A program made the translations under genes and the position numbers. Source: Halarcobacter sp. (GTDB lineage Bacteria; Campylobacterota; Campylobacteria; Campylobacterales; Arcobacteraceae). From it: a stretch of DNA of 64,000 nucleotides. Below are positions 1-64,000 of this stretch, in pieces. How positions within the stretch are numbered: the stretch's first letter is position 1; each line of letters opens with the position of its first letter. Below the pieces are notes generated by a model that was not told the origin of the DNA, did not search any database, and saw only the letters and a list, made by a program, of their open reading frames with translations. The stretch lies in contig NZ_OY780939.1 of the NCBI RefSeq assembly GCF_963675975.1, positions 620,001 through 684,000 of the forward strand. The letters are read 5' to 3'.

Positions 1-93
1 ACAATTATACTAGCCTTTATCCCCTTTTTTAGAAAAGATAAAAAAACCATACAAGATATATTGAGCAATAGTACTGTAGTAGAAGCAAAGTAA
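1..93 (+). CDS. C-terminal end of an RDD-like membrane protein (partial)
   Basis: The window opens inside a reading frame that runs from base 1 to a TAA at 91-93. The 30 visible residues start with a hydrophobic stretch ending in IPFF, followed by a charged tail containing RKDKKTIQDILSNSTVV. That tail resembles the C-terminus of RDD-family membrane proteins, where a last membrane helix is followed by a short 'K-tlhD-lagt-vv' segment. The following MFS gene begins directly after the stop, so the two are probably cotranscribed. The family call rests on this short tail only. Confidence 0.45.
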   Translation, partial: TIILAFIPFFRKDKKTIQDILSNSTVVEAK

Positions 94-1191
94 ATGCTTT
101 TTTTTAAACTATCAGCCTTTTATTTTTTTTATTTTGCTGCTGTTGGTGTTTATGTTATTTTTTTACCAAAAGTACTTCATGATTTAGGATACAATGCATT
201 AGAGATTGGATTTGTTTTTGCACTTGCTCCATTAATGCGATTTCTTACACCTTTTTTATTTTTAAAGCAAATAAAATTAAATCAAACAGTTTTTAAAACA
301 GCTTTGATTTTATCTGTTGTTTGTTCTATATCCTTTTATATTACTATTAATAACTTTTATGCCTTTATGATAAACAACGCCATACTTGGAGCTTCCTTAT
401 CTCTAATATTACCATACTTAGAAGTTACGGCAATAAAAATATTAGGAAAAGACAAATATGGTAAATCAAGACTATTTGGTTCAATAGGTTTTACAATAAT
501 ATCATTAATGCTAGGACAATTTTTAACACACCCATATGTAGCTTTACACTACTATCTTACAGTAAATGTATTAACTGTATTATTTGCTTTCTTACTTTTA
601 AGATATGATGATGTTAAGCATGATGAAAGTGTATCAGATGAACCTTTTTCGTTTTTCAAATATTGGCCTTTTTGGATTAGTATCTTTTTTATGCAATTAA
701 GTTTTGGTGGTTTTTATAACTTCTTTACAATCTATGAAACAGATAATGGAATATCTTTAGAGATGACTTCATATATGTGGTCTTTTGGTGTTATTTGTGA
801 AATTGTTTTATTTTATTATCAAGCACCATTATTAAAAAGAAATCTGCTAAATATAATAAAATTTTGTTTAGCTATTACAGTTCTTAGATGGTTTTTACTT
901 TATGCCTATCCGGATAATGTAACACTTGCTTTTTTAACGCAAAGTATTCATGCCTTTTCATTTGGCTTATATCATAGTGCTACAATTATGTTCTTATATA
1001 CTTTATATGCAAATAAAAAGCTTGCTCAACAGTTTATGTATGGAGTTGCTTATGGACTAGGTGGTTTTATGGGAGCTTTACTTGCAGGATGGTTATATGG
1101 TGAGTATCTATTTTTGTATTGTGCTATATTTACTCTTTTGGCTTTTATATTTATATCTAATAAAAAACTTGCGCTTCAGCAGGGCAACTAA
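94..1191 (+). CDS. MFS transporter (MFS_1-like / HcaT-type)
   Basis: This 365-residue protein is almost entirely hydrophobic, with about 12 predicted membrane segments and a charged central loop near residues 170-185 (KHDESVSDEP) separating two halves. The order of helices and the N-terminus (short Phe-rich helix, then VYVIFLPKVLHDLGY) resemble the MFS_1-like group that includes HcaT/nucleoside-type symporters. The substrate cannot be read from the sequence. The ATG directly abuts the stop of the upstream RDD-like gene, suggesting translational coupling. A bidirectional terminator hairpin follows. Confidence 0.75.
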   Translation: MLFFKLSAFYFFYFAAVGVYVIFLPKVLHDLGYNALEIGFVFALAPLMRFLTPFLFLKQIKLNQTVFKTALILSVVCSISFYITINNFYAFMINNAILGASLSLILPYLEVTAIKILGKDKYGKSRLFGSIGFTIISLMLGQFLTHPYVALHYYLTVNVLTVLFAFLLLRYDDVKHDESVSDEPFSFFKYWPFWISIFFMQLSFGGFYNFFTIYETDNGISLEMTSYMWSFGVICEIVLFYYQAPLLKRNLLNIIKFCLAITVLRWFLLYAYPDNVTLAFLTQSIHAFSFGLYHSATIMFLYTLYANKKLAQQFMYGVAYGLGGFMGALLAGWLYGEYLFLYCAIFTLLAFIFISNKKLALQQGN

Positions 1192-1211
1192 AAAGGGAAT
1201 CTACCCTTTTT
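1190..1211. terminator. Bidirectional terminator between convergent genes
   Basis: An inverted repeat AAAAAGGG / CCCTTTTT (8 bp arms, 6-nt loop) overlaps the stop of the MFS gene and precedes the end of the minus-strand hydrolase gene. A-rich and T-rich flanks allow it to act on both strands. Confidence 0.7.
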
Positions 1212-1215
1212 AATT

Positions 1216-1944
1216 TTAAAAAGTATCTTCTAGTATTTCAGAAAATCTTTTCCAAGAAGCTTTATCTGCCTCTTCATGATATTTTTTTGAACCAATTACA
1301 GTAAAGGCATGTGGTGCTCCACTATAAGTTAACATCTCATGTTTAATTCCTGTATTCTCCAATTCAACAGCTAAATTTGCAAACTCTTGCATACTAACAA
1401 CTTTATCAGCTGTTCCATGGAAAACTACGATATCACCTTTTGTTTTTGAATAATCTTGCCCTTTAGGAGTTTGAAGTCCACCATGAAAAGGGATAAATTT
1501 TTTAAGCTGTGCTCCTGATCTAGCCATTTCTAAAATAGCTGCTCCACCAAAACAATACCCTATTCCCACTGCATTAGATACATTTAAACCTTGTTTTTTA
1601 GCTTCATTAAATCCAGCATCAAGTAAAGTTCTCATTTTAACTCTATCTTTATAAAGTTCAGATGTTAATCTTTTTTTATCATCTATTTTCTCAGGTCTTA
1701 TGCCTTTTCCATATAAATCAACCGCAAAAGTTGCATAACCCATTTCATTTAACATTTTTGCTCTTTTTACTTCATAATCTGTTAAACCATCCCAATCATG
1801 AACTAAAAATACTAATGGGGCATTTTTAGAAGGAGAACTGATATATCCTTCATATTTTTTCCCATCAACTTCATATGTAACAAACTGTTCTGAGGCAAAT
1901 AAAAAGCCTGAAATAAATGCTAGTAAAGATAAGATTTTTTTCAT
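1216..1944 (-). CDS. Dienelactone hydrolase family protein, exported
   Basis: The 242-residue protein begins with a signal peptide (KKILSLLAFISGFLFAS), so it is probably periplasmic. It has the alpha/beta-hydrolase layout of the dienelactone hydrolase family: nucleophile Cys131 in GYCFGG, Asp180 in HGTADKV and His212 in PHAF form the expected Cys-Asp-His triad. Family members hydrolyse esters or lactones; the natural substrate here is unknown. It stands alone between a convergent MFS gene and a yaaA gene in the same direction 76 bases upstream. Confidence 0.85.
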   Translation of the reverse strand: MKKILSLLAFISGFLFASEQFVTYEVDGKKYEGYISSPSKNAPLVFLVHDWDGLTDYEVKRAKMLNEMGYATFAVDLYGKGIRPEKIDDKKRLTSELYKDRVKMRTLLDAGFNEAKKQGLNVSNAVGIGYCFGGAAILEMARSGAQLKKFIPFHGGLQTPKGQDYSKTKGDIVVFHGTADKVVSMQEFANLAVELENTGIKHEMLTYSGAPHAFTVIGSKKYHEEADKASWKRFSEILEDTF

Positions 1945-2020
1945 ATTAAGCCTTTAAAGATAATTTTAAAAAATATATTATCAATATAAACTTAACCGCT
2001 AATAATCAAAATAAACTAAT

Positions 2021-2758
2021 TTAAACAATATTCATCACTAATAATTTAACATTTTTTTTCTCTTGAATCTCATTTAGTTTTAATCCAGGAATTTGCATAT
2101 CCATAAACTCACTATGGTTTTGAATATTGTTTTTAGCTATCTCTTGTAAAAGTTTTCCTCTATAAAATTTAGCCCAGTGAGATACCACTTTTCCATCTTT
2201 TACAAATTTAAATGTAAGTACATTTGCTTTTTTTACTTTATAAAACTTTTCATAAAATCCTGCTCTTAAATCAATTACTTCTTCACCAATAAAAGCATCT
2301 AAGCTTTCAGTAAAGTTATCCATATAAAATTTTTCAACATTGATATTTGGAAGCTTTGCACCTTGTTTATATTTATAATCAGGAATTAAATCTTTTGCTA
2401 ATATAGGACCAAATAGATTTGAAAATAGTATTACATTTTCATCTATATATTTTTGTTCTACATTTGACAAACTATTATATTCTAAAGCATCAAAAGCAAC
2501 ACCGTTGTATCTATTAATTGCTTTCATAGTTGGTTTTTGTTTTAAGCTTTCTTTGTATTTCTCAACATCATCAAGCTTTTTTAATCCAAACCATTTTGAT
2601 AACTCTTCAATACTTGAGTTAGCTAATAAATCTTCATATATATTAAAAACATCTTCTCTTTTAGAAAATAGTTCAGGGAAACAAAAATTATCTTTACAAA
2701 ATGAAGCTTCTTCTCCTCCACTATTTTTTGTTTCAGCAGGAGCTAGTAGTATTTTCAT
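2021..2758 (-). CDS. yaaA: YaaA family peroxide-stress protein (UPF0246)
   Basis: The 245-residue protein has the UPF0246/YaaA signature from the N-terminus (MKILLAPAETK, compare MLILLSPAKTL in E. coli YaaA), the central 'nGvAFdaLey' and 'LFSNLFGPI' segments, and the late 'DLRAGFYEKFY' block. In E. coli YaaA lowers free iron and limits Fenton damage during peroxide stress; that role is inferred here. The start lies one base after the stop of the upstream membrane-protein gene (at 2760), so the two are probably translated from one mRNA. Confidence 0.85.
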   Translation of the reverse strand: MKILLAPAETKNSGGEEASFCKDNFCFPELFSKREDVFNIYEDLLANSSIEELSKWFGLKKLDDVEKYKESLKQKPTMKAINRYNGVAFDALEYNSLSNVEQKYIDENVILFSNLFGPILAKDLIPDYKYKQGAKLPNINVEKFYMDNFTESLDAFIGEEVIDLRAGFYEKFYKVKKANVLTFKFVKDGKVVSHWAKFYRGKLLQEIAKNNIQNHSEFMDMQIPGLKLNEIQEKKNVKLLVMNIV

Positions 2759-2759
2759 A

Positions 2760-3425
2760 TTAACCTCTTTTTTTATATTTTAAAATAAGTACACTTACAA
2801 CCATTATTGCAATTAAAATCCAAATAAATCTAATATCAAATTGACCTATAAAGTTTACAATCTCTTGTAAAAATAAACCCCATAAAGTCATAGAAATAAT
2901 AGTTGCTAAGAAAACGATAAATATAACAGTAAAATGCTTCATTCCAATTAAAAAACCAATAATTGACCCAACAATTGGACCAGTCATCCAAAAAGGAATA
3001 AAAACAAAAATAAACAATCCAAGTTTTCCATATTTTATAAATATTTCATTATGCTCTTCTTTCTTTTTTTGCACCCTTGAAAAGAAATCTTCCAATCTTT
3101 TTATCTTTAATACCCCATCAAAACTAAATACAAATAGTGAATATATTAAAGTTACAAGTATCATTTCAGCTAAAATATTAAATGCAATTACTTGAAAATG
3201 GGATAGATTTGAAGCATAACCAAAAGAGATTGCAGGAACTCTTCCAATAAATAAGTTAGTAAAAATCATTGTCGCAAGTTTACTAGAAGTGGCAGAATCA
3301 AAAAAATACATTATAATAAGAAATATACTTGTACTTAAAATCAAAATAATAGAAATGAGTAGAATTACTCCAGCTTTTGTACTAAAAATTTTTTTGATTA
3401 ACTCTTTATTCAACAAACTCACCAC
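2760..3425 (-). CDS. Small multidrug export protein family membrane protein
   Basis: This 221-residue polytopic protein shows the pattern of the Sm_multidrug_ex family: an N-terminal helix, a cytoplasmic linker rich in Lys/Glu (around RVQKKKEEHNE), then GKLGLFIFVFIPFWMTGPIVG, in which a Pro-rich motif in the membrane is characteristic. Transport function is only suggested by the family name. The start is uncertain: codons 1 and 2 are both GTG and TTGs follow. The frame overlaps the stop of the upstream SEC-C gene by about 20 bases, indicating coupling. Confidence 0.7.
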   Translation of the reverse strand: MVSLLNKELIKKIFSTKAGVILLISIILILSTSIFLIIMYFFDSATSSKLATMIFTNLFIGRVPAISFGYASNLSHFQVIAFNILAEMILVTLIYSLFVFSFDGVLKIKRLEDFFSRVQKKKEEHNEIFIKYGKLGLFIFVFIPFWMTGPIVGSIIGFLIGMKHFTVIFIVFLATIISMTLWGLFLQEIVNFIGQFDIRFIWILIAIMVVSVLILKYKKRG

Positions 3426-3819
3426 TATGATATAGCCAAAGATTATTTACCTTTACAAATTTACTTTTTTCTATAAAAGATACATCTATCGCTCCTTGAA
3501 ATAGTGTTGCTTTAAAAGTAACATAAGCTAAATCATCTGTTTCTTCAAAATTTAAAACTTCTAAACCTTTAAACTCAGTATGATCAAAAAAATCATGTAT
3601 AGACTTTTTCCATTCTTCAGTATCAGTTGTAAAATCTTTATTGTCTCTGTGGGTTGTATTAATTATATACTCTGAATCATTTGCAGCATAGGCACTATAT
3701 CTTGATTTCATTAATTCAAGTGCATTATTTGGGTTTTCTCCAAAATGAAAAACTCTACAACATTTTTTATATTTTTTTTGACTTCCACATGGGCAAAATG
3801 AATTTCCAGAAATTTTCAT
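3406..3819 (-). CDS. YchJ family SEC-C motif protein (UPF0225)
   Basis: The 137-residue protein starts with a SEC-C zinc-binding motif, Cys9-x-Cys11 and Cys20-Cys21 (CPCGS...KKCC). It continues with the YchJ signature LMKSRYSAYAANDSEYI and an NTF2-like beta-rich C-terminal half. The molecular role of YchJ proteins is not established; the SEC-C motif binds zinc and usually mediates protein contacts. It is the first gene of a minus-strand run with the small multidrug-export-like gene and yaaA. Confidence 0.85.
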   Translation of the reverse strand: MKISGNSFCPCGSQKKYKKCCRVFHFGENPNNALELMKSRYSAYAANDSEYIINTTHRDNKDFTTDTEEWKKSIHDFFDHTEFKGLEVLNFEETDDLAYVTFKATLFQGAIDVSFIEKSKFVKVNNLWLYHSGEFVE

Positions 3820-3871
3820 AGTTACAACCTATTTAGATTTTTCTTTTATTATAGCAAAAAGTTTTATAAGA

Positions 3872-3904
3872 GATGATATTTAGTTAAATAAACTAAATAT
3901 CATC
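3872..3904 (-). terminator. Rho-independent terminator of comEA-like gene
   Basis: A perfect 14-bp inverted repeat (GATGATATTTAGTT / AACTAAATATCATC, loop AAATA) lies 6 bases beyond the stop of the minus-strand comEA-like gene. A U-rich tract follows on that strand. Confidence 0.65.
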
Positions 3905-3910
3905 AAAGTT

Positions 3911-4150
3911 TTAATTTTTGTTTTGTTCTTTTATTTTAGATATTAATTTAGGACCAAAACCTTTAATTGTAGATAGATCATCTATACTATTAATTTTTGT
4001 ATTTTTTCTATACTCAATAATAGCCTCTGCTTTTTTTTCTCCAATTCCCTTAATTGCCATTAATTCCTCTTTTGATGCAGTATTAAAATCAACTGCTGAA
4101 AAAAGTAATGTCGACAAAAACAAAATACTTAAAACAAGTTTCTTAATCAT
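3911..4150 (-). CDS. ComEA-like helix-hairpin-helix DNA-binding protein, exported
   Basis: A 79-residue protein with a signal-like N-terminus (MIKKLVLSILFLSTLLFSA) followed by FNTASKEEL and two helix-hairpin-helix motifs, IKGIGEKKAEAII and IKGFGPKLISKI. This is the compact ComEA form of Gram-negative bacteria, which binds DNA in the periplasm during natural transformation. The start was set at the ATG preceded by AAGGAGCGAAT; an upstream in-frame ATG (4180) lacks a ribosome-binding site. It is a monocistron ending in a strong hairpin. Confidence 0.85.
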   Translation of the reverse strand: MIKKLVLSILFLSTLLFSAVDFNTASKEELMAIKGIGEKKAEAIIEYRKNTKINSIDDLSTIKGFGPKLISKIKEQNKN

Positions 4151-4213
4151 ATTCGCTCCTTTTAAAATAATAAATAACATTATATATTAATAATATTTAC
4201 AAAATTCTTTAGC

Positions 4214-4235
4214 AATTCTTTATTTATAAAGAATT
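4214..4235. repeat. Inverted repeat in divergent intergenic region
   Basis: AATTCTTTA and TAAAGAATT flank a 4-base centre between the divergent comEA-like gene and the unknown gene at 4296. With no gene ending here, an operator is more likely than a terminator. Confidence 0.35.
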
Positions 4236-4295
4236 TTATTATTTAGTTCTAATAACAATTATTATAAAATTTGTATAAAATTTAAAAGGTTAAAG

Positions 4296-4706
4296 ATGGA
4301 TAGTATAAATATCCCTTTAGAACTAGTTTCGAATATCTTATCAATTCTTATATTATTGGGGATTTTCTTTAGATATTATCAATATAAAAAAAAGTTAGAT
4401 GTTCTAAAAGCTTTGGATGATTTAAAAAATAAAAATCAATTAACACTTGAGGATAAAGAGTTTATAAACAAAAACTACAAAGATTATTCAGTACTATTAC
4501 AAAGAGATGAAGATAGATTAAAATTATTTTATCCTATATTTATTCTTATTGCTGGTGTATTACTTGCATTTTTATCTTTCCAAGAAGCAATGATACATAT
4601 AAACGTAATAGTAGTTGCTTATATCTACTTACAAGTGAATAAAATCCATGTAAGAAATTTTGTTAACTTTTTAAAAGAATTAAAAAATGAGAATGAAAAG
4701 GACTGA
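4296..4706 (+). CDS. Unrecognised small membrane protein
   Basis: I do not recognise this 136-residue protein. It has an N-terminal membrane helix (about residues 10-25, SNILSILILLGIFF), a basic/charged cytosolic segment (KKKLDVLKALDDLKNKNQL...), and two close membrane segments around residues 75-110 (YPIFILIAGVLLAFLSF and INVIVVAYIYL). A good ribosome-binding site (AAAAGG, 6 bases before the ATG) supports it. It is followed after 1 base by an unknown lysine-rich protein, probably in the same operon. Confidence 0.65.
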   Translation: MDSINIPLELVSNILSILILLGIFFRYYQYKKKLDVLKALDDLKNKNQLTLEDKEFINKNYKDYSVLLQRDEDRLKLFYPIFILIAGVLLAFLSFQEAMIHINVIVVAYIYLQVNKIHVRNFVNFLKELKNENEKD

Positions 4707-4707
4707 T

Positions 4708-5289
4708 ATGCTTTTTGATATATTTGGGAAAAGAGAAAGTAAAGTAGAATTTGTTGATAAAAAAAAGATAAAAACAAAAACTAACGAAGATAAAGAAGAA
4801 ACTAAAAAACAAAATATTGTGGAGAAAGAAACCAAAAAAAATGATTCTTCATTTGTTATTGAAAATGAACAAGTTACAAAAAAAGTTAAAACAAAAGAGG
4901 AAGACTCAATTATTGAAGAATGTACTGCCATAGGATTAGATACAAAAGATGATGTTAGAAGAGCTAGTAAAGGTTTTTTTAATAGTCGAAATGAAAAAAA
5001 AGCAGATGCATATAGAAAATTCCAAGCATATACTTCTACAATAACAGAACAAGAAAAAAGAAAAATAAAAAATCTAAGTTTTTTAGAGTTTAAAGAGAAA
5101 GAAAATCAAATATATACAACTCTTAGAAACGGTTTTGGACAATTTCTTTCTAAAGGTGCACATTTAGATGAAAGAACTAGAGAAATAATAGGATTTATTT
5201 TTGGAGATATAAACAAACTTCCATCAAAAGGTCATAGATATTGGTATTTTAAACTATATATTTGGCAAAGAAGAGAAGAGTTAGATTAA
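4708..5289 (+). CDS. Unrecognised lysine/glutamate-rich protein
   Basis: No family is recognised for this 193-residue protein. Its first ~70 residues are a low-complexity Lys/Glu/Thr-rich stretch likely to be disordered. The second half (from about ECTAIGLDT) is more ordered and ends with aromatic residues (GHRYWYFKLYIWQRREEL). The start at 4708 is chosen because AAAGGA precedes it; an in-frame ATG at 4687 would overlap the previous gene. It is paired with the small membrane protein upstream, so it may be a soluble partner. It overlaps the end of the convergent gene at 5281 by 9 bases. Confidence 0.6.
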   Translation: MLFDIFGKRESKVEFVDKKKIKTKTNEDKEETKKQNIVEKETKKNDSSFVIENEQVTKKVKTKEEDSIIEECTAIGLDTKDDVRRASKGFFNSRNEKKADAYRKFQAYTSTITEQEKRKIKNLSFLEFKEKENQIYTTLRNGFGQFLSKGAHLDERTREIIGFIFGDINKLPSKGHRYWYFKLYIWQRREELD

Positions 5290-5682
5290 GTCGTTTAATC
5301 TATCTCCATTATCATTTTTTATAACTTCAAAATCACATTTATATAAGGGATTTGATTTTAGAAAATCTATACAATCATAAATTGTCTTCTCTGGATCCTT
5401 TGCATATAAATAAAACTGCATCATCCCTTCACATATATCTACAGCTAAAAGAGCCGAACTATTTTCCTCTTCTAAAGCTTCTAAATGATTGTTTTCAAAT
5501 ACTGTAAAAAAAGCTATACAAGCTGGATCAGGGAACATAATATCATCAGCTGCATGAAATTCATGTTTTATTAGTACTAAATGGGGAAACTCATCCATTG
5601 TTTGAGGTAAATCTATATCATCTCTTACTCTTAACATTTGATTTAAATTTCCTGTATTTTCTAGGTACCATTTTTCTTCCAT
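5281..5682 (-). CDS. DUF695-like hypothetical protein
   Basis: A 133-residue soluble, acidic protein beginning EEKWYLENTGN. The layout (N-terminal W-Y segment, central LVLIKHEF, late 'fYlYakD..ktiydcidfLks') resembles DUF695 proteins, whose function is unknown. The start at 5682 has GGAGAA 4 bases upstream; an in-frame TTG at 5697 would overlap ung. It follows ung by about 8 bases and is probably cotranscribed with it. Confidence 0.6.
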   Translation of the reverse strand: MEEKWYLENTGNLNQMLRVRDDIDLPQTMDEFPHLVLIKHEFHAADDIMFPDPACIAFFTVFENNHLEALEEENSSALLAVDICEGMMQFYLYAKDPEKTIYDCIDFLKSNPLYKCDFEVIKNDNGDRLNDLI

Positions 5683-5690
5683 ATCTTCTC

Positions 5691-6341
5691 CTACCAAACT
5701 ATTGGTTCTTTGCCAATACTTTCTAATATCTTATTTGTCTCACTAAAATGTTTACAACCAAAGAAACCCCTATATGAAGATAAAGGGCTTGGATGTGGTG
5801 CTGTTAAAATATGATGTTTCTTTTCATCAATAAGTTTTGTCTTTGCAATTGCCGGACCACCCCAAAGTATGAATATAATATTTTCACAGTTTTTAGAGAT
5901 ATATTTAATAATATTGTCTGTAAATGTTTCCCACCCTAACTTGTGATGAGACTTAGGCTTTCCCTCCTCAACTGTTAAAATAGCATTTAAAAGTAAAACT
6001 CCTTGTTTTGCCCAAGGTGTCAAATCTCCATCTTGACACAAAGAGGGCTTACCTAAATCACTTTGAATCTCTTTTAAAATATTTTGCATAGAGGGTGGAT
6101 TTTTTATCTCTTTTGGAGTAGAAAAAGAAAAACCTTGGGCTTGACCTTTTCCATGATATGGATCTTGTCCTAAAATCACAACTTTTAAATCTTTTAAAGG
6201 GGTTTTTGAAAAAGCATTAAATATCAAATCTTTTGGAGGGAAAACAGTTGCTTCTAAATATCTCTTATCTATCTCTTTTTTTAATGAAATAAAATACTCT
6301 TTATTTCTCTGTTCATCTATTATCTCATCCCATGAATTCAT
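5691..6341 (-). CDS. ung: Uracil-DNA glycosylase (family 1)
   Basis: This 216-residue enzyme removes uracil from DNA in base-excision repair. It carries the family-1 motif GQDPYH (residues 58-63, Asp60 the water-activating base), GFSFS, the LLLNAILTVEEGKPKSH block, and the C-terminal HPSPLSSYRGFFGCKHF with the catalytic His. Length matches the family. The start at 6341 is preceded by TAAGG; the upstream in-frame ATG at 6371 has no such site. Confidence 0.97.
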   Translation of the reverse strand: MNSWDEIIDEQRNKEYFISLKKEIDKRYLEATVFPPKDLIFNAFSKTPLKDLKVVILGQDPYHGKGQAQGFSFSTPKEIKNPPSMQNILKEIQSDLGKPSLCQDGDLTPWAKQGVLLLNAILTVEEGKPKSHHKLGWETFTDNIIKYISKNCENIIFILWGGPAIAKTKLIDEKKHHILTAPHPSPLSSYRGFFGCKHFSETNKILESIGKEPIVW

Positions 6342-6427
6342 CGCTAACCTTAAATAAAAAATTCTATTCATTATTTATTAATAAAAATTTCAATACTATA
6401 CCATAAGTTTAAAAACAAAGGTTTAAA

Positions 6428-7018
6428 ATGAAAGCTTTTTTGATAGGTATAGGAGTTATAATCCTTGCTTTTTTAGCACTAATATTTACAAATATAAATA
6501 ATGTACCAACATTGGATGAAAATGTAAAAGCAAAATGGTCACAAGTACAAAATCAATATAAAAGAAGAGCTGATTTAATACCAAATTTAGTTTCTACAGT
6601 AAAAGGTTACGCAGAGCATGAAAAATCAACTTTAACAGAAGTAACAAATGCAAGAGCAAATGTAGGAAAACTAAATCTAACACCTGAAATGTTATCAAAT
6701 CCAGCTTTATTTAATCAATTTGAGAAAGCTCAAGGAGCATTAAGTTCTGCACTATCAAGACTTATGTTAGTTGTTGAAAAATATCCTGATTTAAAAGCAA
6801 ATAAAAATTTTATAGCCTTACAATCTCAACTTGAAGGAACTGAAAATAGAATTGCAGTTGCTAGAAAAGATTATATTGAAACTGTAAGAGTGTATAACTT
6901 AGAACTTAGAACTTTTCCTGGGAAAATTATTGCTTCAATTTTTTATCCAGAAGCTAAAATAAAAGAAACATTTACAGCAACACAACAAGAACAAGAAGCA
7001 CCAAAAGTTCAATTCTAA
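6428..7018 (+). CDS. LemA family protein
   Basis: The 196-residue protein has one N-terminal membrane helix (residues 4-22) and the hallmark LemA segment KAKWSQVQNQYKRRADLIPN, followed by long helices forming a coiled coil. LemA proteins are membrane-anchored with the bulk outside the cytoplasm; their biochemical role is unclear. It is the first gene of a three-gene operon with two TPM-domain proteins, a widespread arrangement. AAAGG precedes the ATG. Confidence 0.92.
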   Translation: MKAFLIGIGVIILAFLALIFTNINNVPTLDENVKAKWSQVQNQYKRRADLIPNLVSTVKGYAEHEKSTLTEVTNARANVGKLNLTPEMLSNPALFNQFEKAQGALSSALSRLMLVVEKYPDLKANKNFIALQSQLEGTENRIAVARKDYIETVRVYNLELRTFPGKIIASIFYPEAKIKETFTATQQEQEAPKVQF

Positions 7019-7019
7019 T

Positions 7020-7910
7020 ATGAAAAAATTTTTATTTCTAATATTAACTATACTATTTGTGCAAAATATACTTTTTGCACAAATTGAATTTCCCCAATTA
7101 ACAGGAAGAATAGTTGATGAGGCTAATATTTTATCTACAGATAAAAAAGAAGCTCTTATAAATATTTTAGAAAAAAATGAAAAACAAACCTCAAATCAAA
7201 TTGTAGTTGTAATCCTAAAATCTTTAAATGGTTATGATATTGCAGATTATGGATATCAACTTGGAAGATACTGGAAAATTGGACAAAAAGAGAAAAACAA
7301 CGGAGTATTATTAATAGTCTCAATGGCAGAAAAAAAACTCCGAATTGAAGTTGGTTATGGTTTAGAAGGGGTTTTAACTGATAAAATTTCCCATGAGATT
7401 ATAGAATATATAATAAAACCAGAGTTTAGAAAGGCCAACTTCTACAAAGGGATTCATAAAGGCATAAACTCTATAATTGAAGCCACAAAAGGTGAATATA
7501 AAGCTGAAAATTACAATATCCCAAGTGAAAATAATATAAACTGGTTTTTTCTATATTTTGCACTGATATTTGTGTCACCAATATTAGCAACATTTAGTAA
7601 AGCACTTAAAAGCCAAACACTTCTTAAAATATTTCGTTCATCAATGCTAGGTGGATTTGCAGGGGCATTTTCAGTTGTATTTTTTAACAGCTTTATTATC
7701 TCCTTCATCATTTTTCTAATAATCTCAATAATAATATTCATAAACACTAAAAAAGTATCATTTGATAACCATTCCAACTCTTCTTATAATTCTAATTCAG
7801 GTGGTTTTTATACAGGAAGTACAGGTGGATTTGGTGGAGGATTTTCTTCTGGTGGATTCAGCGGTGGCGGTGGAAGTTTTGGTGGCGGTGGAGCTAGTGG
7901 AGGATGGTAA
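7020..7910 (+). CDS. TPM-domain protein, YgcG family
   Basis: The 296-residue protein has a signal peptide (KKFLFLILTILFVQNILFA), a TPM domain (about residues 25-155; GRIVDEANILS, NNGVLLIVSMAEKKLRIEVGYGLEGVLTD), two to three membrane helices (about 175-240), and a Gly/Ser-rich tail ending GGGGASGGW. This is the classic YgcG architecture. TPM domains are thin periplasmic folds linked to photosystem repair in plants and to LemA partners in bacteria; function here is unknown. Two bases separate it from lemA. Confidence 0.9.
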   Translation: MKKFLFLILTILFVQNILFAQIEFPQLTGRIVDEANILSTDKKEALINILEKNEKQTSNQIVVVILKSLNGYDIADYGYQLGRYWKIGQKEKNNGVLLIVSMAEKKLRIEVGYGLEGVLTDKISHEIIEYIIKPEFRKANFYKGIHKGINSIIEATKGEYKAENYNIPSENNINWFFLYFALIFVSPILATFSKALKSQTLLKIFRSSMLGGFAGAFSVVFFNSFIISFIIFLIISIIIFINTKKVSFDNHSNSSYNSNSGGFYTGSTGGFGGGFSSGGFSGGGGSFGGGGASGGW

Positions 7911-8521
7911 TGTATTTAAATATAAATGAGAAAGAACAAATTCAAGAAGAGATTAAAAATCTTGAGAAAAAAAGTTCAGCAGAACTTGTAGCTGTTATTA
8001 CTAAATATTCATCTTCATATAGATTTGAAATATTGGTATTTTCACTATTGATTTCTACACTTATATCTATTGTTTTACTTTTTACAGATACAAGTACAAT
8101 CAAATTTTTTCAAATACAAGTATTAACTTTTTTTGCTTTATACTTTTGTATAAGTAATTTTAAAAAGATACTTCTTCTTTTTCTTCCTAAAAAATACAAA
8201 TATGAAAAAGCCTCAATCAATGCAAAAAAAGAGTTTTATAATTTAGGAATAAAAGATACAAAAACAAAACAAGGAATTATGTTTTATGTATCAATTGAAG
8301 AAAAATATGTTGAGATTATTACAGATACTGGAATTAAATCAAAAATCTCTGATAATTATTGGCAAGATATTGTAAATGAATTTATCAAAGATGTTAAAAA
8401 TAATCAATTTTCAAAAGGTTATAAAAAAGCAATTAAAGAGTGTAGTGATACATTGATCAAAAACTTTCCAATCCAAGAAAATGATGAAAATGAATTAAGC
8501 AATGAAGTAATAGAGCTTTAA
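7910..8521 (+). CDS. Second TPM-domain membrane protein
   Basis: This 203-residue protein begins with a TPM-like segment (NEKEQIQEEIKNLEKKSSAELVAVI), has two membrane helices (about residues 38-85), and continues the TPM fold after them (QGIMFYVSIEEKYVEIITDTGI, Kdvknnqf..GykkAI). The membrane pair is thus inserted inside the domain. The start at 7910 overlaps the stop of the preceding gene (taATG) and has GGAGG 6 bases upstream; an ATG two codons earlier is too close. It completes the LemA-TPM-TPM operon. Confidence 0.82.
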   Translation: MYLNINEKEQIQEEIKNLEKKSSAELVAVITKYSSSYRFEILVFSLLISTLISIVLLFTDTSTIKFFQIQVLTFFALYFCISNFKKILLLFLPKKYKYEKASINAKKEFYNLGIKDTKTKQGIMFYVSIEEKYVEIITDTGIKSKISDNYWQDIVNEFIKDVKNNQFSKGYKKAIKECSDTLIKNFPIQENDENELSNEVIEL

Positions 8522-8522
8522 A

Positions 8523-9701
8523 TTGAGAACATATATAAAGGTTATAATTGCCTCATTTTTAGTGATTTTAGGTTGTTTAGGCTTAGGTAGATTTGCTTTT
8601 GGAATGGTTCTTCCAAATATGCAAGAGAGTCTACTTTTAAATACCACTCAAATTGGTTTTATAGGTACAGCAAATTTTCTTGGTTATTTAGCTGGAATCT
8701 TTTTCGCAAACTCTTTATATACAAAATATAATACTCACAAACTAATCTTTAATACCATGCTATTACAAGCCTTTTCAATGGGTGTAATGATACTTTTTAC
8801 AAACTACTTGATTTTATCTTTATTATATTCCCTTAGTGGATTTTTTTGTGCTATTGTAAATATATCAATTATGGCTCATATATCAAATATCGTTCCTAAA
8901 AATATAAGAGGAAAAGTTTTAGGTATAGTTGTAAGTGGAAGTGGTATTGCAATAGTTTTGTCAGGACAAATAGTTCCTTTTGTAGAAACTATAACTTTAG
9001 AAACTCCATGGAAAACTTCATGGCTGATTTTTTCTAGTTTGATAGTAATACTGGCTTTTTTATGTCAACCAGGTATAAAAAAACATACAAAACATGAGAT
9101 GCCAGAGATGAAATTCTCCTCAAATAAATATTTCTTTATCCCTTCATTTTGGAAGATTGGGATTTTATATATGATATTTGGATTAACTTATTCTATTTTT
9201 GTAACATATTTTGTTAAAGCTGTTATTGAGAAGTATAATATTTCTACCTCTTTATCTGGTGATTTTTGGACAATTTTAGGATTAGCTAGTATATTCTCAG
9301 GCTTATTGTTTGGAATGGTAGCAGATAAAATTGGACCTTATAAAACTTTGATTTTTGTATACTTTCTTCAAACCATTGCCCACTTTACTCTAACTCAAGA
9401 TTTAAGTAGTTATGCTATTTGGATATCTACAATAGTATTTGGTATCTCTATTTGGAGTATCCCTTCACTTATTGTATTATTAACTTCTGTACATTTTGAT
9501 GTGAAAAGAACTTCTCAAATCTTATCTTTAGTCACTATTATTTTTGCTTTATGCCAAGCCATAGGATCAGTTGCGGCAGGTTATATATATGACAAAACTA
9601 ATAGTTTCTCAACAATATTTATGATAACATCATCTTTTACATTATTGGCTACAATATTATCAATTATATTTTCAAAACAGCCAATTAAAAAAATTCATTA
9701 G
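8523..9701 (+). CDS. YbfB/YjiJ family MFS transporter
   Basis: A 392-residue, 12-helix major facilitator. The N-terminal signature LGLGRFAFGMVLPNMQESL is typical of the YbfB/YjiJ family, and a second-half helix pair carries FGMVADKIGPYKT, the usual MFS loop 8-9 motif. Substrate unknown. The apparent start is TTG one base after the previous stop; it has no strong ribosome-binding site, so expression may rely on coupling to the TPM operon. Confidence 0.8.
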   Translation: MRTYIKVIIASFLVILGCLGLGRFAFGMVLPNMQESLLLNTTQIGFIGTANFLGYLAGIFFANSLYTKYNTHKLIFNTMLLQAFSMGVMILFTNYLILSLLYSLSGFFCAIVNISIMAHISNIVPKNIRGKVLGIVVSGSGIAIVLSGQIVPFVETITLETPWKTSWLIFSSLIVILAFLCQPGIKKHTKHEMPEMKFSSNKYFFIPSFWKIGILYMIFGLTYSIFVTYFVKAVIEKYNISTSLSGDFWTILGLASIFSGLLFGMVADKIGPYKTLIFVYFLQTIAHFTLTQDLSSYAIWISTIVFGISIWSIPSLIVLLTSVHFDVKRTSQILSLVTIIFALCQAIGSVAAGYIYDKTNSFSTIFMITSSFTLLATILSIIFSKQPIKKIH

Positions 9702-9709
9702 GAAAAAAT

Positions 9710-10360
9710 ATGTCAAATAAAGCAGTTATTTTTGATATGGATGGTACATTATTAGATTCTTTAAAAGATATTGGAATATGTACAAATATAGTATTGGAGG
9801 AGTTTAACCTTCCAACCCATAAACTTGAAAATTATAAAGATTTTGTAGGTGGTGGGGCAATGGTATTACTAGAGAATTCTACCCCAGATGATATCTCAAA
9901 AGAGACTCTTGATAAATTATTTAATAGATTTATTGAAGTATATGAAATGAGTGTAAAAGATGAAACTAAACCCTATGAAGGGATTGACGAACTTCTAAAA
10001 GCTCTTCAAAAAAGAAACATCAAAATGGGAATTTTATCAAATAAGCTTCACAAATTGACTGTAAAATATTATGAAAAATTTTTCATTGAATATAATATGA
10101 GTGAAGTTCATGGGCAAAAAGAAAATATACCTAAAAAACCCGATCCTATAGTAGCAATTAAAATTGCTGAAAATTTAGGTTTAGAGTGTAAAGATATACT
10201 TTTTGTAGGTGATAGTGATGTGGATATTCTCACAGCTAAAAATGCAGGGATGATAGCTGTGGGAGTATCTTGGGGATTTAGAGGAGTTGATGAACTTATA
10301 GAACATGGCGCAGACTATATTGTTAAAACTCCTCAAGATATTTTAGAACTTTTGAAGTAA
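9710..10360 (+). CDS. gph: HAD-superfamily phosphatase, phosphoglycolate phosphatase-like
   Basis: The 216-residue protein has all four HAD motifs: FDMDGTLLDS (Asp9 nucleophile, Asp11 acid/base), ILSNK (motif II), Lys in PKKPDP (motif III) and VGDSDVD (motif IV), with a helical cap between residues ~20 and 90. The C-terminal GVSWGFRG is common in phosphoglycolate phosphatases (Gph), which clear 2-phosphoglycolate. Specificity within the subgroup is not certain. GGAAAAA precedes the ATG; it follows the MFS gene by 8 bases. Confidence 0.85.
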   Translation: MSNKAVIFDMDGTLLDSLKDIGICTNIVLEEFNLPTHKLENYKDFVGGGAMVLLENSTPDDISKETLDKLFNRFIEVYEMSVKDETKPYEGIDELLKALQKRNIKMGILSNKLHKLTVKYYEKFFIEYNMSEVHGQKENIPKKPDPIVAIKIAENLGLECKDILFVGDSDVDILTAKNAGMIAVGVSWGFRGVDELIEHGADYIVKTPQDILELLK

Positions 10361-10364
10361 AAAC

Positions 10365-11180
10365 TTACTCTGGTTTCTTATATCCAAGTTTTGTCATAAC
10401 ATCCATTGGACTTAAATCATATTGTTCACAAACACTTTTAAATTTATCATCAGCTTGGGCTTTTATACCTAAACTATCAAGTTTTTCAATAAATTCATTA
10501 GTTGAAAGTTTCAAAGTTGAAGCTACTTCTGTAACAGATTTTCTACCCAAACCTGTTAATTCAATAGTTTCAACTCCAGCTTTTTTAAAACTATTCTTTA
10601 ATAACAAATAGATAAATTGAGGACTTACTTCATTTTGTTCTCCAATTTGAGCCAAACTTTGAGAAGTTTCATATTTGATATTATTTGATTTAAGTATTTT
10701 CTCACTCATTTGTAAATCAAAACCTAATTTTTTTGTAAAATTTACAAAAGAAGAAAGCTCTGCATGGGAATATGGTGCAGTACCATAATCTTTTTCCCAA
10801 GAATTTTTTATCTCATCTCCAAAATCAAGAAAATTTGAAAAAGGTGAAAAACTAAAAAGTGTACCAAGTAAAAATACAAAAACTAAAATAGAAGCAACAA
10901 TCATATCTTTTGTGAAAAATACCATCTGCTTAGTTTTGTTTTTTAAATAGCTTGTTATTGGTTTCCAATTATAAAATACATGCAGTAGTGTCATAACTAT
11001 AAATAAAACCATAAAAGTACTATGAATAGCTGCATATTGTTCTTTAGAAAGTCCTAATAAGTGCCAATTTGCCCAATTTGCAATTCTTCCTGGAGGTGCA
11101 AGAAACAGCATTATTCCTGAATAGGTCATTATTATCATTACTAACATCATTGTAAGGGAAGTTATCTTTTTGAGATTCAT
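10365..11180 (-). CDS. DUF4405 membrane protein with C-terminal repeat-like domain
   Basis: The 271-residue protein has about four membrane helices in the first half with two conserved His (IHSTFMVLFIVMTLLHVFYNW). This is the DUF4405 arrangement, thought to resemble cytochrome b561-type haem-binding bundles. The C-terminal half (from ~residue 140) is soluble and contains short helical repeats (LGFDLQMSEKIL, LGIKAQADDKFKSVCEQY). The exact role is unknown; haem binding is inferred. It is convergent with gph, only 4 bases apart. Confidence 0.7.
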   Translation of the reverse strand: MNLKKITSLTMMLVMIIMTYSGIMLFLAPPGRIANWANWHLLGLSKEQYAAIHSTFMVLFIVMTLLHVFYNWKPITSYLKNKTKQMVFFTKDMIVASILVFVFLLGTLFSFSPFSNFLDFGDEIKNSWEKDYGTAPYSHAELSSFVNFTKKLGFDLQMSEKILKSNNIKYETSQSLAQIGEQNEVSPQFIYLLLKNSFKKAGVETIELTGLGRKSVTEVASTLKLSTNEFIEKLDSLGIKAQADDKFKSVCEQYDLSPMDVMTKLGYKKPE

Positions 11181-11272
11181 AATAAATCCTTTTATATTTA
11201 TTACAAATTTTATCTTATTATTGCTGTATTATAAAAGATATTTTGAGTTTTTTTTATAATTTCTAATTATAA

Positions 11273-11299
11273 AATTAAGGTAGAGATTCTACCTTAATT
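11273..11299 (-). terminator. Terminator hairpin
   Basis: AATTAAGGTAGA and TCTACCTTAATT (12 bp, 3-nt loop) overlap the stop of the minus-strand gene starting at 11684, followed on that strand by an A/U-rich tract. Confidence 0.6.
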
Positions 11300-11684
11300 A
11301 TTTTACTTCTAGTTCAAAGAATTTTTCATTTATTTTTTGGTATTCGGCAACTGAACATGTGATTTTGTGAGCATTTTGATAATCTTTGAAATACTCTAAA
11401 AATAGTTTCTTAAGTTCAGTAATATTTGCTGTTCTAAAAATAAAGTATCCCAATACATCTTTACTTCTTGAACCTGCTTTTTCTATTCCAAAACTATCAA
11501 ACTTCCAGTCTACACCTTTTGAATAGAAAAAAACCTCTTCTATTCTAGCTTCTAATTCTTCCCTTACTCCATTATGATACTCTTTTAAATGGATATAAAA
11601 AGCTACATTTACATTATATTTTTCTTGAACTAATTTTTTTCCAAACTTAGTACTTGGTGTTTCCACTATTTCTTTGTTATCCAT
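11298..11684 (-). CDS. Unrecognised small cytosolic protein
   Basis: I do not recognise this 128-residue soluble protein. It is rich in charged residues with a VNVAFYIHLKEYHNGVREEL segment and ends EKFFELEVK; no Cys cluster or obvious catalytic motif is seen. The start at 11684 follows AGGATGAG; a GTG one codon earlier is possible. It is monocistronic, ending in a strong hairpin, with a long (about 200-base) upstream region shared with the divergent rhodanese gene. Confidence 0.65.
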   Translation of the reverse strand: MDNKEIVETPSTKFGKKLVQEKYNVNVAFYIHLKEYHNGVREELEARIEEVFFYSKGVDWKFDSFGIEKAGSRSKDVLGYFIFRTANITELKKLFLEYFKDYQNAHKITCSVAEYQKINEKFFELEVK

Positions 11685-11892
11685 CACTCATCCTATTAAA
11701 GTTAATTTTGTAATTATAATAAATATCGATAAAGAGAAGCTAAAAAATAAGATACTGAAGGAAAAAAGTTTGAATAATTTTTTCAAAATATAATATTTTC
11801 TTATGTTTAATATAGTTAAGTTATAAGTTATTATTAAGTTTTTACTAATAAGTTTTAATTATAATAATCTGACAATTTTTGAAGGAGACTAT

Positions 11893-12411
11893 ATGAATAT
11901 TAAGGGTATTGTATTAGCATTTTTATTAGGAGCAACAAGTTCATTATTAGCAAGTGATTTTGTAAATTATAATGACTTGTCTAAAAAGTTAAAAGCTGAA
12001 GAGAAAAAAGCTGGAAACTATGCAACTACAGATGAAGTAAAAAAAGCATTAACAGCAAAAGATTGGTTAGTTGCTGATGTAAGAACTATGGAAGAGTGGT
12101 CTGGAGCTCATATCAAAGGGAGTGTAAGAGTTGGAAGACAAGCACCTGAAAAAGGTCTTGAACTATTTGCATTAGATGATGATGAAAACTTTGTAAAACC
12201 AAATCTTATTGTTGTATGTAATTCAGCTGCTAGAGCTTCAATAGAAGCACAGATATTTAAACAAATGGGATTTAAGACAGTTAAAATTTATGATTTATAT
12301 TCATGGATAGATGAATGTAATCCTGTAGTTACAAAATATACTGTAAAAAAAGACAAAAGTGGTACTGGTCTTAAATTTGGTAACTTTTACGCAGAACACT
12401 GTAAAAAATAG
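11893..12411 (+). CDS. Exported rhodanese-like domain protein
   Basis: The 172-residue protein has a signal peptide (first ~20 residues, ending LLAS) and one rhodanese domain with the aspartate and Arg motif DVRTMEEW and the active-site loop starting at Cys109 (VVCNSAARA). Periplasmic single-domain rhodaneses of this type are common in sulfur-using Campylobacterota and transfer sulfane sulfur; the acceptor here is unknown. GAAGGAG precedes the ATG. Its long AT-rich upstream region holds AATTATAATAAT, a plausible -10. Confidence 0.85.
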   Translation: MNIKGIVLAFLLGATSSLLASDFVNYNDLSKKLKAEEKKAGNYATTDEVKKALTAKDWLVADVRTMEEWSGAHIKGSVRVGRQAPEKGLELFALDDDENFVKPNLIVVCNSAARASIEAQIFKQMGFKTVKIYDLYSWIDECNPVVTKYTVKKDKSGTGLKFGNFYAEHCKK

Positions 12412-12420
12412 TTAGTTCTT

Positions 12421-12453
12421 GTATAAAAAGAGAAGAAGGGTCTCTTTTTATAC
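12421..12453. terminator. Bidirectional terminator
   Basis: A perfect 13-bp inverted repeat (GTATAAAAAGAGA / TCTCTTTTTATAC, loop AGAAGGG) sits between the convergent rhodanese and CNNM genes and overlaps the latter's stop codon. Confidence 0.75.
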
Positions 12454-13494
12454 TTTTAATTTATTTGTTCTATGATTTATCATTTTATTTCTAGCAACTT
12501 CTCGCATATCTACATTTGAATCTAATTCATCTACAATTTCTATGCCAAGTAATGTTTCCATAGCATCTTCTAGTGTAACTACACCTTCTGTTTGACCATA
12601 ATTATCATATACAATAAAAAGATGTTCTTTTTTTTCTAAAAACATATCAATAAGTTTAGAAATAGGTACATTTTCATTTACACCATTTACTTTTTTTATA
12701 ATCTGACTTTTATCTTCAAGTTTATTTTCAATCATTTCATGAAATAGTTCTTTTGATATAACTAAACCTTTTATGTCATCTATGCTCTCACCATAAACAG
12801 GTACTCTTGAGTATTCTTTGAACTTTTCAATATTTAATGAAGAGTAGTTTTCAAAGGAAGCTAAGAATTCATCTTTTTGAACACAAAACATAACACTTCT
12901 TGGTGTCAAAATATCTTTTACTCTAATATTATGAAGTTGTAAAAGGTTTTCAATAATAGAACTCTCTTTTTCTCTTAGAATCCCCTCTTCTTCTGCAATA
13001 TTTGCAGTTGCTATGATCTCTTCTTTTGTAATCTTTTCACTTTTATTTGGAGCTATTAAAATAGTGATTTTATTTAATACTATTAATAAAGGATAAGTGA
13101 TTATAGTCAAACCTTTTATAACTCTTGTGGAAAATCCTGCTAACTCTTTCCAATAAAAAGCACCCAGTGTTTTTGGTATAATCTCAGAGAATACAAGTAT
13201 TAAAATAGTAAGTATGGCAGAGATATAAAACATATATTCTTCACCAAAAAGCTTTGCAGCTTCAGCTCCAACTCCTGCTGCACCTAATGTATGTGCAAAA
13301 GTATTTAGTGTCAAAATTGCAGCTATTGAAAAATCAACATTTTTCTTTTGAGACTCCATTAAAGTCCCTAATTTAAAGTTTTTTTCTTTTGTTAGTTCAA
13401 TATGAGAAGCTGAGATAGACAATAAAACTGCTTCTAATATTGAACATAAAAAAGAAACACCTACAGCAATAAAAAAATAAAGAAGCATTAACAT
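12448..13494 (-). CDS. CNNM/CorB-type membrane protein with CBS pair
   Basis: The 348-residue protein has a DUF21/CNNM membrane domain (residues ~1-170, ending near SEKITKEEI) and a CBS-domain pair (~190-315; VKDILTPRSVMF ... TLEDAMETLLGIEIVDE). The C-terminal CorC_HlyC domain found in many relatives is missing; only ~30 residues follow the CBS pair. CNNM proteins are implicated in Mg2+ (and other divalent cation) efflux with nucleotide-responsive CBS domains. It is followed on its strand by the shared terminator. Confidence 0.88.
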   Translation of the reverse strand: MLMLLYFFIAVGVSFLCSILEAVLLSISASHIELTKEKNFKLGTLMESQKKNVDFSIAAILTLNTFAHTLGAAGVGAEAAKLFGEEYMFYISAILTILILVFSEIIPKTLGAFYWKELAGFSTRVIKGLTIITYPLLIVLNKITILIAPNKSEKITKEEIIATANIAEEEGILREKESSIIENLLQLHNIRVKDILTPRSVMFCVQKDEFLASFENYSSLNIEKFKEYSRVPVYGESIDDIKGLVISKELFHEMIENKLEDKSQIIKKVNGVNENVPISKLIDMFLEKKEHLFIVYDNYGQTEGVVTLEDAMETLLGIEIVDELDSNVDMREVARNKMINHRTNKLKV

Positions 13495-13549
13495 TATAAT
13501 TCCTAAATCGATTTGAGTTAGTTTACAATATTATAATTTAATTATTGTC

Positions 13550-13912
13550 CTATCTTTTATCTATATGATTTCTACAATCAATACAATATTTTGCATAAGG
13601 TTTTACTCTTAGTCTTTTCATACCTATTTCAGAATCACACATTTCACAAATTCCAGTAAATAACCCTTTATTGATTTTCATAAGTGCATAATTAATCAAT
13701 TCTAACTCTTCAGCTTGCTGATTTTTTATGTGAATATCATTGTAATAATCTCTACTTGCAGCTGCAAAATCTGCATCATCATTTAGATCCATACTACTTA
13801 AATCATCTTGTGAACTTGATATACCTTTTAGATTGTTTTCAATCTTTTCTTTACTATTAATTAGTAGTTGATATATCTCATCTATCTGTTTTTGATTTAG
13901 CTCTTTAGCCAT
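13550..13912 (-). CDS. dksA: DksA/TraR-family RNA polymerase-binding factor
   Basis: At 120 residues this is a short DksA-like protein: N-terminal coiled coil with an acidic tip region (MDLNDDADFAAASRDYY, residues 41-57) and a C-terminal four-cysteine zinc finger (Cys89, Cys92, Cys110, Cys113). DksA-type factors bind the RNA polymerase secondary channel and, often with ppGpp, tune stress and growth genes. Campylobacterota DksA proteins are of this short type. A 9-bp palindrome lies at its promoter (13949-13967). Confidence 0.85.
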   Translation of the reverse strand: MAKELNQKQIDEIYQLLINSKEKIENNLKGISSSQDDLSSMDLNDDADFAAASRDYYNDIHIKNQQAEELELINYALMKINKGLFTGICEMCDSEIGMKRLRVKPYAKYCIDCRNHIDKR

Positions 13913-13948
13913 AATATTTTCCTAGATTTTTTTGCGGAATAGTATCAC

Positions 13949-13967
13949 AATGCAACTTAGTTGCATT
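13949..13967. promoter_or_regulatory. Palindromic operator candidate upstream of dksA-like gene
   Basis: AATGCAACT-T-AGTTGCATT is a perfect 9-bp inverted repeat with a single central base, 36 bases before the dksA-like start. A -10-like GATACTAT follows on the minus strand, so the repeat overlaps the -35 region. A terminator is unlikely because no gene ends here. Confidence 0.45.
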
Positions 13968-14062
13968 TTAAATAACTTAAAAATATCTAATATCCCACTT
14001 TTTAAACAAGAGTTTCATTTTTTCAATACTGCTAATAAGTTATAATGATTTAAAAAAGAATA

Positions 14063-14887
14063 ATGATGAATACAAATGATTTGATGAATATAGCTTTAGA
14101 TTTAGCAAAGCTAGATGAGATACCTTATGACTCAGGAATAATAGTTGAAGGTGAAAATATAAAAAAAGTACTTATTGGTATAGATATGGAAACTCCTGAA
14201 CTACTTTTAGCAAAAGAGTTAGGATATGACTGCGTAGTAAGTCACCACCCAAAAGCTGATTCTTGTGTGGTTGATTTTGCAAAAGTTATGGATGTACAAA
14301 TAGATAGAATGGTAAAAGCTGGAGTTCCTATAAACAAAGCTCAAAAAGCTCTAAGAGGAAGACAAGCAAGTATTGATTTGGGAAGACACGCTTCAAACTA
14401 CGACAAAGTAAGTTCAGCTGCAAGACTTATGAATCTTCCATATCTAAATATCCATATTCCAGCAGATTTTATAACAGAAGAGATAGTTCAAACAAGATTA
14501 GATAAAGCTTTTGATAACAAAGCAAAAACAACTCTAAAAGATATAATAGAAGAGTTAAACTCATGGGAATACTACCAAGGCAAAGTTGCCAAACCTCTTA
14601 TAAGAGTTGGTTCAGATAACGACTATGCAGGGAAAATAGAAGTTCTTATGGCAGGTGGAACAAATGGTGGAGTTGATGTTTATAAATCTTATTTTGAAGC
14701 AGGTGTAGGAACTATAGTTGCTATGCATGTACCAGAAGATGTACAACAAGCAGTGATAGAACAAAACATAGGAAATATAATCATAGCTCCACATATGCCA
14801 AGTGATAGTATAGGTTTACTTGAGATTGTAAAAGCTTGGAGAAAAGCTGGGTTTGAAGTTACTTGTATGAGTGGGATTGTAGAATAA
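14063..14887 (+). CDS. Nif3-like dinuclear metal-centre protein
   Basis: The 274-residue protein matches the Nif3/NGG1p-interacting-factor family: an N-terminal 'vliGIDMe-pell-A-elg-D-vvsHHP' block with the metal-binding HHP (VVSHHPKAD) and a C-terminal 'aGGtngGVdvykSYfeaGV-t-VamH' segment including a second metal-binding His and Glu. The family binds two metal ions in a hexameric toroid; physiological function is uncertain. Starts at 14063 and 14066 (ATGATG) are equally possible. Confidence 0.85.
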   Translation: MMNTNDLMNIALDLAKLDEIPYDSGIIVEGENIKKVLIGIDMETPELLLAKELGYDCVVSHHPKADSCVVDFAKVMDVQIDRMVKAGVPINKAQKALRGRQASIDLGRHASNYDKVSSAARLMNLPYLNIHIPADFITEEIVQTRLDKAFDNKAKTTLKDIIEELNSWEYYQGKVAKPLIRVGSDNDYAGKIEVLMAGGTNGGVDVYKSYFEAGVGTIVAMHVPEDVQQAVIEQNIGNIIIAPHMPSDSIGLLEIVKAWRKAGFEVTCMSGIVE

Positions 14888-14930
14888 TATAATTTAATTA
14901 ATTATCTTAAGAACTTATTTGATACACTTT

Positions 14931-14972
14931 TTGACAAAATTTTCTTTTTAAACTATAATACTTTTAAAAGTA
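14931..14972 (+). promoter_or_regulatory. Promoter and operator of Phd/YafQ-like module
   Basis: TTGACA (14931-14936) and TATAAT (14954-14959) are separated by exactly 17 bases, a full consensus sigma70 promoter. The perfect palindrome TACTTTTAAAAGTA (14959-14972) covers the expected transcription start, fitting autorepression by the antitoxin. Confidence 0.7.
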
Positions 14973-14989
14973 CTATTAAGGATACTATT

Positions 14990-15244
14990 ATGATAATCAA
15001 TGCAAATGATGTGAAAACAAAAGGTGTATCAATGTTTTCAAAACTATTTGAAACTGTTGATGAACTTATCATAAATGTTCGAGGTAAAAACAAATATGTA
15101 GTTCTAGATATAGAAAGATATAAAGAACTTCGAGAAGTTGAGCTTGATTTAGCATATATAAAATCGATGCAAGATATAGAAAAAGGAAATTTTAAATCTC
15201 AAAGTGCCAAAGAGCATATTGAAGAGTTAAAAAATGAACTATGA
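14990..15244 (+). CDS. Antitoxin, Phd/YefM-like
   Basis: An 84-residue protein with the Phd/YefM pattern: MIINANDVKTKGVSMFSKLFETVDELIINVRGKNKYVVLDIERYKEL, in which the 'n-r-Gk-kyVvl-ieryk-L' segment is the dimerising DNA-binding core, and an acidic C-terminal tail that would bind the toxin. It precedes and overlaps the toxin gene by 11 bases, and a consensus promoter with a palindrome lies just upstream. Confidence 0.8.
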   Translation: MIINANDVKTKGVSMFSKLFETVDELIINVRGKNKYVVLDIERYKELREVELDLAYIKSMQDIEKGNFKSQSAKEHIEELKNEL

Positions 15245-15509
15245 GTTAATAATCACAGAGGAATATAAAAAGAGATTAAAAAAGTTTTTAAAAAAACATC
15301 CCAATATGTTTGAAAGATACGCAAAATCTATTTTTATCTTAGAAAAAGACCCTTATCACCCTAGTTTAAGACTTCATAAACTAAAAGGAAAACTCACAGA
15401 TTTTTATTCAATCTCAATAAATATGGAATATAGAATGATTATTGATTTTATCATAAAAGATAATCAAATAATTCCTATAGATATAGGAACTCATGATGAA
15501 GTTTATTAA
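15234..15509 (+). CDS. RelE/ParE-superfamily toxin, YafQ-like
   Basis: A 91-residue protein with the RelE-fold layout: 'yelIiTeeYkKRLKKFLKKHPNMFERYAKSIFILEKDPYHPSLRLHKLKGKLTDFYSISINMEYRMIIDF' contains the basic helix, the 'LhkLkG-l-d-yS--i--eYRmi' core and a C-terminal 'HDEVY'. Such toxins are usually ribosome-dependent mRNA interferases (YafQ, RelE). The overlap with the antitoxin supports a functional module. Confidence 0.82.
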   Translation: MNYELIITEEYKKRLKKFLKKHPNMFERYAKSIFILEKDPYHPSLRLHKLKGKLTDFYSISINMEYRMIIDFIIKDNQIIPIDIGTHDEVY

Positions 15510-15521
15510 TAAAGTAATAAG

Positions 15522-15710
15522 ATGAATATAGAATATAGATTTTTGCAAAAGGCTATTGAGGATAAAAATTTTGTTTGTTTTTCTTGTGAAAGGAAATCAT
15601 ATAAGAGAGTTAAGCCTTTGAAGATTTTTGAAAATAAAGTCACTTGTGATGTTGGAAATTTTGAAGTTAAAATGATTAAGAAATTAACTGTTTTGAAAGA
15701 GAGGTTTTAG
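15522..15710 (+). CDS. Small WYL-like protein
   Basis: A 62-residue protein (NIEYRFLQKAIEDKNFVCFSCERKSYKRVKPLKIFE...) that resembles the start of a WYL domain, in which a helix 'l-kAI-dk--v-f-Ye-k-y--vkPlki' precedes small-molecule- or nucleic-acid-binding strands. No HTH is present, so this is either a stand-alone mini-WYL protein or a remnant of a larger regulator. It lies 12 bases after the toxin gene. Confidence 0.55.
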   Translation: MNIEYRFLQKAIEDKNFVCFSCERKSYKRVKPLKIFENKVTCDVGNFEVKMIKKLTVLKERF

Positions 15711-15731
15711 AAATTTTAGAATTTTAATTTC

Positions 15732-16817
15732 TTATTTCCATTTATACCTATCTCTCAGAGATGATAATTGATTATTATCATAACCGATTATTCCATCATG
15801 CATTAATCGACCAACTAATATAAAAGGTTTAATATTAAGTTTTTCAGAAAATTGAATAACTCCTTCTCTTGACATTTTATTCATTGATAAAAACTTTTTA
15901 TACTCTTTTTCTGGAATAAGTAATTCACTTGAAAAATTATCTGCTTCTTTTTCTTGTTTCTCTAACTTAGGGTTTGTATAGCCATTTTCTAAAAATACTT
16001 CTCTTTTAGGATGAAGTAAAAGGTGTCCAATTTCATGAAAGAAACTAAACCAAAAAACATCACTGTAACTCCCTCTTAAAGTCATTGCAATTACTGCCTT
16101 ATTTTTATCCAACCAAAAAGTTGCTCCATGAACTTTTGTATTTTTAAAATGTGGTAGCATAACTAGTACAATTCCACAACTTTTTAATATACTTTGAATC
16201 TCTCTAATTGCTTGATTTAGTTCTATATTTACAAGAGATCTAAGTTTAGGTAAATTTTCTTTTAATTTATTTTCATCAAACAATTCAACTTCTACTTGTT
16301 TAGCTTTAACTCTAACTGCTTGTATCCATGAAGCTATTGATTCATGTAAAACATTTTCTGTACTTGAAACTCTAAAAGCTGCTTGATAAGTTTTAACTTG
16401 TGAAATTTGAGCTAACTTTGCTACACCAAAAAAACTTTTTAATTCATCAACTTTTTCCACAGCTTTTCTTGTTGCTTTTACAAAACCTAATTTTACTAAA
16501 TCTGAATAAGGAAAGTTCTTTACAAGAGCACTTTCTTCTTCCATTAATTTTAATTCTTCTTGCTTGGCAATCACAATTTGATATTCACTATCCCATCCCA
16601 ACCAAATATGAGAAGGAACACCTAAAACATCTTCAAGTTCTAATGCAGTTGTAGAAGTAATACTCTTTTTTCCTTTTATAATTTCATTTATTGCTTGAAT
16701 TGGTCTTCCTAACCTATTTGCTAGTTCAGATTGACTCATTCCAATATCTTCAATTATCTCTTCAAGATATTCTCCAGGATGTATTGCTAAGTCTGACTGA
16801 TAAATATTAGTTCCCAT
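15732..16817 (-). CDS. HigA-type antitoxin fused to ImmA/IrrE metallopeptidase domain
   Basis: The 361-residue protein starts with an XRE helix-turn-helix of the HigA kind (HPGEYLEEIIEDIGMSQSELANRLGRPIQAINEIIKGKKSI, split over about residues 10-50) and ends with an ImmA/IrrE zinc-peptidase domain bearing HEXXH (FFHEIGHLLLH) and a downstream Glu-rich helix (KQEKEADNFSSELLIP). Such fusions act as HigA-like repressors with possible self- or partner-cleavage. The ATG at 16817 is preferred over a GTG at 16826. It overlaps the upstream toxin gene by 11 bases. Confidence 0.85.
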   Translation of the reverse strand: MGTNIYQSDLAIHPGEYLEEIIEDIGMSQSELANRLGRPIQAINEIIKGKKSITSTTALELEDVLGVPSHIWLGWDSEYQIVIAKQEELKLMEEESALVKNFPYSDLVKLGFVKATRKAVEKVDELKSFFGVAKLAQISQVKTYQAAFRVSSTENVLHESIASWIQAVRVKAKQVEVELFDENKLKENLPKLRSLVNIELNQAIREIQSILKSCGIVLVMLPHFKNTKVHGATFWLDKNKAVIAMTLRGSYSDVFWFSFFHEIGHLLLHPKREVFLENGYTNPKLEKQEKEADNFSSELLIPEKEYKKFLSMNKMSREGVIQFSEKLNIKPFILVGRLMHDGIIGYDNNQLSSLRDRYKWK

Positions 16818-17127
16818 AATGATCACTCACTTCCTCTATTTTTGCTATATCAAATGTATCACCATTATTAGTGATAATTAACCTCCAATACCCAGTTAAA
16901 GATATTGCATATTCACCCTTTCTATTTCCCGAAAGAGGATGAAATTTTAAGGTAGGAATTTTATAAAGTTCATCAAATGACTTTGTAGCTTTCAAAGTAT
17001 TTATTCTCATTATATATTTCTTTGCTACTTGTGCTCCATATGCTTTTTCTGCAATTTTACTATTTTCATATTGTTTTTTTAGTTTATTACTCTTAAACTC
17101 TATTTCCAATGTAGTTCCTATTTTCAC
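16807..17127 (-). CDS. higB: HigB-type RelE-superfamily toxin
   Basis: A 106-residue RelE-fold protein: IEFKSNKLKKQYENSKIAEKAYG, KKYIMRINTLKATKSFDELYKIP, and the core LHPLSG-type segment (LKFHPLSGNRKGEYAISLTGYWRLIIT) typical of HigB/'killer' proteins, mRNA interferases paired with a downstream HigA. The start may be GTG at 17127 or the TTG at 17109, which has AGGA at good spacing. Toxin-first order is the usual higBA layout. Confidence 0.82.
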   Translation of the reverse strand: MKIGTTLEIEFKSNKLKKQYENSKIAEKAYGAQVAKKYIMRINTLKATKSFDELYKIPTLKFHPLSGNRKGEYAISLTGYWRLIITNNGDTFDIAKIEEVSDHYGN

Positions 17128-17139
17128 CCTTAAGGTGAA
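17123..17139. promoter_or_regulatory. Palindrome at the higB start, candidate HigA operator
   Basis: TTCACC and GGTGAA flank CTTAA exactly over the putative GTG start and ribosome-binding region of higB; an AT-rich promoter region lies upstream on the minus strand. HigA proteins commonly bind such sites to autorepress. Confidence 0.5.
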
Positions 17140-17240
17140 TATAATAATATAATTTCTCTTAATTTGAGTTAAATATTATATTTTAATTAACAAATATATA
17201 ATATTTTACATTATGATACAATTAATATAAAGAACTATAA

Positions 17241-18473
17241 TTACTTCGATATATCTTTTCCTGCTAGGTACCCACTAGCCCAAGCAAACTGCAGATTATA
17301 TCCACCCCTATTCCCTACTATATCAAGCACTTCTCCAGCAAAATAAAGTCCACTACACTTTTTACTTTCATAAGTTTTTTCATCTACTTCATCAGTTCTA
17401 ATTCCACCCCCACTTGCTTCTGCGTGTTTGAAACCTTGGGTATCTGTGATTTTGAATCTCCAGTTTATAAGGGTATTTACTATTGCTCTTATTTGTTTTG
17501 CATTTATATCTTTGGCTTTGCTTTGTTTATCTATTTTTGACATTTCTAGTAATATTGGTGCTAATTTGTTTGATACTATTCCTGTTAGAAGTTCTACTGC
17601 TTCTTGGTTTGGTAGAGTTTTAAATAGGCTTTCAACCATACCTAAAACTTCGTTTCTGCTAAGATTTGGAAAAAGGTTTATTGCTATTTGTACATCTTGG
17701 TATAAAGATAGTGGATAAACTGCATATTGTGAGATATCCAAAATAGCAAATCCTGATACTCCATATTTTGTAAATAGTACATCTCCTAAGATTTCATTCT
17801 CTTTTTGTCCATCTATATATAAACTTACTTGTGCTACTTTTTTTACACCTTGTATTCTTGAAGAGTTTTCAAAATCTGTATGAAGTCCTACAAGTGATGG
17901 ATAAGTTAGGTTAAAAGAGTGTCCGAAGTTTGATGCTATGTTCATTCCGTCTTCTGTTGCATTTAGTTGTGGAGCTGCTGCTAGTCCTGAGCTTATTAGA
18001 ACTTTGTCGTAGTCTTTAAACTCTTTATCTTCTGATACAACTACAAACTTGTCATTTTGTTTTTTTATATCTGTTATTTTTGTTTCTAGAATTGTGTTTA
18101 TATTTAAACTTTCTATTGCACTATTTAGTAAGTTTACTACTGATTTTGCTTCATTTGATAGGGGATAAACTTTTCCGTCCTCTTTTATATCAAGTAATAA
18201 TCCAATAGATTTACAAAACTTTTTAAAAGAGTTAAAATCAAACTGCTTTAGTGCAAACTCTACAAAACTTGGGTTTTCACCTATATAATTTGAAACTTTA
18301 CAATCTATATTTGAGATATTACATCTTCCATTTCCACTTGCCAGGATTTTTTTACCTATGCCATTATTTATATCAAAAAGGTCTATCTCTATATTTTTAT
18401 TTTCTCTTTTTGCTGTAATACCAGCGATAATTCCAGCCGCTCCAGCTCCAATAATTGCTACTTTCATACCCAT
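17241..18473 (-). CDS. HI0933/YhiN family FAD-dependent oxidoreductase
   Basis: The 410-residue protein begins with a Rossmann FAD motif (VAIIGAGAAGIIAGI), followed by the family's GKKILASGNGRCNISN block and a C-terminal flavin-binding segment (GLYFAGEVLDIVGNRGGYNLQFAWASGYLAG). This HI0933-like flavoprotein family is widespread but its substrate is not established. Starts at 18473 or 18467 are both possible. It is divergent from the MoxR gene, separated by about 80 bases. Confidence 0.88.
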   Translation of the reverse strand: MGMKVAIIGAGAAGIIAGITAKRENKNIEIDLFDINNGIGKKILASGNGRCNISNIDCKVSNYIGENPSFVEFALKQFDFNSFKKFCKSIGLLLDIKEDGKVYPLSNEAKSVVNLLNSAIESLNINTILETKITDIKKQNDKFVVVSEDKEFKDYDKVLISSGLAAAPQLNATEDGMNIASNFGHSFNLTYPSLVGLHTDFENSSRIQGVKKVAQVSLYIDGQKENEILGDVLFTKYGVSGFAILDISQYAVYPLSLYQDVQIAINLFPNLSRNEVLGMVESLFKTLPNQEAVELLTGIVSNKLAPILLEMSKIDKQSKAKDINAKQIRAIVNTLINWRFKITDTQGFKHAEASGGGIRTDEVDEKTYESKKCSGLYFAGEVLDIVGNRGGYNLQFAWASGYLAGKDISK

Positions 18474-18552
18474 CCATTTATTTAATAAGACAGATTTTAT
18501 CCAATTTGGTATGATATTTGCAAATAGAGGACAAATAACAAAAAGGCAATCT

Positions 18553-19554
18553 ATGAATCCTCAAAATACAAAAAGAGCAATCGAACACCTAACAAAAAGA
18601 AAAGTTCCTATTTTTTTATGGGGACCTCCGGGGATTGGAAAATCTTCAATTGTCTCACAAATAGCAAAAGAGCAAGGTATAGAGTGTATAGATTTAAGAC
18701 TTTCACTTCTTGACCCAACAGACTTAAGAGGAATACCTTTTTTCAACCAAGAAGATAGTAGCGCAGTTTGGGCTCCTGCTTCATTTTTACCAGATAGAAG
18801 TAAAGAAAAAGGGATACTTTTTTTAGATGAGTTAAATACAGCAGCCCCTATGGTACAAGCTTCAGCCTATCAACTAATCCTAGATAGAAAGATTGGGGAA
18901 TATACACTTCCAGATGGTTGGTCAATAGTTGCAGCAGGAAATAGAGAAAGTGATAGAGGGGTTGTATTTCGTATGGCAAGTCCTTTGGCAAATAGATTTG
19001 TTCACTTAGAAATGGAACCCAATATCGAAGATTGGAAAGCTTGGGCAACTAAAGCAAAGATAAACAAAACAATCATCGCTTTTATTTCATATAGACCAGA
19101 TGCACTTTTTGCTTTTAACACTCAAGATGACAGTAAGTCATTTGCCACTCCTAGAACTTGGGAATATGTAAATGAGATTTTAGAATCAAAACCTGATGAT
19201 GATTTACTTCTTACTATGATAGGTGGTGCTATTGGTTTAGAGTTAGCAGCTTCATTTTTAGGGTTTAAAGATGTAGAGAGCAAACTGCCAAATATAGAAG
19301 AGATACTTGAAGGAAAAACCCAAGAAGTTCCAGAAGAAACAGCAGCTTTACATATGTTGTGTACTTCTTTATCTATGAGAGTTGATGATGAAAGTGCAGG
19401 GGAAACTTTAGACAACCTACTAAAATACACTCTAAACCTTCCTGGGGAGTTTGCAGTTATGATAGTTCAAGATTTAAGAGAAAGAGATATTGAACTTGAT
19501 TATCTAAAAAGTTGGCCTTTATGGATTAAAAACTTTAACTCATTGTTACACTAA
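18553..19554 (+). CDS. MoxR-type AAA+ ATPase
   Basis: A 333-residue ATPase with Walker A GPPGIGK (residues 24-30), Walker B GILFLDELN, a sensor/VWA-partner core (IVAAGNRESDRGVVFRMASPLANRFVH) and an arginine-finger region, as in the MoxR/CbbQ group. These act with VWA-domain partners as metal-insertion or maturation chaperones. AAAAGG precedes the ATG; an upstream in-frame ATG at 18358 lies inside the divergent gene and is rejected. The VWA gene follows after 2 bases. Confidence 0.9.
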   Translation: MNPQNTKRAIEHLTKRKVPIFLWGPPGIGKSSIVSQIAKEQGIECIDLRLSLLDPTDLRGIPFFNQEDSSAVWAPASFLPDRSKEKGILFLDELNTAAPMVQASAYQLILDRKIGEYTLPDGWSIVAAGNRESDRGVVFRMASPLANRFVHLEMEPNIEDWKAWATKAKINKTIIAFISYRPDALFAFNTQDDSKSFATPRTWEYVNEILESKPDDDLLLTMIGGAIGLELAASFLGFKDVESKLPNIEEILEGKTQEVPEETAALHMLCTSLSMRVDDESAGETLDNLLKYTLNLPGEFAVMIVQDLRERDIELDYLKSWPLWIKNFNSLLH

Positions 19555-19556
19555 TC

Positions 19557-20705
19557 ATGATTGATGCAAATACACTGCTTATAAAAGCAAAAAGTCAGTT
19601 AACATCAAAGTATCCATACTTTGGAATGTTAGCTTCAAGACTAAAGCACGAAGAGGATGAAGAGATTAAATTTTATGCCAGTAATGGTAAAAGGTTCAAA
19701 TACAATCCAGAGTTTATAAACAGATGCTCAAAAGATGAGTTGATGTTTATACTTACAAATTGTGTTATGCACCATATCTTATCCCACCAACAAAGAAAAC
19801 TAAACAGAAAAGGAAAGCTTTGGCAACTAGCAACAGATTTTGCAATAAACTCAATGCTTAAAAAAAATGGTTTGAAAATCCCAAAAGGGGCAAACTACCA
19901 TAAAGACTTCAAAAATATGTATGCAGAGGAGATTTACAAAGTTCTTTTGGAGCAAAATGATTTTGAAGGGACAAACGCCTTTGATGACAAAACAGACAAA
20001 TCAAACAACACTTTAGTTGATGCAAAAGAGCAAAAAGATTCTATCTTTGCAAATATAGATAAAATCCAAGAGATAGAAGATGAAAATGATGAAGAACAGT
20101 GGGAATATGCAGCAACACTAGCAAAAGAAGTAGCACAAAGAAAATCTTTGATGCCAACAGGTTTTGAAAGATTTGCTAAAAAAATGACTGCAAAAAATAT
20201 TGATTGGAGATTTGAACTATACAATGCAATCAATAGACATATGAGAAACAACTACGCTTTTATGCCACCAAATAAAAAGCATATCTATAGAGGGATAGCT
20301 CTTCCTAGTTTAGCAAGTGATACTTTGAGTTTAGTGGTTGCCATTGATACCTCAGGAAGTATTAGAGAGGAGCTTTTGGGAGCTTTTATTGAAGAGTTTA
20401 AATCAATCATGCAAAACTTTCCATCAGTTGCTATTGAACTTCTTATTGCAGATGCAAAAGTTCATGCACACTACTCTTTTCAAGGTGGCGAAGATATGGA
20501 TTTTGCACTAAAAGGTGGAGGGGGAACTGATTATAGACCAGTGTTTGAGTTTGTTGATGCAAACTTGCCTATGAGTTCTATGCTTTTATATTTTACAGAT
20601 GGAGAGGGAATTTTTCCTAAAATTCCACCCTCTTATGAAGTTTTATGGGCTCTGTCTAATCAGAAAAACAGAATCCCATTTGGTAGGTCTTTGGTAATAT
20701 TTTAG
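19557..20705 (+). CDS. VWA-like protein with DUF2201 metallopeptidase-like domain
   Basis: This 382-residue partner of the MoxR ATPase has an N-terminal DUF2201 (metallopeptidase-like) domain with CVMHHILSHQQRK around residue 75 and a C-terminal VWA fold with a MIDAS motif (VVAIDTSGSI, later GGGGTDYRPVF). In the usual HExxH the second position is Glu, but here it reads H-I-L-S-H, so peptidase activity is doubtful. Function of such MoxR-VWA pairs is chaperone-like activation of targets. It ends 4 bases inside the convergent nhaD gene. Confidence 0.85.
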   Translation: MIDANTLLIKAKSQLTSKYPYFGMLASRLKHEEDEEIKFYASNGKRFKYNPEFINRCSKDELMFILTNCVMHHILSHQQRKLNRKGKLWQLATDFAINSMLKKNGLKIPKGANYHKDFKNMYAEEIYKVLLEQNDFEGTNAFDDKTDKSNNTLVDAKEQKDSIFANIDKIQEIEDENDEEQWEYAATLAKEVAQRKSLMPTGFERFAKKMTAKNIDWRFELYNAINRHMRNNYAFMPPNKKHIYRGIALPSLASDTLSLVVAIDTSGSIREELLGAFIEEFKSIMQNFPSVAIELLIADAKVHAHYSFQGGEDMDFALKGGGGTDYRPVFEFVDANLPMSSMLLYFTDGEGIFPKIPPSYEVLWALSNQKNRIPFGRSLVIF

Positions 20706-22069
20706 TTAAAACCTAAAACCTCAAATTGTAAATACCAAATTCCTATAGATATAAAATATCCAAGCAAAATAGTCCAAGCATATTTCATATGAGAACTAAA
20801 AGTATAAACACCTTTTAGTTTTCCCATAACACCAACACCAGCGGCACTACCAAAAGAGATTAAAGAACCACCAATACCAGCTGTTAAAGTCACTAACATC
20901 CAATTTGAAAGATCCATATCTGGATTTGCTTTTAAAATAGCAGACATAACTGGAACATTATCAACAACAGCTGATAAGAAACCAACAGCTATATTTGCAT
21001 AAGTAGCACCTAAATAATCAGGATGATATACAACAGAAGCCAGTGTTAACCAACCAACAAAATATAAAGCACCAACTGCAGCTAAGATACCAAAGAAAAA
21101 CATCAAGGTATTGTTTTCAATTTTTGACATAGATTCAAATACATCAAAATGTTCTTTACCAAACTTAATAGTAAGTTTATATGAGTAGATTTTAAGTAAT
21201 ACAAGACCAAACATCATACCCCACATAGCTGGGAAATCTAACACTTGATGTGAGATTACAGCTGTAATGATAGTAATAACTCCTAATACAATTACAGTTT
21301 TAGCACCCTCTTTCATCTCTGGTTTTTTCTCAGTATTTGCATCAAAAGCTGGTTTTGTAGTGGGAACAACTTTTGATAATAAAAATGCAGTTACCAAATA
21401 CCCTAATACAGAAGATGGGAATAGATATAAAAAGTCAATAAAATGTGCTTTTCCAGCAGTCCAAGCCATAAGAGTTGTGATATCTCCAAATGGAGACCAT
21501 GCTCCACCTGCATTTGCAGCAACTACAATATTAATTGCACCTGGAACTAAAAACTCTTTTTTAGTCTTTTCAATAGTGATTAAAACAGTTGAAAGGATAA
21601 GTGCTGTTGTTAAGTTATCAGCAATTGGTGAGATAAAAAATGCTAAAAATCCAGTAGCCCAAAAAAGTTTTCTATATGTGTAACCTTTTGAGATTAGATT
21701 ATATTTTAATCTATCAAAAACACCCATATGAATAAGTGATTCTATATAGGTCATAGCAACAAAAAGGAAGAATACAATCTCCGCAATCTCTAAAATTACA
21801 GCTTCTGCTTCATTGTGAACTAAATGTATATTTAAGCCATTTATTGCATAATATGCTGAAATCATCAAAAATGTAAATATCCCAATAAAAAGAGCTGGAA
21901 CAGATTTATCTATGTGATATTTCTCCTCATTTGCAATAAAGTAATAACCTATTACAAATATAACCAAAGTTGCTATACCAACCCACGTTGTTGTTAAATC
22001 AGGATTTTCAAGTTCATTTGCAAAACATGCACTTGCTACTAATCCTAAAAAAGATAAAATTTTAATCAT
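20702..22069 (-). CDS. nhaD: NhaD-type sodium:proton antiporter
   Basis: The 455-residue polytopic protein carries the NhaD features: an N-terminal region with a signal-like helix (ASACFANELENPDL), 'NIVVAANAGGAWSPFGDITTLMAWTAGK' and the C-terminal 'AVVDNVPVMSAIL' and 'GGSLISFGSAAGVGVMGKLKG' segments. It exchanges Na+ (or Li+) for H+ at the inner membrane, fitting a marine or saline lifestyle. It is the third gene of a minus-strand marR-bcr-nhaD run; TAGGAG precedes the ATG. Confidence 0.9.
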   Translation of the reverse strand: MIKILSFLGLVASACFANELENPDLTTTWVGIATLVIFVIGYYFIANEEKYHIDKSVPALFIGIFTFLMISAYYAINGLNIHLVHNEAEAVILEIAEIVFFLFVAMTYIESLIHMGVFDRLKYNLISKGYTYRKLFWATGFLAFFISPIADNLTTALILSTVLITIEKTKKEFLVPGAINIVVAANAGGAWSPFGDITTLMAWTAGKAHFIDFLYLFPSSVLGYLVTAFLLSKVVPTTKPAFDANTEKKPEMKEGAKTVIVLGVITIITAVISHQVLDFPAMWGMMFGLVLLKIYSYKLTIKFGKEHFDVFESMSKIENNTLMFFFGILAAVGALYFVGWLTLASVVYHPDYLGATYANIAVGFLSAVVDNVPVMSAILKANPDMDLSNWMLVTLTAGIGGSLISFGSAAGVGVMGKLKGVYTFSSHMKYAWTILLGYFISIGIWYLQFEVLGFN

Positions 22070-22077
22070 TAAGTCTC

Positions 22078-23229
22078 CTATTTATAACTTCTAAATATCA
22101 AAAATGCAACTATAGAGATAGTTGTAATACTTATTCCAATTGGTAAAAAAGTTTCACTATGAAAAAGTAATGCTACAGATGAAATAATTGCTCCTAAACC
22201 AAACTGTAAAACCCCAACTACTCCAGAAGCCACCCCAGCATTTTTAGAAAAGTGTTCCAAAGATAAAGCCATACAGTTACCAAAAACAAATGCCATCATG
22301 CTCATATACACAGCCATTAGAGCCATAGTGATTACAATTGTTTGATTTTCAAAAGTTAATATCCATGCTATTCCAGCAAAAATTTGTATAATAATCGCGT
22401 ATTTAACTAAATCTACTGGAGAAAATTTTTTTAATAATTGAATATTTACTTTTATCATAAAGATTAATATCACAAAATTAAATCCAAAAAATAGTGGGAA
22501 ATAATCTGTTGATACACCATAATGCTCTATAAAAATAAACGATGATTTTGCAATAAATATAAAAAATCCTGAAAACCCTAAAGCTAATGTAAGCATTGCT
22601 TTCATGGCAACTTTATGGGTAAGTACCATTTTATAAGAGTGATAAATACTTTGTTTTACATAGGTATAACTCTCATCCAAATCTTTATATATAAGAAAAG
22701 CTGTAAATAATGCATAAAAAGTTAAATATAAAAATACAGCTTCCCAAGAAAAAAAGTGTATGATAAATGATCCAATTGCAGGAGCTATAAGTGGAGCGAT
22801 ACTTCTAATAGTTCCTATTAAAGAAAACACTTTTGCTGCTTCTTTGCCATGAAACTTATCCCTTACAACAGCCATAGCATTTACTACAACCATTCCTCCA
22901 AAAAAAGCTTCAAAAAATCTATAAACCCATAATTCATAAACAGTAGTACTAAAAACTATTATAAAACTAAAAAAGGCAAAACCCAAAAGTCCAAAAATTG
23001 AACTTTTTTTTCTACCTATTCTATCTGAAACTGGACCTCCAAACACTTGTCCAACAGAAAATCCTATTAAAAATATTGATAATGTTAATTCTATTTTTTC
23101 GATACTTACACTAAAATCATTTGCTATATCAGGAATAGAGGGGATATAAGTATCTGTTGCGATAGGTGCAACTGATGAAAGAATTGATAATAATATAATT
23201 AAATAAATATGATTGGTTGCTTTTTTCAT
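22078..23229 (-). CDS. Bcr/CflA family MFS drug efflux transporter
   Basis: A 383-residue 12-helix MFS protein with the drug/H+ antiporter signature in loop 2-3 (GQVFGGPVSDRIGRKKSS) and the family N-terminus ATDTYIPSIPDIANDFSVS. Bcr/CflA exporters remove antibiotics or metabolites such as sulfathiazole-type drugs; the substrate is unknown here. It lies 1 base from the marR stop, strongly suggesting regulation by that repressor. Confidence 0.88.
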   Translation of the reverse strand: MKKATNHIYLIILLSILSSVAPIATDTYIPSIPDIANDFSVSIEKIELTLSIFLIGFSVGQVFGGPVSDRIGRKKSSIFGLLGFAFFSFIIVFSTTVYELWVYRFFEAFFGGMVVVNAMAVVRDKFHGKEAAKVFSLIGTIRSIAPLIAPAIGSFIIHFFSWEAVFLYLTFYALFTAFLIYKDLDESYTYVKQSIYHSYKMVLTHKVAMKAMLTLALGFSGFFIFIAKSSFIFIEHYGVSTDYFPLFFGFNFVILIFMIKVNIQLLKKFSPVDLVKYAIIIQIFAGIAWILTFENQTIVITMALMAVYMSMMAFVFGNCMALSLEHFSKNAGVASGVVGVLQFGLGAIISSVALLFHSETFLPIGISITTISIVAFLIFRSYK

Positions 23230-23230
23230 T

Positions 23231-23659
23231 TTATTCCTTTATTGGTTTGATTACTTTATCCAAAAGCTCAAACAGTTGTAATTTTTCATCATTTGTTAAT
23301 TCTGATGAAATTTTGCTTCGAAAAGATTTCACAGTTTTAGAACTATTTTCCAAAACTTTTTCTCCAAGATTTGTCAATTTTATAAGATTTGTACGTTTAT
23401 CAACTACCTTTTCATCTCTTTTAATATAACCTTTTGATTCTAATGCTCTTAAAGTTCTACTTATAGTTGTTTTATCTTTAACTAAAACATCTGCAATTTT
23501 CGTTTGGCTTACACTTTGCATATTTTTGATAAATTCCAGTGTAATTCTTTGTTCTATTGCAATATCATAGTCTTGTAATTTATGATTAAAAGATGTGTTT
23601 AATAGATTTGCTACACGATTTACTCTAAATAAAATTGAATTTTCTAATTCTGTTTTCAT
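23231..23659 (-). CDS. MarR family transcriptional regulator
   Basis: A 142-residue winged-helix regulator: the recognition helix region (SQTKIADVLVKDKTTISRTLRALESKGYI) and wing (RDEKVVDKRTNLIKLTNLGEKVL) are classical MarR. It would act as a dimer repressing its own operon and the downstream efflux gene. Two tandem TTGxATATACAA boxes (23672-23698) sit 13 bases before its start. Confidence 0.92.
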   Translation of the reverse strand: MKTELENSILFRVNRVANLLNTSFNHKLQDYDIAIEQRITLEFIKNMQSVSQTKIADVLVKDKTTISRTLRALESKGYIKRDEKVVDKRTNLIKLTNLGEKVLENSSKTVKSFRSKISSELTNDEKLQLFELLDKVIKPIKE

Positions 23660-23671
23660 TAAAAACCTTTA

Positions 23672-23698
23672 TTGTATATACAACTATTGCATATACAA
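23672..23698. promoter_or_regulatory. Tandem MarR-type operator
   Basis: TTGTATATACAA (perfect 12-bp palindrome, 23672-23683) is followed after three bases by TTGCATATACAA (23687-23698), the classic MarR half-site pattern, directly upstream of the marR gene. Confidence 0.7.
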
Positions 23699-23761
23699 CC
23701 TTATTTTTAAATAAATTTTTTTCACTAAAAACTTAAATTTATTAAATTTTATTACAATTTT

Positions 23762-23811
23762 ATTAATCTTGATTAATTTAATATAGATTATCTATAGCCC
23801 TATAAATAGGG
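23762..23811. promoter_or_regulatory. Three stacked palindromes upstream of metY
   Basis: ATTAATC-TT-GATTAAT (23762-23777), TATAGAT-T-ATCTATA (23782-23796) and CCCTAT-AA-ATAGGG (23798-23811) are three perfect inverted repeats within 50 bases, just before the metY promoter. The role is inferred to be operator binding of a sulfur regulator, perhaps the Rrf2 protein encoded downstream. Confidence 0.5.
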
Positions 23812-23837
23812 AATTTATAAAATTATGATTAAAATAC

Positions 23838-23866
23838 TTGACATTATAAAAAAAATACTATACAAT
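23838..23866 (+). promoter_or_regulatory. Sigma70 promoter of the cysteine/sulfate cluster
   Basis: TTGACA (23838-23843), 17-base spacer, then TACAAT (23861-23866). The start codon of metY is 46 bases downstream. Confidence 0.65.
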
Positions 23867-23911
23867 TTCACTACAAATTAAAAAAGTAGAAATTAATAAA
23901 AAGGATTTTTT

Positions 23912-25180
23912 ATGCAAAAAGAGACTATTGCAATACATGGTGGCTACAACAACAAAGAAGGTTGGGGAACTATGAATGTTCCTATTGCTCAAACTACTGC
24001 ATATGCATTTAGAGATGCTGAGCATGCGGCTAATCTTTTTGCTCTAAAAGAGTTAGGTTCAATCTATACTAGATTAACAAACCCAACTACTGATGTATTA
24101 GAACAAAGATTTGCACAACTTGAAGGTGGTGCTGCTGCTATTTGTACGGCAAGTGGTCAATCTGCAATTTTTTATGCTATTGCTAATGTAGCTGAAGCTG
24201 GAGACAATGTAATTATCTCTGACAAGCTATATGGTGGAGCAGTTACACTTTTAACTTATACTATGAAAAGATTTGGAATCTCTACAAAAGTATTTAAAAG
24301 TGCTGATGCATCAGATTTAGAAGAACAAATTGATGATAAAACTAAAGCAATTTTCTTTGAGTCATTATCAAATCCTCAAATTGCAATTGCTGACATAGAT
24401 AAAATTGTAGAAATTGCAAAAAGAAACGGTGTTTTAACTGTTTGTGATAATACAGTTGCAAGTGCAGCTTTATTTAACCCTATTAAATGGGGAGTTGATG
24501 TGGTAGTTCACTCAACATCAAAATATACAAACGGTCAAGGAAGCGGTGTTGGTGGAATTGTTGTAGAAAGAGATGGATTAGCTGATTTCTTTAAAGAAAA
24601 TAGTGAAAGATATTATCACTTTACACAACCAGATCCATCTTATCATGGTTTAGTGTACACAGATGTACCTTTACCAAATTTTTGTCTTAGAATCAGACTA
24701 AATCTTTTAAGAGATATTGGAGCAACACAATCTCCTTATAACTCTTGGTTACTTTTACAAACTATTGAGACTTTAGATATTAGAATGGAAAAACACTCTA
24801 ACTCAGCTTTAGAGGTTGCGAAATTCTTAGAATCTAATTCTAAAGTAAAAGCTGTAAATTATCCAGGATTAGAGTCAAGTGCTTATTATGAAAAAGCTCA
24901 AAAATATTTTAAAGATGGAAAAGCATCTGGGCTTATCTCTTTTGAGGTAGAAGATTATGAGACAGCAAAAAAAGTTATTGATTCAACAAAACTATTTAGT
25001 GTTGTTGTAAATATTGGTGATAGTAAGTCATTGATTGTTCACCCTGCATCTACTACTCACTCTCAAATGAATGAGACTGAGTTAAAAGAAGCGGGAATAA
25101 ATCCTACAACAATTAGATTATCAATTGGATTAGAAAATCCAGCAGATTTAATTGAAGATTTAGAACAAGCATTAAGTTAA
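23912..25180 (+). CDS. metY: O-acetylhomoserine aminocarboxypropyltransferase/cysteine synthase
   Basis: The 422-residue PLP enzyme of the Cys/Met metabolism family joins O-acetylhomoserine with sulfide (or methanethiol). The start is IAIHGGYNNKEGWGTMNVPIAQTTAY and it carries YTRLTNPTT, GGAAAICTASGQSAIF, and the PLP lysine Lys204 in HSTSKYTNGQGSG. It ends with NIGDSKSLIVHPASTTHSQ. Size and motifs are those of MetY rather than cystathionine lyases. A good AAAAAGG lies before the ATG and the gene leads the assimilatory sulfur cluster. Confidence 0.92.
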   Translation: MQKETIAIHGGYNNKEGWGTMNVPIAQTTAYAFRDAEHAANLFALKELGSIYTRLTNPTTDVLEQRFAQLEGGAAAICTASGQSAIFYAIANVAEAGDNVIISDKLYGGAVTLLTYTMKRFGISTKVFKSADASDLEEQIDDKTKAIFFESLSNPQIAIADIDKIVEIAKRNGVLTVCDNTVASAALFNPIKWGVDVVVHSTSKYTNGQGSGVGGIVVERDGLADFFKENSERYYHFTQPDPSYHGLVYTDVPLPNFCLRIRLNLLRDIGATQSPYNSWLLLQTIETLDIRMEKHSNSALEVAKFLESNSKVKAVNYPGLESSAYYEKAQKYFKDGKASGLISFEVEDYETAKKVIDSTKLFSVVVNIGDSKSLIVHPASTTHSQMNETELKEAGINPTTIRLSIGLENPADLIEDLEQALS

Positions 25181-25188
25181 GGATTAAG

Positions 25189-25602
25189 ATGCCACTGATT
25201 TCAACAAAAGGTGTATATGGTCTAACAGCTATGTACGAACTAAGTAAGCATGAGAATGATACACCTCTACAGATAAAGGAGATATCTTCAAATGCTAAGA
25301 TTCCTCAAAATTATCTGGAACAGCTTTTAAGCAAATTAAGACATGCTGGCTTAGTAAAGAGTATCAGGGGAGCAAAAGGTGGGTATATCTTAGCTGATAA
25401 ACCAGAAAACATAATAGTAAAAGATATTCTGATTGCACTAGAAGGTGATTTAAAAGTTATCGATAGTAAGACAGAAAATCCAATATTAAATATGTTTTTT
25501 TCCGATGCTAAAGACAATACCAAAAAAATATTTGATTTAAGTCTTACTCAGTTAGATGAGTATCAAGATAAATATAACGAAGTTTTACATTACAGTATAT
25601 AG
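25189..25602 (+). CDS. Rrf2 family regulator, CymR-like (no cysteines)
   Basis: A 137-residue Rrf2 protein: N-terminal winged helix (ISTKGVYGLTAMYELSKHENDTPLQIKEIS, ...LEQLLSKLRHAGLVKSIRGAKGGYILADKPENI) and dimerisation helix. There is no cysteine in the whole protein, so it cannot carry the 2Fe-2S cluster of IscR/NsrR. In Bacillus the cysteine-free CymR represses sulfur genes and is controlled by contact with CysK. Here the gene lies between metY and cysK, which fits that model closely. It is 8 bases from metY. Confidence 0.82.
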   Translation: MPLISTKGVYGLTAMYELSKHENDTPLQIKEISSNAKIPQNYLEQLLSKLRHAGLVKSIRGAKGGYILADKPENIIVKDILIALEGDLKVIDSKTENPILNMFFSDAKDNTKKIFDLSLTQLDEYQDKYNEVLHYSI

Positions 25603-25614
25603 AAAGGATATGAA

Positions 25615-26541
25615 ATGAAATTTGCACAAAACGTTACTGAATTAATTGGAAATACACCACTTGTTAGATTACAAAAAGCGAGTGATGCTACAGAGGCTAC
25701 AATTCTTGGAAAATGTGAGTTTATGAACCCTACTCACTCAGTAAAAGATAGAATTGGAACAAACATGATTAAAGCTGCTTTAGAGCAAGGGTTAATCAAT
25801 GAAAACACTACAGTTATTGAGCCAACAAGTGGAAACACTGGTATTGCTTTAGCTTCTGTTTGTGCAGGATTAGGAATCAAACTTATCCTTACAATGCCAA
25901 GTTCTATGAGTATTGAAAGAAGAAAACTATTAAAAGCATTAGGTGCTGAACTAGTTTTAACTGAGCCAGAAAAGGGTATGAAAGGTGCTATTGACAAAGC
26001 TGATGAGTTAGCAAAAGAGACTCCAAACTCTTTTATTCCTCAACAATTTGCAAATGAAGCAAACCCAGAAATCCATAGAAAAACAACTGCAAAAGAGATT
26101 CTTGCAGATACTGATGGAAAAGTTGATATTTTAGTTGCAGCTATTGGTACAGGTGGTTCAATCACTGGTATTGGTGAAGTATTAAAAGAGCATAACCCTG
26201 ATATCCAAATTATTGCAGTTGAGCCAGAAGCTTCTCCTGTATTAAGTGGTGGGAAACCAGGTCCTCATAGAATCCAAGGTATTGGTGCGGGATTTGTTCC
26301 AGATGTATTAAATACTGATTTATTCAGTGAAGTTGTTACAGTTAGCAATGAAGATGCAATTGAAACTTCTAGAAACCTAGCTAAAAACGAAGGTTTATTA
26401 GTTGGTATTAGTGCTGGAGCTAATGTATTTGTTGCAGAAAAAATTGCATCAAAAGCAGAAAACAAAGGTAAAACGATTGTTACAATTTTATGTGACACAG
26501 GTGAGAGATATCTAAGTTCAGGATTATATGACGATGAGTAA
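25615..26541 (+). CDS. cysK: Cysteine synthase A
   Basis: The 308-residue enzyme makes cysteine from O-acetylserine and sulfide. The N-terminal [14 protein letters not shown], the PLP lysine Lys44 in [11 protein letters not shown], the phosphate loop [11 protein letters not shown] and [16 protein letters not shown] are those of CysK. The C-terminal [15 protein letters not shown] is typical and includes the tail that binds SAT (or CymR-like partners). It follows the Rrf2 gene by 12 bases. Confidence 0.96.
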
Positions 26542-26577
26542 AAACTCATCCTCTCATAATCCTTATTAAATGAGAGG
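26533..26577 (+). other. Two hairpins overlapping cysK end and the DUF2061 RBS
   Basis: GATGAGT/ACTCATC (26533-26550, loop AAAA) spans the cysK stop. CCTCTCAT/ATGAGAGG (26550-26557 and 26570-26577) pairs the GAGAGG that serves as ribosome-binding site of the next gene, so folding would block its translation. Confidence 0.45.
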
Positions 26578-26582
26578 CGAAA

Positions 26583-26807
26583 ATGGCAGAAAAAGCTTAC
26601 AGGTCTGTAGCTAAATCTGTCTCTTGGCGAGCTGTCGGAACTCTTGATACTGTAATTATCTCATATTTTATAACTGGTAACTTAACAATGGCGGCCTCAA
26701 TAGGTTCAATAGAGTTATTTACAAAAATGGCACTTTATTACTTCCATGAAAGAGCTTGGAACAAAATCTCTTTTGGAAAAGTAAAAGAACCAGATTACCA
26801 AATTTAG
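26583..26807 (+). CDS. DUF2061 small membrane protein
   Basis: A 74-residue protein with DUF2061 features: RSVAKSVSWRAVGTLDTVIISYFITGNLTMAASIGSIELFTKMALYYFHERAWNKI, two short helices and a conserved FHERAW ending. The biochemical role is unknown, but DUF2061 genes recur in sulfate-assimilation loci, and here it sits between cysK and cysH. It starts 41 bases after cysK behind a hairpin that could mask its ribosome-binding site. Confidence 0.82.
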   Translation: MAEKAYRSVAKSVSWRAVGTLDTVIISYFITGNLTMAASIGSIELFTKMALYYFHERAWNKISFGKVKEPDYQI

Positions 26808-26819
26808 AAGAAGATATGC

Positions 26820-27515
26820 ATGGAAATTAATGAATTAAACGAAAAGTTTGCTAAAGCAGAGGCAACACAGATTATAGAATATTTTATAAAAGAGTATGGA
26901 AGAGATGCTGCTTTATCAAGTAGCTTAGGTGCAGAAGATCAAGTTTTAACAGACATGATTTTAAAAACAAATAAAGAAGCAAATATTTTTACACTAGATA
27001 CGGGAAGATTACATCCAGAAACCTATGATGTGATGGATGCAACAAATTTGAAATATGGTGTAAAACTAAATGTTTTTTTCCCTGAAGTTGTTCAAGTTGA
27101 AGAACTTTATCAAACTCAAGGTGTAAATGGTCACTTTGAAAGTATTGAAAATAGAAAAAGATGCTGTAATATTAGAAAAATAGAGCCTTTAAAAAGAGCT
27201 TTAAAACCTCTAAAAGTTTGGATTACAGGATTAAGAGCAGCACAAAGTGTAACTAGAACAGATACACCAATTGTTGAGTGGGATGAAAATTTTAAAGTTA
27301 TAAAGGTTAATCCTTTGATTAATTGGAGTGAAGAAGAGGTTTGGGACTATATAAAAACAAACAATGTTCCATACAATAAACTTCATGACAAAGGTTTCCC
27401 TAGTATTGGATGTGCACCCTGTACCAGAGCCATTAAGGATGGTGAAGATGTAAGAGCAGGAAGATGGTGGTGGGAAAACCCAGAACACAAAGAGTGTGGA
27501 TTGCACGTAAAATAA
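26820..27515 (+). CDS. cysH: Assimilatory APS reductase (PAPS/APS reductase family)
   Basis: The 231-residue enzyme reduces adenylyl sulfate to sulfite with thioredoxin. Besides the PP-loop-type SSSLGAEDQVL segment and the C-terminal catalytic Cys226 (ECGLHV), it has two cysteine pairs (Cys115-Cys116 and Cys198-x2-Cys201) that bind a 4Fe-4S cluster. Their presence marks it as an APS, not PAPS, reductase. No cysC (APS kinase) is seen nearby, consistent with this. Confidence 0.92.
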   Translation: MEINELNEKFAKAEATQIIEYFIKEYGRDAALSSSLGAEDQVLTDMILKTNKEANIFTLDTGRLHPETYDVMDATNLKYGVKLNVFFPEVVQVEELYQTQGVNGHFESIENRKRCCNIRKIEPLKRALKPLKVWITGLRAAQSVTRTDTPIVEWDENFKVIKVNPLINWSEEEVWDYIKTNNVPYNKLHDKGFPSIGCAPCTRAIKDGEDVRAGRWWWENPEHKECGLHVK

Positions 27516-27590
27516 TCAAAATTTGATGATATCAAACTTTTAATTTGAAGGATTCAATTTATAAAAATATAAATTAATGGAATGGTAATT

Positions 27591-28514
27591 ATGAATAAAA
27601 TTAACATAAGTAACGAACGACTAACGCATCTAAAACAATTAGAAGCAGAGAGTATGCATATAATGAAAGAAGTAGTAGCAGAGTTTTCTAACCCAGGTAT
27701 GTTATATAGCGTAGGGAAAGATAGTTCAGTAATGTTACACTTACTACAAAAGGCATTTTACCCAGCACCACCACCATTACCTTTAATGCATGTTGATACA
27801 ACATGGAAATTTAAAGAGATGATTGAGTTCAGAGATAGAAGAGCAAAAGAAGTAGGAATGGAATTAATCGTTTACTCAAACCCAAAAGGTTTAGAGATGA
27901 ATATTTCTCCATTTGAACATGGTTCTGCACTTCATACAGATATTATGAAAACAGAAGGTCTAAAACAAGCACTTGATATCCAAAAGTTTGATGCAGTATT
28001 TGGTGGAGCAAGAAGAGATGAAGAGAAATCTAGAGCGAAAGAGAGAATCTACTCTTTTAGAGATAAAAACCATAGATGGGATCCAAAAAACCAAAGACCA
28101 GAGCTGTGGAATATCTATAATGGTAGACACACTCAAGGTGAATCAATTAGAGTATTCCCATTATCAAACTGGACAGAATTAGATATTTGGCAATATATCT
28201 ATTTAGAGCAAATACCTATTCCAGATTTATATTTCTCTAAAAAAAGACCTGTAGTTGAATATATGGGAACAAAAATTCTTGTTGATGATGAAAGAATGCC
28301 AGAAGAGTTAAGAGCTACAGCAAAAATGGAAGATGTTAGATTTAGAACACTTGGATGTTATCCTTTAACAGGAGCAGTTAATTCAACAGCAACAACTCTT
28401 CCAGAGATTATTCAAGAGATGCTTGTTTGTACAACAAGTGAAAGACAAGGAAGATTAATAGATAGTGATGGTGACGCATCAATGGAGAAAAAGAAACAAG
28501 AGGGGTATTTTTAA
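27591..28514 (+). CDS. cysD: Sulfate adenylyltransferase subunit 2
   Basis: The 307-residue small subunit of ATP sulfurylase (with CysN) makes APS from sulfate. It contains the PP-loop ([13 protein letters not shown]), [16 protein letters not shown] and the C-terminal [22 protein letters not shown] segment. The ATG at 27591 is chosen over an ATG three codons earlier, which is less well spaced to GGAA. A small inverted repeat (27522-27536) is the only signal in the preceding 75 bases. Confidence 0.95.
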
Positions 28515-28515
28515 G

Positions 28516-29976
28516 ATGGCACACCAATCAGATTTAATTGCAACAAATATTGAACAATATTTAAAAGAACATGAGAATAAAGATATCCTAAGATTTATAA
28601 CTTGTGGTTCAGTAGATGATGGAAAATCAACACTAATCGGAAGACTTTTATATGATAGTAAAATGATTTTTGAAGACCAATTAGCAGCTATTGAAAAAGA
28701 TAGTAAAAAAAGTGGTACAACTGGTGATAAAATGGACCTGGCACTTTTAGTTGATGGACTAGCAAGTGAAAGAGAACAAGGTATTACTATTGATGTTGCT
28801 TATAGATTTTTCTCAACAGATAAAAGAAAATTTATTATTGCAGATACTCCAGGTCATGAGCAATATACAAGAAACATGGCAACAGGAGCTTCAACAGCAG
28901 ATTTAGCAATTATTCTTATAGATGCTAGACAAGGGGTTTTAACACAAACTAAAAGACACTCTTATATCGCATCTTTATTAGGTATTAAAAACCTAATCGT
29001 TGCTATTAATAAAATGGACTTAGTTGACTTTAGTGAAGATGTATTTAACTCAATCAAAAAAGATTATGAAGAGATTATTGAATACCTTCCTCATAATAAA
29101 GATATTGATTTTAGATTTATTCCAATATCTGCTTTAGATGGAGATAATATATTAACAAACTCTCCTAAAGCACCTTGGTATAAAGATGAGCCTTTAATGA
29201 CTCTTCTTGATAATATTGAGATAAATAAAAAAGAGAATAACTCTTTTAGATTGCCAGTTCAATATGTAATAAGACCACACTTAAACTTTAGAGGTTTTTC
29301 TGGGACTATTACAAGTGGTTCTATTGAAGTTGGAGATGAGATTACAGTATTACCATCACTAAAAACTTCAAAAGTAAAAGCTATAGTATCAAATGATATT
29401 AAAGATTTAAGACCAATTGGAAAAGATGAACAAGTTGAAACTATTCAAAAAGCATTTGCTCCAATGGCAACAACAATAACACTTGAAGATGAGATTGATA
29501 TTTCAAGAGGAGATATGATTGTAAAATCAACAGATATTCCTAAAATATCAAATCACTTATCTGCAATGGTAGTATGGATGGATGAGACTCCATTAAAGTT
29601 AAATCAAAACTATATTATCAAAAGAGCAACAAGTGTTATAAATGGTACATTTAATGAGATTCAATTTAAGAAAAATATTAATACATTTGAAGAGATTGAT
29701 GCAGAGACTTTAGAATTAAATGATATAGCAAAATGTACTTTATCATTAGATAGAGAGATAGCAGTAGATCCATACCATGAGAATAGATATACTGGAAGTT
29801 TTATTATTATAGATAAATATACAAACTCTACAGTTGGAGCTGGTATGATTGTAAACCATATAGAAGGGTTTGCAAAACTAGAAGAAGATAAAAAAGAGTA
29901 CTCAAAAGCAGAAGTTGAGCTTAATGAGTTTATTAGAAGAAACTACCCTGAATGGGGTTGTAAAGAGATTTACTAA
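28516..29976 (+). CDS. cysN: Sulfate adenylyltransferase subunit 1 (GTPase)
   Basis: The 486-residue protein is the regulatory GTPase subunit of ATP sulfurylase. EF-Tu-like GTP motifs are clear: G1 GSVDDGKSTLIGRLL, a switch II DTPGHEQYTRNMATGAS, and NKMDLV (G4). The C-terminal beta-barrel domains follow. There is no appended CysC kinase domain. It starts 1 base after the cysD stop; an earlier in-frame ATG at 28465 lies inside cysD and is rejected. Confidence 0.95.
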   Translation: MAHQSDLIATNIEQYLKEHENKDILRFITCGSVDDGKSTLIGRLLYDSKMIFEDQLAAIEKDSKKSGTTGDKMDLALLVDGLASEREQGITIDVAYRFFSTDKRKFIIADTPGHEQYTRNMATGASTADLAIILIDARQGVLTQTKRHSYIASLLGIKNLIVAINKMDLVDFSEDVFNSIKKDYEEIIEYLPHNKDIDFRFIPISALDGDNILTNSPKAPWYKDEPLMTLLDNIEINKKENNSFRLPVQYVIRPHLNFRGFSGTITSGSIEVGDEITVLPSLKTSKVKAIVSNDIKDLRPIGKDEQVETIQKAFAPMATTITLEDEIDISRGDMIVKSTDIPKISNHLSAMVVWMDETPLKLNQNYIIKRATSVINGTFNEIQFKKNINTFEEIDAETLELNDIAKCTLSLDREIAVDPYHENRYTGSFIIIDKYTNSTVGAGMIVNHIEGFAKLEEDKKEYSKAEVELNEFIRRNYPEWGCKEIY

Positions 29977-30124
29977 GATAAACTAGTTTATCACTTTAGG
30001 GTTTGTTTCTTTAAGTGGAATTTTATTCCACTGCTAAAAGAAAATAAATCAAGAATAGGTCCCTTCCTTCATAGCGTAGTCTTGTGACGAACGAAGTGAA
30101 GACAAAAATGGGACATTTTTAAGG
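29977..30124 (+). other. Structured leader between cysN and sir
   Basis: This gap holds a perfect 16-bp palindrome GATAAACTAGTTTATC (29977-29992), a hairpin AGTGGAA/TTCCACT (30014-30032) and a segment richer in G+C than its surroundings (about 30058-30118) with nested complementarity: GTCCC...GGGAC enclosing GTCTT...AAGAC. It ends just before the sir ribosome-binding site AAGGACAAGAG. No coding frame is supported. Confidence 0.45.
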
Positions 30125-30131
30125 ACAAGAG

Positions 30132-31688
30132 ATGGCAAAAGAGAGTAAAGCTCAAAGAGTTGAACGGATAAAAAAAGAAAAAGATGGTCTTGATGTACTT
30201 CAAGACATCTATCTTTATGCAATAACAGGCGAAGAGGTAGACCCAGAGGATATAGACAGATTTAAATGGTATGGTCTATATACTCAAAATAGAAACCTTC
30301 AAGCAGAAGATGATCCAACTTTATATTTTATGTTAAGAGTAAAACTAATTAGTGGTGAATTAACTCTTCCTCAGCTAAAAATGATTGCAGAGATTTCTGA
30401 AAAATATGCAAGAGGAACTGCTGATTTTACTACAAGACAAGATTTACAATTTCATTACATAAGAGTTGTTGATTTACCTGAAGTTTTTAGACTTCTTGAT
30501 ACAGTAGGATTAAATACAATTTTTGCAGCGGGAGATGTTCCAAGAAATGTTGTTTCATGTCCAGTAAATGGTATAGATAAAGATGAGATTTCTGATGTAA
30601 GAGATGTGGTTGAAAAGATTAATGAAGCCCTAAAAGGGAATAAAGCATTCTCGAATCTTCCAAGAAAATTTAAAATTGGAGTAAATGGTTGTTCTAAAAA
30701 CTGTATGCACCATGAGATGCAAGACCTAAGCTTTAATGCTGTAAAACAAGATAATGGAAGAATCCAATTTGCAGTTAGCGTTGGTGGAGGACTAGCTTCT
30801 AATAGAAGAGTTGCAGACCATATAGGATTTATTACACCATCACAAGTAATACCATTAACAAAAGCTGTTATTAAAATCTATAGAGACAATGGTAACAGAG
30901 AAAATAGAAGAAAAGCTAGACTTGGACATATCATAGAAGAATGGGGTATTGAAAGATTTAGAGAAGTTTTACAAGACTCTTTAAACTTTAAAATCAAAGA
31001 TGAAAATGATATTGAGTATGTTCATTCTAAATTTAGAGAACATTTTGGTATAAATGAAAGTACTGAAAAAGGTAAAAGCTTTATTGGTTGTGCTTTAAAT
31101 TCTGGTCACATTGGTCTTGATGGATTAAATAAATTAATTGAATTATTTGAAAAATATGAAGCAACAGCACTTAAAGCAACTGTTACTCAAAATATTATTA
31201 TAACTTCTGTTCCAAGTAAAAATGCAGAAGCTATGGCTAAAGAGTTAGAAGATGCTGGTATTTCACCGTTTCCTTCAAACTTTAAAGCAAGAGTTCAAGC
31301 TTGTACAGGATTAAACTTCTGTAAATTTGCCATTAGTGAAACAAAAGGGAAAGCAAAAGAGGTAGTTGACTATCTTGAAGAAAAATTCCCTGAATTTGGT
31401 GAAAGAGTTGCTATTTCAATAAATGGTTGTCCAAACTCTTGTGCACACTCACATATTGCTGATATTGGACTTATTGGTACAAAAGTAAAAAAAGATGGAA
31501 AACCAGTAGTTGGATATGAGATGGTTGTGGCAGGTTTCTTACATGGTAAAGAGACTGAATATGCACAAAAAACAGGGATAAAATTTGCAGAAGAGGATAC
31601 AAAAGAATATATTGAGAATATGATTCTTGAGTATCAAAATTCTGAACACTCAAGCTTTAGAAACTATCTTCTAACAAAAGCTAATTAA
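30132..31688 (+). CDS. sir: Assimilatory ferredoxin-type sulfite (nitrite/sulfite) reductase
   Basis: This 518-residue sirohaem-4Fe-4S protein has the two conserved halves of the family. The cluster ligands are in CTGLNFC (Cys-x5-Cys) and CPNSC (Cys-x3-Cys), and the first half carries GCSKNC and the R-rich RQDLQFH-type segment for substrate anion. The position at the end of cysHDN makes sulfite reduction to sulfide the natural role, but nitrite reduction cannot be excluded. AAGGACAAGAG precedes the ATG. No flavoprotein subunit (CysJ) is seen. Confidence 0.92.
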   Translation: MAKESKAQRVERIKKEKDGLDVLQDIYLYAITGEEVDPEDIDRFKWYGLYTQNRNLQAEDDPTLYFMLRVKLISGELTLPQLKMIAEISEKYARGTADFTTRQDLQFHYIRVVDLPEVFRLLDTVGLNTIFAAGDVPRNVVSCPVNGIDKDEISDVRDVVEKINEALKGNKAFSNLPRKFKIGVNGCSKNCMHHEMQDLSFNAVKQDNGRIQFAVSVGGGLASNRRVADHIGFITPSQVIPLTKAVIKIYRDNGNRENRRKARLGHIIEEWGIERFREVLQDSLNFKIKDENDIEYVHSKFREHFGINESTEKGKSFIGCALNSGHIGLDGLNKLIELFEKYEATALKATVTQNIIITSVPSKNAEAMAKELEDAGISPFPSNFKARVQACTGLNFCKFAISETKGKAKEVVDYLEEKFPEFGERVAISINGCPNSCAHSHIADIGLIGTKVKKDGKPVVGYEMVVAGFLHGKETEYAQKTGIKFAEEDTKEYIENMILEYQNSEHSSFRNYLLTKAN

Positions 31689-31692
31689 TAAA

Positions 31693-31716
31693 AAGAAGAG
31701 AAATTTTTCTCTTCTT
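31693..31716. terminator. Bidirectional terminator
   Basis: AAGAAGAG/CTCTTCTT around an A/T loop, overlapping the end of the minus-strand PLDc_N gene, with T-rich flanks on the plus side. Confidence 0.6.
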
Positions 31717-31909
31717 ATTTTATTTTTTGTTTTCTACCTAAAATCATATAGAAAATACTCCCTATTGGAGCTACAAGTAAAATAAATAATACCCAAATTG
31801 TTTTATTTGTATCATTTCTAAAATCACTTTTTATAACATCTAATACTGTATATATTACAAAAGCTAATATTGCAATAGAAACAAGTGTAACTATAATTAA
31901 AGGTTCCAT
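31715..31909 (-). CDS. PLDc_N domain small membrane protein
   Basis: A 64-residue two-helix protein (IIVTLVSIAILAFVIYTVLDV, then NKTIWVLFILLVAPIGSIFYMILGRKQK). This is the PLDc_N architecture, also found alone in many bacteria. The terminal 'GsiFYmilGRkqk' is diagnostic. Function of the stand-alone form is unknown. TAAGGAG precedes the ATG. Confidence 0.85.
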   Translation of the reverse strand: MEPLIIVTLVSIAILAFVIYTVLDVIKSDFRNDTNKTIWVLFILLVAPIGSIFYMILGRKQKIK

Positions 31910-32081
31910 AATTCTCCTTAATATATTTTATAAGTAATATATCATATTATTTATTATAAAGTTATTAGCCTACTATTATAATTTACTATTTATAAAATAG
32001 AAAAGTTTTTTCATAAATTCTAAACAAAAAAAATAAAAAATTTAATTTCTTTTATTAACCAAAGATATAATAAAAATAAGA

Positions 32082-32087
32082 TATAAT
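32082..32087 (+). promoter_or_regulatory. -10 box (TATAAT) six bases from start codon
   Basis: TATAAT is followed by six bases and the ATG at 32094 with no ribosome-binding site. Transcription would start at or next to the start codon, suggesting a leaderless mRNA for the aminotransferase. Confidence 0.5.
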
Positions 32088-32093
32088 TATTCT

Positions 32094-33395
32094 ATGAAAA
32101 AAGATTTATATAGACCATTTTTTGATAAAAATACAAATATATTAGATTTTGTACGATATAACACTATTGGAAAAAGTAAGAATGAGTATTTTGATTATAC
32201 TGCTTCAGGGCTTGCTTTTAGGCAAATAGAAAACCGTCTTAGAGATGTACTTGAAACCTATGCAAATACACACTCAAAAGAGTCTTCAAATGCTAATATT
32301 ACTAGTGAATATTATAATAATGCTATCTTATCACTTGAAAAAAGCCTTGAATTAACAAAAGAGTTTGCAGTTATACCAACAGGTTGTGGGTCAACAGCTG
32401 CAATTAAAAAATTTCAAGAACTTTTAGGTCTATATATTCCCCCTGCAACTAAAAAAAGATACGATATTTCTATACCTAAAGAGAATCTACCTTTAGTAAT
32501 TGTTGGACCTTATGAACACCATTCAAATGAGGTTAGTCATAGAGAAGCTCTATGTGAAGTTAAAAGAATAGGTTTAACACAAGATGGTTTAATTGACCTA
32601 GAAGAGTTAGAAAAGACGTTAAAAGAGAATCAACACAGAGAAATAATTGGAAGTTTTTGTGTAGCTTCAAATGTTACAGGGATAATCACTTGCTATAAAG
32701 ATATCTCAAATATCTTAAGAAAATACAATGCTGTAGTTTGTTTTGATGCAGCAGCTAGTTCCCCATATATGAATGTTGATTGTAATTATTATGATGCTTT
32801 ATATCTATCACCTCATAAATTACTAGGTGGCCCTGGAAGTTGTGGACTTTTAATTATTAGAAAATCTATTGTAGATATGAGTTTATCTCCAACTTTTGCA
32901 GGTGGAGGAACAGTTTCTTATGTAAATTCTAAAATTCAAGAATATGAAAAAGAGCTAAGTGTAAGGGAAACTGCTGGAACTCCAGGAATCTTACAACTTA
33001 TTAAAAGTGCATTGGCTTATCAACTAAGAAATGAAATAGGCTTTGAATTTATTTTTAAAAGAAAAGATATTTTGCTAAAGTACTTACTAAATGAATTAGA
33101 AAAAATCCCAAATATCACAATATATGGAAATAAAATTTCTAAAAATATAGGTATTATATCTTTTAATATAAAAGATATAAATCCATATGATATTTGTAGA
33201 AGACTATCTTCAAATGGTGGTATTCAAACAAGAGCTGGATGTTCTTGTGCTGGTCCATATGGACATGACCTTTTAGGTTTTAACTCAAAAAAAGAGATTG
33301 AAGAGAAGCCAGGATGGTTAAGGATATCTATACACTATTCTCAAAAAGAAGAAGAGATAGATAAACTTATAAAAGCTATTAAGCAATCAATATAA
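32094..33395 (+). CDS. Class V aminotransferase / cysteine desulfurase-like
   Basis: A 433-residue fold-type I PLP enzyme: GPYEHHSNEVSHREALCEVKRI, CFDAAASSPYM, the PLP lysine in LSPHKLLGGPGSCG and the C-terminal GGIQTRAGCSCAGPYGHDLLG, which has a Cys pair like desulfurases. The extended insertion near ANTHSKESSNANIT also fits. The exact substrate (cysteine desulfuration or other) cannot be assigned. It is on its own transcript, possibly leaderless. Confidence 0.8.
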   Translation: MKKDLYRPFFDKNTNILDFVRYNTIGKSKNEYFDYTASGLAFRQIENRLRDVLETYANTHSKESSNANITSEYYNNAILSLEKSLELTKEFAVIPTGCGSTAAIKKFQELLGLYIPPATKKRYDISIPKENLPLVIVGPYEHHSNEVSHREALCEVKRIGLTQDGLIDLEELEKTLKENQHREIIGSFCVASNVTGIITCYKDISNILRKYNAVVCFDAAASSPYMNVDCNYYDALYLSPHKLLGGPGSCGLLIIRKSIVDMSLSPTFAGGGTVSYVNSKIQEYEKELSVRETAGTPGILQLIKSALAYQLRNEIGFEFIFKRKDILLKYLLNELEKIPNITIYGNKISKNIGIISFNIKDINPYDICRRLSSNGGIQTRAGCSCAGPYGHDLLGFNSKKEIEEKPGWLRISIHYSQKEEEIDKLIKAIKQSI

Positions 33396-33435
33396 AATTT
33401 TGTTAAACATTAATTTTTTGTTAAAACTCTGAGTG

Positions 33436-33441
33436 TATAAT
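33436..33441 (+). promoter_or_regulatory. -10 box (TATAAT) six bases from start codon
   Basis: TATAAT then TTTCCC then ATG at 33448; TTGTTA occurs upstream. No Shine-Dalgarno lies between, so the phosphoesterase mRNA may be leaderless. Confidence 0.5.
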
Positions 33442-33447
33442 TTTCCC

Positions 33448-34563
33448 ATGAAATTTATTATATTTGCAACAATTGTTTTAGCAGTAATGTCTTTATTAAC
33501 TTTTTACATATCAAAAAGGCTTGTAAGTAAACTTCATTTTTCTAATAAAATAAAAAGATATATAAATATATTTTTAATAATCAATCTTATTGGTGTTTTA
33601 GGTTATTTGGTAGTTAGATATAATCCAGTAGTTCCAAATCTAGTATACTTTTTACTATCTGTACCCATTGGAGTAATATTTTTATTGTTTATTGCAACTG
33701 TTATTTATGATATCTCTGCAAGTTTATTAAAAGTAGCTCCATTAAATGAAAATAGACGAACTTTTTTTAAAAAGAGTCTTGATGTCTCAGCACTGAGCCT
33801 TGCAAGTGCTGTAAATGCAAAAGCTATGTACAATGCGAGAAATATACAACTTGAAACTGTTGATGTTAAAATTAAAAATTTAAATAAGCCATACAAAATT
33901 GTTCAACTAAGTGATATTCACATAGGTGGTTTGATAGACAAAGAGTTTATATCATCTGTTGTAAATCAAGTTAATCTTCTAAAAGCTGATGTTGTTGTAA
34001 TTACAGGTGATTTAGTAGATACAGATATAAAGTATGCAAAAGAGGCCTTAGAGGAACTAAAGCATTTAAAATCTAAATATGGTACTTATTTTATAGTAGG
34101 AAATCATGAATACTTTCATGGAGTACAATCAATAATTGATTATGTAAATAATCTTGGTATAAAAACTCTAGAAAATGAAAGTGTTTATATAGGTAAAAGA
34201 GGTGAAGGATTTAATCTTTTAGGGGTTTATGATATTATGGGAAATAGAATCAATGCATATGCTCCTAATCTTAAAAGAGCTATGTTAAGTACAGATTCGG
34301 CTCCTAAAATACTTTTAGCCCATCAACCTAAATTTATTGAAGAGATAAAAGATGAAAAAATTGACTTAATCTTAAGTGGTCACACCCATGGAGGACAGAT
34401 TTTTCCTTTTAATTTTTTAGTTAAACTTCAACAACCTTATGTAAAAGGTTTAAATAAACATAATGAAAATACGCAAATTTATGTAAATAAAGGAACTGGA
34501 TTTTGGGGACCACCTATGAGATTGGGTGCTAGTTCAGAAATCACTCTTTTAAATATCTCTTAG
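33448..34563 (+). CDS. Membrane-anchored calcineurin-like metallophosphoesterase
   Basis: The 371-residue protein has three or so N-terminal membrane helices (to ~residue 95) followed by a YkuE-type phosphoesterase domain with all metal motifs: LSDIHIGG, TGDLVDTD, GNHEYFHG and SGHTHGGQIFPF. The enzyme is anchored with its catalytic domain on one face of the membrane; substrates of such proteins include lipid A intermediates or phospholipids in some species. A soluble paralogue lies at 47731-48438. The gene overlaps the convergent Crp/Fnr gene by 4 bases. Confidence 0.85.
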   Translation: MKFIIFATIVLAVMSLLTFYISKRLVSKLHFSNKIKRYINIFLIINLIGVLGYLVVRYNPVVPNLVYFLLSVPIGVIFLLFIATVIYDISASLLKVAPLNENRRTFFKKSLDVSALSLASAVNAKAMYNARNIQLETVDVKIKNLNKPYKIVQLSDIHIGGLIDKEFISSVVNQVNLLKADVVVITGDLVDTDIKYAKEALEELKHLKSKYGTYFIVGNHEYFHGVQSIIDYVNNLGIKTLENESVYIGKRGEGFNLLGVYDIMGNRINAYAPNLKRAMLSTDSAPKILLAHQPKFIEEIKDEKIDLILSGHTHGGQIFPFNFLVKLQQPYVKGLNKHNENTQIYVNKGTGFWGPPMRLGASSEITLLNIS

Positions 34564-35195
34564 ATAAATTCTTCTAAGAGTTTTTCATGATTTAGAATTA
34601 TTATATTTCTTTTATCTTTTTGGATAATACCTTTTTTTACAAAAGAGCTAATTTTTCGTGATAGAGTCTCTTCTCTTATATTTAATATTTCAGCTATTTT
34701 TATTTGTTTCATACTATTGATAGTTTTTTCATTATCATAAATAAATTTAGCTACTTTTGCATTTACATCAATGCTCACACTATTATTTATAAAACCCTCT
34801 AGATATTTAATTTTTTGACTTAAAGACTTGATAAAAAGCATTGCTATATCTTTTTTAAATAAAAATTCATCTCTAAATTTTTCATAATCTATAAGTATCA
34901 CTTCTCCTTTAGTTTCAAAAGAGCAATTAGCAGGAAAAGGTTTCTCTTCATAATTTGCAATCTCAGCTATAAAAGATAAGGCATTTATATTATGAATGAC
35001 TAATTCATTATCTTTGTAGTCATGTTTATATATTTTTACTATTCCCTTAACTAACAAATGCAAATATTTAGATTGATCTTTTTCATAAAATAAAATTTCA
35101 TCTCGAGAAAATTTTTTTAATACTGAAATCTCTTCTAATCTTTTAATCTCTGCATCATTTAATGAATTAAAAAAGTAATAGTCTCTTAAATTCAT
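34560..35195 (-). CDS. Crp/Fnr family transcriptional regulator
   Basis: A 211-residue protein with a cyclic-nucleotide-binding-like beta-roll (residues ~10-115; ILFYEKDQSKYLHLLVKGIVKIYK) and a C-terminal winged helix (~145-200; IKIAEILNIREETLSRKISSFVKKGII). The effector is not evident; it lacks the N-terminal cysteine cluster of Fnr. Such Crp/Fnr proteins in Campylobacterota often respond to nitrogen oxides or redox. It is alone on its strand. Confidence 0.87.
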   Translation of the reverse strand: MNLRDYYFFNSLNDAEIKRLEEISVLKKFSRDEILFYEKDQSKYLHLLVKGIVKIYKHDYKDNELVIHNINALSFIAEIANYEEKPFPANCSFETKGEVILIDYEKFRDEFLFKKDIAMLFIKSLSQKIKYLEGFINNSVSIDVNAKVAKFIYDNEKTINSMKQIKIAEILNIREETLSRKISSFVKKGIIQKDKRNIIILNHEKLLEEFI

Positions 35196-35306
35196 AATAT
35201 ACCTTTATTTTGAATATAAGAAAAATATTAGGATAAAAAAACTGAAAATGTACATAAAAAGTAAAAAATATATGACCAATATAAAAATATCTTAGAAAAT
35301 AGAGAA

Positions 35307-35361
35307 AAGAGGTATTGAAATGAAAAAAATATACACAATTGTTAAATAACTAATACCTCTT
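35307..35361 (+). repeat. Long-loop inverted repeat
   Basis: AAGAGGTATT (35307-35316) and AATACCTCTT (35352-35361) enclose 35 bases that contain a 9-codon ATG...TAA frame (35320-35349). It lies between the Crp/Fnr gene and hsp20; function unknown. Confidence 0.3.
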
Positions 35362-35373
35362 ATATCTATCTTC

Positions 35374-35403
35374 TTAAAGAGAAAGAAAGTTCTTCCTCTT
35401 TAA
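35374..35403 (-). terminator. Terminator-like hairpin after hsp20
   Basis: TTAAAGAG / CTCTTTAA with further partial pairing inside (GAA..TTC), 6 bases beyond the hsp20 stop. No clear U-tract follows on the minus strand. Confidence 0.4.
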
Positions 35404-35409
35404 AATATA

Positions 35410-35823
35410 TTATTCTATTGCAATGGTTTTTTTTGTTTTAGTAGGTTCCACTTTAGGAATAATTACTTCTAAAACACCATCATTACTTTTTGCATTTATA
35501 TTTTCTATATCAACATTTTCTGGCATTGTAAAACTTCTTGAGAATTTTCCAAAAGAGGTTTCAACTTTATAATAATCTTCTTCTTTTACTTCCTCTTTTG
35601 TTTTTCTTTCACCTGAAATTGTTAAAACATTTTTATCTATATCTACTGAAATATCTTCTTTTTTAACACCTGGTAAATCAACATCTATATGATATGCACC
35701 ATCAGATTCTCTTGTATTTACTACTGGTACAAAACCATTTACACCTTCATTACTTGGATAATTATAAAAATTTTTTTCTAACTCTTTAAATTGTTTAAAA
35801 GGGTCAAATCTTGTTAATAACAT
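35410..35823 (-). CDS. Small heat-shock protein (Hsp20/alpha-crystallin)
   Basis: The 137-residue chaperone has an alpha-crystallin domain from ~residue 35 (AYHIDVDLPGVKKEDISVDIDKNVLTISGER ... GKFSRSFTMPENVD ... GVLEVIIPKVEP) and an N-terminus LLTRFDPFKQFKELE. It binds unfolding proteins under heat stress. Upstream lies a dense set of heat-shock operators (35846-35948). TAGGAGG-like sequence (AGGAGG) precedes the ATG. Confidence 0.93.
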   Translation of the reverse strand: MLLTRFDPFKQFKELEKNFYNYPSNEGVNGFVPVVNTRESDGAYHIDVDLPGVKKEDISVDIDKNVLTISGERKTKEEVKEEDYYKVETSFGKFSRSFTMPENVDIENINAKSNDGVLEVIIPKVEPTKTKKTIAIE

Positions 35824-35845
35824 CTTTTCCTCCTAAAAAATTATT

Positions 35846-35866
35846 CTTGATAGAATATTTATCAAG
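35846..35866. promoter_or_regulatory. HAIR-like inverted repeat in the hsp20 leader
   Basis: CTTGATA-N7-TATCAAG matches the geometry of the HspR operator (HAIR, CTTGAGT-N7-ACTCAAG). It begins near the expected transcription start of the minus-strand hsp20 promoter, so it could also form a 5' hairpin in the mRNA. Confidence 0.5.
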
Positions 35867-35874
35867 TTGAAAGA

Positions 35875-35903
35875 ATTATAACAAATATTTTAGCACTTGT
35901 CAA
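35875..35903 (-). promoter_or_regulatory. Consensus sigma70 promoter of hsp20
   Basis: On the minus strand TTGACA (35903-35898) and TATAAT (35880-35875) are separated by 17 bases. The -35 box lies inside the proximal CIRCE-like element. Confidence 0.75.
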
Positions 35904-35948
35904 TAGTATTTGCTAATATTTTTAGCAATATTAATATTTAAGTGCTAA
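35890..35948. promoter_or_regulatory. Tandem CIRCE-like HrcA operators
   Basis: TTAGCACTT-N9-ATTTGCTAA (35890-35916) and TTAGCAATA-N9-AAGTGCTAA (35922-35948) both keep the exact N9 spacing of CIRCE (TTAGCACTC-N9-GAGTGCTAA) and are five bases apart. The first covers the hsp20 -35 box. Confidence 0.72.
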
Positions 35949-35976
35949 TTTAAATTAAATTTTATTGATTTTTATA

Positions 35977-36010
35977 TTTAACAAAAAGAGATAAATCTCC
36001 ATTTGTTAAA
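35977..36010 (-). terminator. Extended hairpin after the small membrane-peptide gene
   Basis: TTTAACAAA...TTTGTTAAA (9 bp) encloses GAGAT-AA-ATCTC (5 bp) across a 2x2 internal loop. It lies 20 bases after the stop of the 29-residue gene on the minus strand. A U-tract is not obvious, so terminator is the best but not certain reading. Confidence 0.5.
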
Positions 36011-36029
36011 CAATTTATTAAGTGATAAA

Positions 36030-36119
36030 TTATGCTATTGCTATGAATGTTGTAGCTATAGTTAAAAAATATATTGCTACTACTATTAAATAATCTTTTT
36101 TTGTTGTATTGATTTCCAT
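36030..36119 (-). CDS. 29-residue single-helix membrane peptide
   Basis: An ATG frame of 29 codons encodes a short charged start (MEINTTKKDY) followed by a single hydrophobic helix (LIVVAIYFLTIATTFIAIA) and TAA. It has an excellent ribosome-binding site (AAGGAGAAAAAG directly before the ATG). No family is recognised. It follows the unknown gene at 36207-36503 by 87 bases, in a segment with repeated GGAGAAAA arms that could switch its translation. Small size makes coding status provisional. Confidence 0.5.
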   Translation of the reverse strand: MEINTTKKDYLIVVAIYFLTIATTFIAIA

Positions 36120-36161
36120 CTTTTTCTCCTTATACATAGGAGAAAAAGTGGTTTTCTCCTA
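36120..36161 (-). promoter_or_regulatory. Alternative hairpins over the small-peptide RBS
   Basis: Three segments share complementarity: CTTTTTCTCCT (36120-36130) pairs with AGGAGAAAAAG (36138-36148, 11 bp), or TAGGAGAAAA (36137-36146) pairs with TTTTCTCCTA (36152-36161, 10 bp). In the mRNA the middle segment can bind either the upstream arm or the RBS of the 29-residue gene, the logic of a translational switch or attenuator. Confidence 0.5.
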
Positions 36162-36206
36162 TTTTATTTATAAATTTTAAAATCTATATGAATCATTTAT
36201 TAACCT

Positions 36207-36503
36207 TTAAATTGATTCAACGTATAGATTTAACTCCTCTTCAAAATAATCCAAATCCTCATATAAGATTTGCATGGTTTTTTTCTTACTTGTGGCCATT
36301 TCTAAGAGTGCCCTAATAACACCCTCATTGCATCTTTTTACTTGCCAGGAAGTATTATTACTCCAACTATTAATCGATTTAATCTCTTCCTTAGCGGGTA
36401 CAATAATTTTCTTGACAATAATAGTTTTCATATTCTTTTTCTCCTGTTTATAAAATAGTTTTTCTTCATTTTTAATAGTTTGTTTTCTCACAATAGTTTT
36501 CAT
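36207..36503 (-). CDS. Unrecognised small basic/acidic protein with two possible starts
   Basis: No family is recognised for this 98-residue protein. The C-terminal half (NSWSNNTSWQVKRCNEGVIRALLEMATSKKKTMQILYEDLDYFEEEL) looks folded and helical. Two in-frame ATGs, at 36503 and 36431, are each preceded by a good site (GGAGATAAAT and AGGAGAAAAAGAAT) and followed by nearly the same codons (MKTI-), so the start region seems duplicated; products of 98 and 74 residues are possible. It is separated from typA by a strong terminator. Confidence 0.55.
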   Translation of the reverse strand: MKTIVRKQTIKNEEKLFYKQEKKNMKTIIVKKIIVPAKEEIKSINSWSNNTSWQVKRCNEGVIRALLEMATSKKKTMQILYEDLDYFEEELNLYVESI

Positions 36504-36530
36504 ATTTATCTCCAATATTAAATTTTAATC

Positions 36531-36567
36531 AAAAAAAAAGGGGAAGAACCGAAGCTCTTCCCCTTTT
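36531..36567 (-). terminator. Strong rho-independent terminator of typA
   Basis: AAAAGGGGAAGA / TCTTCCCCTTTT (12 bp, 8-nt loop) followed on the minus strand by a run of nine T, 20 bases after the typA stop. Confidence 0.9.
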
Positions 36568-36586
36568 AACCTTTCTAGGTTAGATG

Positions 36587-38404
36587 CTATTCAGCGAATT
36601 TCGCCTTCTTAGCAGCTCTTTTCCTAGCAGTTGGGTCAAGCTCTCTTTTTCTTATTCTTACAGTCTTTGGTGTTACCTCGACTAACTCATCTTCCTCAAT
36701 CCACTCTAAAGCATTCTCTAGGGACATCACTCTTGGTGGAACTAGCTTAATTGCGTCGTCTGAACCAGATGCCCTAACGTTTGTAAGTGCCTTACCTTTG
36801 ATAGGGTTAACATCTAAGTCATTAGATTTCGCGTGCTCACCAATAACCATTCCGTTGTATACCTTATCTTGAGGCTTAATATACATAATTCCTCTTTCTT
36901 GAAGGTTGAAAATTGAATATCCTAATGCTTCTCCATTTTCCATAGATACTAAAGCACCATTTTTTCTTGATTCAACTGTTCCAGAATATGGTCTAAAATC
37001 TAAGAATGAGTGGTTCATTACACCCTCACCTTTTGTATCAGTTAAGAACTCTGTTCTAATACCGATAAGTCCCCTTGCAGGAATTTCAAACTCTAATCTT
37101 GTAAATCCAGCACCCATTGGTACCATATTTGTCATATTAGCTTTTTTCTTACCAAGTTTTTCAATAATAGTTCCAGAATACTCATCAGGAGTATCAATTA
37201 CTAAATGTTCAAATGGCTCCATAGTTACACCATTTTCTTCTTTTGTAATAACCTCTGGTCTACCAATAGAGAACTCAAAACCTTCTCTTCTCATATTTTC
37301 AGCTAAGATTGTAATTTGAAGTTCACCTCTTCCGTTAACTTTAAATTTACCCTCACCAATTTGCTCATAATTCATAGCAATATTAGTGTTCATCTCAGCG
37401 GCAAGTCTTTCATCAATTTTATTTGAAGTTACAAACTTACCTTCAGTACCAGCTAATGGAGAATCATTTACAGCAAATGTAACTGAAAGAGTTGGCTCTT
37501 CAATATGCATTGGGTCAAGTGGCATTGGATTTGCTGGATCACATAAAGAATCTCCAACATCAATTGTTTCAAAACCAGCGACAGCACAGATATCACCTGC
37601 ACCAGCAGTTTTAATTTCAATTCTTTCTAAACCTTTAAATCCAATAAGTTTAGTAACTCTACCTTTTACTTTTTCCCCATCTGCTTTACATAATAAAACC
37701 GTTTCACCTTGTGAAATTGTTCCATTAAAAATTCTTGCAATACCAATTTTTCCAATGAAATTATCATAATCAAGTGTAAATACTTGAAGTTGTAATCCCT
37801 CTTCTTCACTACCTTTTGGTTTTGGAACTTCATTTAAAATAGTTTCAAATAATGGTTGTAAGTCTTTTTTCTCATCTTCTAACGCATGCATTGCATAACC
37901 ATCTCTAGCTGCTGCATAGATAACTGGGAATTCAAGTTGCTCTTCATCTGCACCCATTTGGTCAAAAAGGTCGAATACTTCATCAACAACTCTATCTGGT
38001 TCACCAGCAGGTTTATCAATTTTGTTAACAACAACAATAGGTCTATGTCCTAAAGATAATGCTTTTTTAACAACGAATTTTGTTTGAGGCATAACTCCCT
38101 CTTGTGCATCTACTAAAAGAAGCACTGAGTCAACCATTTTTAAAACCCTTTCAACTTCTCCACCAAAATCGGCGTGTCCTGGAGTGTCAATAATATTAAT
38201 TCTAACACCCTCATAGTCAATTGCAGTATTTTTAGAAAGGATAGTAATTCCTCTTTCTTTTTCAATATCATTACTATCCATAACTCTTTCGTCAACCTCT
38301 TGGTGTGCTGCGAAAGTTCCAGATTGCTTTAATAATTCATCAACCAAAGTTGTTTTTCCATGGTCAACGTGTGCAATCACGGCAATGTTTCTAATGTCTC
38401 TCAT
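36587..38404 (-). CDS. typA: GTP-binding protein TypA/BipA
   Basis: A 605-residue translational GTPase: G1 [10 protein letters not shown] (residues ~11-20), switch [13 protein letters not shown]-type, DTPGHADFG (G3), NKIDKP (G4), then EF-G-like domains and the BipA-specific C-terminal domain (late [30 protein letters not shown]). It binds the 70S ribosome and helps 50S assembly and stress adaptation, notably at low temperature. Full family length. It ends in a strong terminator. Confidence 0.97.
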
Positions 38405-38519
38405 TTATACTCTTTATGATAATTTCTATAATTTTTGGCGATTATATCTTAAATATACTTAAAAATATGCTAAGTCAAGCAATTAGTTTCAATTAAGTTA
38501 CTATTACTTAAGTAAAACT

Positions 38520-39107
38520 TTATACTTTTGATAGATTTAAACCATGAAAAAAATGTTCCATTGTATCCTCAACAATATTTGTTGTATCAAATTTTTTCAA
38601 CATATAACTTTCAATATAGCCATCTGAGAGCTTTTTAAAAAGTATAGTAAGATGCATTGCATCTATTTTTTGTTTATTCTTAAATATTTTTTCAAACTGT
38701 TTTTCTAAAAACTGATAAATCTTTGTAACAACGGGATGATTTATAACATCTAATTTGTGAAAGAAAAAAGGATCATCTATAATTGGATAATTACTCTTTT
38801 TATCTATTTGAATAAAAATTTTATACTTTGCTTTTAAATAGAGTTCCAAATTTTTCATAGGACTATCTGTTTCATTTTCAACTAATTGTTTAAAGAAATT
38901 CTCAAATTTTAAAATTAGATACTCTAAATATAACTCCTCTTTTGATCCAAACAGATTATATATAGTACCTATAGATACCTCTAAATTTTTTGCCAATTGT
39001 GAAATCTTTAATTGTTTATATCCGTTGTTGTCAATATACTCTACTGCTGCATTTAAATATAAATCTCTTTTTATTTTATTGATTTGTTTATCAACTATAG
39101 CTTTCAA
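38520..39107 (-). CDS. TetR family transcriptional regulator
   Basis: A 195-residue protein with an N-terminal TetR helix-turn-helix (YLNAAVEYIDNNGYKQLKISQLAKNLEVSIGTIYNLFGSKEELYLEYL, across about residues 17-65) and a helical ligand-binding C-terminus. It is divergent from the unknown gene/SulP pair (starts 132 bases apart), so it may regulate that operon; the ligand is unknown. Confidence 0.87.
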   Translation of the reverse strand: MKAIVDKQINKIKRDLYLNAAVEYIDNNGYKQLKISQLAKNLEVSIGTIYNLFGSKEELYLEYLILKFENFFKQLVENETDSPMKNLELYLKAKYKIFIQIDKKSNYPIIDDPFFFHKLDVINHPVVTKIYQFLEKQFEKIFKNKQKIDAMHLTILFKKLSDGYIESYMLKKFDTTNIVEDTMEHFFHGLNLSKV

Positions 39108-39239
39108 TTTATTCCATTTTTATTTTTTTAAATTTTAACTATATTAATATAAAAGCATAATAAATGAATTATATATATTTATTTGAACTTAATTCATTAT
39201 TAATTATTTATGGTATAAAATTCCATTTTAGGAAAAATC

Positions 39240-39830
39240 ATGAAAATATTTAGAGATATTAAAACAGAAGCACTTCTTATTTATATAAAAACTTTATGCA
39301 ACGACTATATTAAAAAAATAGATAAAGGAGAGTACAAAGTTAATTTAGGAAAGGATTCTTACAATGAAGATATTACAAAAACAATATTTTTTTTAAGAGA
39401 TAAGTTAAAAGAATCTATTTTTGATGCATATGAACTTAAAACTTTTATTGATTCATATATGAAAGAAACAAAGAAAAAAAACCTTCCTCCTCAATATGAA
39501 GCTTTATTAAACTATTATAATATTATTGTATTACAGTTTGACAAAAATTTTAAAACAGGAGAATTTTGGATTCCTGAACAAATAATATTTGCCCTACTTA
39601 GTGAATGGATATATGAAGAGAAAAAATCAGTCAGAAGGTACCCTTTTTTACTTGAGATTGACTACTTAAAACTCTTAAGCTATTTTGAAAATGTAAGAAA
39701 TAATAATTCAAAAGATGATCTAAAAGAGAGTATAAGATTTATGTATAAAATATCATCCGAAGTAATTAGTAAACTAAAAAATGCTAAATCAAAAAAACTT
39801 ATTAGATCAAAATCTAAAAGAAAAAAATGA
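39240..39830 (+). CDS. Unrecognised cytosolic protein preceding a SulP transporter
   Basis: I do not recognise this 196-residue soluble, helix-rich protein (IFRDIKTEALLIYIKTLCNDYIKKIDKGEYKV ... PPQYEALLNYYNIIVLQFDKNFKTGEFWIPEQIIFALLSEWIYEEKKSVRRYPF split over ~120 residues), which ends in a strongly basic tail (KSKKLIRSKSKRKK). It overlaps the SulP start by 4 bases (ATGA), so translational coupling suggests a partner role, for example a cytosolic regulator. TTAGGAAAAATC precedes the ATG. Confidence 0.6.
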   Translation: MKIFRDIKTEALLIYIKTLCNDYIKKIDKGEYKVNLGKDSYNEDITKTIFFLRDKLKESIFDAYELKTFIDSYMKETKKKNLPPQYEALLNYYNIIVLQFDKNFKTGEFWIPEQIIFALLSEWIYEEKKSVRRYPFLLEIDYLKLLSYFENVRNNNSKDDLKESIRFMYKISSEVISKLKNAKSKKLIRSKSKRKK

Positions 39831-41461
39831 AAACTTTTAAATTAAACCTTTTATCAGGAATTATTGTAGGGATTATAGCTTTACCTTTATCAATGGCTTT
39901 AGCTATTGCAATTGGTGTACCACCACAAAATGGCCTTTATACTGCAATTATTGCAGGTATCATTGCTGCTTATTTTGGTAGTAGCAAAATTAATATCTCA
40001 GGTCCAACGGCAGCGTTTGTTGTCATTTTAATACCTATTGTTCAAGATTTTGGATTAAAAGGTTTATTAGTATGTGGATTATTATCAGGTTTTTTTCTTT
40101 TATTAATGGGAGTTTTAAAACTTGGAAATTTGATTGAGCTTATTCCATATCCTGTAACTGTTGGGTTTACTTCTGGTATTGCAGTTGTTATTGCAACATT
40201 TCAAATAAAAGATTTTTTTGGTTTAGAGATAAATGATTTTACAGGACATTTTCATCAAAAAGTAATCACAATATTTGAATCTTTTCACACATTCAATCCA
40301 AATGAATTTATAGTTGCATTAAGCACATTACTTATTTTAATTTTTTGGCCAAAAACAAAAAGTAAAATCCCTGCACCATTGGTAGCATTAGGTATTGTTA
40401 CAATAGCTGTTGTTTTATTCAATAATTATTACCCACAATTCCAAATCTCTACAATATATTCAAGCTTTCATTACCAAATAGGAGACATAAAAGGAAATGG
40501 AATACCTCCCATACCTTTACAATTTTCACTTCCTTGGGAAGGTTATACCATAGAGGACTTAAATTTGGATATGTTTTATAAACTTCTTCCTCATAGTGTT
40601 GCAATTGCAATTTTAGGGGCATTAGAATCACTACTTTGTGCAGTAATTTCAGATGGTATGACAGGACATAAAACAGATCCAAATAAAGAGTTAATAGGTC
40701 AAGGTTTAGCTAATATAGCCGTTCCTTTTTTTGGAGGTATTCCTGCAACAGCAGCTATTGCAAGAACAGTAGTAAATATCAAATCAAAAGCTAATTCAAA
40801 AATATCTTCAATAATTCATGCTATTTTTATCTTTTTATCTATTGCTTTTTTCGCTCCTTATTTATCTTATTTACCAATGGCTTCTTTATCTGCTTTACTT
40901 TTGGTAGTAGCTTGGAACATGTCTGAATTTAAACATTTTATTAATATTATAAAAGTTGCTCCTAAATACGATGTTTATGTTTTATTGACATGTTTTATTT
41001 TAACTATTCTTTTAGATATGCAGATTGCAGTTGGAGTTGGTATGGGATTGGCTTCTATTTTATTTATTAAAAGAACTATAGATTTATATTCAATAAACTT
41101 AGTTAATAATGAACATAATTCAAAAGAGATACATATTCCTGAAGATACTTTAATATATAATATAAATGGTCCTATGTTTTTTGGAGCAGCCCAACAAGCA
41201 TTAAAAACTTTATTAGATACAGAAGAAGAGATTAAAACAGTAATAGTAAACTTGGAAAACGTTTCTATGATGGATATGACTGCTCTTGTTGCTTTTAAAT
41301 CTATTATAGATAACTTTCAAAAAAATGAAAAAAAACTAATAATCACTGGTGTAAACAATAGAATATTAAGAAAATTTCATAAATTAGGTATCACATTTGA
41401 TACCAAAGAATTAATTTTAAGACAAAATATTGAAGCAGCATTAAAAGATCTAAATAAATAA
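39827..41461 (+). CDS. SulP family anion transporter with STAS domain
   Basis: A 544-residue SLC26/SulP protein: N-terminal GIIVGIIALPLSMALAIAIGVPPQNGLYTAI, conserved SGPTAAFVVILIPIV, 12 or more membrane segments, and a C-terminal STAS domain (residues ~430-540, NLENVSMMDMTALVAFKSI). SulP proteins move sulfate, bicarbonate or other anions; STAS regulates. Bicarbonate or sulfate are both plausible here and cannot be told apart. Confidence 0.9.
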   Translation: MKTFKLNLLSGIIVGIIALPLSMALAIAIGVPPQNGLYTAIIAGIIAAYFGSSKINISGPTAAFVVILIPIVQDFGLKGLLVCGLLSGFFLLLMGVLKLGNLIELIPYPVTVGFTSGIAVVIATFQIKDFFGLEINDFTGHFHQKVITIFESFHTFNPNEFIVALSTLLILIFWPKTKSKIPAPLVALGIVTIAVVLFNNYYPQFQISTIYSSFHYQIGDIKGNGIPPIPLQFSLPWEGYTIEDLNLDMFYKLLPHSVAIAILGALESLLCAVISDGMTGHKTDPNKELIGQGLANIAVPFFGGIPATAAIARTVVNIKSKANSKISSIIHAIFIFLSIAFFAPYLSYLPMASLSALLLVVAWNMSEFKHFINIIKVAPKYDVYVLLTCFILTILLDMQIAVGVGMGLASILFIKRTIDLYSINLVNNEHNSKEIHIPEDTLIYNINGPMFFGAAQQALKTLLDTEEEIKTVIVNLENVSMMDMTALVAFKSIIDNFQKNEKKLIITGVNNRILRKFHKLGITFDTKELILRQNIEAALKDLNK

Positions 41462-41532
41462 GTTTCAGTTAAAAGACACTTTTTAAACTCTAAATTTTGT
41501 TACTATTTTATAAATATCAATAAAGGTGTTTT

Positions 41533-42450
41533 ATGAATTATCAAAAAGTTCTTGAAGAGATAAAAGAGGAGATAAAACCTTTTTTAAAAAAAGGCAAAGT
41601 AGCTGATTATATTCCAGCATTAGCCAAAGTTGAAGTTGATGATTTTGCTATGAGTATTATCAAACTTGATGGAACTCAATACAACATAGGTTCAAGTGAA
41701 AAGCTTTTTTCTATTCAAAGTATTTCAAAGGTTTTTAGCTTTACTTTATCACTTGATTTATATGGAAAAGAGTTATATAAAAGAGTTGGGCATGAGCCTT
41801 CAGGAAACCCTTTTAACTCCCTTGTACAACTTGAATACGAAAAAGGGATACCAAGAAATCCTTTTATAAATGCAGGAGCAATAGTTACAACAGATACTTT
41901 AGTTTCAAAATATAAACAAAATACATTTCCTACTATTTTAGAGTTTATAAAAAAAGTCTCAGGATGCCAAACTATTAATTTTGACCAAGATATTTATAAA
42001 TCTGAACTTAAGCATGGGTATAGAAATCTTGCTTTAATAAATATGATGAAAAGTTTTAATAATATTGAAAATAATACAAATGATGTTATTGAAAGCTATT
42101 TTAAACAATGCTCTATAATGATGAACACAAAACAGTTAGCAAAATCTATGCTTTTTTTAGCAAACCATGGAACAATACCGAATACAAATGAAGCAGTAGT
42201 AACAGAACCACAAGCAAAAAGAATTAACTCTTTGATGTTAACTTGTGGTCATTATGATGCTTCTGGGGATTTTGCTTTTCATGTGGGACTTCCAGGAAAA
42301 AGTGGTGTTGGTGGTGGGATAGTTGCCATTGTACCTCAGAAAATGGCTATTTGTGTTTATTCACCAAGGTTAAATAAACAAGGAAACTCACTAGTTGGAA
42401 CAAAAGCTTTAGAACTATTTACAACTAAAACAAATCTTTCTATATTTTAA
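41533..42450 (+). CDS. glsA: Glutaminase
   Basis: The 305-residue serine-dependent enzyme hydrolyses glutamine to glutamate and ammonia. The beta-lactamase-like fold is marked by the Ser63-x-x-Lys66 catalytic pair (SIQSISKVFSF), then GHEPSGNPFNSLVQLEYEKG and the C-terminal KSGVGGGIVAIVP motif. AAAGGTG precedes the ATG. It stands alone between the SulP gene and cluster A, with a hairpin after it. Confidence 0.95.
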   Translation: MNYQKVLEEIKEEIKPFLKKGKVADYIPALAKVEVDDFAMSIIKLDGTQYNIGSSEKLFSIQSISKVFSFTLSLDLYGKELYKRVGHEPSGNPFNSLVQLEYEKGIPRNPFINAGAIVTTDTLVSKYKQNTFPTILEFIKKVSGCQTINFDQDIYKSELKHGYRNLALINMMKSFNNIENNTNDVIESYFKQCSIMMNTKQLAKSMLFLANHGTIPNTNEAVVTEPQAKRINSLMLTCGHYDASGDFAFHVGLPGKSGVGGGIVAIVPQKMAICVYSPRLNKQGNSLVGTKALELFTTKTNLSIF

Positions 42451-42453
42451 ACA

Positions 42454-42475
42454 AATATGAATTTTTTTTCATATT
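42454..42475. terminator. Hairpin following glsA
   Basis: AATATGAA / TTCATATT (8 bp) around a T6 loop begins 4 bases after the glsA stop. It may terminate glsA but also overlaps the TTCAT repeats. Confidence 0.45.
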
Positions 42476-42530
42476 AAATTCATAATCTTTTCATCCATTT
42501 CTTATAAATTTACAAAAATCGGATGAAAGG
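42468..42530 (+). promoter_or_regulatory. Promoter/operator region of cluster A
   Basis: TTCAT occurs at 42468, 42479 and 42490, two exact 11-bp steps, the geometry of OmpR/PhoB-type direct repeats. TATAAA (42503-42508) is a candidate -10. CTTTTCATCC (42487-42496) can also pair with GGATGAAAGG (42521-42530), which contains the ribosome-binding site of the first gene. Confidence 0.5.
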
Positions 42531-42536
42531 ATTTTA

Positions 42537-43619
42537 TTGTTTACACTTGCAATTAAAGCTTTAAAAGCTAACAAATTAAAAACAATATTAATATTTATAA
42601 GTCTTATCTTCTCAATAACATCAATATTTTTGATTAGCTCTATTTCAAATGGAGTTATATCTATGTATTCAAATATGTTAAAAAGTGATGGAGATATTAT
42701 AATAACCCAAGCAAAAATCTCTGATACATTTTTTTCAAATGTAGATGTAAAATTATTAGATGAAATAAAAAAATTAGATAATGTAAAAAAAGCTTCTGCC
42801 ATAATTGTTGGAGCAAGCCCTGTAGAAAAACTTCCAATTGTGGCTGTTTATGGTATGTCTGATAATAGATTTGAAAACTATAAACTTATAAAAGGCACTT
42901 ACCCAAAACTAAATGAAGTATTAGTTGGTAACTCTATTTATGAATCTTTAAAAAACAAAAACAGTATTCAAATAGCAGACAAAACTTTTAATGTTTCTGG
43001 TGTTTTTAAAAGTGATATTGGATTTGAAAATGGTGGAGTTGTTTTGAAACTTGAAGATGCAAGTAAAATTTTTAACAAAAGTGCTTCTATGTTGATGGTA
43101 AACAGTAAGATAGATTCAAATATTGAAAATCTAGTAAAAGATATAGAAAACCTGAGTAAAGATATAGAAGTAAAATCTACTCAAAATTTTGTGGATAATT
43201 ATAATCAATTTAAAATTATCAAAACCTCATCAAACCTTATTGGTCTAATCTCTTTTTGTATGGGTCTTTTAGGGATTGTAAGTATCATGAGTATCACAAT
43301 AAATCAAAGAAAAACTGAATTTGGTATAAAAAGAGCAATTGGAATCTCAACTAAAAAAATTGTTTCACAAATAATCTTAGAAAGTTCAATTTTAGGAATA
43401 CTAAGTTTTATTAGTTCTTTTTTTATCTCTTATATTGCACTAGCACTAATAAAAAACTCTTCACTTTTTCATGGATATGTAAATGGAGAAATATCTTCTA
43501 CCCTTGCAATATATCTATTTATTTGTTCACTATCAATGGCTATTTTAGGTTCAATTATTCCTGCAATAAATGCTTCAAGAATTGACCCTATTATTCTTAT
43601 GCAAGGGGATAAAATATGA
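42537..43619 (+). CDS. FtsX/MacB-type ABC transporter permease
   Basis: A 360-residue permease with one N-terminal helix (residues ~15-38), a MacB-type periplasmic domain (~40-230; DGDIIITQAKISDTFF, LIKGTYPKLNEVLVGNSIYESL), and three C-terminal helices in an FtsX domain (GLISFCMGLLGIVSIMSITINQRKTEFGIKRAIG). Permeases of this kind use mechanotransmission to export lipoproteins or peptides, or to activate enzymes. It starts with TTG, with AAAGG 7 bases upstream, and overlaps the ATPase gene by 4 bases. It leads cluster A. Confidence 0.85.
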   Translation: MFTLAIKALKANKLKTILIFISLIFSITSIFLISSISNGVISMYSNMLKSDGDIIITQAKISDTFFSNVDVKLLDEIKKLDNVKKASAIIVGASPVEKLPIVAVYGMSDNRFENYKLIKGTYPKLNEVLVGNSIYESLKNKNSIQIADKTFNVSGVFKSDIGFENGGVVLKLEDASKIFNKSASMLMVNSKIDSNIENLVKDIENLSKDIEVKSTQNFVDNYNQFKIIKTSSNLIGLISFCMGLLGIVSIMSITINQRKTEFGIKRAIGISTKKIVSQIILESSILGILSFISSFFISYIALALIKNSSLFHGYVNGEISSTLAIYLFICSLSMAILGSIIPAINASRIDPIILMQGDKI

Positions 43620-44242
43620 TACTAAAAGCAGCTAATATTTCCCATGATTATAATGGTGACAAAGCTTTAAACAAAGTCTCTCTTGAGATAAAAGAAGCCG
43701 AGTTTGTGTGCTTAATAGGTGAGAGTGGTAGTGGTAAAACAACTTTATTATCTGTGTTATCTACCCTACTTAAACCAAAAGAGGGAACACTATTTTTTGA
43801 AGGTAGTAGTTATTCAACTATAAAAAACATAGATGAATTTAGACAAAAAAACATAGGTTTTATTTTTCAATTTCATTACCTAATAAACTATTTAAACCTA
43901 TTTGAAAATATAAAACTTGCAAACCCTAAAGCTAGTGATGATGAGATTTTAAAAATACTTTCAATCTTAAATATTGAAACATTAAAAAACAAGTTTCCAA
44001 CAGAGATTTCTGGAGGACAAAGACAAAGAGCTGCAATAGCAAGAGCTTTAATAAACAATCCAAAAATACTTTTTGCTGATGAACCAACGGGTAATTTAGA
44101 TTCTAAAAATGCACAAAAAGTTTTTGAACTATTTAAAGAGTTGTCAAAAAATGGAACTACAATTATTGTTGCAACACATAACAAAGAGCTTGCTAAAACA
44201 GCAGATACAATTTACGAGGTAAAAGATGGACAAATTAGATAA
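43616..44242 (+). CDS. ABC transporter ATP-binding protein (LolD/MacB type)
   Basis: The 208-residue ATPase carries Walker A GESGSGKTTL, Q-loop FIFQFHYLI, signature ISGGQRQRAAIARAL and Walker B ILFADEPTGNLDS. The short 'GNLDS..A' segment is that of LolD/MacB/FtsE proteins. It pairs with the FtsX-type permease upstream, with which its start overlaps by 4 bases. Its end overlaps the next gene by 17 bases. Confidence 0.93.
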   Translation: MILKAANISHDYNGDKALNKVSLEIKEAEFVCLIGESGSGKTTLLSVLSTLLKPKEGTLFFEGSSYSTIKNIDEFRQKNIGFIFQFHYLINYLNLFENIKLANPKASDDEILKILSILNIETLKNKFPTEISGGQRQRAAIARALINNPKILFADEPTGNLDSKNAQKVFELFKELSKNGTTIIVATHNKELAKTADTIYEVKDGQIR

Positions 44243-45794
44243 CTTTAGTTTTTTTATTAATAAACATTTCAAGATTTCATTAATATTTTTATTTTTAGGG
44301 ATGGTTTTTGGAATTTCCTATTCATTAAATTTATTAGGATTTTATATTGATTCTCAAACACTAATCCCAGCAAGTATGAGATCACTACATATTAGTTTAA
44401 TGCTTTATGGTTTTGTTCCATTAATGCTTTCATATCTTCCTTTTTTATTGATAAATAAAGAGGGTGTAAAAAGTGAAGTGGGATTACAATATCTAAACCT
44501 TTATACAATATTTTGGTATATATTTTTAGTTTTTATGATTAGTTCAATCCTTTTTGGAAATACTAGAGGACTTGCCTTTTATGACTTTCCATATGAGTTA
44601 AATTTCATACTTGCCATATCTGGAGTTTTTTATATTATTGCCCTTATTAAATATATAAAAGCCTATGAGACCATTCCCCTATGGATAAAAGTTTGTCTAA
44701 GAATCACCATTATTGCACCCATTGCTTTACTTATATTAATGAATCCTACAATTGGACAAGTTGAAAGTACAATTTCAGGACCCCATGGAGATAACACTTT
44801 AGGTATGAGTTTAGCTTTAATCCCTATTTATTACCTTATTATAAAACTGCTAAACAAAGGTGAATTTAAAGCTAGATGGAATGTTCTTTGGATTATTCCA
44901 ACTATATTTTATGCTTTTTCTGTTTTATATAGAAGTTTTATAGGACACTTAAGTTATGAGCAAGAGTGGTTTTTCCAATGGCTAACTTTTCTTTATGTAC
45001 CGATATTATATAGATGGTATAAGGATTCAAACATAGAAAAATTTGCTAAAAAAGCACTTCTTATATCAATACTTGCTTTTCTTTTTGTAGATATTGAAGG
45101 GAATATTTTATTTATACCTGAACTTAGATGGCTTTTTCATAGAAATGATTTAATTATTGCCCATGCTCATGTAGCTATGGGAATTGGTGTATTTTTTATG
45201 GTAATTGCAATGTTTGTTAACTATATTAAAGAGCTTAAGAAAACTATTTTTTATACTCTTTATTTAGTTGGGTTATTAGGTATTTTTTTAGTTTTAAGTA
45301 TCTCAGGGTTTATTCAAGCAGAAATATTTCAAGCAGATATTTATAATTTATGGATAGCAAGAAGTATTTTTGGAGTTATTGCACTTATATCACTATTTAG
45401 TTTTATTACTTTTAAATTCAAATTTACTTTACTTCAAAAATATAATCTCTTAGGGGTATTAGCTGATGGAGTAGGTGGTATTTTTTTACTTTTATTAAGT
45501 AGTTTTCTATATCCACTTATTGGTTTTAAATTTGCTGGAAGTTACGAATATATTGTATTTGCTTTTGTAAGTATTACAGGGGTAATTCATTACTTAGCTC
45601 TCACAAATAAAGTGCATGAGATCATCTTAACAAAACTTACAGTTATTACAAGAGTTTTTATAAGTTCAGTTTTTTTTGCTCTTTTTTATAACAAAACTTT
45701 AGGTGTAGAAGCTTTATTAATATCTTTATTTGATGTTTTATTTGCTTCTACATTTTTATTTATTTTCAAAAAGGAATTATTATGCCAAAAATAG
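44226..45794 (+). CDS. Haem-copper-oxidase subunit I-like membrane protein
   Basis: A 522-residue protein with about 12-14 membrane segments. Histidines fall where subunit I of haem-copper oxidases and NO reductases keeps its metal ligands: H55 (MRSLHISLMLYGF, helix 2), H187 (SGPHGDNTLGM), H241 (SFIGHLSYE), and the pair H313/H315 in IIAHAHVAMGIGVF (helix 10, haem ligands). The second helix-7 His of the usual CuB pair is not seen. It could bind hemes but its catalytic ability is doubtful; a redox or NO/O2 sensor is a possible role. The assignment is by motif, not by overall identity. Confidence 0.6.
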   Translation: MDKLDNFSFFINKHFKISLIFLFLGMVFGISYSLNLLGFYIDSQTLIPASMRSLHISLMLYGFVPLMLSYLPFLLINKEGVKSEVGLQYLNLYTIFWYIFLVFMISSILFGNTRGLAFYDFPYELNFILAISGVFYIIALIKYIKAYETIPLWIKVCLRITIIAPIALLILMNPTIGQVESTISGPHGDNTLGMSLALIPIYYLIIKLLNKGEFKARWNVLWIIPTIFYAFSVLYRSFIGHLSYEQEWFFQWLTFLYVPILYRWYKDSNIEKFAKKALLISILAFLFVDIEGNILFIPELRWLFHRNDLIIAHAHVAMGIGVFFMVIAMFVNYIKELKKTIFYTLYLVGLLGIFLVLSISGFIQAEIFQADIYNLWIARSIFGVIALISLFSFITFKFKFTLLQKYNLLGVLADGVGGIFLLLLSSFLYPLIGFKFAGSYEYIVFAFVSITGVIHYLALTNKVHEIILTKLTVITRVFISSVFFALFYNKTLGVEALLISLFDVLFASTFLFIFKKELLCQK

Positions 45795-46759
45795 CACTTA
45801 TATTTTTTATTGCATTTGAATTATGTTACTACTTACTTATAGCACAAACAGGTATTGTTGAATATTTTGCCTCAAATATCTATTATATAGCTCCTCTGCC
45901 AATAGGTGGAATTATTGGTTCAATTTTGTGTTATAAAATCTCTTTATCAAATGATAAAAAAATCAAAATTTTTCTAATGATGCAATTAGTATTAACTTTC
46001 TTCTATCCTAATTATTCACCTATTACACTTTTTATTCTTGGGATAAGTGTTGGAGCATTAGCTCCTCTTTTAATTAATGAATTAAAGAAAGCTTCAACTG
46101 TAGATTTAGGATTAGCTCTTGCTATCTCTTATAGTGTAGGAACTTTACTTTTTAATTATGATCCTGCAAAAAGAGAGTTTATTGCAATTATATTTACAGT
46201 TATAGTTTTAATCTGCTCATATTTTTTGCAAAAAATTAAAACAAATAAAGAGATTAAAAATTTTACTCCATATCCCATCTTTGTGATGGTTTTATGGATA
46301 TTTTTAGATTCTGCTTTATTTGAAACTTTATCAAGAGATTTAAGTGTATCTATCTGGAGAGATGGCTTCACTTCTGAGATTATAGTTTTTCACATAATTG
46401 GAGTTATTGCAGCACTTAAATTAAATATTCAAAGAATGGAAAATGAGTTATTTATAATGATACTTTTTGCACTAAGTTATCTTTTTTATTTTTTACAAGA
46501 ACCCCTTGCATTATCAGTTATATACCCTTTTGTAATCTCTTATTACAATGTAAATATTTTAAGAAGCTTAGTAAAAAAACCTCTAAAGAAAATAGCCTTA
46601 TATATGGTATTTATAGGTTGGATTGCTTCAGGGATGGGATTATTTATAGCTTTAGAAAACTTGACAATTTTTGTTCCATTTATTTTTTTAATAGCATTTA
46701 TCAAGATAATAAATTCACAAAAAAACCTACTTATAAAGGAGAAAAAATGTATAAATTAG
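45782..46759 (+). CDS. Unrecognised polytopic membrane protein
   Basis: I do not recognise this 325-residue protein. It has about 10 membrane segments and short loops; the middle loop (KKIKTNKEIKNFTPYP) is basic, so it would face the cytoplasm. Composition resembles a small MFS-like half or an unclassified carrier. It overlaps the oxidase-like gene by 13 bases and the following YceI-like gene by 13, so the three are certainly one transcription unit and may be partners. Confidence 0.6.
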   Translation: MPKIALIFFIAFELCYYLLIAQTGIVEYFASNIYYIAPLPIGGIIGSILCYKISLSNDKKIKIFLMMQLVLTFFYPNYSPITLFILGISVGALAPLLINELKKASTVDLGLALAISYSVGTLLFNYDPAKREFIAIIFTVIVLICSYFLQKIKTNKEIKNFTPYPIFVMVLWIFLDSALFETLSRDLSVSIWRDGFTSEIIVFHIIGVIAALKLNIQRMENELFIMILFALSYLFYFLQEPLALSVIYPFVISYYNVNILRSLVKKPLKKIALYMVFIGWIASGMGLFIALENLTIFVPFIFLIAFIKIINSQKNLLIKEKKCIN

Positions 46760-47274
46760 TGTTTGTTTTATTATTTACTGTAGTTTTTGCAAATGCAAAT
46801 AGTCTTAGTTTAGTTATGGGGAAGATTCAAGCTCATACGGAAGTTTTTGGAGATAGTACTATTAATCCCCAAACAGAAGATATTGTTACAGAATTAGAAA
46901 AAAGTGATTCTTTAGAATCAATAAAAGGTAAGTTTGAAATAGAAGCTATCTCTTTAATTAGTGATAATAAAGATAGAGATAAACATATGTATGAGGTTTT
47001 AAATGTAAAAAACTCTCCCAAAATTGTTTTTATTTTAAACTCTATTTCAAAACAAGAAGATAGTTATCTACTTTCAGGAATATTGATTTTAAATAATATC
47101 AGTAAACCTATCACCTCTAAAGCTACAATAAAAGAAGTTGAAAAAAATATAAACCTAAATGGTGATTTTTCAATTAAGTTAACTGATTTTGGTATGGAAC
47201 CTCCTACAATGTTCTTTTTAACGGTAAGAGATCAAATAGATATAAAATATGATTTTAACTTCAAGGATAACTAA
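46747..47274 (+). CDS. YceI-like periplasmic protein
   Basis: A 175-residue protein with a signal peptide (KLVFVLLFTVVFANA) and a YceI-like lipocalin fold: 'kgkfeieaisl-sdnkdrDkHmyevLn' and the C-terminal 'DFGMEPPTMFFLTVRDQIDIKYDF' are the family signature. YceI proteins bind polyisoprenoids or related lipids such as quinones. The start at 46747 has AAAGGAG upstream; an in-frame ATG at 46618 lies inside the previous gene and is rejected. Confidence 0.75.
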   Translation: MYKLVFVLLFTVVFANANSLSLVMGKIQAHTEVFGDSTINPQTEDIVTELEKSDSLESIKGKFEIEAISLISDNKDRDKHMYEVLNVKNSPKIVFILNSISKQEDSYLLSGILILNNISKPITSKATIKEVEKNINLNGDFSIKLTDFGMEPPTMFFLTVRDQIDIKYDFNFKDN

Positions 47275-47729
47275 TGTTAAAAAACATACTAGTTTTAACC
47301 CTTATTTCATCAATATATCTTTTTGCTAATAGTTTTAAAGTTGGAGATGATATAGGACATTTTTCATTACCCAATCAGTTTGATGAAAAGAAAGATGTGG
47401 ATTCTAAGATTCAAACTATTATTGTCTCTTTTGAGAAAGATACGGGAAAAGATATAAATACATTTCTTGCTTCAAAAAAAGCAGATTTTTTAGATAAACA
47501 CCATGCTGTTTTCATAGCCAATATTTCAGGTATGCCATCAATTATTACAAAGCTTTTTGCTATGCCAAAAATGAGAGATTATAAACACTCTATACTTTTA
47601 ATCTATGATGATGCAGATAATAGATTTGTAAATAAAGAGGAAAAGTCAACTCTTTATAAACTTGAAAATGGTGTTATAAAATCTATTTCCTATATCACCA
47701 AAGATAACTTAGAAGAGGTTTTTAAATAA
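47274..47729 (+). CDS. Exported thioredoxin-fold-like protein of unknown function
   Basis: A 151-residue protein with a signal peptide (LKNILVLTLISSIYLFA). FKVGDDIGHFSLPNQFDEKKDVD resembles the N-terminus of thioredoxin-like or AhpC/TSA proteins, but no CxxC is present, so redox catalysis is unlikely. A role as a periplasmic binding or scaffold partner is possible. It overlaps the YceI-like stop by one base and is followed by the phosphoesterase after 1 base. Confidence 0.55.
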   Translation: MLKNILVLTLISSIYLFANSFKVGDDIGHFSLPNQFDEKKDVDSKIQTIIVSFEKDTGKDINTFLASKKADFLDKHHAVFIANISGMPSIITKLFAMPKMRDYKHSILLIYDDADNRFVNKEEKSTLYKLENGVIKSISYITKDNLEEVFK

Positions 47730-47730
47730 G

Positions 47731-48438
47731 ATGAAACTACCACAAATAAATGAAGTTGTTGTTAATTCTAAAATAAAAGAGTTATCAATTCTTCATTTAA
47801 GTGATTTGCATATAAATAAAAAAACCTCTACTAATAGTATAAATCAATTAGTAAAACTTTGTAATAGAAGTGAGGCTGATTTTATAGTTATTACAGGGGA
47901 TATTATTGACTGTAAAGTAAAGTTTATAAAAGAGAGATTGGAATTACTAAATAAGATAGAGAAAAAAACCTATTATATAAGTGGTAACCATGATTTGTTT
48001 TATGGATTTAAAGAATTGAAAAATATTTTGACAAATTTAATCTGTTTAGACAATAACTATGAGATTTTACAGATAAAGGATAAAACTATAGCTATAGGTG
48101 GATTAAGTGATAGATTTTCAAAATTTTTTAGGGTAAAAAGAGAAGAGGATAAAATAGTGAAAATTCTAAGTAGATATGAAAACTCAATTTTTTTAGCACA
48201 TCAACCAAAAGATTATATCTATGCACTCAAATCAAATAGTAAACTTTTTTTATGTGGGCATACCCATGGGGGACAAATATACCCTTTTCACTATGTAGTA
48301 AAACTTTTTCAACCCTTTCTTAATGGTCTTATTTATAAAAAAGATACTGCAATTTATGTTAGTAAAGGGATAGGAAATTGGGGAATTGATTTTAGGTTTA
48401 AAGCTAATAATGAAATTAGTTTACTAAAATTAAGGTAA
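47731..48438 (+). CDS. Soluble calcineurin-like metallophosphoesterase
   Basis: The 235-residue protein has no membrane helices. Its metal motifs are clear: LSDLHINK, TGDIIDCK, SGNHDLFYG and CGHTHGGQIYPFHYVVKLFQPF. It is a paralogue of the membrane-anchored enzyme at 33448, sharing the C-terminal GGQI-PF-Y-VKL-QP layout. Its place inside cluster A, between redox proteins and the two-component pair, is unusual. The substrate is unknown. Confidence 0.87.
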   Translation: MKLPQINEVVVNSKIKELSILHLSDLHINKKTSTNSINQLVKLCNRSEADFIVITGDIIDCKVKFIKERLELLNKIEKKTYYISGNHDLFYGFKELKNILTNLICLDNNYEILQIKDKTIAIGGLSDRFSKFFRVKREEDKIVKILSRYENSIFLAHQPKDYIYALKSNSKLFLCGHTHGGQIYPFHYVVKLFQPFLNGLIYKKDTAIYVSKGIGNWGIDFRFKANNEISLLKLR

Positions 48439-48447
48439 AATAATTTT

Positions 48448-49116
48448 ATGAAAATATTAATTATAGAAGATGACGAAAAAATTATAAACTTTTTAAAAAG
48501 AGGACTTGAGGAAGAATCTTATAGTGTAGATTTTTCTAAAAATGGAGAAGAAGGCTTATACTTAGCTAGTGTAAATACTTATGATTTGATACTACTTGAT
48601 ATTATGTTACCTTTAATTGATGGAATAGAAGTTTGCAAAAGACTTAGAACATCAAATATTACTACTCCAATTATCATGTTAACGGCAAAAGATAGTGTAG
48701 AAGACACCATAAAAGGTTTGGATATAGGAGCAAATGATTACCTTCCTAAACCTTTCTCTTTTTCAGAACTTCTTGCAAGAATGAGAGTTCAACTAAGATC
48801 AAATAATCAACAACAAACAAAACTTAAAATAGCTGATTTAGAACTTGATTTACTTTCAAAAACTGCAAAAAGAGGAGAAGATAATATAACTCTTACAGCA
48901 AAAGAGTTTGCACTTTTGGAGTATTTAATAAAAAATAAAAACAAAGTTCTTTCAGAAACAGTTTTAGGTTCTATGTTAAACAATATGGATGAGATAAATA
49001 TAAGTAATGTAGTTAATGTTTATATTTACAGATTAAGAAACAAAATAGATAAACCATATGAAAAAAAGCTTATAAAAACAGTTAGAGGAATGGGGTTTAG
49101 AATAAGTGATGAATAA
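48448..49116 (+). CDS. OmpR-family response regulator (CusR/CopR-like)
   Basis: A 222-residue regulator: receiver domain with acidic pocket (IIEDDEK), phospho-acceptor Asp51 (LLDIMLPLIDG), Thr/Ala site TAKDS, Lys101 (YLPKPF) and a winged-helix DNA-binding domain (LDLLSKTAKRGEDNITLTAKEFALLEYL ... RLRNKIDKPYEKKLIKTVRGMGF). It is coupled to the kinase gene by an 8-base overlap and is a good candidate for binding the TTCAT repeats at 42468. Confidence 0.92.
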   Translation: MKILIIEDDEKIINFLKRGLEEESYSVDFSKNGEEGLYLASVNTYDLILLDIMLPLIDGIEVCKRLRTSNITTPIIMLTAKDSVEDTIKGLDIGANDYLPKPFSFSELLARMRVQLRSNNQQQTKLKIADLELDLLSKTAKRGEDNITLTAKEFALLEYLIKNKNKVLSETVLGSMLNNMDEINISNVVNVYIYRLRNKIDKPYEKKLIKTVRGMGFRISDE

Positions 49117-50470
49117 TTTAAGTATCAAAAGAAAACTGTTAATTTATAATATAATTATCCAAACATTTATATTAATAATATTAGCCTTATCAATATATAA
49201 GACCCTTCAAATTTCTACCTTGGATAAAATAGAAACCTCTTTAAAAGTTATTGTTTTAGATATTGTAGATGATTTAATAAAACACCAAGACAATTACTTA
49301 ATTGTTGATTTCAATGAAGAGAAAGAATATAAATTTAAACCACTTTATATAAGATTAATAGATAAAAATCAGAAAATATTAAAATCTACCTATTTCCCTG
49401 ATGAAATTCATAAGAACTTTCGAAAACTTTCAAAAGATATTATTAATTTTAAAAAATTTGATAATTATATCCTTAGTGAAATCAAATTCTCAATGTTAAA
49501 AGATGATTATGTACTTCAAGTTGCTACTGATTATAAAATATTAAATGAAACCATGCAAAATCTTTTTTATATTTTAATATTTATTATCCCTATAATTTTA
49601 ATTTTTTCCATTACAGGGGGATATTTTTTAGTTTACAAATCATTTAAACCTATTGAAGAGATTTTAAATAATCTAAAAAATATCAACTCAACAACCCTAT
49701 CAAAAAGACTTACAACTAGTCAGAAACAAGATGAGATAAATATGCTGGCAATTGAGATTAATTCCCTTTTAGAAAGGCTTGAAATCTCATTTGAAAAAAT
49801 AAATCAATTTAGCTCTGATGCATCCCATGAACTTAAAACTCCCCTTACTATTATTAGAGGGGAAATAGAGATAACACTTAGAAAAGATAGAGATTCAAGT
49901 GAATATAAAAAGAGTCTTCAAACCTGTTTAAATGAAGTGATGATTATCCAACAAACAATAGATGATTTACTATTTTTAGCAAAAAAGGAAAACACTTCAA
50001 ACAATCTTGAAGATGTATATATTGATGAGATTACATTTGAAGCAGTTAAAGAGTTAAAACCCTTTGCCAATATTAGAGCAATTGATTTAAAAACTCAGAT
50101 CAATGACGTTTTTCAAGTTAAAGGTTATAGTAAGTTACTAAAAATAGCTATAAAAAATATTCTAAAAAATGCAATAACTTACAGCTACAAAGAATCCTCA
50201 GTGGAGATAAAGAATTCTATTGAAAATGGCAACTATGTTATTACCATAAGTGATAAAGGTATAGGAATACCAAAAGATGAACAAAAAAAGATTTTTGAAA
50301 AATTTTATAGAACAGATAAAAGTAGAAATAAAGAGTCAGGTGGTACTGGTCTTGGAATGTCTATTGTGGAAAAAATTACAAAACTTCATAATGCAAAAAT
50401 AGAATTATCTAGTGAAGAGAAAAAAGGAACTACTGTAAAGTTTATTTTTAAAGGAAATATAGATGAATAA
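49109..50470 (+). CDS. Sensor histidine kinase of cluster A
   Basis: A 453-residue kinase with two membrane helices (about residues 12-32 and 155-180) around a ~120-residue periplasmic sensor, then a HAMP linker, a DHp with phospho-His in SSDASHELKTPLTIIRGEI, and a HATPase with N box (LKNAITYSYK), ISDKGIGIPKDEQKKIFEKFYR and GGTGLGMSIV. The architecture matches CusS-type kinases that sense metals or envelope signals; the signal here is unknown. GTG at 49106 or ATG at 49109; the ATG is kept. Confidence 0.9.
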   Translation: MNNLSIKRKLLIYNIIIQTFILIILALSIYKTLQISTLDKIETSLKVIVLDIVDDLIKHQDNYLIVDFNEEKEYKFKPLYIRLIDKNQKILKSTYFPDEIHKNFRKLSKDIINFKKFDNYILSEIKFSMLKDDYVLQVATDYKILNETMQNLFYILIFIIPIILIFSITGGYFLVYKSFKPIEEILNNLKNINSTTLSKRLTTSQKQDEINMLAIEINSLLERLEISFEKINQFSSDASHELKTPLTIIRGEIEITLRKDRDSSEYKKSLQTCLNEVMIIQQTIDDLLFLAKKENTSNNLEDVYIDEITFEAVKELKPFANIRAIDLKTQINDVFQVKGYSKLLKIAIKNILKNAITYSYKESSVEIKNSIENGNYVITISDKGIGIPKDEQKKIFEKFYRTDKSRNKESGGTGLGMSIVEKITKLHNAKIELSSEEKKGTTVKFIFKGNIDE

Positions 50471-51125
50471 AAACTATATCTGGACACTACCCACACGAGT
50501 ATTTCACTCAAGTTTTGTACTACTTATAGTTATTTGTTATTTAACAGGAGATGATGATACAATTTTAATCCATGCTATTTCAGGTTATCTTTTACTTGTT
50601 ACTCTATTTTTTAGATTTGGATGGGGATTTTTTGGTCCAAAATATTCAAAGTTTAAAGATTTTGCCTTAGATACAAAAAAAGCAAAAGAGTTTGCAAAAA
50701 ATATCTTTAGTCCAAAAGAGTTTTATAATGGACATAACCCTTTAGCTTCTTATGTAATGATAAGTATGTTAATAGTAGTTACTATAATAATATTTACAGG
50801 AAGTTTAACTTATGGTTCCCAAGAAGCAAAAGGTTTTTTTGGCTTCTTAGAAAAAATCAAAACCTATAAACATATCCATGAGTTTTTTGCAAATTTTCTT
50901 TACCTTCTTATTTTCTTACATCTTAGTGGAATTGCAATGGATAGATTACTACATAAAGAGAACCAAACTTTAAAATCTATAATAAATGGTTTTAAGTATG
51001 GCAAAGAAAAAATAGAAGTAAGATTAAATATTTTTCAAAAACTTTATGCTTTTTTATTTTTAATTATATTTTTTAGTTTTTTAATATATTTAATAGTAGA
51101 TAAAACAAACCCTTTTATCTATTAA
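50463..51125 (+). CDS. Cytochrome b561-type membrane protein
   Basis: A 220-residue, four-helix di-haem cytochrome b: IWTLPTRVFHSSFVLLIV, ILIHAISGYLL, HNPLASYVM and IHEFFANFLYLLIFLHLSG supply His ligands on helices 1, 2 and 4. Such proteins pass electrons between quinol and periplasmic haemoproteins. Its N-terminal half is clearly paralogous to the cytochrome b of cluster B (54826-). It overlaps the kinase by 8 bases and ends cluster A; the convergent efflux gene begins one base after its stop. Confidence 0.85.
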   Translation: MNKNYIWTLPTRVFHSSFVLLIVICYLTGDDDTILIHAISGYLLLVTLFFRFGWGFFGPKYSKFKDFALDTKKAKEFAKNIFSPKEFYNGHNPLASYVMISMLIVVTIIIFTGSLTYGSQEAKGFFGFLEKIKTYKHIHEFFANFLYLLIFLHLSGIAMDRLLHKENQTLKSIINGFKYGKEKIEVRLNIFQKLYAFLFLIIFFSFLIYLIVDKTNPFIY

Positions 51126-51126
51126 T

Positions 51127-52095
51127 CTACTCTTTTGATTTTGTTAATAAAATAAGTCCTGTAACTGTAACTATTAAACCTACAAAACCTGTAGCGTTTG
51201 GTAGGGCTGCATTTAAAAATAAAAGCTCTCCAACTAAAGCAAAAAATACTTCCCCTGACTGTGTAGCATCTACAAGCATTAGTTTGCTTGAAGTATCTGC
51301 ATGATTCCTTGCATATAAAAAAAGTGAAGTAGCTATAACTCCTGATAATAAAGTTACAATAGCTACATTGATATATTGTGATGTTGAAGGTACAGTTGCA
51401 TCTGTAGTAAAATATAAAACTATCCATAAAGGAAAACTTCCTAGAGTTAGCAAAAACACTTTTACAAAAGTGTTATTTAAAACCTTATAGTCTTTATTTT
51501 TATCTATTCTTTTCTTTTTCTCTTCCCAAACCAATTGATTACCAAAAGGGTAACAAAAAGATGCCACTAAAACGGGTAAAAAACCTAAAAGAAGTGGCTC
51601 AATATTATTTATATCAAAGTGACTAACATTTACTAAAGTGATGCCTACAAATATTATTAAAGTAAAAATCCATATTTTTTTTGATAATTTTTTACCAAAA
51701 AAAGATAAAACAAAAAGTGAAGAGATAAGTGTAATCTGCCAAGTTGTTGCCACAACCCAAGCAGGAGAAAAATCTGCTGCATAACATAGAAGAGAATAAA
51801 AACATCCAAAACCAATAGTTCCAGCAATTGTCCAAAATCTAAAATTATCAATATACTCTTTTAAAACAGCTTTGAAATATGAAACTCCTCTAAAAATAAT
51901 AAAACCTATACTAAAAAATAAGATAAGATAAACAAGCCTTAAAGAACCAGAAAAATACCAATGTCCCCCATCTAAAGAGATTGCTCTATTTATTAAAAAG
52001 GTAGCTGTAAAAAATATTGCAGCTAAAAGTCCAACAATTAAAAGGAATACAGTAGTATGGGTATAACTATCAATAATATCTTTAATTTTATTCAA
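51127..52095 (-). CDS. DMT-superfamily multidrug resistance efflux transporter
   Basis: A 322-residue, ten-helix protein with a C-terminal repeat (AIVTLLSGVIATSLFLYARNHADTSSKLMLVDATQSGEVFFALVGELL...) typical of the EmrE-like multidrug resistance efflux family (DMT superfamily). It is on the minus strand, convergent with the cytochrome b gene, and separates clusters A and B. Substrate unknown. Confidence 0.8.
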   Translation of the reverse strand: MNKIKDIIDSYTHTTVFLLIVGLLAAIFFTATFLINRAISLDGGHWYFSGSLRLVYLILFFSIGFIIFRGVSYFKAVLKEYIDNFRFWTIAGTIGFGCFYSLLCYAADFSPAWVVATTWQITLISSLFVLSFFGKKLSKKIWIFTLIIFVGITLVNVSHFDINNIEPLLLGFLPVLVASFCYPFGNQLVWEEKKKRIDKNKDYKVLNNTFVKVFLLTLGSFPLWIVLYFTTDATVPSTSQYINVAIVTLLSGVIATSLFLYARNHADTSSKLMLVDATQSGEVFFALVGELLFLNAALPNATGFVGLIVTVTGLILLTKSKE

Positions 52096-52234
52096 TTTAA
52101 TTTCCTTAAAGTTGTTTGATTTGATTAAAAAAAAACAGAATTGTACTATATTGTTGTTAAAATGATCATTTTTTGTTAAAATACGATTTATATTTAAATA
52201 TAATCCAATAAATAATTATATACCTAGGATCACT

Positions 52235-53812
52235 GTGAACATAAAAAAAATAGTAACACTTACATTTGTTGTAATTGTTCTTCTTATTTTGGCAATATTT
52301 TTCCTAAATGGTGTTTTACTTACTAAATTGGAAGAAAATAACCAATCAAGAAAAGAGATATCTAAACTTGTTTTGATGCAAGAGAATATGAATATACTTG
52401 TTAAAGATGCGACTACAACAACTAATAAAAAAGAATTATATGATACAAAAAAAGAGTTTCATAAATATGAAAAAATGTTTGAAGAGTTAAAAAACAAGTT
52501 AATAATAAAAGATAAAGATGATTTTTTAGATTTTTTTATAAAAGATATTCATAAAAATTCAAAAATTTTAAATCACTTAGCATTACTCTCAAAATCTGAA
52601 AAAGAGATAGAAAAGAATTTTGACAATATATATAATTTACAATTAGAACAAATAGAATTAAAAAATCTTTTTTCAGAAAATTATCCAAAAGAAAATATTT
52701 TAAGAACAAACCTAGAACAAGATATTCTAAAAACTAAAAATATAAGATTAATAAAAAGTTTTTCTGACATAAAATATTACAGTAAAGAGGTTCTTTTTCA
52801 ATATAAAGAAAAAGAGTATTTAGATACTTGGATTGAAAAAATTGAATCCCTTAGCAACTCTTATGAAAATAGAAAAATAAAAGATTATTTAGAAATAGTT
52901 AAAATTATAGGTGATTATGTAATAAGACTTAATATTTTAGAACTAAATGAAAAATCTTTACAAAAAACTATATATGAAATTGTAAATAGAAATAAAGAGT
53001 TAAATCTAAAAATTGAAGAAGAGATAGAAAGCATAACCTCAGAATTTATCGCTAATAATTTCACTTTTATGATAATACTACTTTTAATTACTATTTTAAT
53101 AATTATTTTTCTATCAATAAAAGTAAATAAAAATGTAGCCCTAAGTTTTAATGAAGTTGAAAATAAAGTACAAGAGGGATTAAGTACAATAAAAAACCTA
53201 AATAAGGAGATTGAAGAGACCCAAAGAGAAGTTGTTTTTACTATGGGTGCTATTGGTGAAACTAGAAGTAAAGAAACAGGAAATCATGTAAAAAGAGTTG
53301 CTGAGTATTCAAAACTTCTTGCTTTATATGTTGGTCTTCCAAAAGATGAAGCAGAGATGTTAAAACAAGCAAGTCCTATGCATGATATTGGGAAAGTGGC
53401 TATCCCTGATGCCATTTTAAATAAACCTGGGCGTTTTGATGAAAAAGAAAGAAAAGTTATGGATACCCATGCGAAATTAGGATTTGAGATGTTAAAGCAT
53501 TCAAATAGACCTCTTCTTAAATGTGCTGCCACTGTAGCCTATGAACACCATGAGAAGTGGGATGGAACAGGATATCCTAGAAAACTAAAGGGGGAAGATA
53601 TTCATATATATGGAAGAATTACTGCATTAGCCGATGTATTTGATGCTTTAGGTAGTGATAGATGTTATAAAAAAGCTTGGGATGATGAAAGAATCTTTAA
53701 TCTTTTTAAAGAGGAGCGTGGAAAACATTTTGATCCAAAACTTATAGATATCTTTTTTGAACATTTAGACGAATTTTTAAAAATACGAGAAACTTTTAAA
53801 GACAATTTGTAA
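52235..53812 (+). CDS. HD-GYP domain protein with N-terminal sensor
   Basis: The 525-residue protein has two membrane helices (about residues 7-30 and 275-295) around a ~240-residue helical periplasmic sensor, a short coiled coil, and a C-terminal HD-GYP domain (HDIGKVAIPD, HHEKWDGTGYP, ALADVFDAL, FDPKLIDIF). HD-GYP proteins hydrolyse cyclic-di-GMP. It starts with GTG, with AGGA 7 bases before, and ends just before the promoter of cluster B. Confidence 0.9.
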   Translation: MNIKKIVTLTFVVIVLLILAIFFLNGVLLTKLEENNQSRKEISKLVLMQENMNILVKDATTTTNKKELYDTKKEFHKYEKMFEELKNKLIIKDKDDFLDFFIKDIHKNSKILNHLALLSKSEKEIEKNFDNIYNLQLEQIELKNLFSENYPKENILRTNLEQDILKTKNIRLIKSFSDIKYYSKEVLFQYKEKEYLDTWIEKIESLSNSYENRKIKDYLEIVKIIGDYVIRLNILELNEKSLQKTIYEIVNRNKELNLKIEEEIESITSEFIANNFTFMIILLLITILIIIFLSIKVNKNVALSFNEVENKVQEGLSTIKNLNKEIEETQREVVFTMGAIGETRSKETGNHVKRVAEYSKLLALYVGLPKDEAEMLKQASPMHDIGKVAIPDAILNKPGRFDEKERKVMDTHAKLGFEMLKHSNRPLLKCAATVAYEHHEKWDGTGYPRKLKGEDIHIYGRITALADVFDALGSDRCYKKAWDDERIFNLFKEERGKHFDPKLIDIFFEHLDEFLKIRETFKDNL

Positions 53813-53857
53813 AGAAATTGTCAAGAACATTCCCACTTACACTTTATACTCTTCTTT

Positions 53858-53863
53858 TATAAT
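53858..53863 (+). promoter_or_regulatory. -10 box of cluster B
   Basis: TATAAT lies 26 bases before the first start codon, followed by AAAAAGGAGAAG as the ribosome-binding site. No convincing -35 was found, suggesting activator dependence. Confidence 0.5.
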
Positions 53864-53889
53864 TTCAATAGAAATAAAAAGGAGAAGAG

Positions 53890-54291
53890 ATGAAAAAGAT
53901 AATTATTCCTGCACTTATTGCAACTCTTTCATTTAGTAGTGTGATAGATAACTACTTAACTAATCTAAAAAATGAAGTTATAAAAGTAGAACCAAACTTT
54001 AAAGGCTTTGATCTAAAAAGAGGTGAAGAGATATTTACCTCTACACATATGGGGAAAAAAGGTAAAGAGGTTTCATGTACATCGTGTCATGGAATAGATT
54101 TAACAAAATCCCATGAAAACTTTTTTACTGCAAAGATTATTGAACCACTATCACCAAAAACAAACCCTAAAAGACTGACTAAAGAGAAAAAAATAAGAAA
54201 ATGGCTCAAAAGAAATTTTAATGATGTCTACAATAGAGAAGGTACAGCAAAAGAAAAAGGTGATGTACTTACTTACATCATGTCAAAATAA
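53890..54291 (+). CDS. DUF1924 (SHP-like) cytochrome c
   Basis: A 133-residue exported protein (KKIIIPALIATLSFSS signal) with one haem c site CTSCH (Cys63, Cys66, His67) and the DUF1924 ending 'RKWLKRNFNDVYNREGT..EKGDVLTYI'. DUF1924 equals sphaeroides haem protein (SHP), a high-spin cytochrome that binds O2 and NO. In other bacteria shp genes are next to a diheme cytochrome c and a cytochrome b, as here. Confidence 0.88.
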   Translation: MKKIIIPALIATLSFSSVIDNYLTNLKNEVIKVEPNFKGFDLKRGEEIFTSTHMGKKGKEVSCTSCHGIDLTKSHENFFTAKIIEPLSPKTNPKRLTKEKKIRKWLKRNFNDVYNREGTAKEKGDVLTYIMSK

Positions 54292-54302
54292 AGGAGGATA
54301 AA

Positions 54303-54815
54303 ATGAGATTAATATTTTTATTTACCATTTTTATATCAACTCTTTTTGCAGATTGGTATAGTTATAAAAAACCTGGAGTTGCTCCTGTTCAAAATAAACT
54401 TTATATAAATGAATGTGCAGCTTGTCACTTTGCATACCAGCCAGGACTTTTGCCAAGTAATTCTTGGAAAAAAATGATGGCTGGTTTAGATAATCACTTT
54501 GGTGTTGATGCAACACTACTTGATGAAGATTTTAAAGCTATATCTAAATATTTAGATGATAATAGTGCCCAAAAAGCTTTAGCTTATAAAAGAAGTAAAA
54601 AAATAGCTAGAACAATGAGAAATGATGGAAGTGTTATTGCCATTAGCAAAACACCCTATTTTATAAAAGAGCATAGAGAGATTCCAAAAAGATTTATTAA
54701 TCAAAAAGAGGTAAAAGGGCTTTTTAATTGTACAGCTTGTCATACAACTGCACAAAAAGGGATTTATTCAGAAAAGGATATTTTAATCCCAAATTATGGT
54801 AAATGGGATGATTAA
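54303..54815 (+). CDS. Diheme cytochrome c (DHC-like)
   Basis: A 170-residue exported protein (signal LIFLFTIFISTLFA) with two haem c motifs, CAACH (Cys38, Cys41, His42) and CTACH (Cys143, Cys146, His147), which is the DHC arrangement. DHC is the redox partner of SHP. The N-terminal ECAACHFAYQPGLLP block recurs in the C-terminal domain of the next gene. AAGGAGG precedes the ATG. Confidence 0.88.
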   Translation: MRLIFLFTIFISTLFADWYSYKKPGVAPVQNKLYINECAACHFAYQPGLLPSNSWKKMMAGLDNHFGVDATLLDEDFKAISKYLDDNSAQKALAYKRSKKIARTMRNDGSVIAISKTPYFIKEHREIPKRFINQKEVKGLFNCTACHTTAQKGIYSEKDILIPNYGKWDD

Positions 54816-54825
54816 GGAGAGTTCT

Positions 54826-55936
54826 ATGAAATCTTATATTTGGACACTTCCAACAAGAGTGTTTCATTGGTTATTTGCAACATCTATTTTATTGGCTTTC
54901 TTAACTGATGATGACAATCTTTTAACCTATCATGCAATAATTGGTTATTCGATTTTTATTCTTTTAGGTTTTCGATTCTTTTGGGGAATTGCTGGACCTA
55001 AATATTCTAGATTTAGTGATTTTCCATTAAGTATAAAAGCTTTAAAAGAATTTTTATCAAATATTTTTTCACATAAAGAGTATGCAGGACATAATCCTGC
55101 TGCTTCATATGTAATGATTGCAATGTTTGTAGTAACTGCTTTAACTATTATAAGTGGTGTTTTAACATTTGGTATTCAAGAAGGAAAAGGTTTATTATCT
55201 TTTCTAAATAATTCTTATTATAAAGAGATGGAGATATTTGAAGAGATACATGAATTTTGTTCAACCCTTTTAATTATATTAATTGTTGCCCATATTGGAG
55301 GAGTTTTAAGCGATAGATTACTCAAGCCTGAGACACAAACACTAAATTCAATTTTTACAGGTTATAAAACTTTAAATATAGTAAAAAATGTAAAATTAAA
55401 TATTTTTCAAAAAGCCTTAGGGTTTTTATTTTTGATTATTTTTATTTTATTTTTAGTTTTTAGTTTTACAAATCAAGGGAATTTACTTCTAGTTTCAAAA
55501 TATGAACCCATAAATTATGAAAAGAAAAATGAGCTTTTTGTAAGTGAGTGTGCATCGTGCCACACTCTGTATCCCTCCAAATATCTTGCCTGAAAAATCT
55601 TGGAAAATATTAATGTCAGATTTAAAAAATCATTTTGGAGATGATGCTTCTTTAGATGAAGAAGATACTCAAAATATACTTAACTTTTTGCTGGAAAATA
55701 GTGCTGAAAAAAGTACAAAAGAGGCAAGTGTAAAGGTTTTGAACTCTATTAAAAATAAAGATATAATAGCTATAACACAAACATCTTTTTGGAAAAAAGA
55801 ACATAAAAATATTCCAAAAGAGATTTTTAAAAATAGTGAAGTAAAAACTAAAGCAAACTGCAGTGCTTGTCACATGGATATAGAAAAGGGTTTAATTGAA
55901 GATGATAAAATTAAAGATATTAACAGTTTTATGTAG
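54826..55936 (+). pseudogene. Cytochrome b-diheme c fusion interrupted by a one-base frameshift
   Basis: The first part (54826-55593) encodes a four-helix cytochrome b (SYIWTLPTRVFHWLFATSILL) followed by the start of a diheme c domain with haem site CASCH, then stops early. The rest of that domain continues in another frame (to 55936; PPNILPEKSWKILMSDLKNHFGDD, second haem site CSACH). Removing one C from CCC at 55573-55575 joins them as YPPNILPEKSW in a 369-residue product, matching the DHC pattern. It is either a recent mutation, a sequencing error or a regulated frameshift. AAGGAG precedes the ATG. Confidence 0.8.
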
Positions 55937-56312
55937 TTTATTTTTGTTTACCTCTTTATATGCTAGTAAACACGATTTTGATTTTCACGAATACAAAAAA
56001 GAGCATATTCATAAAAATCTCGATTATTTAAATCTAAATGAGAATCAACTTGAAAAAATAAAAAAGACTCTAATCAAATATAGAAAGAAATATGCAAAAT
56101 ATACTAAAAAAAGAGCTTCTAAAGAGTTAAGACTAAAAGAACTTTTCAAAGCAGACAACTTTAATGAAGAAAAATATGAAGATATATTAGAAGATATATT
56201 AGAAGATGAAATAGAATTAGAAATAAAAGTATTAAAAAAAATTCATTCTATTTTAACACCTGAACAAAGGGAAAAATTTTCTTTTTATCTAAAGGAGTGG
56301 AGAGTTGAATAA
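55896..56312 (+). CDS. Spy/CpxP-like periplasmic protein
   Basis: A 138-residue exported, helical, strongly charged protein (signal KLKILTVLCSLFLFTSLYA, then His/Lys-rich HDFDFHEYKKEHIHKNLDYLNL). The tail 'hsiLTPEQREKFSFYLKEW' is the LTxxQ signature of Spy/CpxP proteins, which are chaperone-like and often sense envelope or metal stress. TTG at 55896 has AAAAGGG upstream; the in-frame ATG at 55902 is an alternative. It precedes and overlaps the response regulator. Confidence 0.72.
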   Translation: MKMIKLKILTVLCSLFLFTSLYASKHDFDFHEYKKEHIHKNLDYLNLNENQLEKIKKTLIKYRKKYAKYTKKRASKELRLKELFKADNFNEEKYEDILEDILEDEIELEIKVLKKIHSILTPEQREKFSFYLKEWRVE

Positions 56313-56973
56313 AAATGTTCTTTTAGTAGAAGATGACAAACAAATGGAGAGTTTTATATGTGAGTATTTAGAAGATTATGATTTTAACTGTACAAGTTTT
56401 CATGATCCAAAAGAAGCATTAAAAGAGTTTGAAAAAAATTCTCTAAATTTTGATATTGTTATTTTAGATTTAATGCTTCCTAATATGGATGGGTTTGACC
56501 TTTTTAAAAAACTTAAAAAAATAAGAGATATTCCTGTAATTATATCTTCCGCAAGGGGAGATATTGGAAATAAAATCCATGGCTTTGAGTTGGGAGTTGA
56601 TGATTATTTAGCCAAACCTTATGAACCCAGAGAATTAGTACTTAGAATTAACTCCATACTAAAAAAGAGCCACTCTTCCAAAATTAAAATTAATGAATTT
56701 ATAATAGATAAATTAAATTATGAAGTAAGTTTAAACAACTACCCTATAGAGTTTACAAAAATAGAATTTGATATTTTTATTTTTTTAATTGAAAACCTAA
56801 ATAAAGTTTCATCAAGGGAGCAAATTCTTCATGCTACTTCTTTAGATGAAAATACAAAAAATAGAACCATTGACATGCACATCTCAAATATAAGATATAA
56901 AATAGGAGATGATCCTAAGGAATCAAAATATATCAAATCTGTTTGGGGCATTGGTTACAAATTTGTAGGATAA
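56305..56973 (+). CDS. OmpR-family response regulator of cluster B
   Basis: The 222-residue regulator has receiver residues Asp10/Asp11 (VEDD), phospho-acceptor Asp55 (ILDLMLPNMDG), Lys (YLAKPYEPRE) and a winged-helix domain (IEFTKIEFDIFIFLIE ... TIDMHISNIRYKIGDD). It starts with TTG, overlapping the Spy-like gene by 8 bases, with GGAG at good spacing. Its pairing with an ArsS-like kinase suggests control of the cytochrome genes. Confidence 0.9.
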   Translation: MNKNVLLVEDDKQMESFICEYLEDYDFNCTSFHDPKEALKEFEKNSLNFDIVILDLMLPNMDGFDLFKKLKKIRDIPVIISSARGDIGNKIHGFELGVDDYLAKPYEPRELVLRINSILKKSHSSKIKINEFIIDKLNYEVSLNNYPIEFTKIEFDIFIFLIENLNKVSSREQILHATSLDENTKNRTIDMHISNIRYKIGDDPKESKYIKSVWGIGYKFVG

Positions 56974-56974
56974 A

Positions 56975-58165
56975 ATGAGTATTAGAAAAAAAATATCAAT
57001 TTTATTTATAATTAGTCTTATTTTAATGATAATAATAGGATTATGGATAGATAAAATCAATTCTCAAAGGATTGAAGATTTAGCAACTGACAAATATCTA
57101 AAAATATCAAATGAGATATTTCTAAATATTGATGATAAAAATAAAATTGATGAGATTATAAAAAAATATGGACTTAAACAATTAGAAAAATCTGATAATA
57201 CACTTAGTAGAATATATTATAAAAAACATACCTTTGGATTTATATCTATTTCACAAATACCCTTTGAAGATGAATTTATAATTCACATAAAATATTTAGA
57301 TGATGAATATATATTAAAAAGCCAAGATGAAAGAAACATAAATGAAAAACTAACTCTAAATATCTTAGTATTTTTAGATATATTTGTTCTGATAATCATA
57401 TTTTTATATATACTAAAACTTCTATCACCACTTAAAAAAATCACAAAAGAGATTGATCACTTTTCAAATGGAGATTTCTCTTGTAGAATAGATATAAATT
57501 CAAATGATGAGATTGGTACATTAGCTAATACTTTTAATTCAATGGCAAAAAACTTGGAAGAATTAATTAAAACAAGAGAAGACCTATTAAGAGATATAGG
57601 GCATGAACTTAGAACCCCTATAGCAAAAGGGAAGTTTGTTATTGAAAAATTTAATCCTTCCCAAAATAAAGAGCTTTTAAAAAGAATCTTTTTAGATTTG
57701 GAAACTCTTACTAATGAACTAATTCAATTGGAAAAATTAAACTCTTCAAATCTAAATTTCACAAAATTTAGTGCTGAAACACTAATTTTAGAAGCATTAA
57801 ATAAATTGTATATAAAAGATGAATCAAAAGTAAAATTACATATTTCTGATGATTTTAAGATTTATGCTGATTTAGAGTATTTAAGTATTGCTTTGAAAAA
57901 TCTAATTGACAATGCTTTAAAATATACTACTAATTATCCAATAAAAATTGAAGCTGTTGAAAATAAAATTATCGTAAAAAATAGTGCAGATAAACTTTCA
58001 AAAGATATTGAGCATTATTTAAAACCTTTTATTCAAGAATCTTCCCAAAGAGATGGGTTTGGTCTTGGTCTAAGCATTGTTAATAAAATCCTGGTTAAAC
58101 ATAAATTTGAATTGGAATATTCATATAAAAATAAAGAAAATATCTTTACTATACATATAAAATAA
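56975..58165 (+). CDS. ArsS-family sensor histidine kinase
   Basis: A 396-residue kinase with two membrane helices (about residues 8-25 and 130-150), a short periplasmic loop, a HAMP (LSPLKKITKEIDHFSNGDFSCRI), the DHp motif DIGHELRTPIAKGKF typical of the Campylobacterota ArsS group, and a HATPase (LIDNALKYTTN ... GFGLGLSIVNKIL). The phospho-His is in GHELR. The signal may be redox or pH (as for ArsS), here unproven. It follows the regulator by 1 base. Confidence 0.9.
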   Translation: MSIRKKISILFIISLILMIIIGLWIDKINSQRIEDLATDKYLKISNEIFLNIDDKNKIDEIIKKYGLKQLEKSDNTLSRIYYKKHTFGFISISQIPFEDEFIIHIKYLDDEYILKSQDERNINEKLTLNILVFLDIFVLIIIFLYILKLLSPLKKITKEIDHFSNGDFSCRIDINSNDEIGTLANTFNSMAKNLEELIKTREDLLRDIGHELRTPIAKGKFVIEKFNPSQNKELLKRIFLDLETLTNELIQLEKLNSSNLNFTKFSAETLILEALNKLYIKDESKVKLHISDDFKIYADLEYLSIALKNLIDNALKYTTNYPIKIEAVENKIIVKNSADKLSKDIEHYLKPFIQESSQRDGFGLGLSIVNKILVKHKFELEYSYKNKENIFTIHIK

Positions 58166-58199
58166 TTAATATTGTAATCAACTAATCCACTTTTTTTGT

Positions 58200-58205
58200 C
58201 ATAAT
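58200..58205 (+). promoter_or_regulatory. -10-like box (CATAAT) six bases from start codon
   Basis: CATAAT, six bases, then ATG at 58212, without ribosome-binding site; the same geometry as at 32082 and 33436. Confidence 0.4.
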
Positions 58206-58211
58206 ACAATT

Positions 58212-59063
58212 ATGAGTTTTATATATATGTTTTTATCAGCCTTTTTAGAAAATTTTTTATACAAAAAAATTAATAGTTATGAAAATAGAAATTTTCAGTC
58301 ATTTTTGATGTTTTTAATCTCATCAATTATACTTTTGATAATCTATTCTTTCATGTATGATTTTAATAAAGAAGATTTTTCATTTATTTATGAATGGAAA
58401 TTTTATCTTCTAAACCTATTAGAACTTTTTGTATTTTATCTATATAGAGAAAACTATCATCAAAATAGTGGCAACTACACTATGATAAATATGTTTGTAT
58501 TTTCAACAATTTATCTTATGCCTATACTTGCTTTTTTCTATAATTCAATATTTATATTTAATAAAAATCTTGATATACAATATGATTCTTTTTTTGAAGC
58601 TACAGTTTTTAGTTTTATTTTATTTGCTTTAACCCTTTTTTATTATGTTGATAAAATTAAAAATAAAAAGATAAAAAATCTCCCCTTGCTTTTACTTTTA
58701 TTGTTTACACTACTTAATACCATGTATTTTTCTGTTAAAATTGTACAAACTTACAATGGCTTTTTGGTTTATTCATTTATTCAATTTCTTATTGCTATAA
58801 ATTTTTTTATTCTAAGTAGAAAGGAATCAAAAACAATTACTCTTAAAAAGATTCTACTTTATACAGTTTGGCCATTTATATATTTTTTGTACTTTATTGC
58901 AGCTTCCTTGATTGCAGTTGAATTTATTACAATTTTCAAAAGAGTTTCACAAATTATTGCTGCAATGATTATAGATAAAAAAGTGATTATAAAAGATGCT
59001 ATCTTAATTGCGATGATAATATTTATAAGCATTCTATTTTATTTGTATAAGGTTAAAATATGA
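58212..59063 (+). CDS. Unrecognised polytopic membrane protein paired with a glycosyltransferase
   Basis: A 283-residue hydrophobic protein with about 8-10 membrane segments, resembling the DMT/EamA layout in its regular short loops. No catalytic motif is seen. Its 3' end overlaps the glycosyltransferase start by 4 bases, so it may serve a lipid or sugar export or synthesis step together with it. A CATAAT-N6-ATG promoter suggests a leaderless mRNA. Confidence 0.6.
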   Translation: MSFIYMFLSAFLENFLYKKINSYENRNFQSFLMFLISSIILLIIYSFMYDFNKEDFSFIYEWKFYLLNLLELFVFYLYRENYHQNSGNYTMINMFVFSTIYLMPILAFFYNSIFIFNKNLDIQYDSFFEATVFSFILFALTLFYYVDKIKNKKIKNLPLLLLLLFTLLNTMYFSVKIVQTYNGFLVYSFIQFLIAINFFILSRKESKTITLKKILLYTVWPFIYFLYFIAASLIAVEFITIFKRVSQIIAAMIIDKKVIIKDAILIAMIIFISILFYLYKVKI

Positions 59064-60196
59064 AAATATATCTATTTACTGATACATTTTATGATACAAA
59101 TGGTACTTCAACTTTTATTGAAGATATTGCAAGGATGAGCCAGCTTCATAATATAAATTTAAAAGTCTTTTTTTCAAATCAAAAAACACCCTCTTCTTTT
59201 TACAAAAATGTAACGAGTGTAAAAAAAATTGCTAAGTTTAAGATGCCTTTTTATCCCCAATTTTCACTTATTTTTCCAAGTTATTTTCAAATAAAAAAAC
59301 TATTAAGGGAAGAAAAGCCTGATATTATTCATATCTCCACGCCAGGTCCTTTAGGTTTTTGCGCCCAGAGAGTTGCAAAAAAACTTGCTATCCCTATTGT
59401 AGGAACATATCATACAAATCACCCCTCATATATTTATGAAAATACTCACTCAAAGTTTTTAGAAAATATTTCAAAAAGGGTATTAATCAATTTTTATAAG
59501 GACTTTTCCCTTGTTTTCACCCGCTCAAAAGAGAATAAAAAGTTGATGATAAATGATATAAAAATTGACTCATCTAAAATAAAAAAAATCCCTATAGGTA
59601 TAAATCTTCAAAAATTTAACAATATAAATCATGGAAAATACCTAATAGAAAAATATAAAATAAAAGAGAAAGTAAAATTTCTTTATGTGGGAAGATTAAC
59701 TGATGAAAAAAATATTAAATTTTTAATAGATACTTGGAATGAGTTAATAGAAGAAAAGAGATTAGATGCTGCACTTATAATGGTAGGTGCTGGCAAATAC
59801 TTAAATTATCCCCTTAAAAATGCTTACTATTTTGGTGAAATGCAAAAAGAGGAACTTTTAAGTGTTTATACCATAAGTGATGTTTTTCTTTTCCCTTCAA
59901 TAACTGATACTTTAGGGCAAGTTGTAATAGAAGCTCAAATCTCAGGATTACCTGCCATTGTTTCAAATATTGGTGGTCCAAAAGAGATTATAAAAAAAGA
60001 ACCAAAAAGTGGAATTGTAAAAAAAATTGATAAAGAAAAATGGAAAAAAGCTATAACAAAACTATACGAAAAAAAGCAATTTAGAAAAAAACTCTCAAAA
60101 GCTTCTAAAAAGAAAAAACACAGATACGATATCCTTAAAAGCTTTGAATATTTTATTGATATTCATCAGAAAGTACTTACTAAAGATAAAGTATAA
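59060..60196 (+). CDS. GT4-type glycosyltransferase
   Basis: The 378-residue enzyme has a GT-B fold: N-terminal domain starting KIYLFTDTFYDTNGTSTFIEDIARM with HISTPGPLGFCAQRVAK, and a C-terminal domain with FLYVGRLTDEKNIKFLIDTW and the EX7E-like region (FLFPSITDTLGQVVIEAQISGLPAIVSNIGG, split). It transfers a sugar from a nucleotide donor, likely to a lipid or polysaccharide acceptor. Its neighbour is a polytopic membrane protein. The acceptor cannot be named. Confidence 0.85.
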   Translation: MKIYLFTDTFYDTNGTSTFIEDIARMSQLHNINLKVFFSNQKTPSSFYKNVTSVKKIAKFKMPFYPQFSLIFPSYFQIKKLLREEKPDIIHISTPGPLGFCAQRVAKKLAIPIVGTYHTNHPSYIYENTHSKFLENISKRVLINFYKDFSLVFTRSKENKKLMINDIKIDSSKIKKIPIGINLQKFNNINHGKYLIEKYKIKEKVKFLYVGRLTDEKNIKFLIDTWNELIEEKRLDAALIMVGAGKYLNYPLKNAYYFGEMQKEELLSVYTISDVFLFPSITDTLGQVVIEAQISGLPAIVSNIGGPKEIIKKEPKSGIVKKIDKEKWKKAITKLYEKKQFRKKLSKASKKKKHRYDILKSFEYFIDIHQKVLTKDKV

Positions 60197-60197
60197 T
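60192..60197 (+). promoter_or_regulatory. -10 box of TRIC-type gene
   Basis: TATAAT at the end of the glycosyltransferase gene, 23 bases before the ATG, with AAAGG as ribosome-binding site. Confidence 0.5.
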
Positions 60198-60220
60198 CAC
60201 AACAAAAAAGAAAGGTTTAG

Positions 60221-60829
60221 ATGACTGCATTAGAAATAGCAGATATCGTAGGAATAATATCTTTTGCAATTAGTGGTTTTTTAATTGCTGTACATATGAA
60301 ATTAGACATTTTAGGAATATTTATTTCCTCTTTTTTAACTGCCTTTGGTGGAGGAATGGTTAGAGATGTTATTGCCAATAAAACCCCATATATATTTACA
60401 AACAATCTACCTATAATATTAGTTTTATCTACACTTATTATTGCAATAGTTTTTAAACTTCATAAAATACCCGATTTAGAAGGGAAATTAGCTTTTGTAT
60501 TAACAGATACAATAGGCTTAGTCTCTTTTGCTATTTCAGGAGCTTTAATAGCTATGAAATCAGATTTCAATATGATTGGTATTGTTCTACTTTCACTTTT
60601 AACAGCAATTGGTGGAGGAACACTTAGAGATGTAGTAATAAATAGAATTCCCGCTGTACTTATGAGTGATTTTTATGGTGCAATTGCCATAATCATCTCT
60701 TTTATAATAATTGCCGCTGATTCTTTCTATGAGATAAACAAAATCACCCTTCTTTCCATATTTATATTTGGTGTAATATTAAGATTAATTGCTTACAAAA
60801 AAAGATGGCATCTACCAACTTTATCCTAA
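60221..60829 (+). CDS. TRIC family cation channel-like protein (UPF0126)
   Basis: The 202-residue protein has two homologous three-helix repeats, each with the family motif: FGGGMVRDVI (first) and GGGTLRDVV (second). Prokaryotic TRIC proteins form trimeric K+-permeable channels. It is a single gene with its own promoter. Confidence 0.9.
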   Translation: MTALEIADIVGIISFAISGFLIAVHMKLDILGIFISSFLTAFGGGMVRDVIANKTPYIFTNNLPIILVLSTLIIAIVFKLHKIPDLEGKLAFVLTDTIGLVSFAISGALIAMKSDFNMIGIVLLSLLTAIGGGTLRDVVINRIPAVLMSDFYGAIAIIISFIIIAADSFYEINKITLLSIFIFGVILRLIAYKKRWHLPTLS

Positions 60830-60839
60830 GAAGATTACT

Positions 60840-62192
60840 TTAATGCCCAAAAACCTCCAAAGTTGATTCACTAAGTGTTGGATGGGCAAAAATCATTTTT
60901 GATAAATCTTTTAAAGTAAGTTTTGCATTTATGGCAACTAAAAATTGATGTATCAACTCAGTTGCTTCATTTCCTACAATACCAGCTCCTAAAATAGTTT
61001 CAGACTCTTCATCATAGATGATTTTTATAAACCCACTATCATCACCTTTTATTTTAGCTTTTGCACTTGTTTTAAAAAACACTTTTTTTGTTTTAAATTT
61101 TACACCTTGCTCTTTTAAAGAGTATTCACTTTCCCCTATTGATGCAACTTGTGGAGAGCAAAAAGTAACAGATGGGAAAATAGCTTTTTGAGGTAAGGCT
61201 TCATGGTTTAAAATTTTGTTTGCAACCCTTTTTGCTTCATAATAAGCCACATGGGCTAAAGCAGGAGATCTTATAACATCACCTATTGCATATATTTTTT
61301 TGTTAGTTTCTGATTGTAAATTTGAGTCCACCTCTACAAAACCATTGTCACTTGCTATATTTGCTTTTTCCAGATTTAGCTCACTTGTATTTGGAACTCT
61401 TCCAATAGAGATTAAAACCTTATCAAATTTTAACACCTCTTGTTTTTTCCCTAAATCAAGTGTAACTTGAACCCCATCTTCTAAAACCTCATATTCAATA
61501 ATATTTGCTTTTACATCAACTTTTATTCCACTTCTCTCAAACTCTCTTTTGATGGTTTTTCCCATATCATCATCTTCTATAGGAAGAAGCTTTGGTGTAA
61601 ACTCTGCAATATGTGTTTTAACTCCTAGTGAGTGAAAAAATGTAGCAAACTCACACCCAATAGCTCCACCACCAACTATTAAAATAGATTCTGGTAGTTT
61701 ATCAAGGGTAAAAACCTCTTTAGAGGAGATGATTTTACCTTTATCTATTTTCATCAATGGATGTTCCCTATGATTAGAACCAGTTGCTATAATAAACTCA
61801 GAAGCTTCTATAATCTCATCATTTACTTTTATAGAGTTTTCATCTACAAATGAGGCTGTTCCATATTTAATCTCAGCTTTTGCTTTTTTAAGCTTTTTGA
61901 AAATTCCTGTTTTAGTATCACAAATTAGTCTGCATGTATTACTTTTAAGCTTGTCTATATCAAAACCATTTAAAGTAAAATCAACTCCACACTCTTTGAA
62001 ATATGAGGCTTTTTTTGTATATATTGCACTTTCTAAAAAGTTTTTTGCAGGAACACATCCCCAGTTTAGACAAGTTCCACCTAAGTGTTCCTCATCTTTT
62101 TCTATTAAACATACAGATTTTCCACCCTCACCTAATAGGGAAGCTATCTCATATCCTGCCGGTCCTGCTCCTATTACTACTACATCATACAT
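60840..62192 (-). CDS. lpdA: Dihydrolipoyl dehydrogenase
   Basis: The 450-residue flavoprotein carries the N-terminal FAD motif (VVVIGAGPAGYEIA), the redox-active GGTCLNWGCVPAK (Cys41, Cys46), the NAD motif ILIVGGGAIGCEFATFFHSLG and the C-terminal catalytic dyad region AHPTLSE. It reoxidises the lipoyl arm in the glycine cleavage or 2-oxoacid dehydrogenase complexes. It lies one base after lipA; gcvPB, lipA and lpdA form a minus-strand run. Confidence 0.95.
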   Translation of the reverse strand: MYDVVVIGAGPAGYEIASLLGEGGKSVCLIEKDEEHLGGTCLNWGCVPAKNFLESAIYTKKASYFKECGVDFTLNGFDIDKLKSNTCRLICDTKTGIFKKLKKAKAEIKYGTASFVDENSIKVNDEIIEASEFIIATGSNHREHPLMKIDKGKIISSKEVFTLDKLPESILIVGGGAIGCEFATFFHSLGVKTHIAEFTPKLLPIEDDDMGKTIKREFERSGIKVDVKANIIEYEVLEDGVQVTLDLGKKQEVLKFDKVLISIGRVPNTSELNLEKANIASDNGFVEVDSNLQSETNKKIYAIGDVIRSPALAHVAYYEAKRVANKILNHEALPQKAIFPSVTFCSPQVASIGESEYSLKEQGVKFKTKKVFFKTSAKAKIKGDDSGFIKIIYDEESETILGAGIVGNEATELIHQFLVAINAKLTLKDLSKMIFAHPTLSESTLEVFGH

Positions 62193-62193
62193 A

Positions 62194-63084
62194 TTACTCT
62201 CCTACATACTCATGTGCTAAATATGAACTTCTTGTATATGGACTTGAATGAACATACTCAAAGCCTAAATCTAAAGCTATCTGTTTATATTTTTCAAATT
62301 GTGAAGGTCTAACATACTCAACAACTCTTTGAAACTCATTTGATGGTGCCAAATATTGACCAATACTTAAGTAATCACACCCAACATCTCTTAAGTCTTT
62401 CATCACTTGAATCATCTCATCTTCGGTTTCACCAAGCCCTACCATAAGTGCTGTTTTTGTTTTAGCAGTTTTAGGAGCCAAAGCTTTTAATTTTTTTAGA
62501 ACTTGAAGTGATCTTTTATAGTTTGCAGCTTTTCTTATCTTATATAGACTTGGTACTGTTTCCATATTATGCCCCAAAACTACTGCTCCACTATTTGCCA
62601 CAAGTTTTAAAGAGTCCATATCTCCTTGAAAATCAGGGATTAAAAGCTCAACTTTTGTATCTGGTAACTCTTTTAAGATATTTTGAGTTACTTCATAAAA
62701 CTGTCTTGCTCCCCCATCTTTTAAATCATCCCTAGCTGGACTTGTGATAACCACATATTTAAGGTCAAGTAATTTAACAGAAGTTGTTACTTGCTCAATC
62801 TCTTTTTTGTTTACTTCAAGAGGTTTTCCAGTAGCTACATTACAATAGCTACATCTTCTTGTACAAATTGCCCCAAGGATTAGAAAGGTTGCATTTTTTT
62901 TAGAGAAACATTCGCTTATATTTGGGCATTTTGCCTCTTGGCAGATTGTATGGATACCAACATTGTTTAAAAGTTGGTCCATCTCTTTTTGTGCACCAAA
63001 TTGAAGTTTTTTTCTTAGCCACTCTGGTTTTCTACCATTGTCACTGTTTTTTATTGTTTCCCTAATATTCATTTTTTTAGTCAT
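62194..63084 (-). CDS. lipA: Lipoyl synthase
   Basis: A 296-residue radical SAM enzyme that inserts two sulfur atoms into octanoyl groups. The auxiliary cluster motif is CQEAKCPNISEC (Cys-x4-Cys-x5-Cys), and the radical SAM motif is CTRRCSYC (Cys-x3-Cys-x2-Cys). The C-terminal SSPYTRSSYLAHEYVG includes the RSSY serine ligand. It sits between gcvPB and lpdA, fitting lipoylation of the glycine cleavage H-protein. AAAGG precedes the ATG. Confidence 0.96.
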   Translation of the reverse strand: MTKKMNIRETIKNSDNGRKPEWLRKKLQFGAQKEMDQLLNNVGIHTICQEAKCPNISECFSKKNATFLILGAICTRRCSYCNVATGKPLEVNKKEIEQVTTSVKLLDLKYVVITSPARDDLKDGGARQFYEVTQNILKELPDTKVELLIPDFQGDMDSLKLVANSGAVVLGHNMETVPSLYKIRKAANYKRSLQVLKKLKALAPKTAKTKTALMVGLGETEDEMIQVMKDLRDVGCDYLSIGQYLAPSNEFQRVVEYVRPSQFEKYKQIALDLGFEYVHSSPYTRSSYLAHEYVGE

Positions 63085-63109
63085 TTCTAATCCTTTTAAA
63101 TCTTATCTC

Positions 63110-64000
63110 TTAACAGTCAAAACAAACATCAAGCTCTTTAATAGCTCTTGTATCATCAGGTCTACATACACCTAATGTTTTTGGATATTCTTGGAAAGCT
63201 GCTGCATCCTCTTTTGCTAGTTTTACAGCTTCTATCATCCTGTCACAAAACTCATCAATAGTTTGCTTGTTTTCTGTTTCAGTTGGCTCTATCATAATTG
63301 CTTCTTTTACAATCAATGGGAAATAAACAGTTGGTGCATGAAGACCAAAATCTAAAAGATATTTTGCTATATCCATAGCTGTTACTTTATACTCTTTAGC
63401 AAGTGTTTTTGCAGAGAATACACACTCATGCATACATAAAGTATCATAAGGCATATCAAAATACTCTCTTAGTCTTACTCTTATGTAATTGGCATTTAGT
63501 ACTGCTTTTGAACTGGCATTTTTCATCCCATTTCCACCTAAGATTGTCATATAAACAATTGCTCTTAATGAGATTCCATAGTTTCCAAAAAATGGTGATA
63601 TTTTTCCAATAGAATCACTCCCGCCATTTGAAAATTGATACTCTCCATCAACTTTTTTTATTCCAAGGTCTGGTAAAAATGGTTTTAGTTTTTCATTTAC
63701 CCCAACAGGACCTGAACCTGGACCTCCACCACCGTGAGGAGTTGCAAATGTTTTATGAACATTGATATGAATAACATCAAAACCAATATCTCCTGGTCTT
63801 GCCACACCCATAATTGCATTCATATTTGCTCCATCATAATACATCATTGCATCATACTCATGGGCTAAATCGCAAATCTCTTTTATCTTTTTATTATATA
63901 TACCCAAAGTGTTTGGAACTGTAAGCATTACAGCTGCTACTTCATCAGACATTTTCGCTTTGAAAGCTTCAAAATCCATAGCACCATTTTCATCTGATTT
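63110..64000 (-). CDS. gcvPB: Glycine dehydrogenase (decarboxylating) subunit 2, partial
   Basis: The frame is open to the right end of the window (codons for KSDENGA precede the first ATG at 63979), so the 5' part is missing. The visible 297 residues are the C-terminal part of the P-protein beta subunit: VPNTLGIYNKKIKEICDLAH, the PLP lysine motif HINVHKTFATPHGGGGPGSGPVG and late FQEYPKTLGVCRPDDTRAIKELDVCF. It decarboxylates glycine with the H-protein. A split gcvPA/gcvPB is expected; gcvPA is outside the window. Confidence 0.93.
   Translation of the reverse strand, partial: KSDENGAMDFEAFKAKMSDEVAAVMLTVPNTLGIYNKKIKEICDLAHEYDAMMYYDGANMNAIMGVARPGDIGFDVIHINVHKTFATPHGGGGPGSGPVGVNEKLKPFLPDLGIKKVDGEYQFSNGGSDSIGKISPFFGNYGISLRAIVYMTILGGNGMKNASSKAVLNANYIRVRLREYFDMPYDTLCMHECVFSAKTLAKEYKVTAMDIAKYLLDFGLHAPTVYFPLIVKEAIMIEPTETENKQTIDEFCDRMIEAVKLAKEDAAAFQEYPKTLGVCRPDDTRAIKELDVCFDC

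Follow-up and report, generated by a model that had tools for sequence, protein, structure and literature searches.

The hsp20 promoter of Halarcobacter sp. raises two questions: which regulators act on a compact region that appears to hold three operators, and for what function the innermost of these, an inverted repeat where transcription would begin, has been conserved. The locus lies on contig NZ_OY780939.1, within a stretch of 64,000 nucleotides that was analysed as a whole (hereafter the window), and hsp20 is the sole PF00011 gene found by a genome-wide search of the 3.27 Mb genome. The CIRCE operator, bound by HrcA, has the consensus TTAGCACTC-N9-GAGTGCTAA, and the HAIR operator, bound by HspR in Campylobacter and Helicobacter, reads CTTGAGT-N7-ACTCAAG. 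An initial annotation, made from the window's sequence, described two elements with the N9 geometry of CIRCE, the first covering the -35 of a perfect TTGACA-N17-TATAAT promoter, and a HAIR-like repeat at the transcription start, and proposed joint control by HrcA and HspR. Both CIRCE elements are present as described, 32 bp apart start to start, and the first does contain the -35 hexamer of a perfect promoter on the minus strand; the repeat extends from about +2 to +22 relative to the inferred start (Table 1).

Table 1. Features of the hsp20 gene and its promoter, numbered from the first nucleotide of the window
Feature	Position	Strand	Description
hsp20	35410..35823	minus	137 aa small heat-shock protein, alpha-crystallin domain; PF00011 9e-26
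Shine-Dalgarno AGGAGG	35829..35834	minus	read from sequence
CTTGATA-N7-TATCAAG inverted repeat, HAIR-spaced	35846..35866	minus	putative 5'-terminal stem-loop of hsp20 mRNA, possible HspR box
hsp20 transcription start, inferred from -10 position	35867..35869	minus	6-8 nt downstream of -10
-10 hexamer TATAAT	35875..35880	minus	read from sequence
Proximal CIRCE (CIRCE 1), predicted HrcA operator	35890..35916	.	TTAGCACTT-N9-ATTTGCTAA
-35 hexamer TTGACA, within proximal CIRCE	35898..35903	minus	kept in 44 relatives
Distal CIRCE (CIRCE 2), predicted HrcA operator	35922..35948	.	TTAGCAATA-N9-AAGTGCTAA

The outer core of these elements, TTAGCA-N15-TGCTAA, occurs exactly twice in the window (0.03 copies expected from shuffles). 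Scanning the groESL and dnaK promoters for the same operator, as the initial annotation had advised, recovered it at groESL and at hrcA-grpE-dnaK, and also at clpB and htpG: the genome holds five exact cores, each upstream of heat-shock genes (one at hrcA-grpE-dnaK, two at hsp20, one at htpG and one at clpB), and copies with one mismatch lie upstream of groESL and, as a second copy, at hrcA. The hsp20 boxes share with known CIRCE operators their length, their N9 spacing and their outer TTAGCA/TGCTAA, and the system is typical in having hrcA in the genome and the usual chaperones as its remaining targets; in contrast, the inner bases depart from the consensus, the boxes form a tandem pair on an hsp20 gene, and the -35 lies inside a CIRCE, whereas the mapped CIRCEs of C. 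jejuni overlap the start site (PMC7464140). HrcA of C. jejuni binds CIRCE-like sites, and this binding is lost at 42 C (PMC8533110). Earlier mapping of the HrcA regulon in Campylobacterota concerned groESL and hrcA-grpE-dnaK of C. jejuni; the sequence evidence given here extends the regulon to hsp20, clpB and htpG in Arcobacteraceae, and our literature search found no paper on HrcA or HspR operators in Arcobacter.

Two further arrangements of CIRCE were observed. At hrcA-grpE-dnaK, a pair of CIRCE-like repeats (L053:3956-3982 and 4023-4049) flanks the core promoter on both sides. At clpB (L056:3864-3890 and loci L158-L187), the Shine-Dalgarno sequence falls within the CIRCE's right half (AGGAGTGCTAA, directly 5' of the ATG), an arrangement kept across most of the family; in the transcript, pairing of this repeat could involve the ribosome site.

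Both repressor genes, hrcA and hspR, whose absence would have counted against the initial annotation, were found in the genome. Upstream of grpE-dnaK, an open reading frame scores 246.9 bits against NF003033, NCBIfam's short model for HrcA, marginally below the cut-off of 248, and matches TIGR00331 at 1e-22. A search of the genome with Pfam PF01628 gave no match for HrcA; an absence of hrcA, as this negative could be read, was ruled out, since the NCBIfam match makes the Pfam result a limit of the model. HspR is matched by NF047375 with 116 bits (cut-off 105), and its gene adjoins and follows a cbpA-type gene. Genomes that lack HspR cluster in a few genera, so the co-occurrence of hsp20 and HspR among genomes was left unused.

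Conservation of the promoter was assessed in relatives. hsp20 is present in 47 of 104 genomes of the family, and further named hsp20 loci, including those of Arcobacter and Malaciobacter, came from another collection. The 44 promoters scored were located by a shared string, TTGACAAGTGCTA, comprising the -35 and the right half of the proximal CIRCE, which makes the invariance of that string partly circular. The proximal CIRCE with embedded TTGACA is found in all 44; its left half TTAGCA, which was free to vary, is kept in 41, and a distal CIRCE with at most one core mismatch is found in 32. Many of the compared sequences are closely related, so that these and later counts overstate independence and p-values ignore relatedness. 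Because the proximal CIRCE and its embedded -35 are nearly invariant, control of the hsp20 promoter by HrcA is well supported as a prediction. The two CIRCEs lie 30/32, 41, 62-65 or 95-99 bp apart, start to start; a helical phasing in whole turns is only suggested by these spacings, the signal being weak (R 0.47 over 9 distinct spacings). Eight hsp20 genes (L093, L094, L095, L099, L100, L102, L103, and L127), from genomes mostly of the Sulfurimonas/Sulfuricurvum type, have no CIRCE; about 70-100 nt upstream of the gene they have in common another palindrome, near GCYACTTAAGTRGC.

The assignment of the inverted repeat is less direct. Read as a possible HspR box at the transcription start, it has the sequence, position and N7 spacing attributed to it, and its CTTGA/TCAAG ends agree with the Campylobacter and Helicobacter HAIR, but it carries TA/TA in place of the inner GT/AC, lies at the transcript start and does not keep its spacing in every relative. 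CTTGATA-N7-TATCAAG has a single exact occurrence. The shorter core CTTGA-N11-TCAAG has three exact copies genome-wide, upstream of hsp20, cbpA-hspR and clpB; about three would be expected by chance (an estimate that allows for the A+T-rich composition), so that their number is near chance but their placement is not. Related sequences occur at groESL (CTTTAGT-N7-ACTCAAA, upstream of its -35) and at hrcA (CTTGACA-N7-ACTCATA, over its -35).

For comparison, HspR boxes of the same family were taken from promoters of cbpA (42 scored) and clpB (41 scored). The clpB assignment is supported by the clpB promoters of genomes in which no HspR was detected (L188-L195), since these lack a HAIR over the -35; the clpB promoter of L196, a metagenome-assembled genome with 7% contamination and an HspR match, lacks it as well. 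The AC at the inner positions of the right half is present in 83 of 83 cbpA and clpB boxes and in none of 39 hsp20 elements, and the boxes lie over the -35 whereas the hsp20 element lies at the inferred transcript start. Each arm of the hsp20 repeat does match the left half-site of the cbpA box, the degenerate CTTGATT, and a TTGA-N11-TCAA core at HspR-box spacing is found in 39 of the 44 hsp20 promoters; these 39 were chosen by that core, whose invariance among them is circular. In C. jejuni, HspR binds degenerate HAIRs of low affinity and binds cooperatively with HrcA at groESL (PMC7464140).

Read as RNA, the repeat of the window is predicted to form a stem of 7 bp with a loop of 7 nt, and several features of its variation would fit a paired structure. 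Arm positions 6 and 7 are Watson-Crick in 36/39 and 31/39 hsp20 elements, respectively, and never in the 83 HspR boxes. The outermost pair changes in concert among hsp20 elements (CG 31, GC 4, TG 4; n=39), in contrast to the cbpA boxes (CG 24, GC 7, CC 8, GG 3; Fisher p=0.0005, uncorrected for relatedness). One-sided changes at position 7 include four A-C mismatches, which are unfavourable for RNA pairing; an argument for strand asymmetry from G-U wobbles at positions 1 and 6 was dropped, the wobbles being offset by these mismatches. Five of the 44 relatives have lost the spacing or sequence of a HAIR and kept a hairpin: L061 has an 8-nt loop and two U-G pairs, in L124 and L125 the stem is longer and the spacer shorter (loops of 3 and 6 nt, respectively), and L122 and L120 have stems of different sequence. 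All five still have HspR. They represent few independent events: on a tree of the Hsp20 proteins, at least two changes are needed for these five relatives, and two for the G-C end pair. The element begins 8 nt past the -10 in 35 of 39 promoters, although the spacer between -35 and -10 is 17 or 18, and from this fixed distance the repeat appears to track the inferred (unmapped) transcript start.

Predicted folding of the 5'UTR points the same way. hsp20 5'UTRs fold more stably than their shuffles (mean z -2.34, n=44), whereas control 5'UTRs of cbpA do not (mean z +0.13, n=27); in two relatives, L085 and L098, the predicted hairpins are weak (z -0.45 and -0.17) and the core is nonetheless kept. 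When the window's own 5'UTR is folded without its start codon, the structure of lowest energy is a different one, in competition with the simple hairpin. Stabilising stem-loops at the 5' terminus are known from E. coli (e.g., papA), the aprE leader of B. subtilis and the vacA 5'UTR of H. pylori. The predicted hsp20 stem-loop resembles these in lying within about 3 nt of the inferred mRNA 5' end and in leaving the Shine-Dalgarno mostly free; it differs in that its stem is short, AU-rich and coincident with a HAIR-like sequence, and its stabilising effect is putative. The genome encodes an RNase J (match of 644 bits), and no match to RNase E/G was detected in it. B. subtilis also uses RNase J, and there mRNAs are stabilised by 5' hairpins (PMC3997798); work cited in PMC7509114 describes an H. 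pylori mRNA stabilised by a stem-loop in its 5'UTR.

With modest confidence, we favour a model in which HrcA represses hsp20 and the repeat forms a stabilising stem-loop at the 5' end of the mRNA. At normal temperature, HrcA would occupy the proximal CIRCE around the -35, and probably the distal one too, and so block RNA polymerase; by analogy with C. jejuni, heat would inactivate HrcA and release a strong promoter. The repeat would be the first transcribed sequence of hsp20, and its main conserved role would most likely be to guard the message, as a stem-loop, against decay that depends on the 5' end. HspR may also bind the repeat in DNA, though its affinity here is probably lower than for the cbpA and clpB boxes. 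If so, one repeat would be both an operator for HspR where transcription begins and a protective 5'-terminal stem-loop, and derepression and message stability would be tied to the same bases; we regard this double role as rather unlikely. Conservation of an operator-like palindrome for the RNA that it encodes would in turn counsel caution in calling HAIR boxes from geometry alone.

Dual control, in which HrcA would act at the CIRCEs and HspR at the HAIR-like box, is the principal alternative, and we hold it to be a real, if less probable, possibility. Its layout would be that of the clpB promoter in reverse, where an HspR box covers the -35 and a CIRCE the start. The HrcA half of this proposal is strongly supported, both by the genome-wide regulon and by what relatives have conserved; the HspR half is possible, with the stem-loop fitting the variation better. 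Retention of the TTGA-N11-TCAA core in 39 of 44 relatives makes HspR binding at hsp20 plausible: it exceeds what a purely structural hairpin would require, and a core shared in this way is difficult to account for unless HspR or descent from such a box is invoked. The presence of both repressor genes, the location of the other two exact CTTGA-N11-TCAAG cores at cbpA-hspR and clpB, the match of each arm to the cbpA half-site and the tolerance of C. jejuni HspR for degenerate sites, together with its cooperation with HrcA (PMC7464140), all favour dual control. Against it stand the missing inner AC, the placement at the start instead of the -35, the covariation of the outer bases, unlike that of cbpA boxes, and the loss of HAIR spacing or sequence in five relatives that retain HspR, since loss of the geometry while the hairpin persists is hard to explain by HspR alone. 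Weighing core retention against loss of geometry puts the stem-loop somewhat ahead; the two readings are compatible, and our confidence in one does not exclude the other.

RNA thermometers are known for many small heat-shock genes. In favour of a 5'UTR that would mask its Shine-Dalgarno in the cold and unfold on heat shock, folding of the window's own 5'UTR predicts, at 20-42 C but not at 50 C, a second, weak hairpin that takes in the Shine-Dalgarno region. We consider a thermometer improbable, because the Shine-Dalgarno lies outside the conserved stem and is mostly unpaired in the relatives' predicted folds at 37 C, and a search of Rfam returned no credible match. A conserved palindrome at a promoter could also be the operator of some other DNA-binding protein, but the core agrees with that of HspR boxes in this family and the spacing varies among relatives, and to this reading we give the least credence of all.

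Two neighbouring genes were noted. An unannotated open reading frame of 29 aa with a Shine-Dalgarno (36030-36119, minus strand; MEINTTKKDYLIVVAIYFLTIATTFIAIA) has one hydrophobic, membrane-like stretch and no match in Pfam or NCBIfam, and at least 10 relatives have similar frames of 28-32 aa (M..INTNKKDY.IV..IY..TI.TTFI) upstream of hsp20. Downstream of hsp20, a gene for a Crp/Fnr-family regulator occupies positions 34560-35195 of the minus strand.
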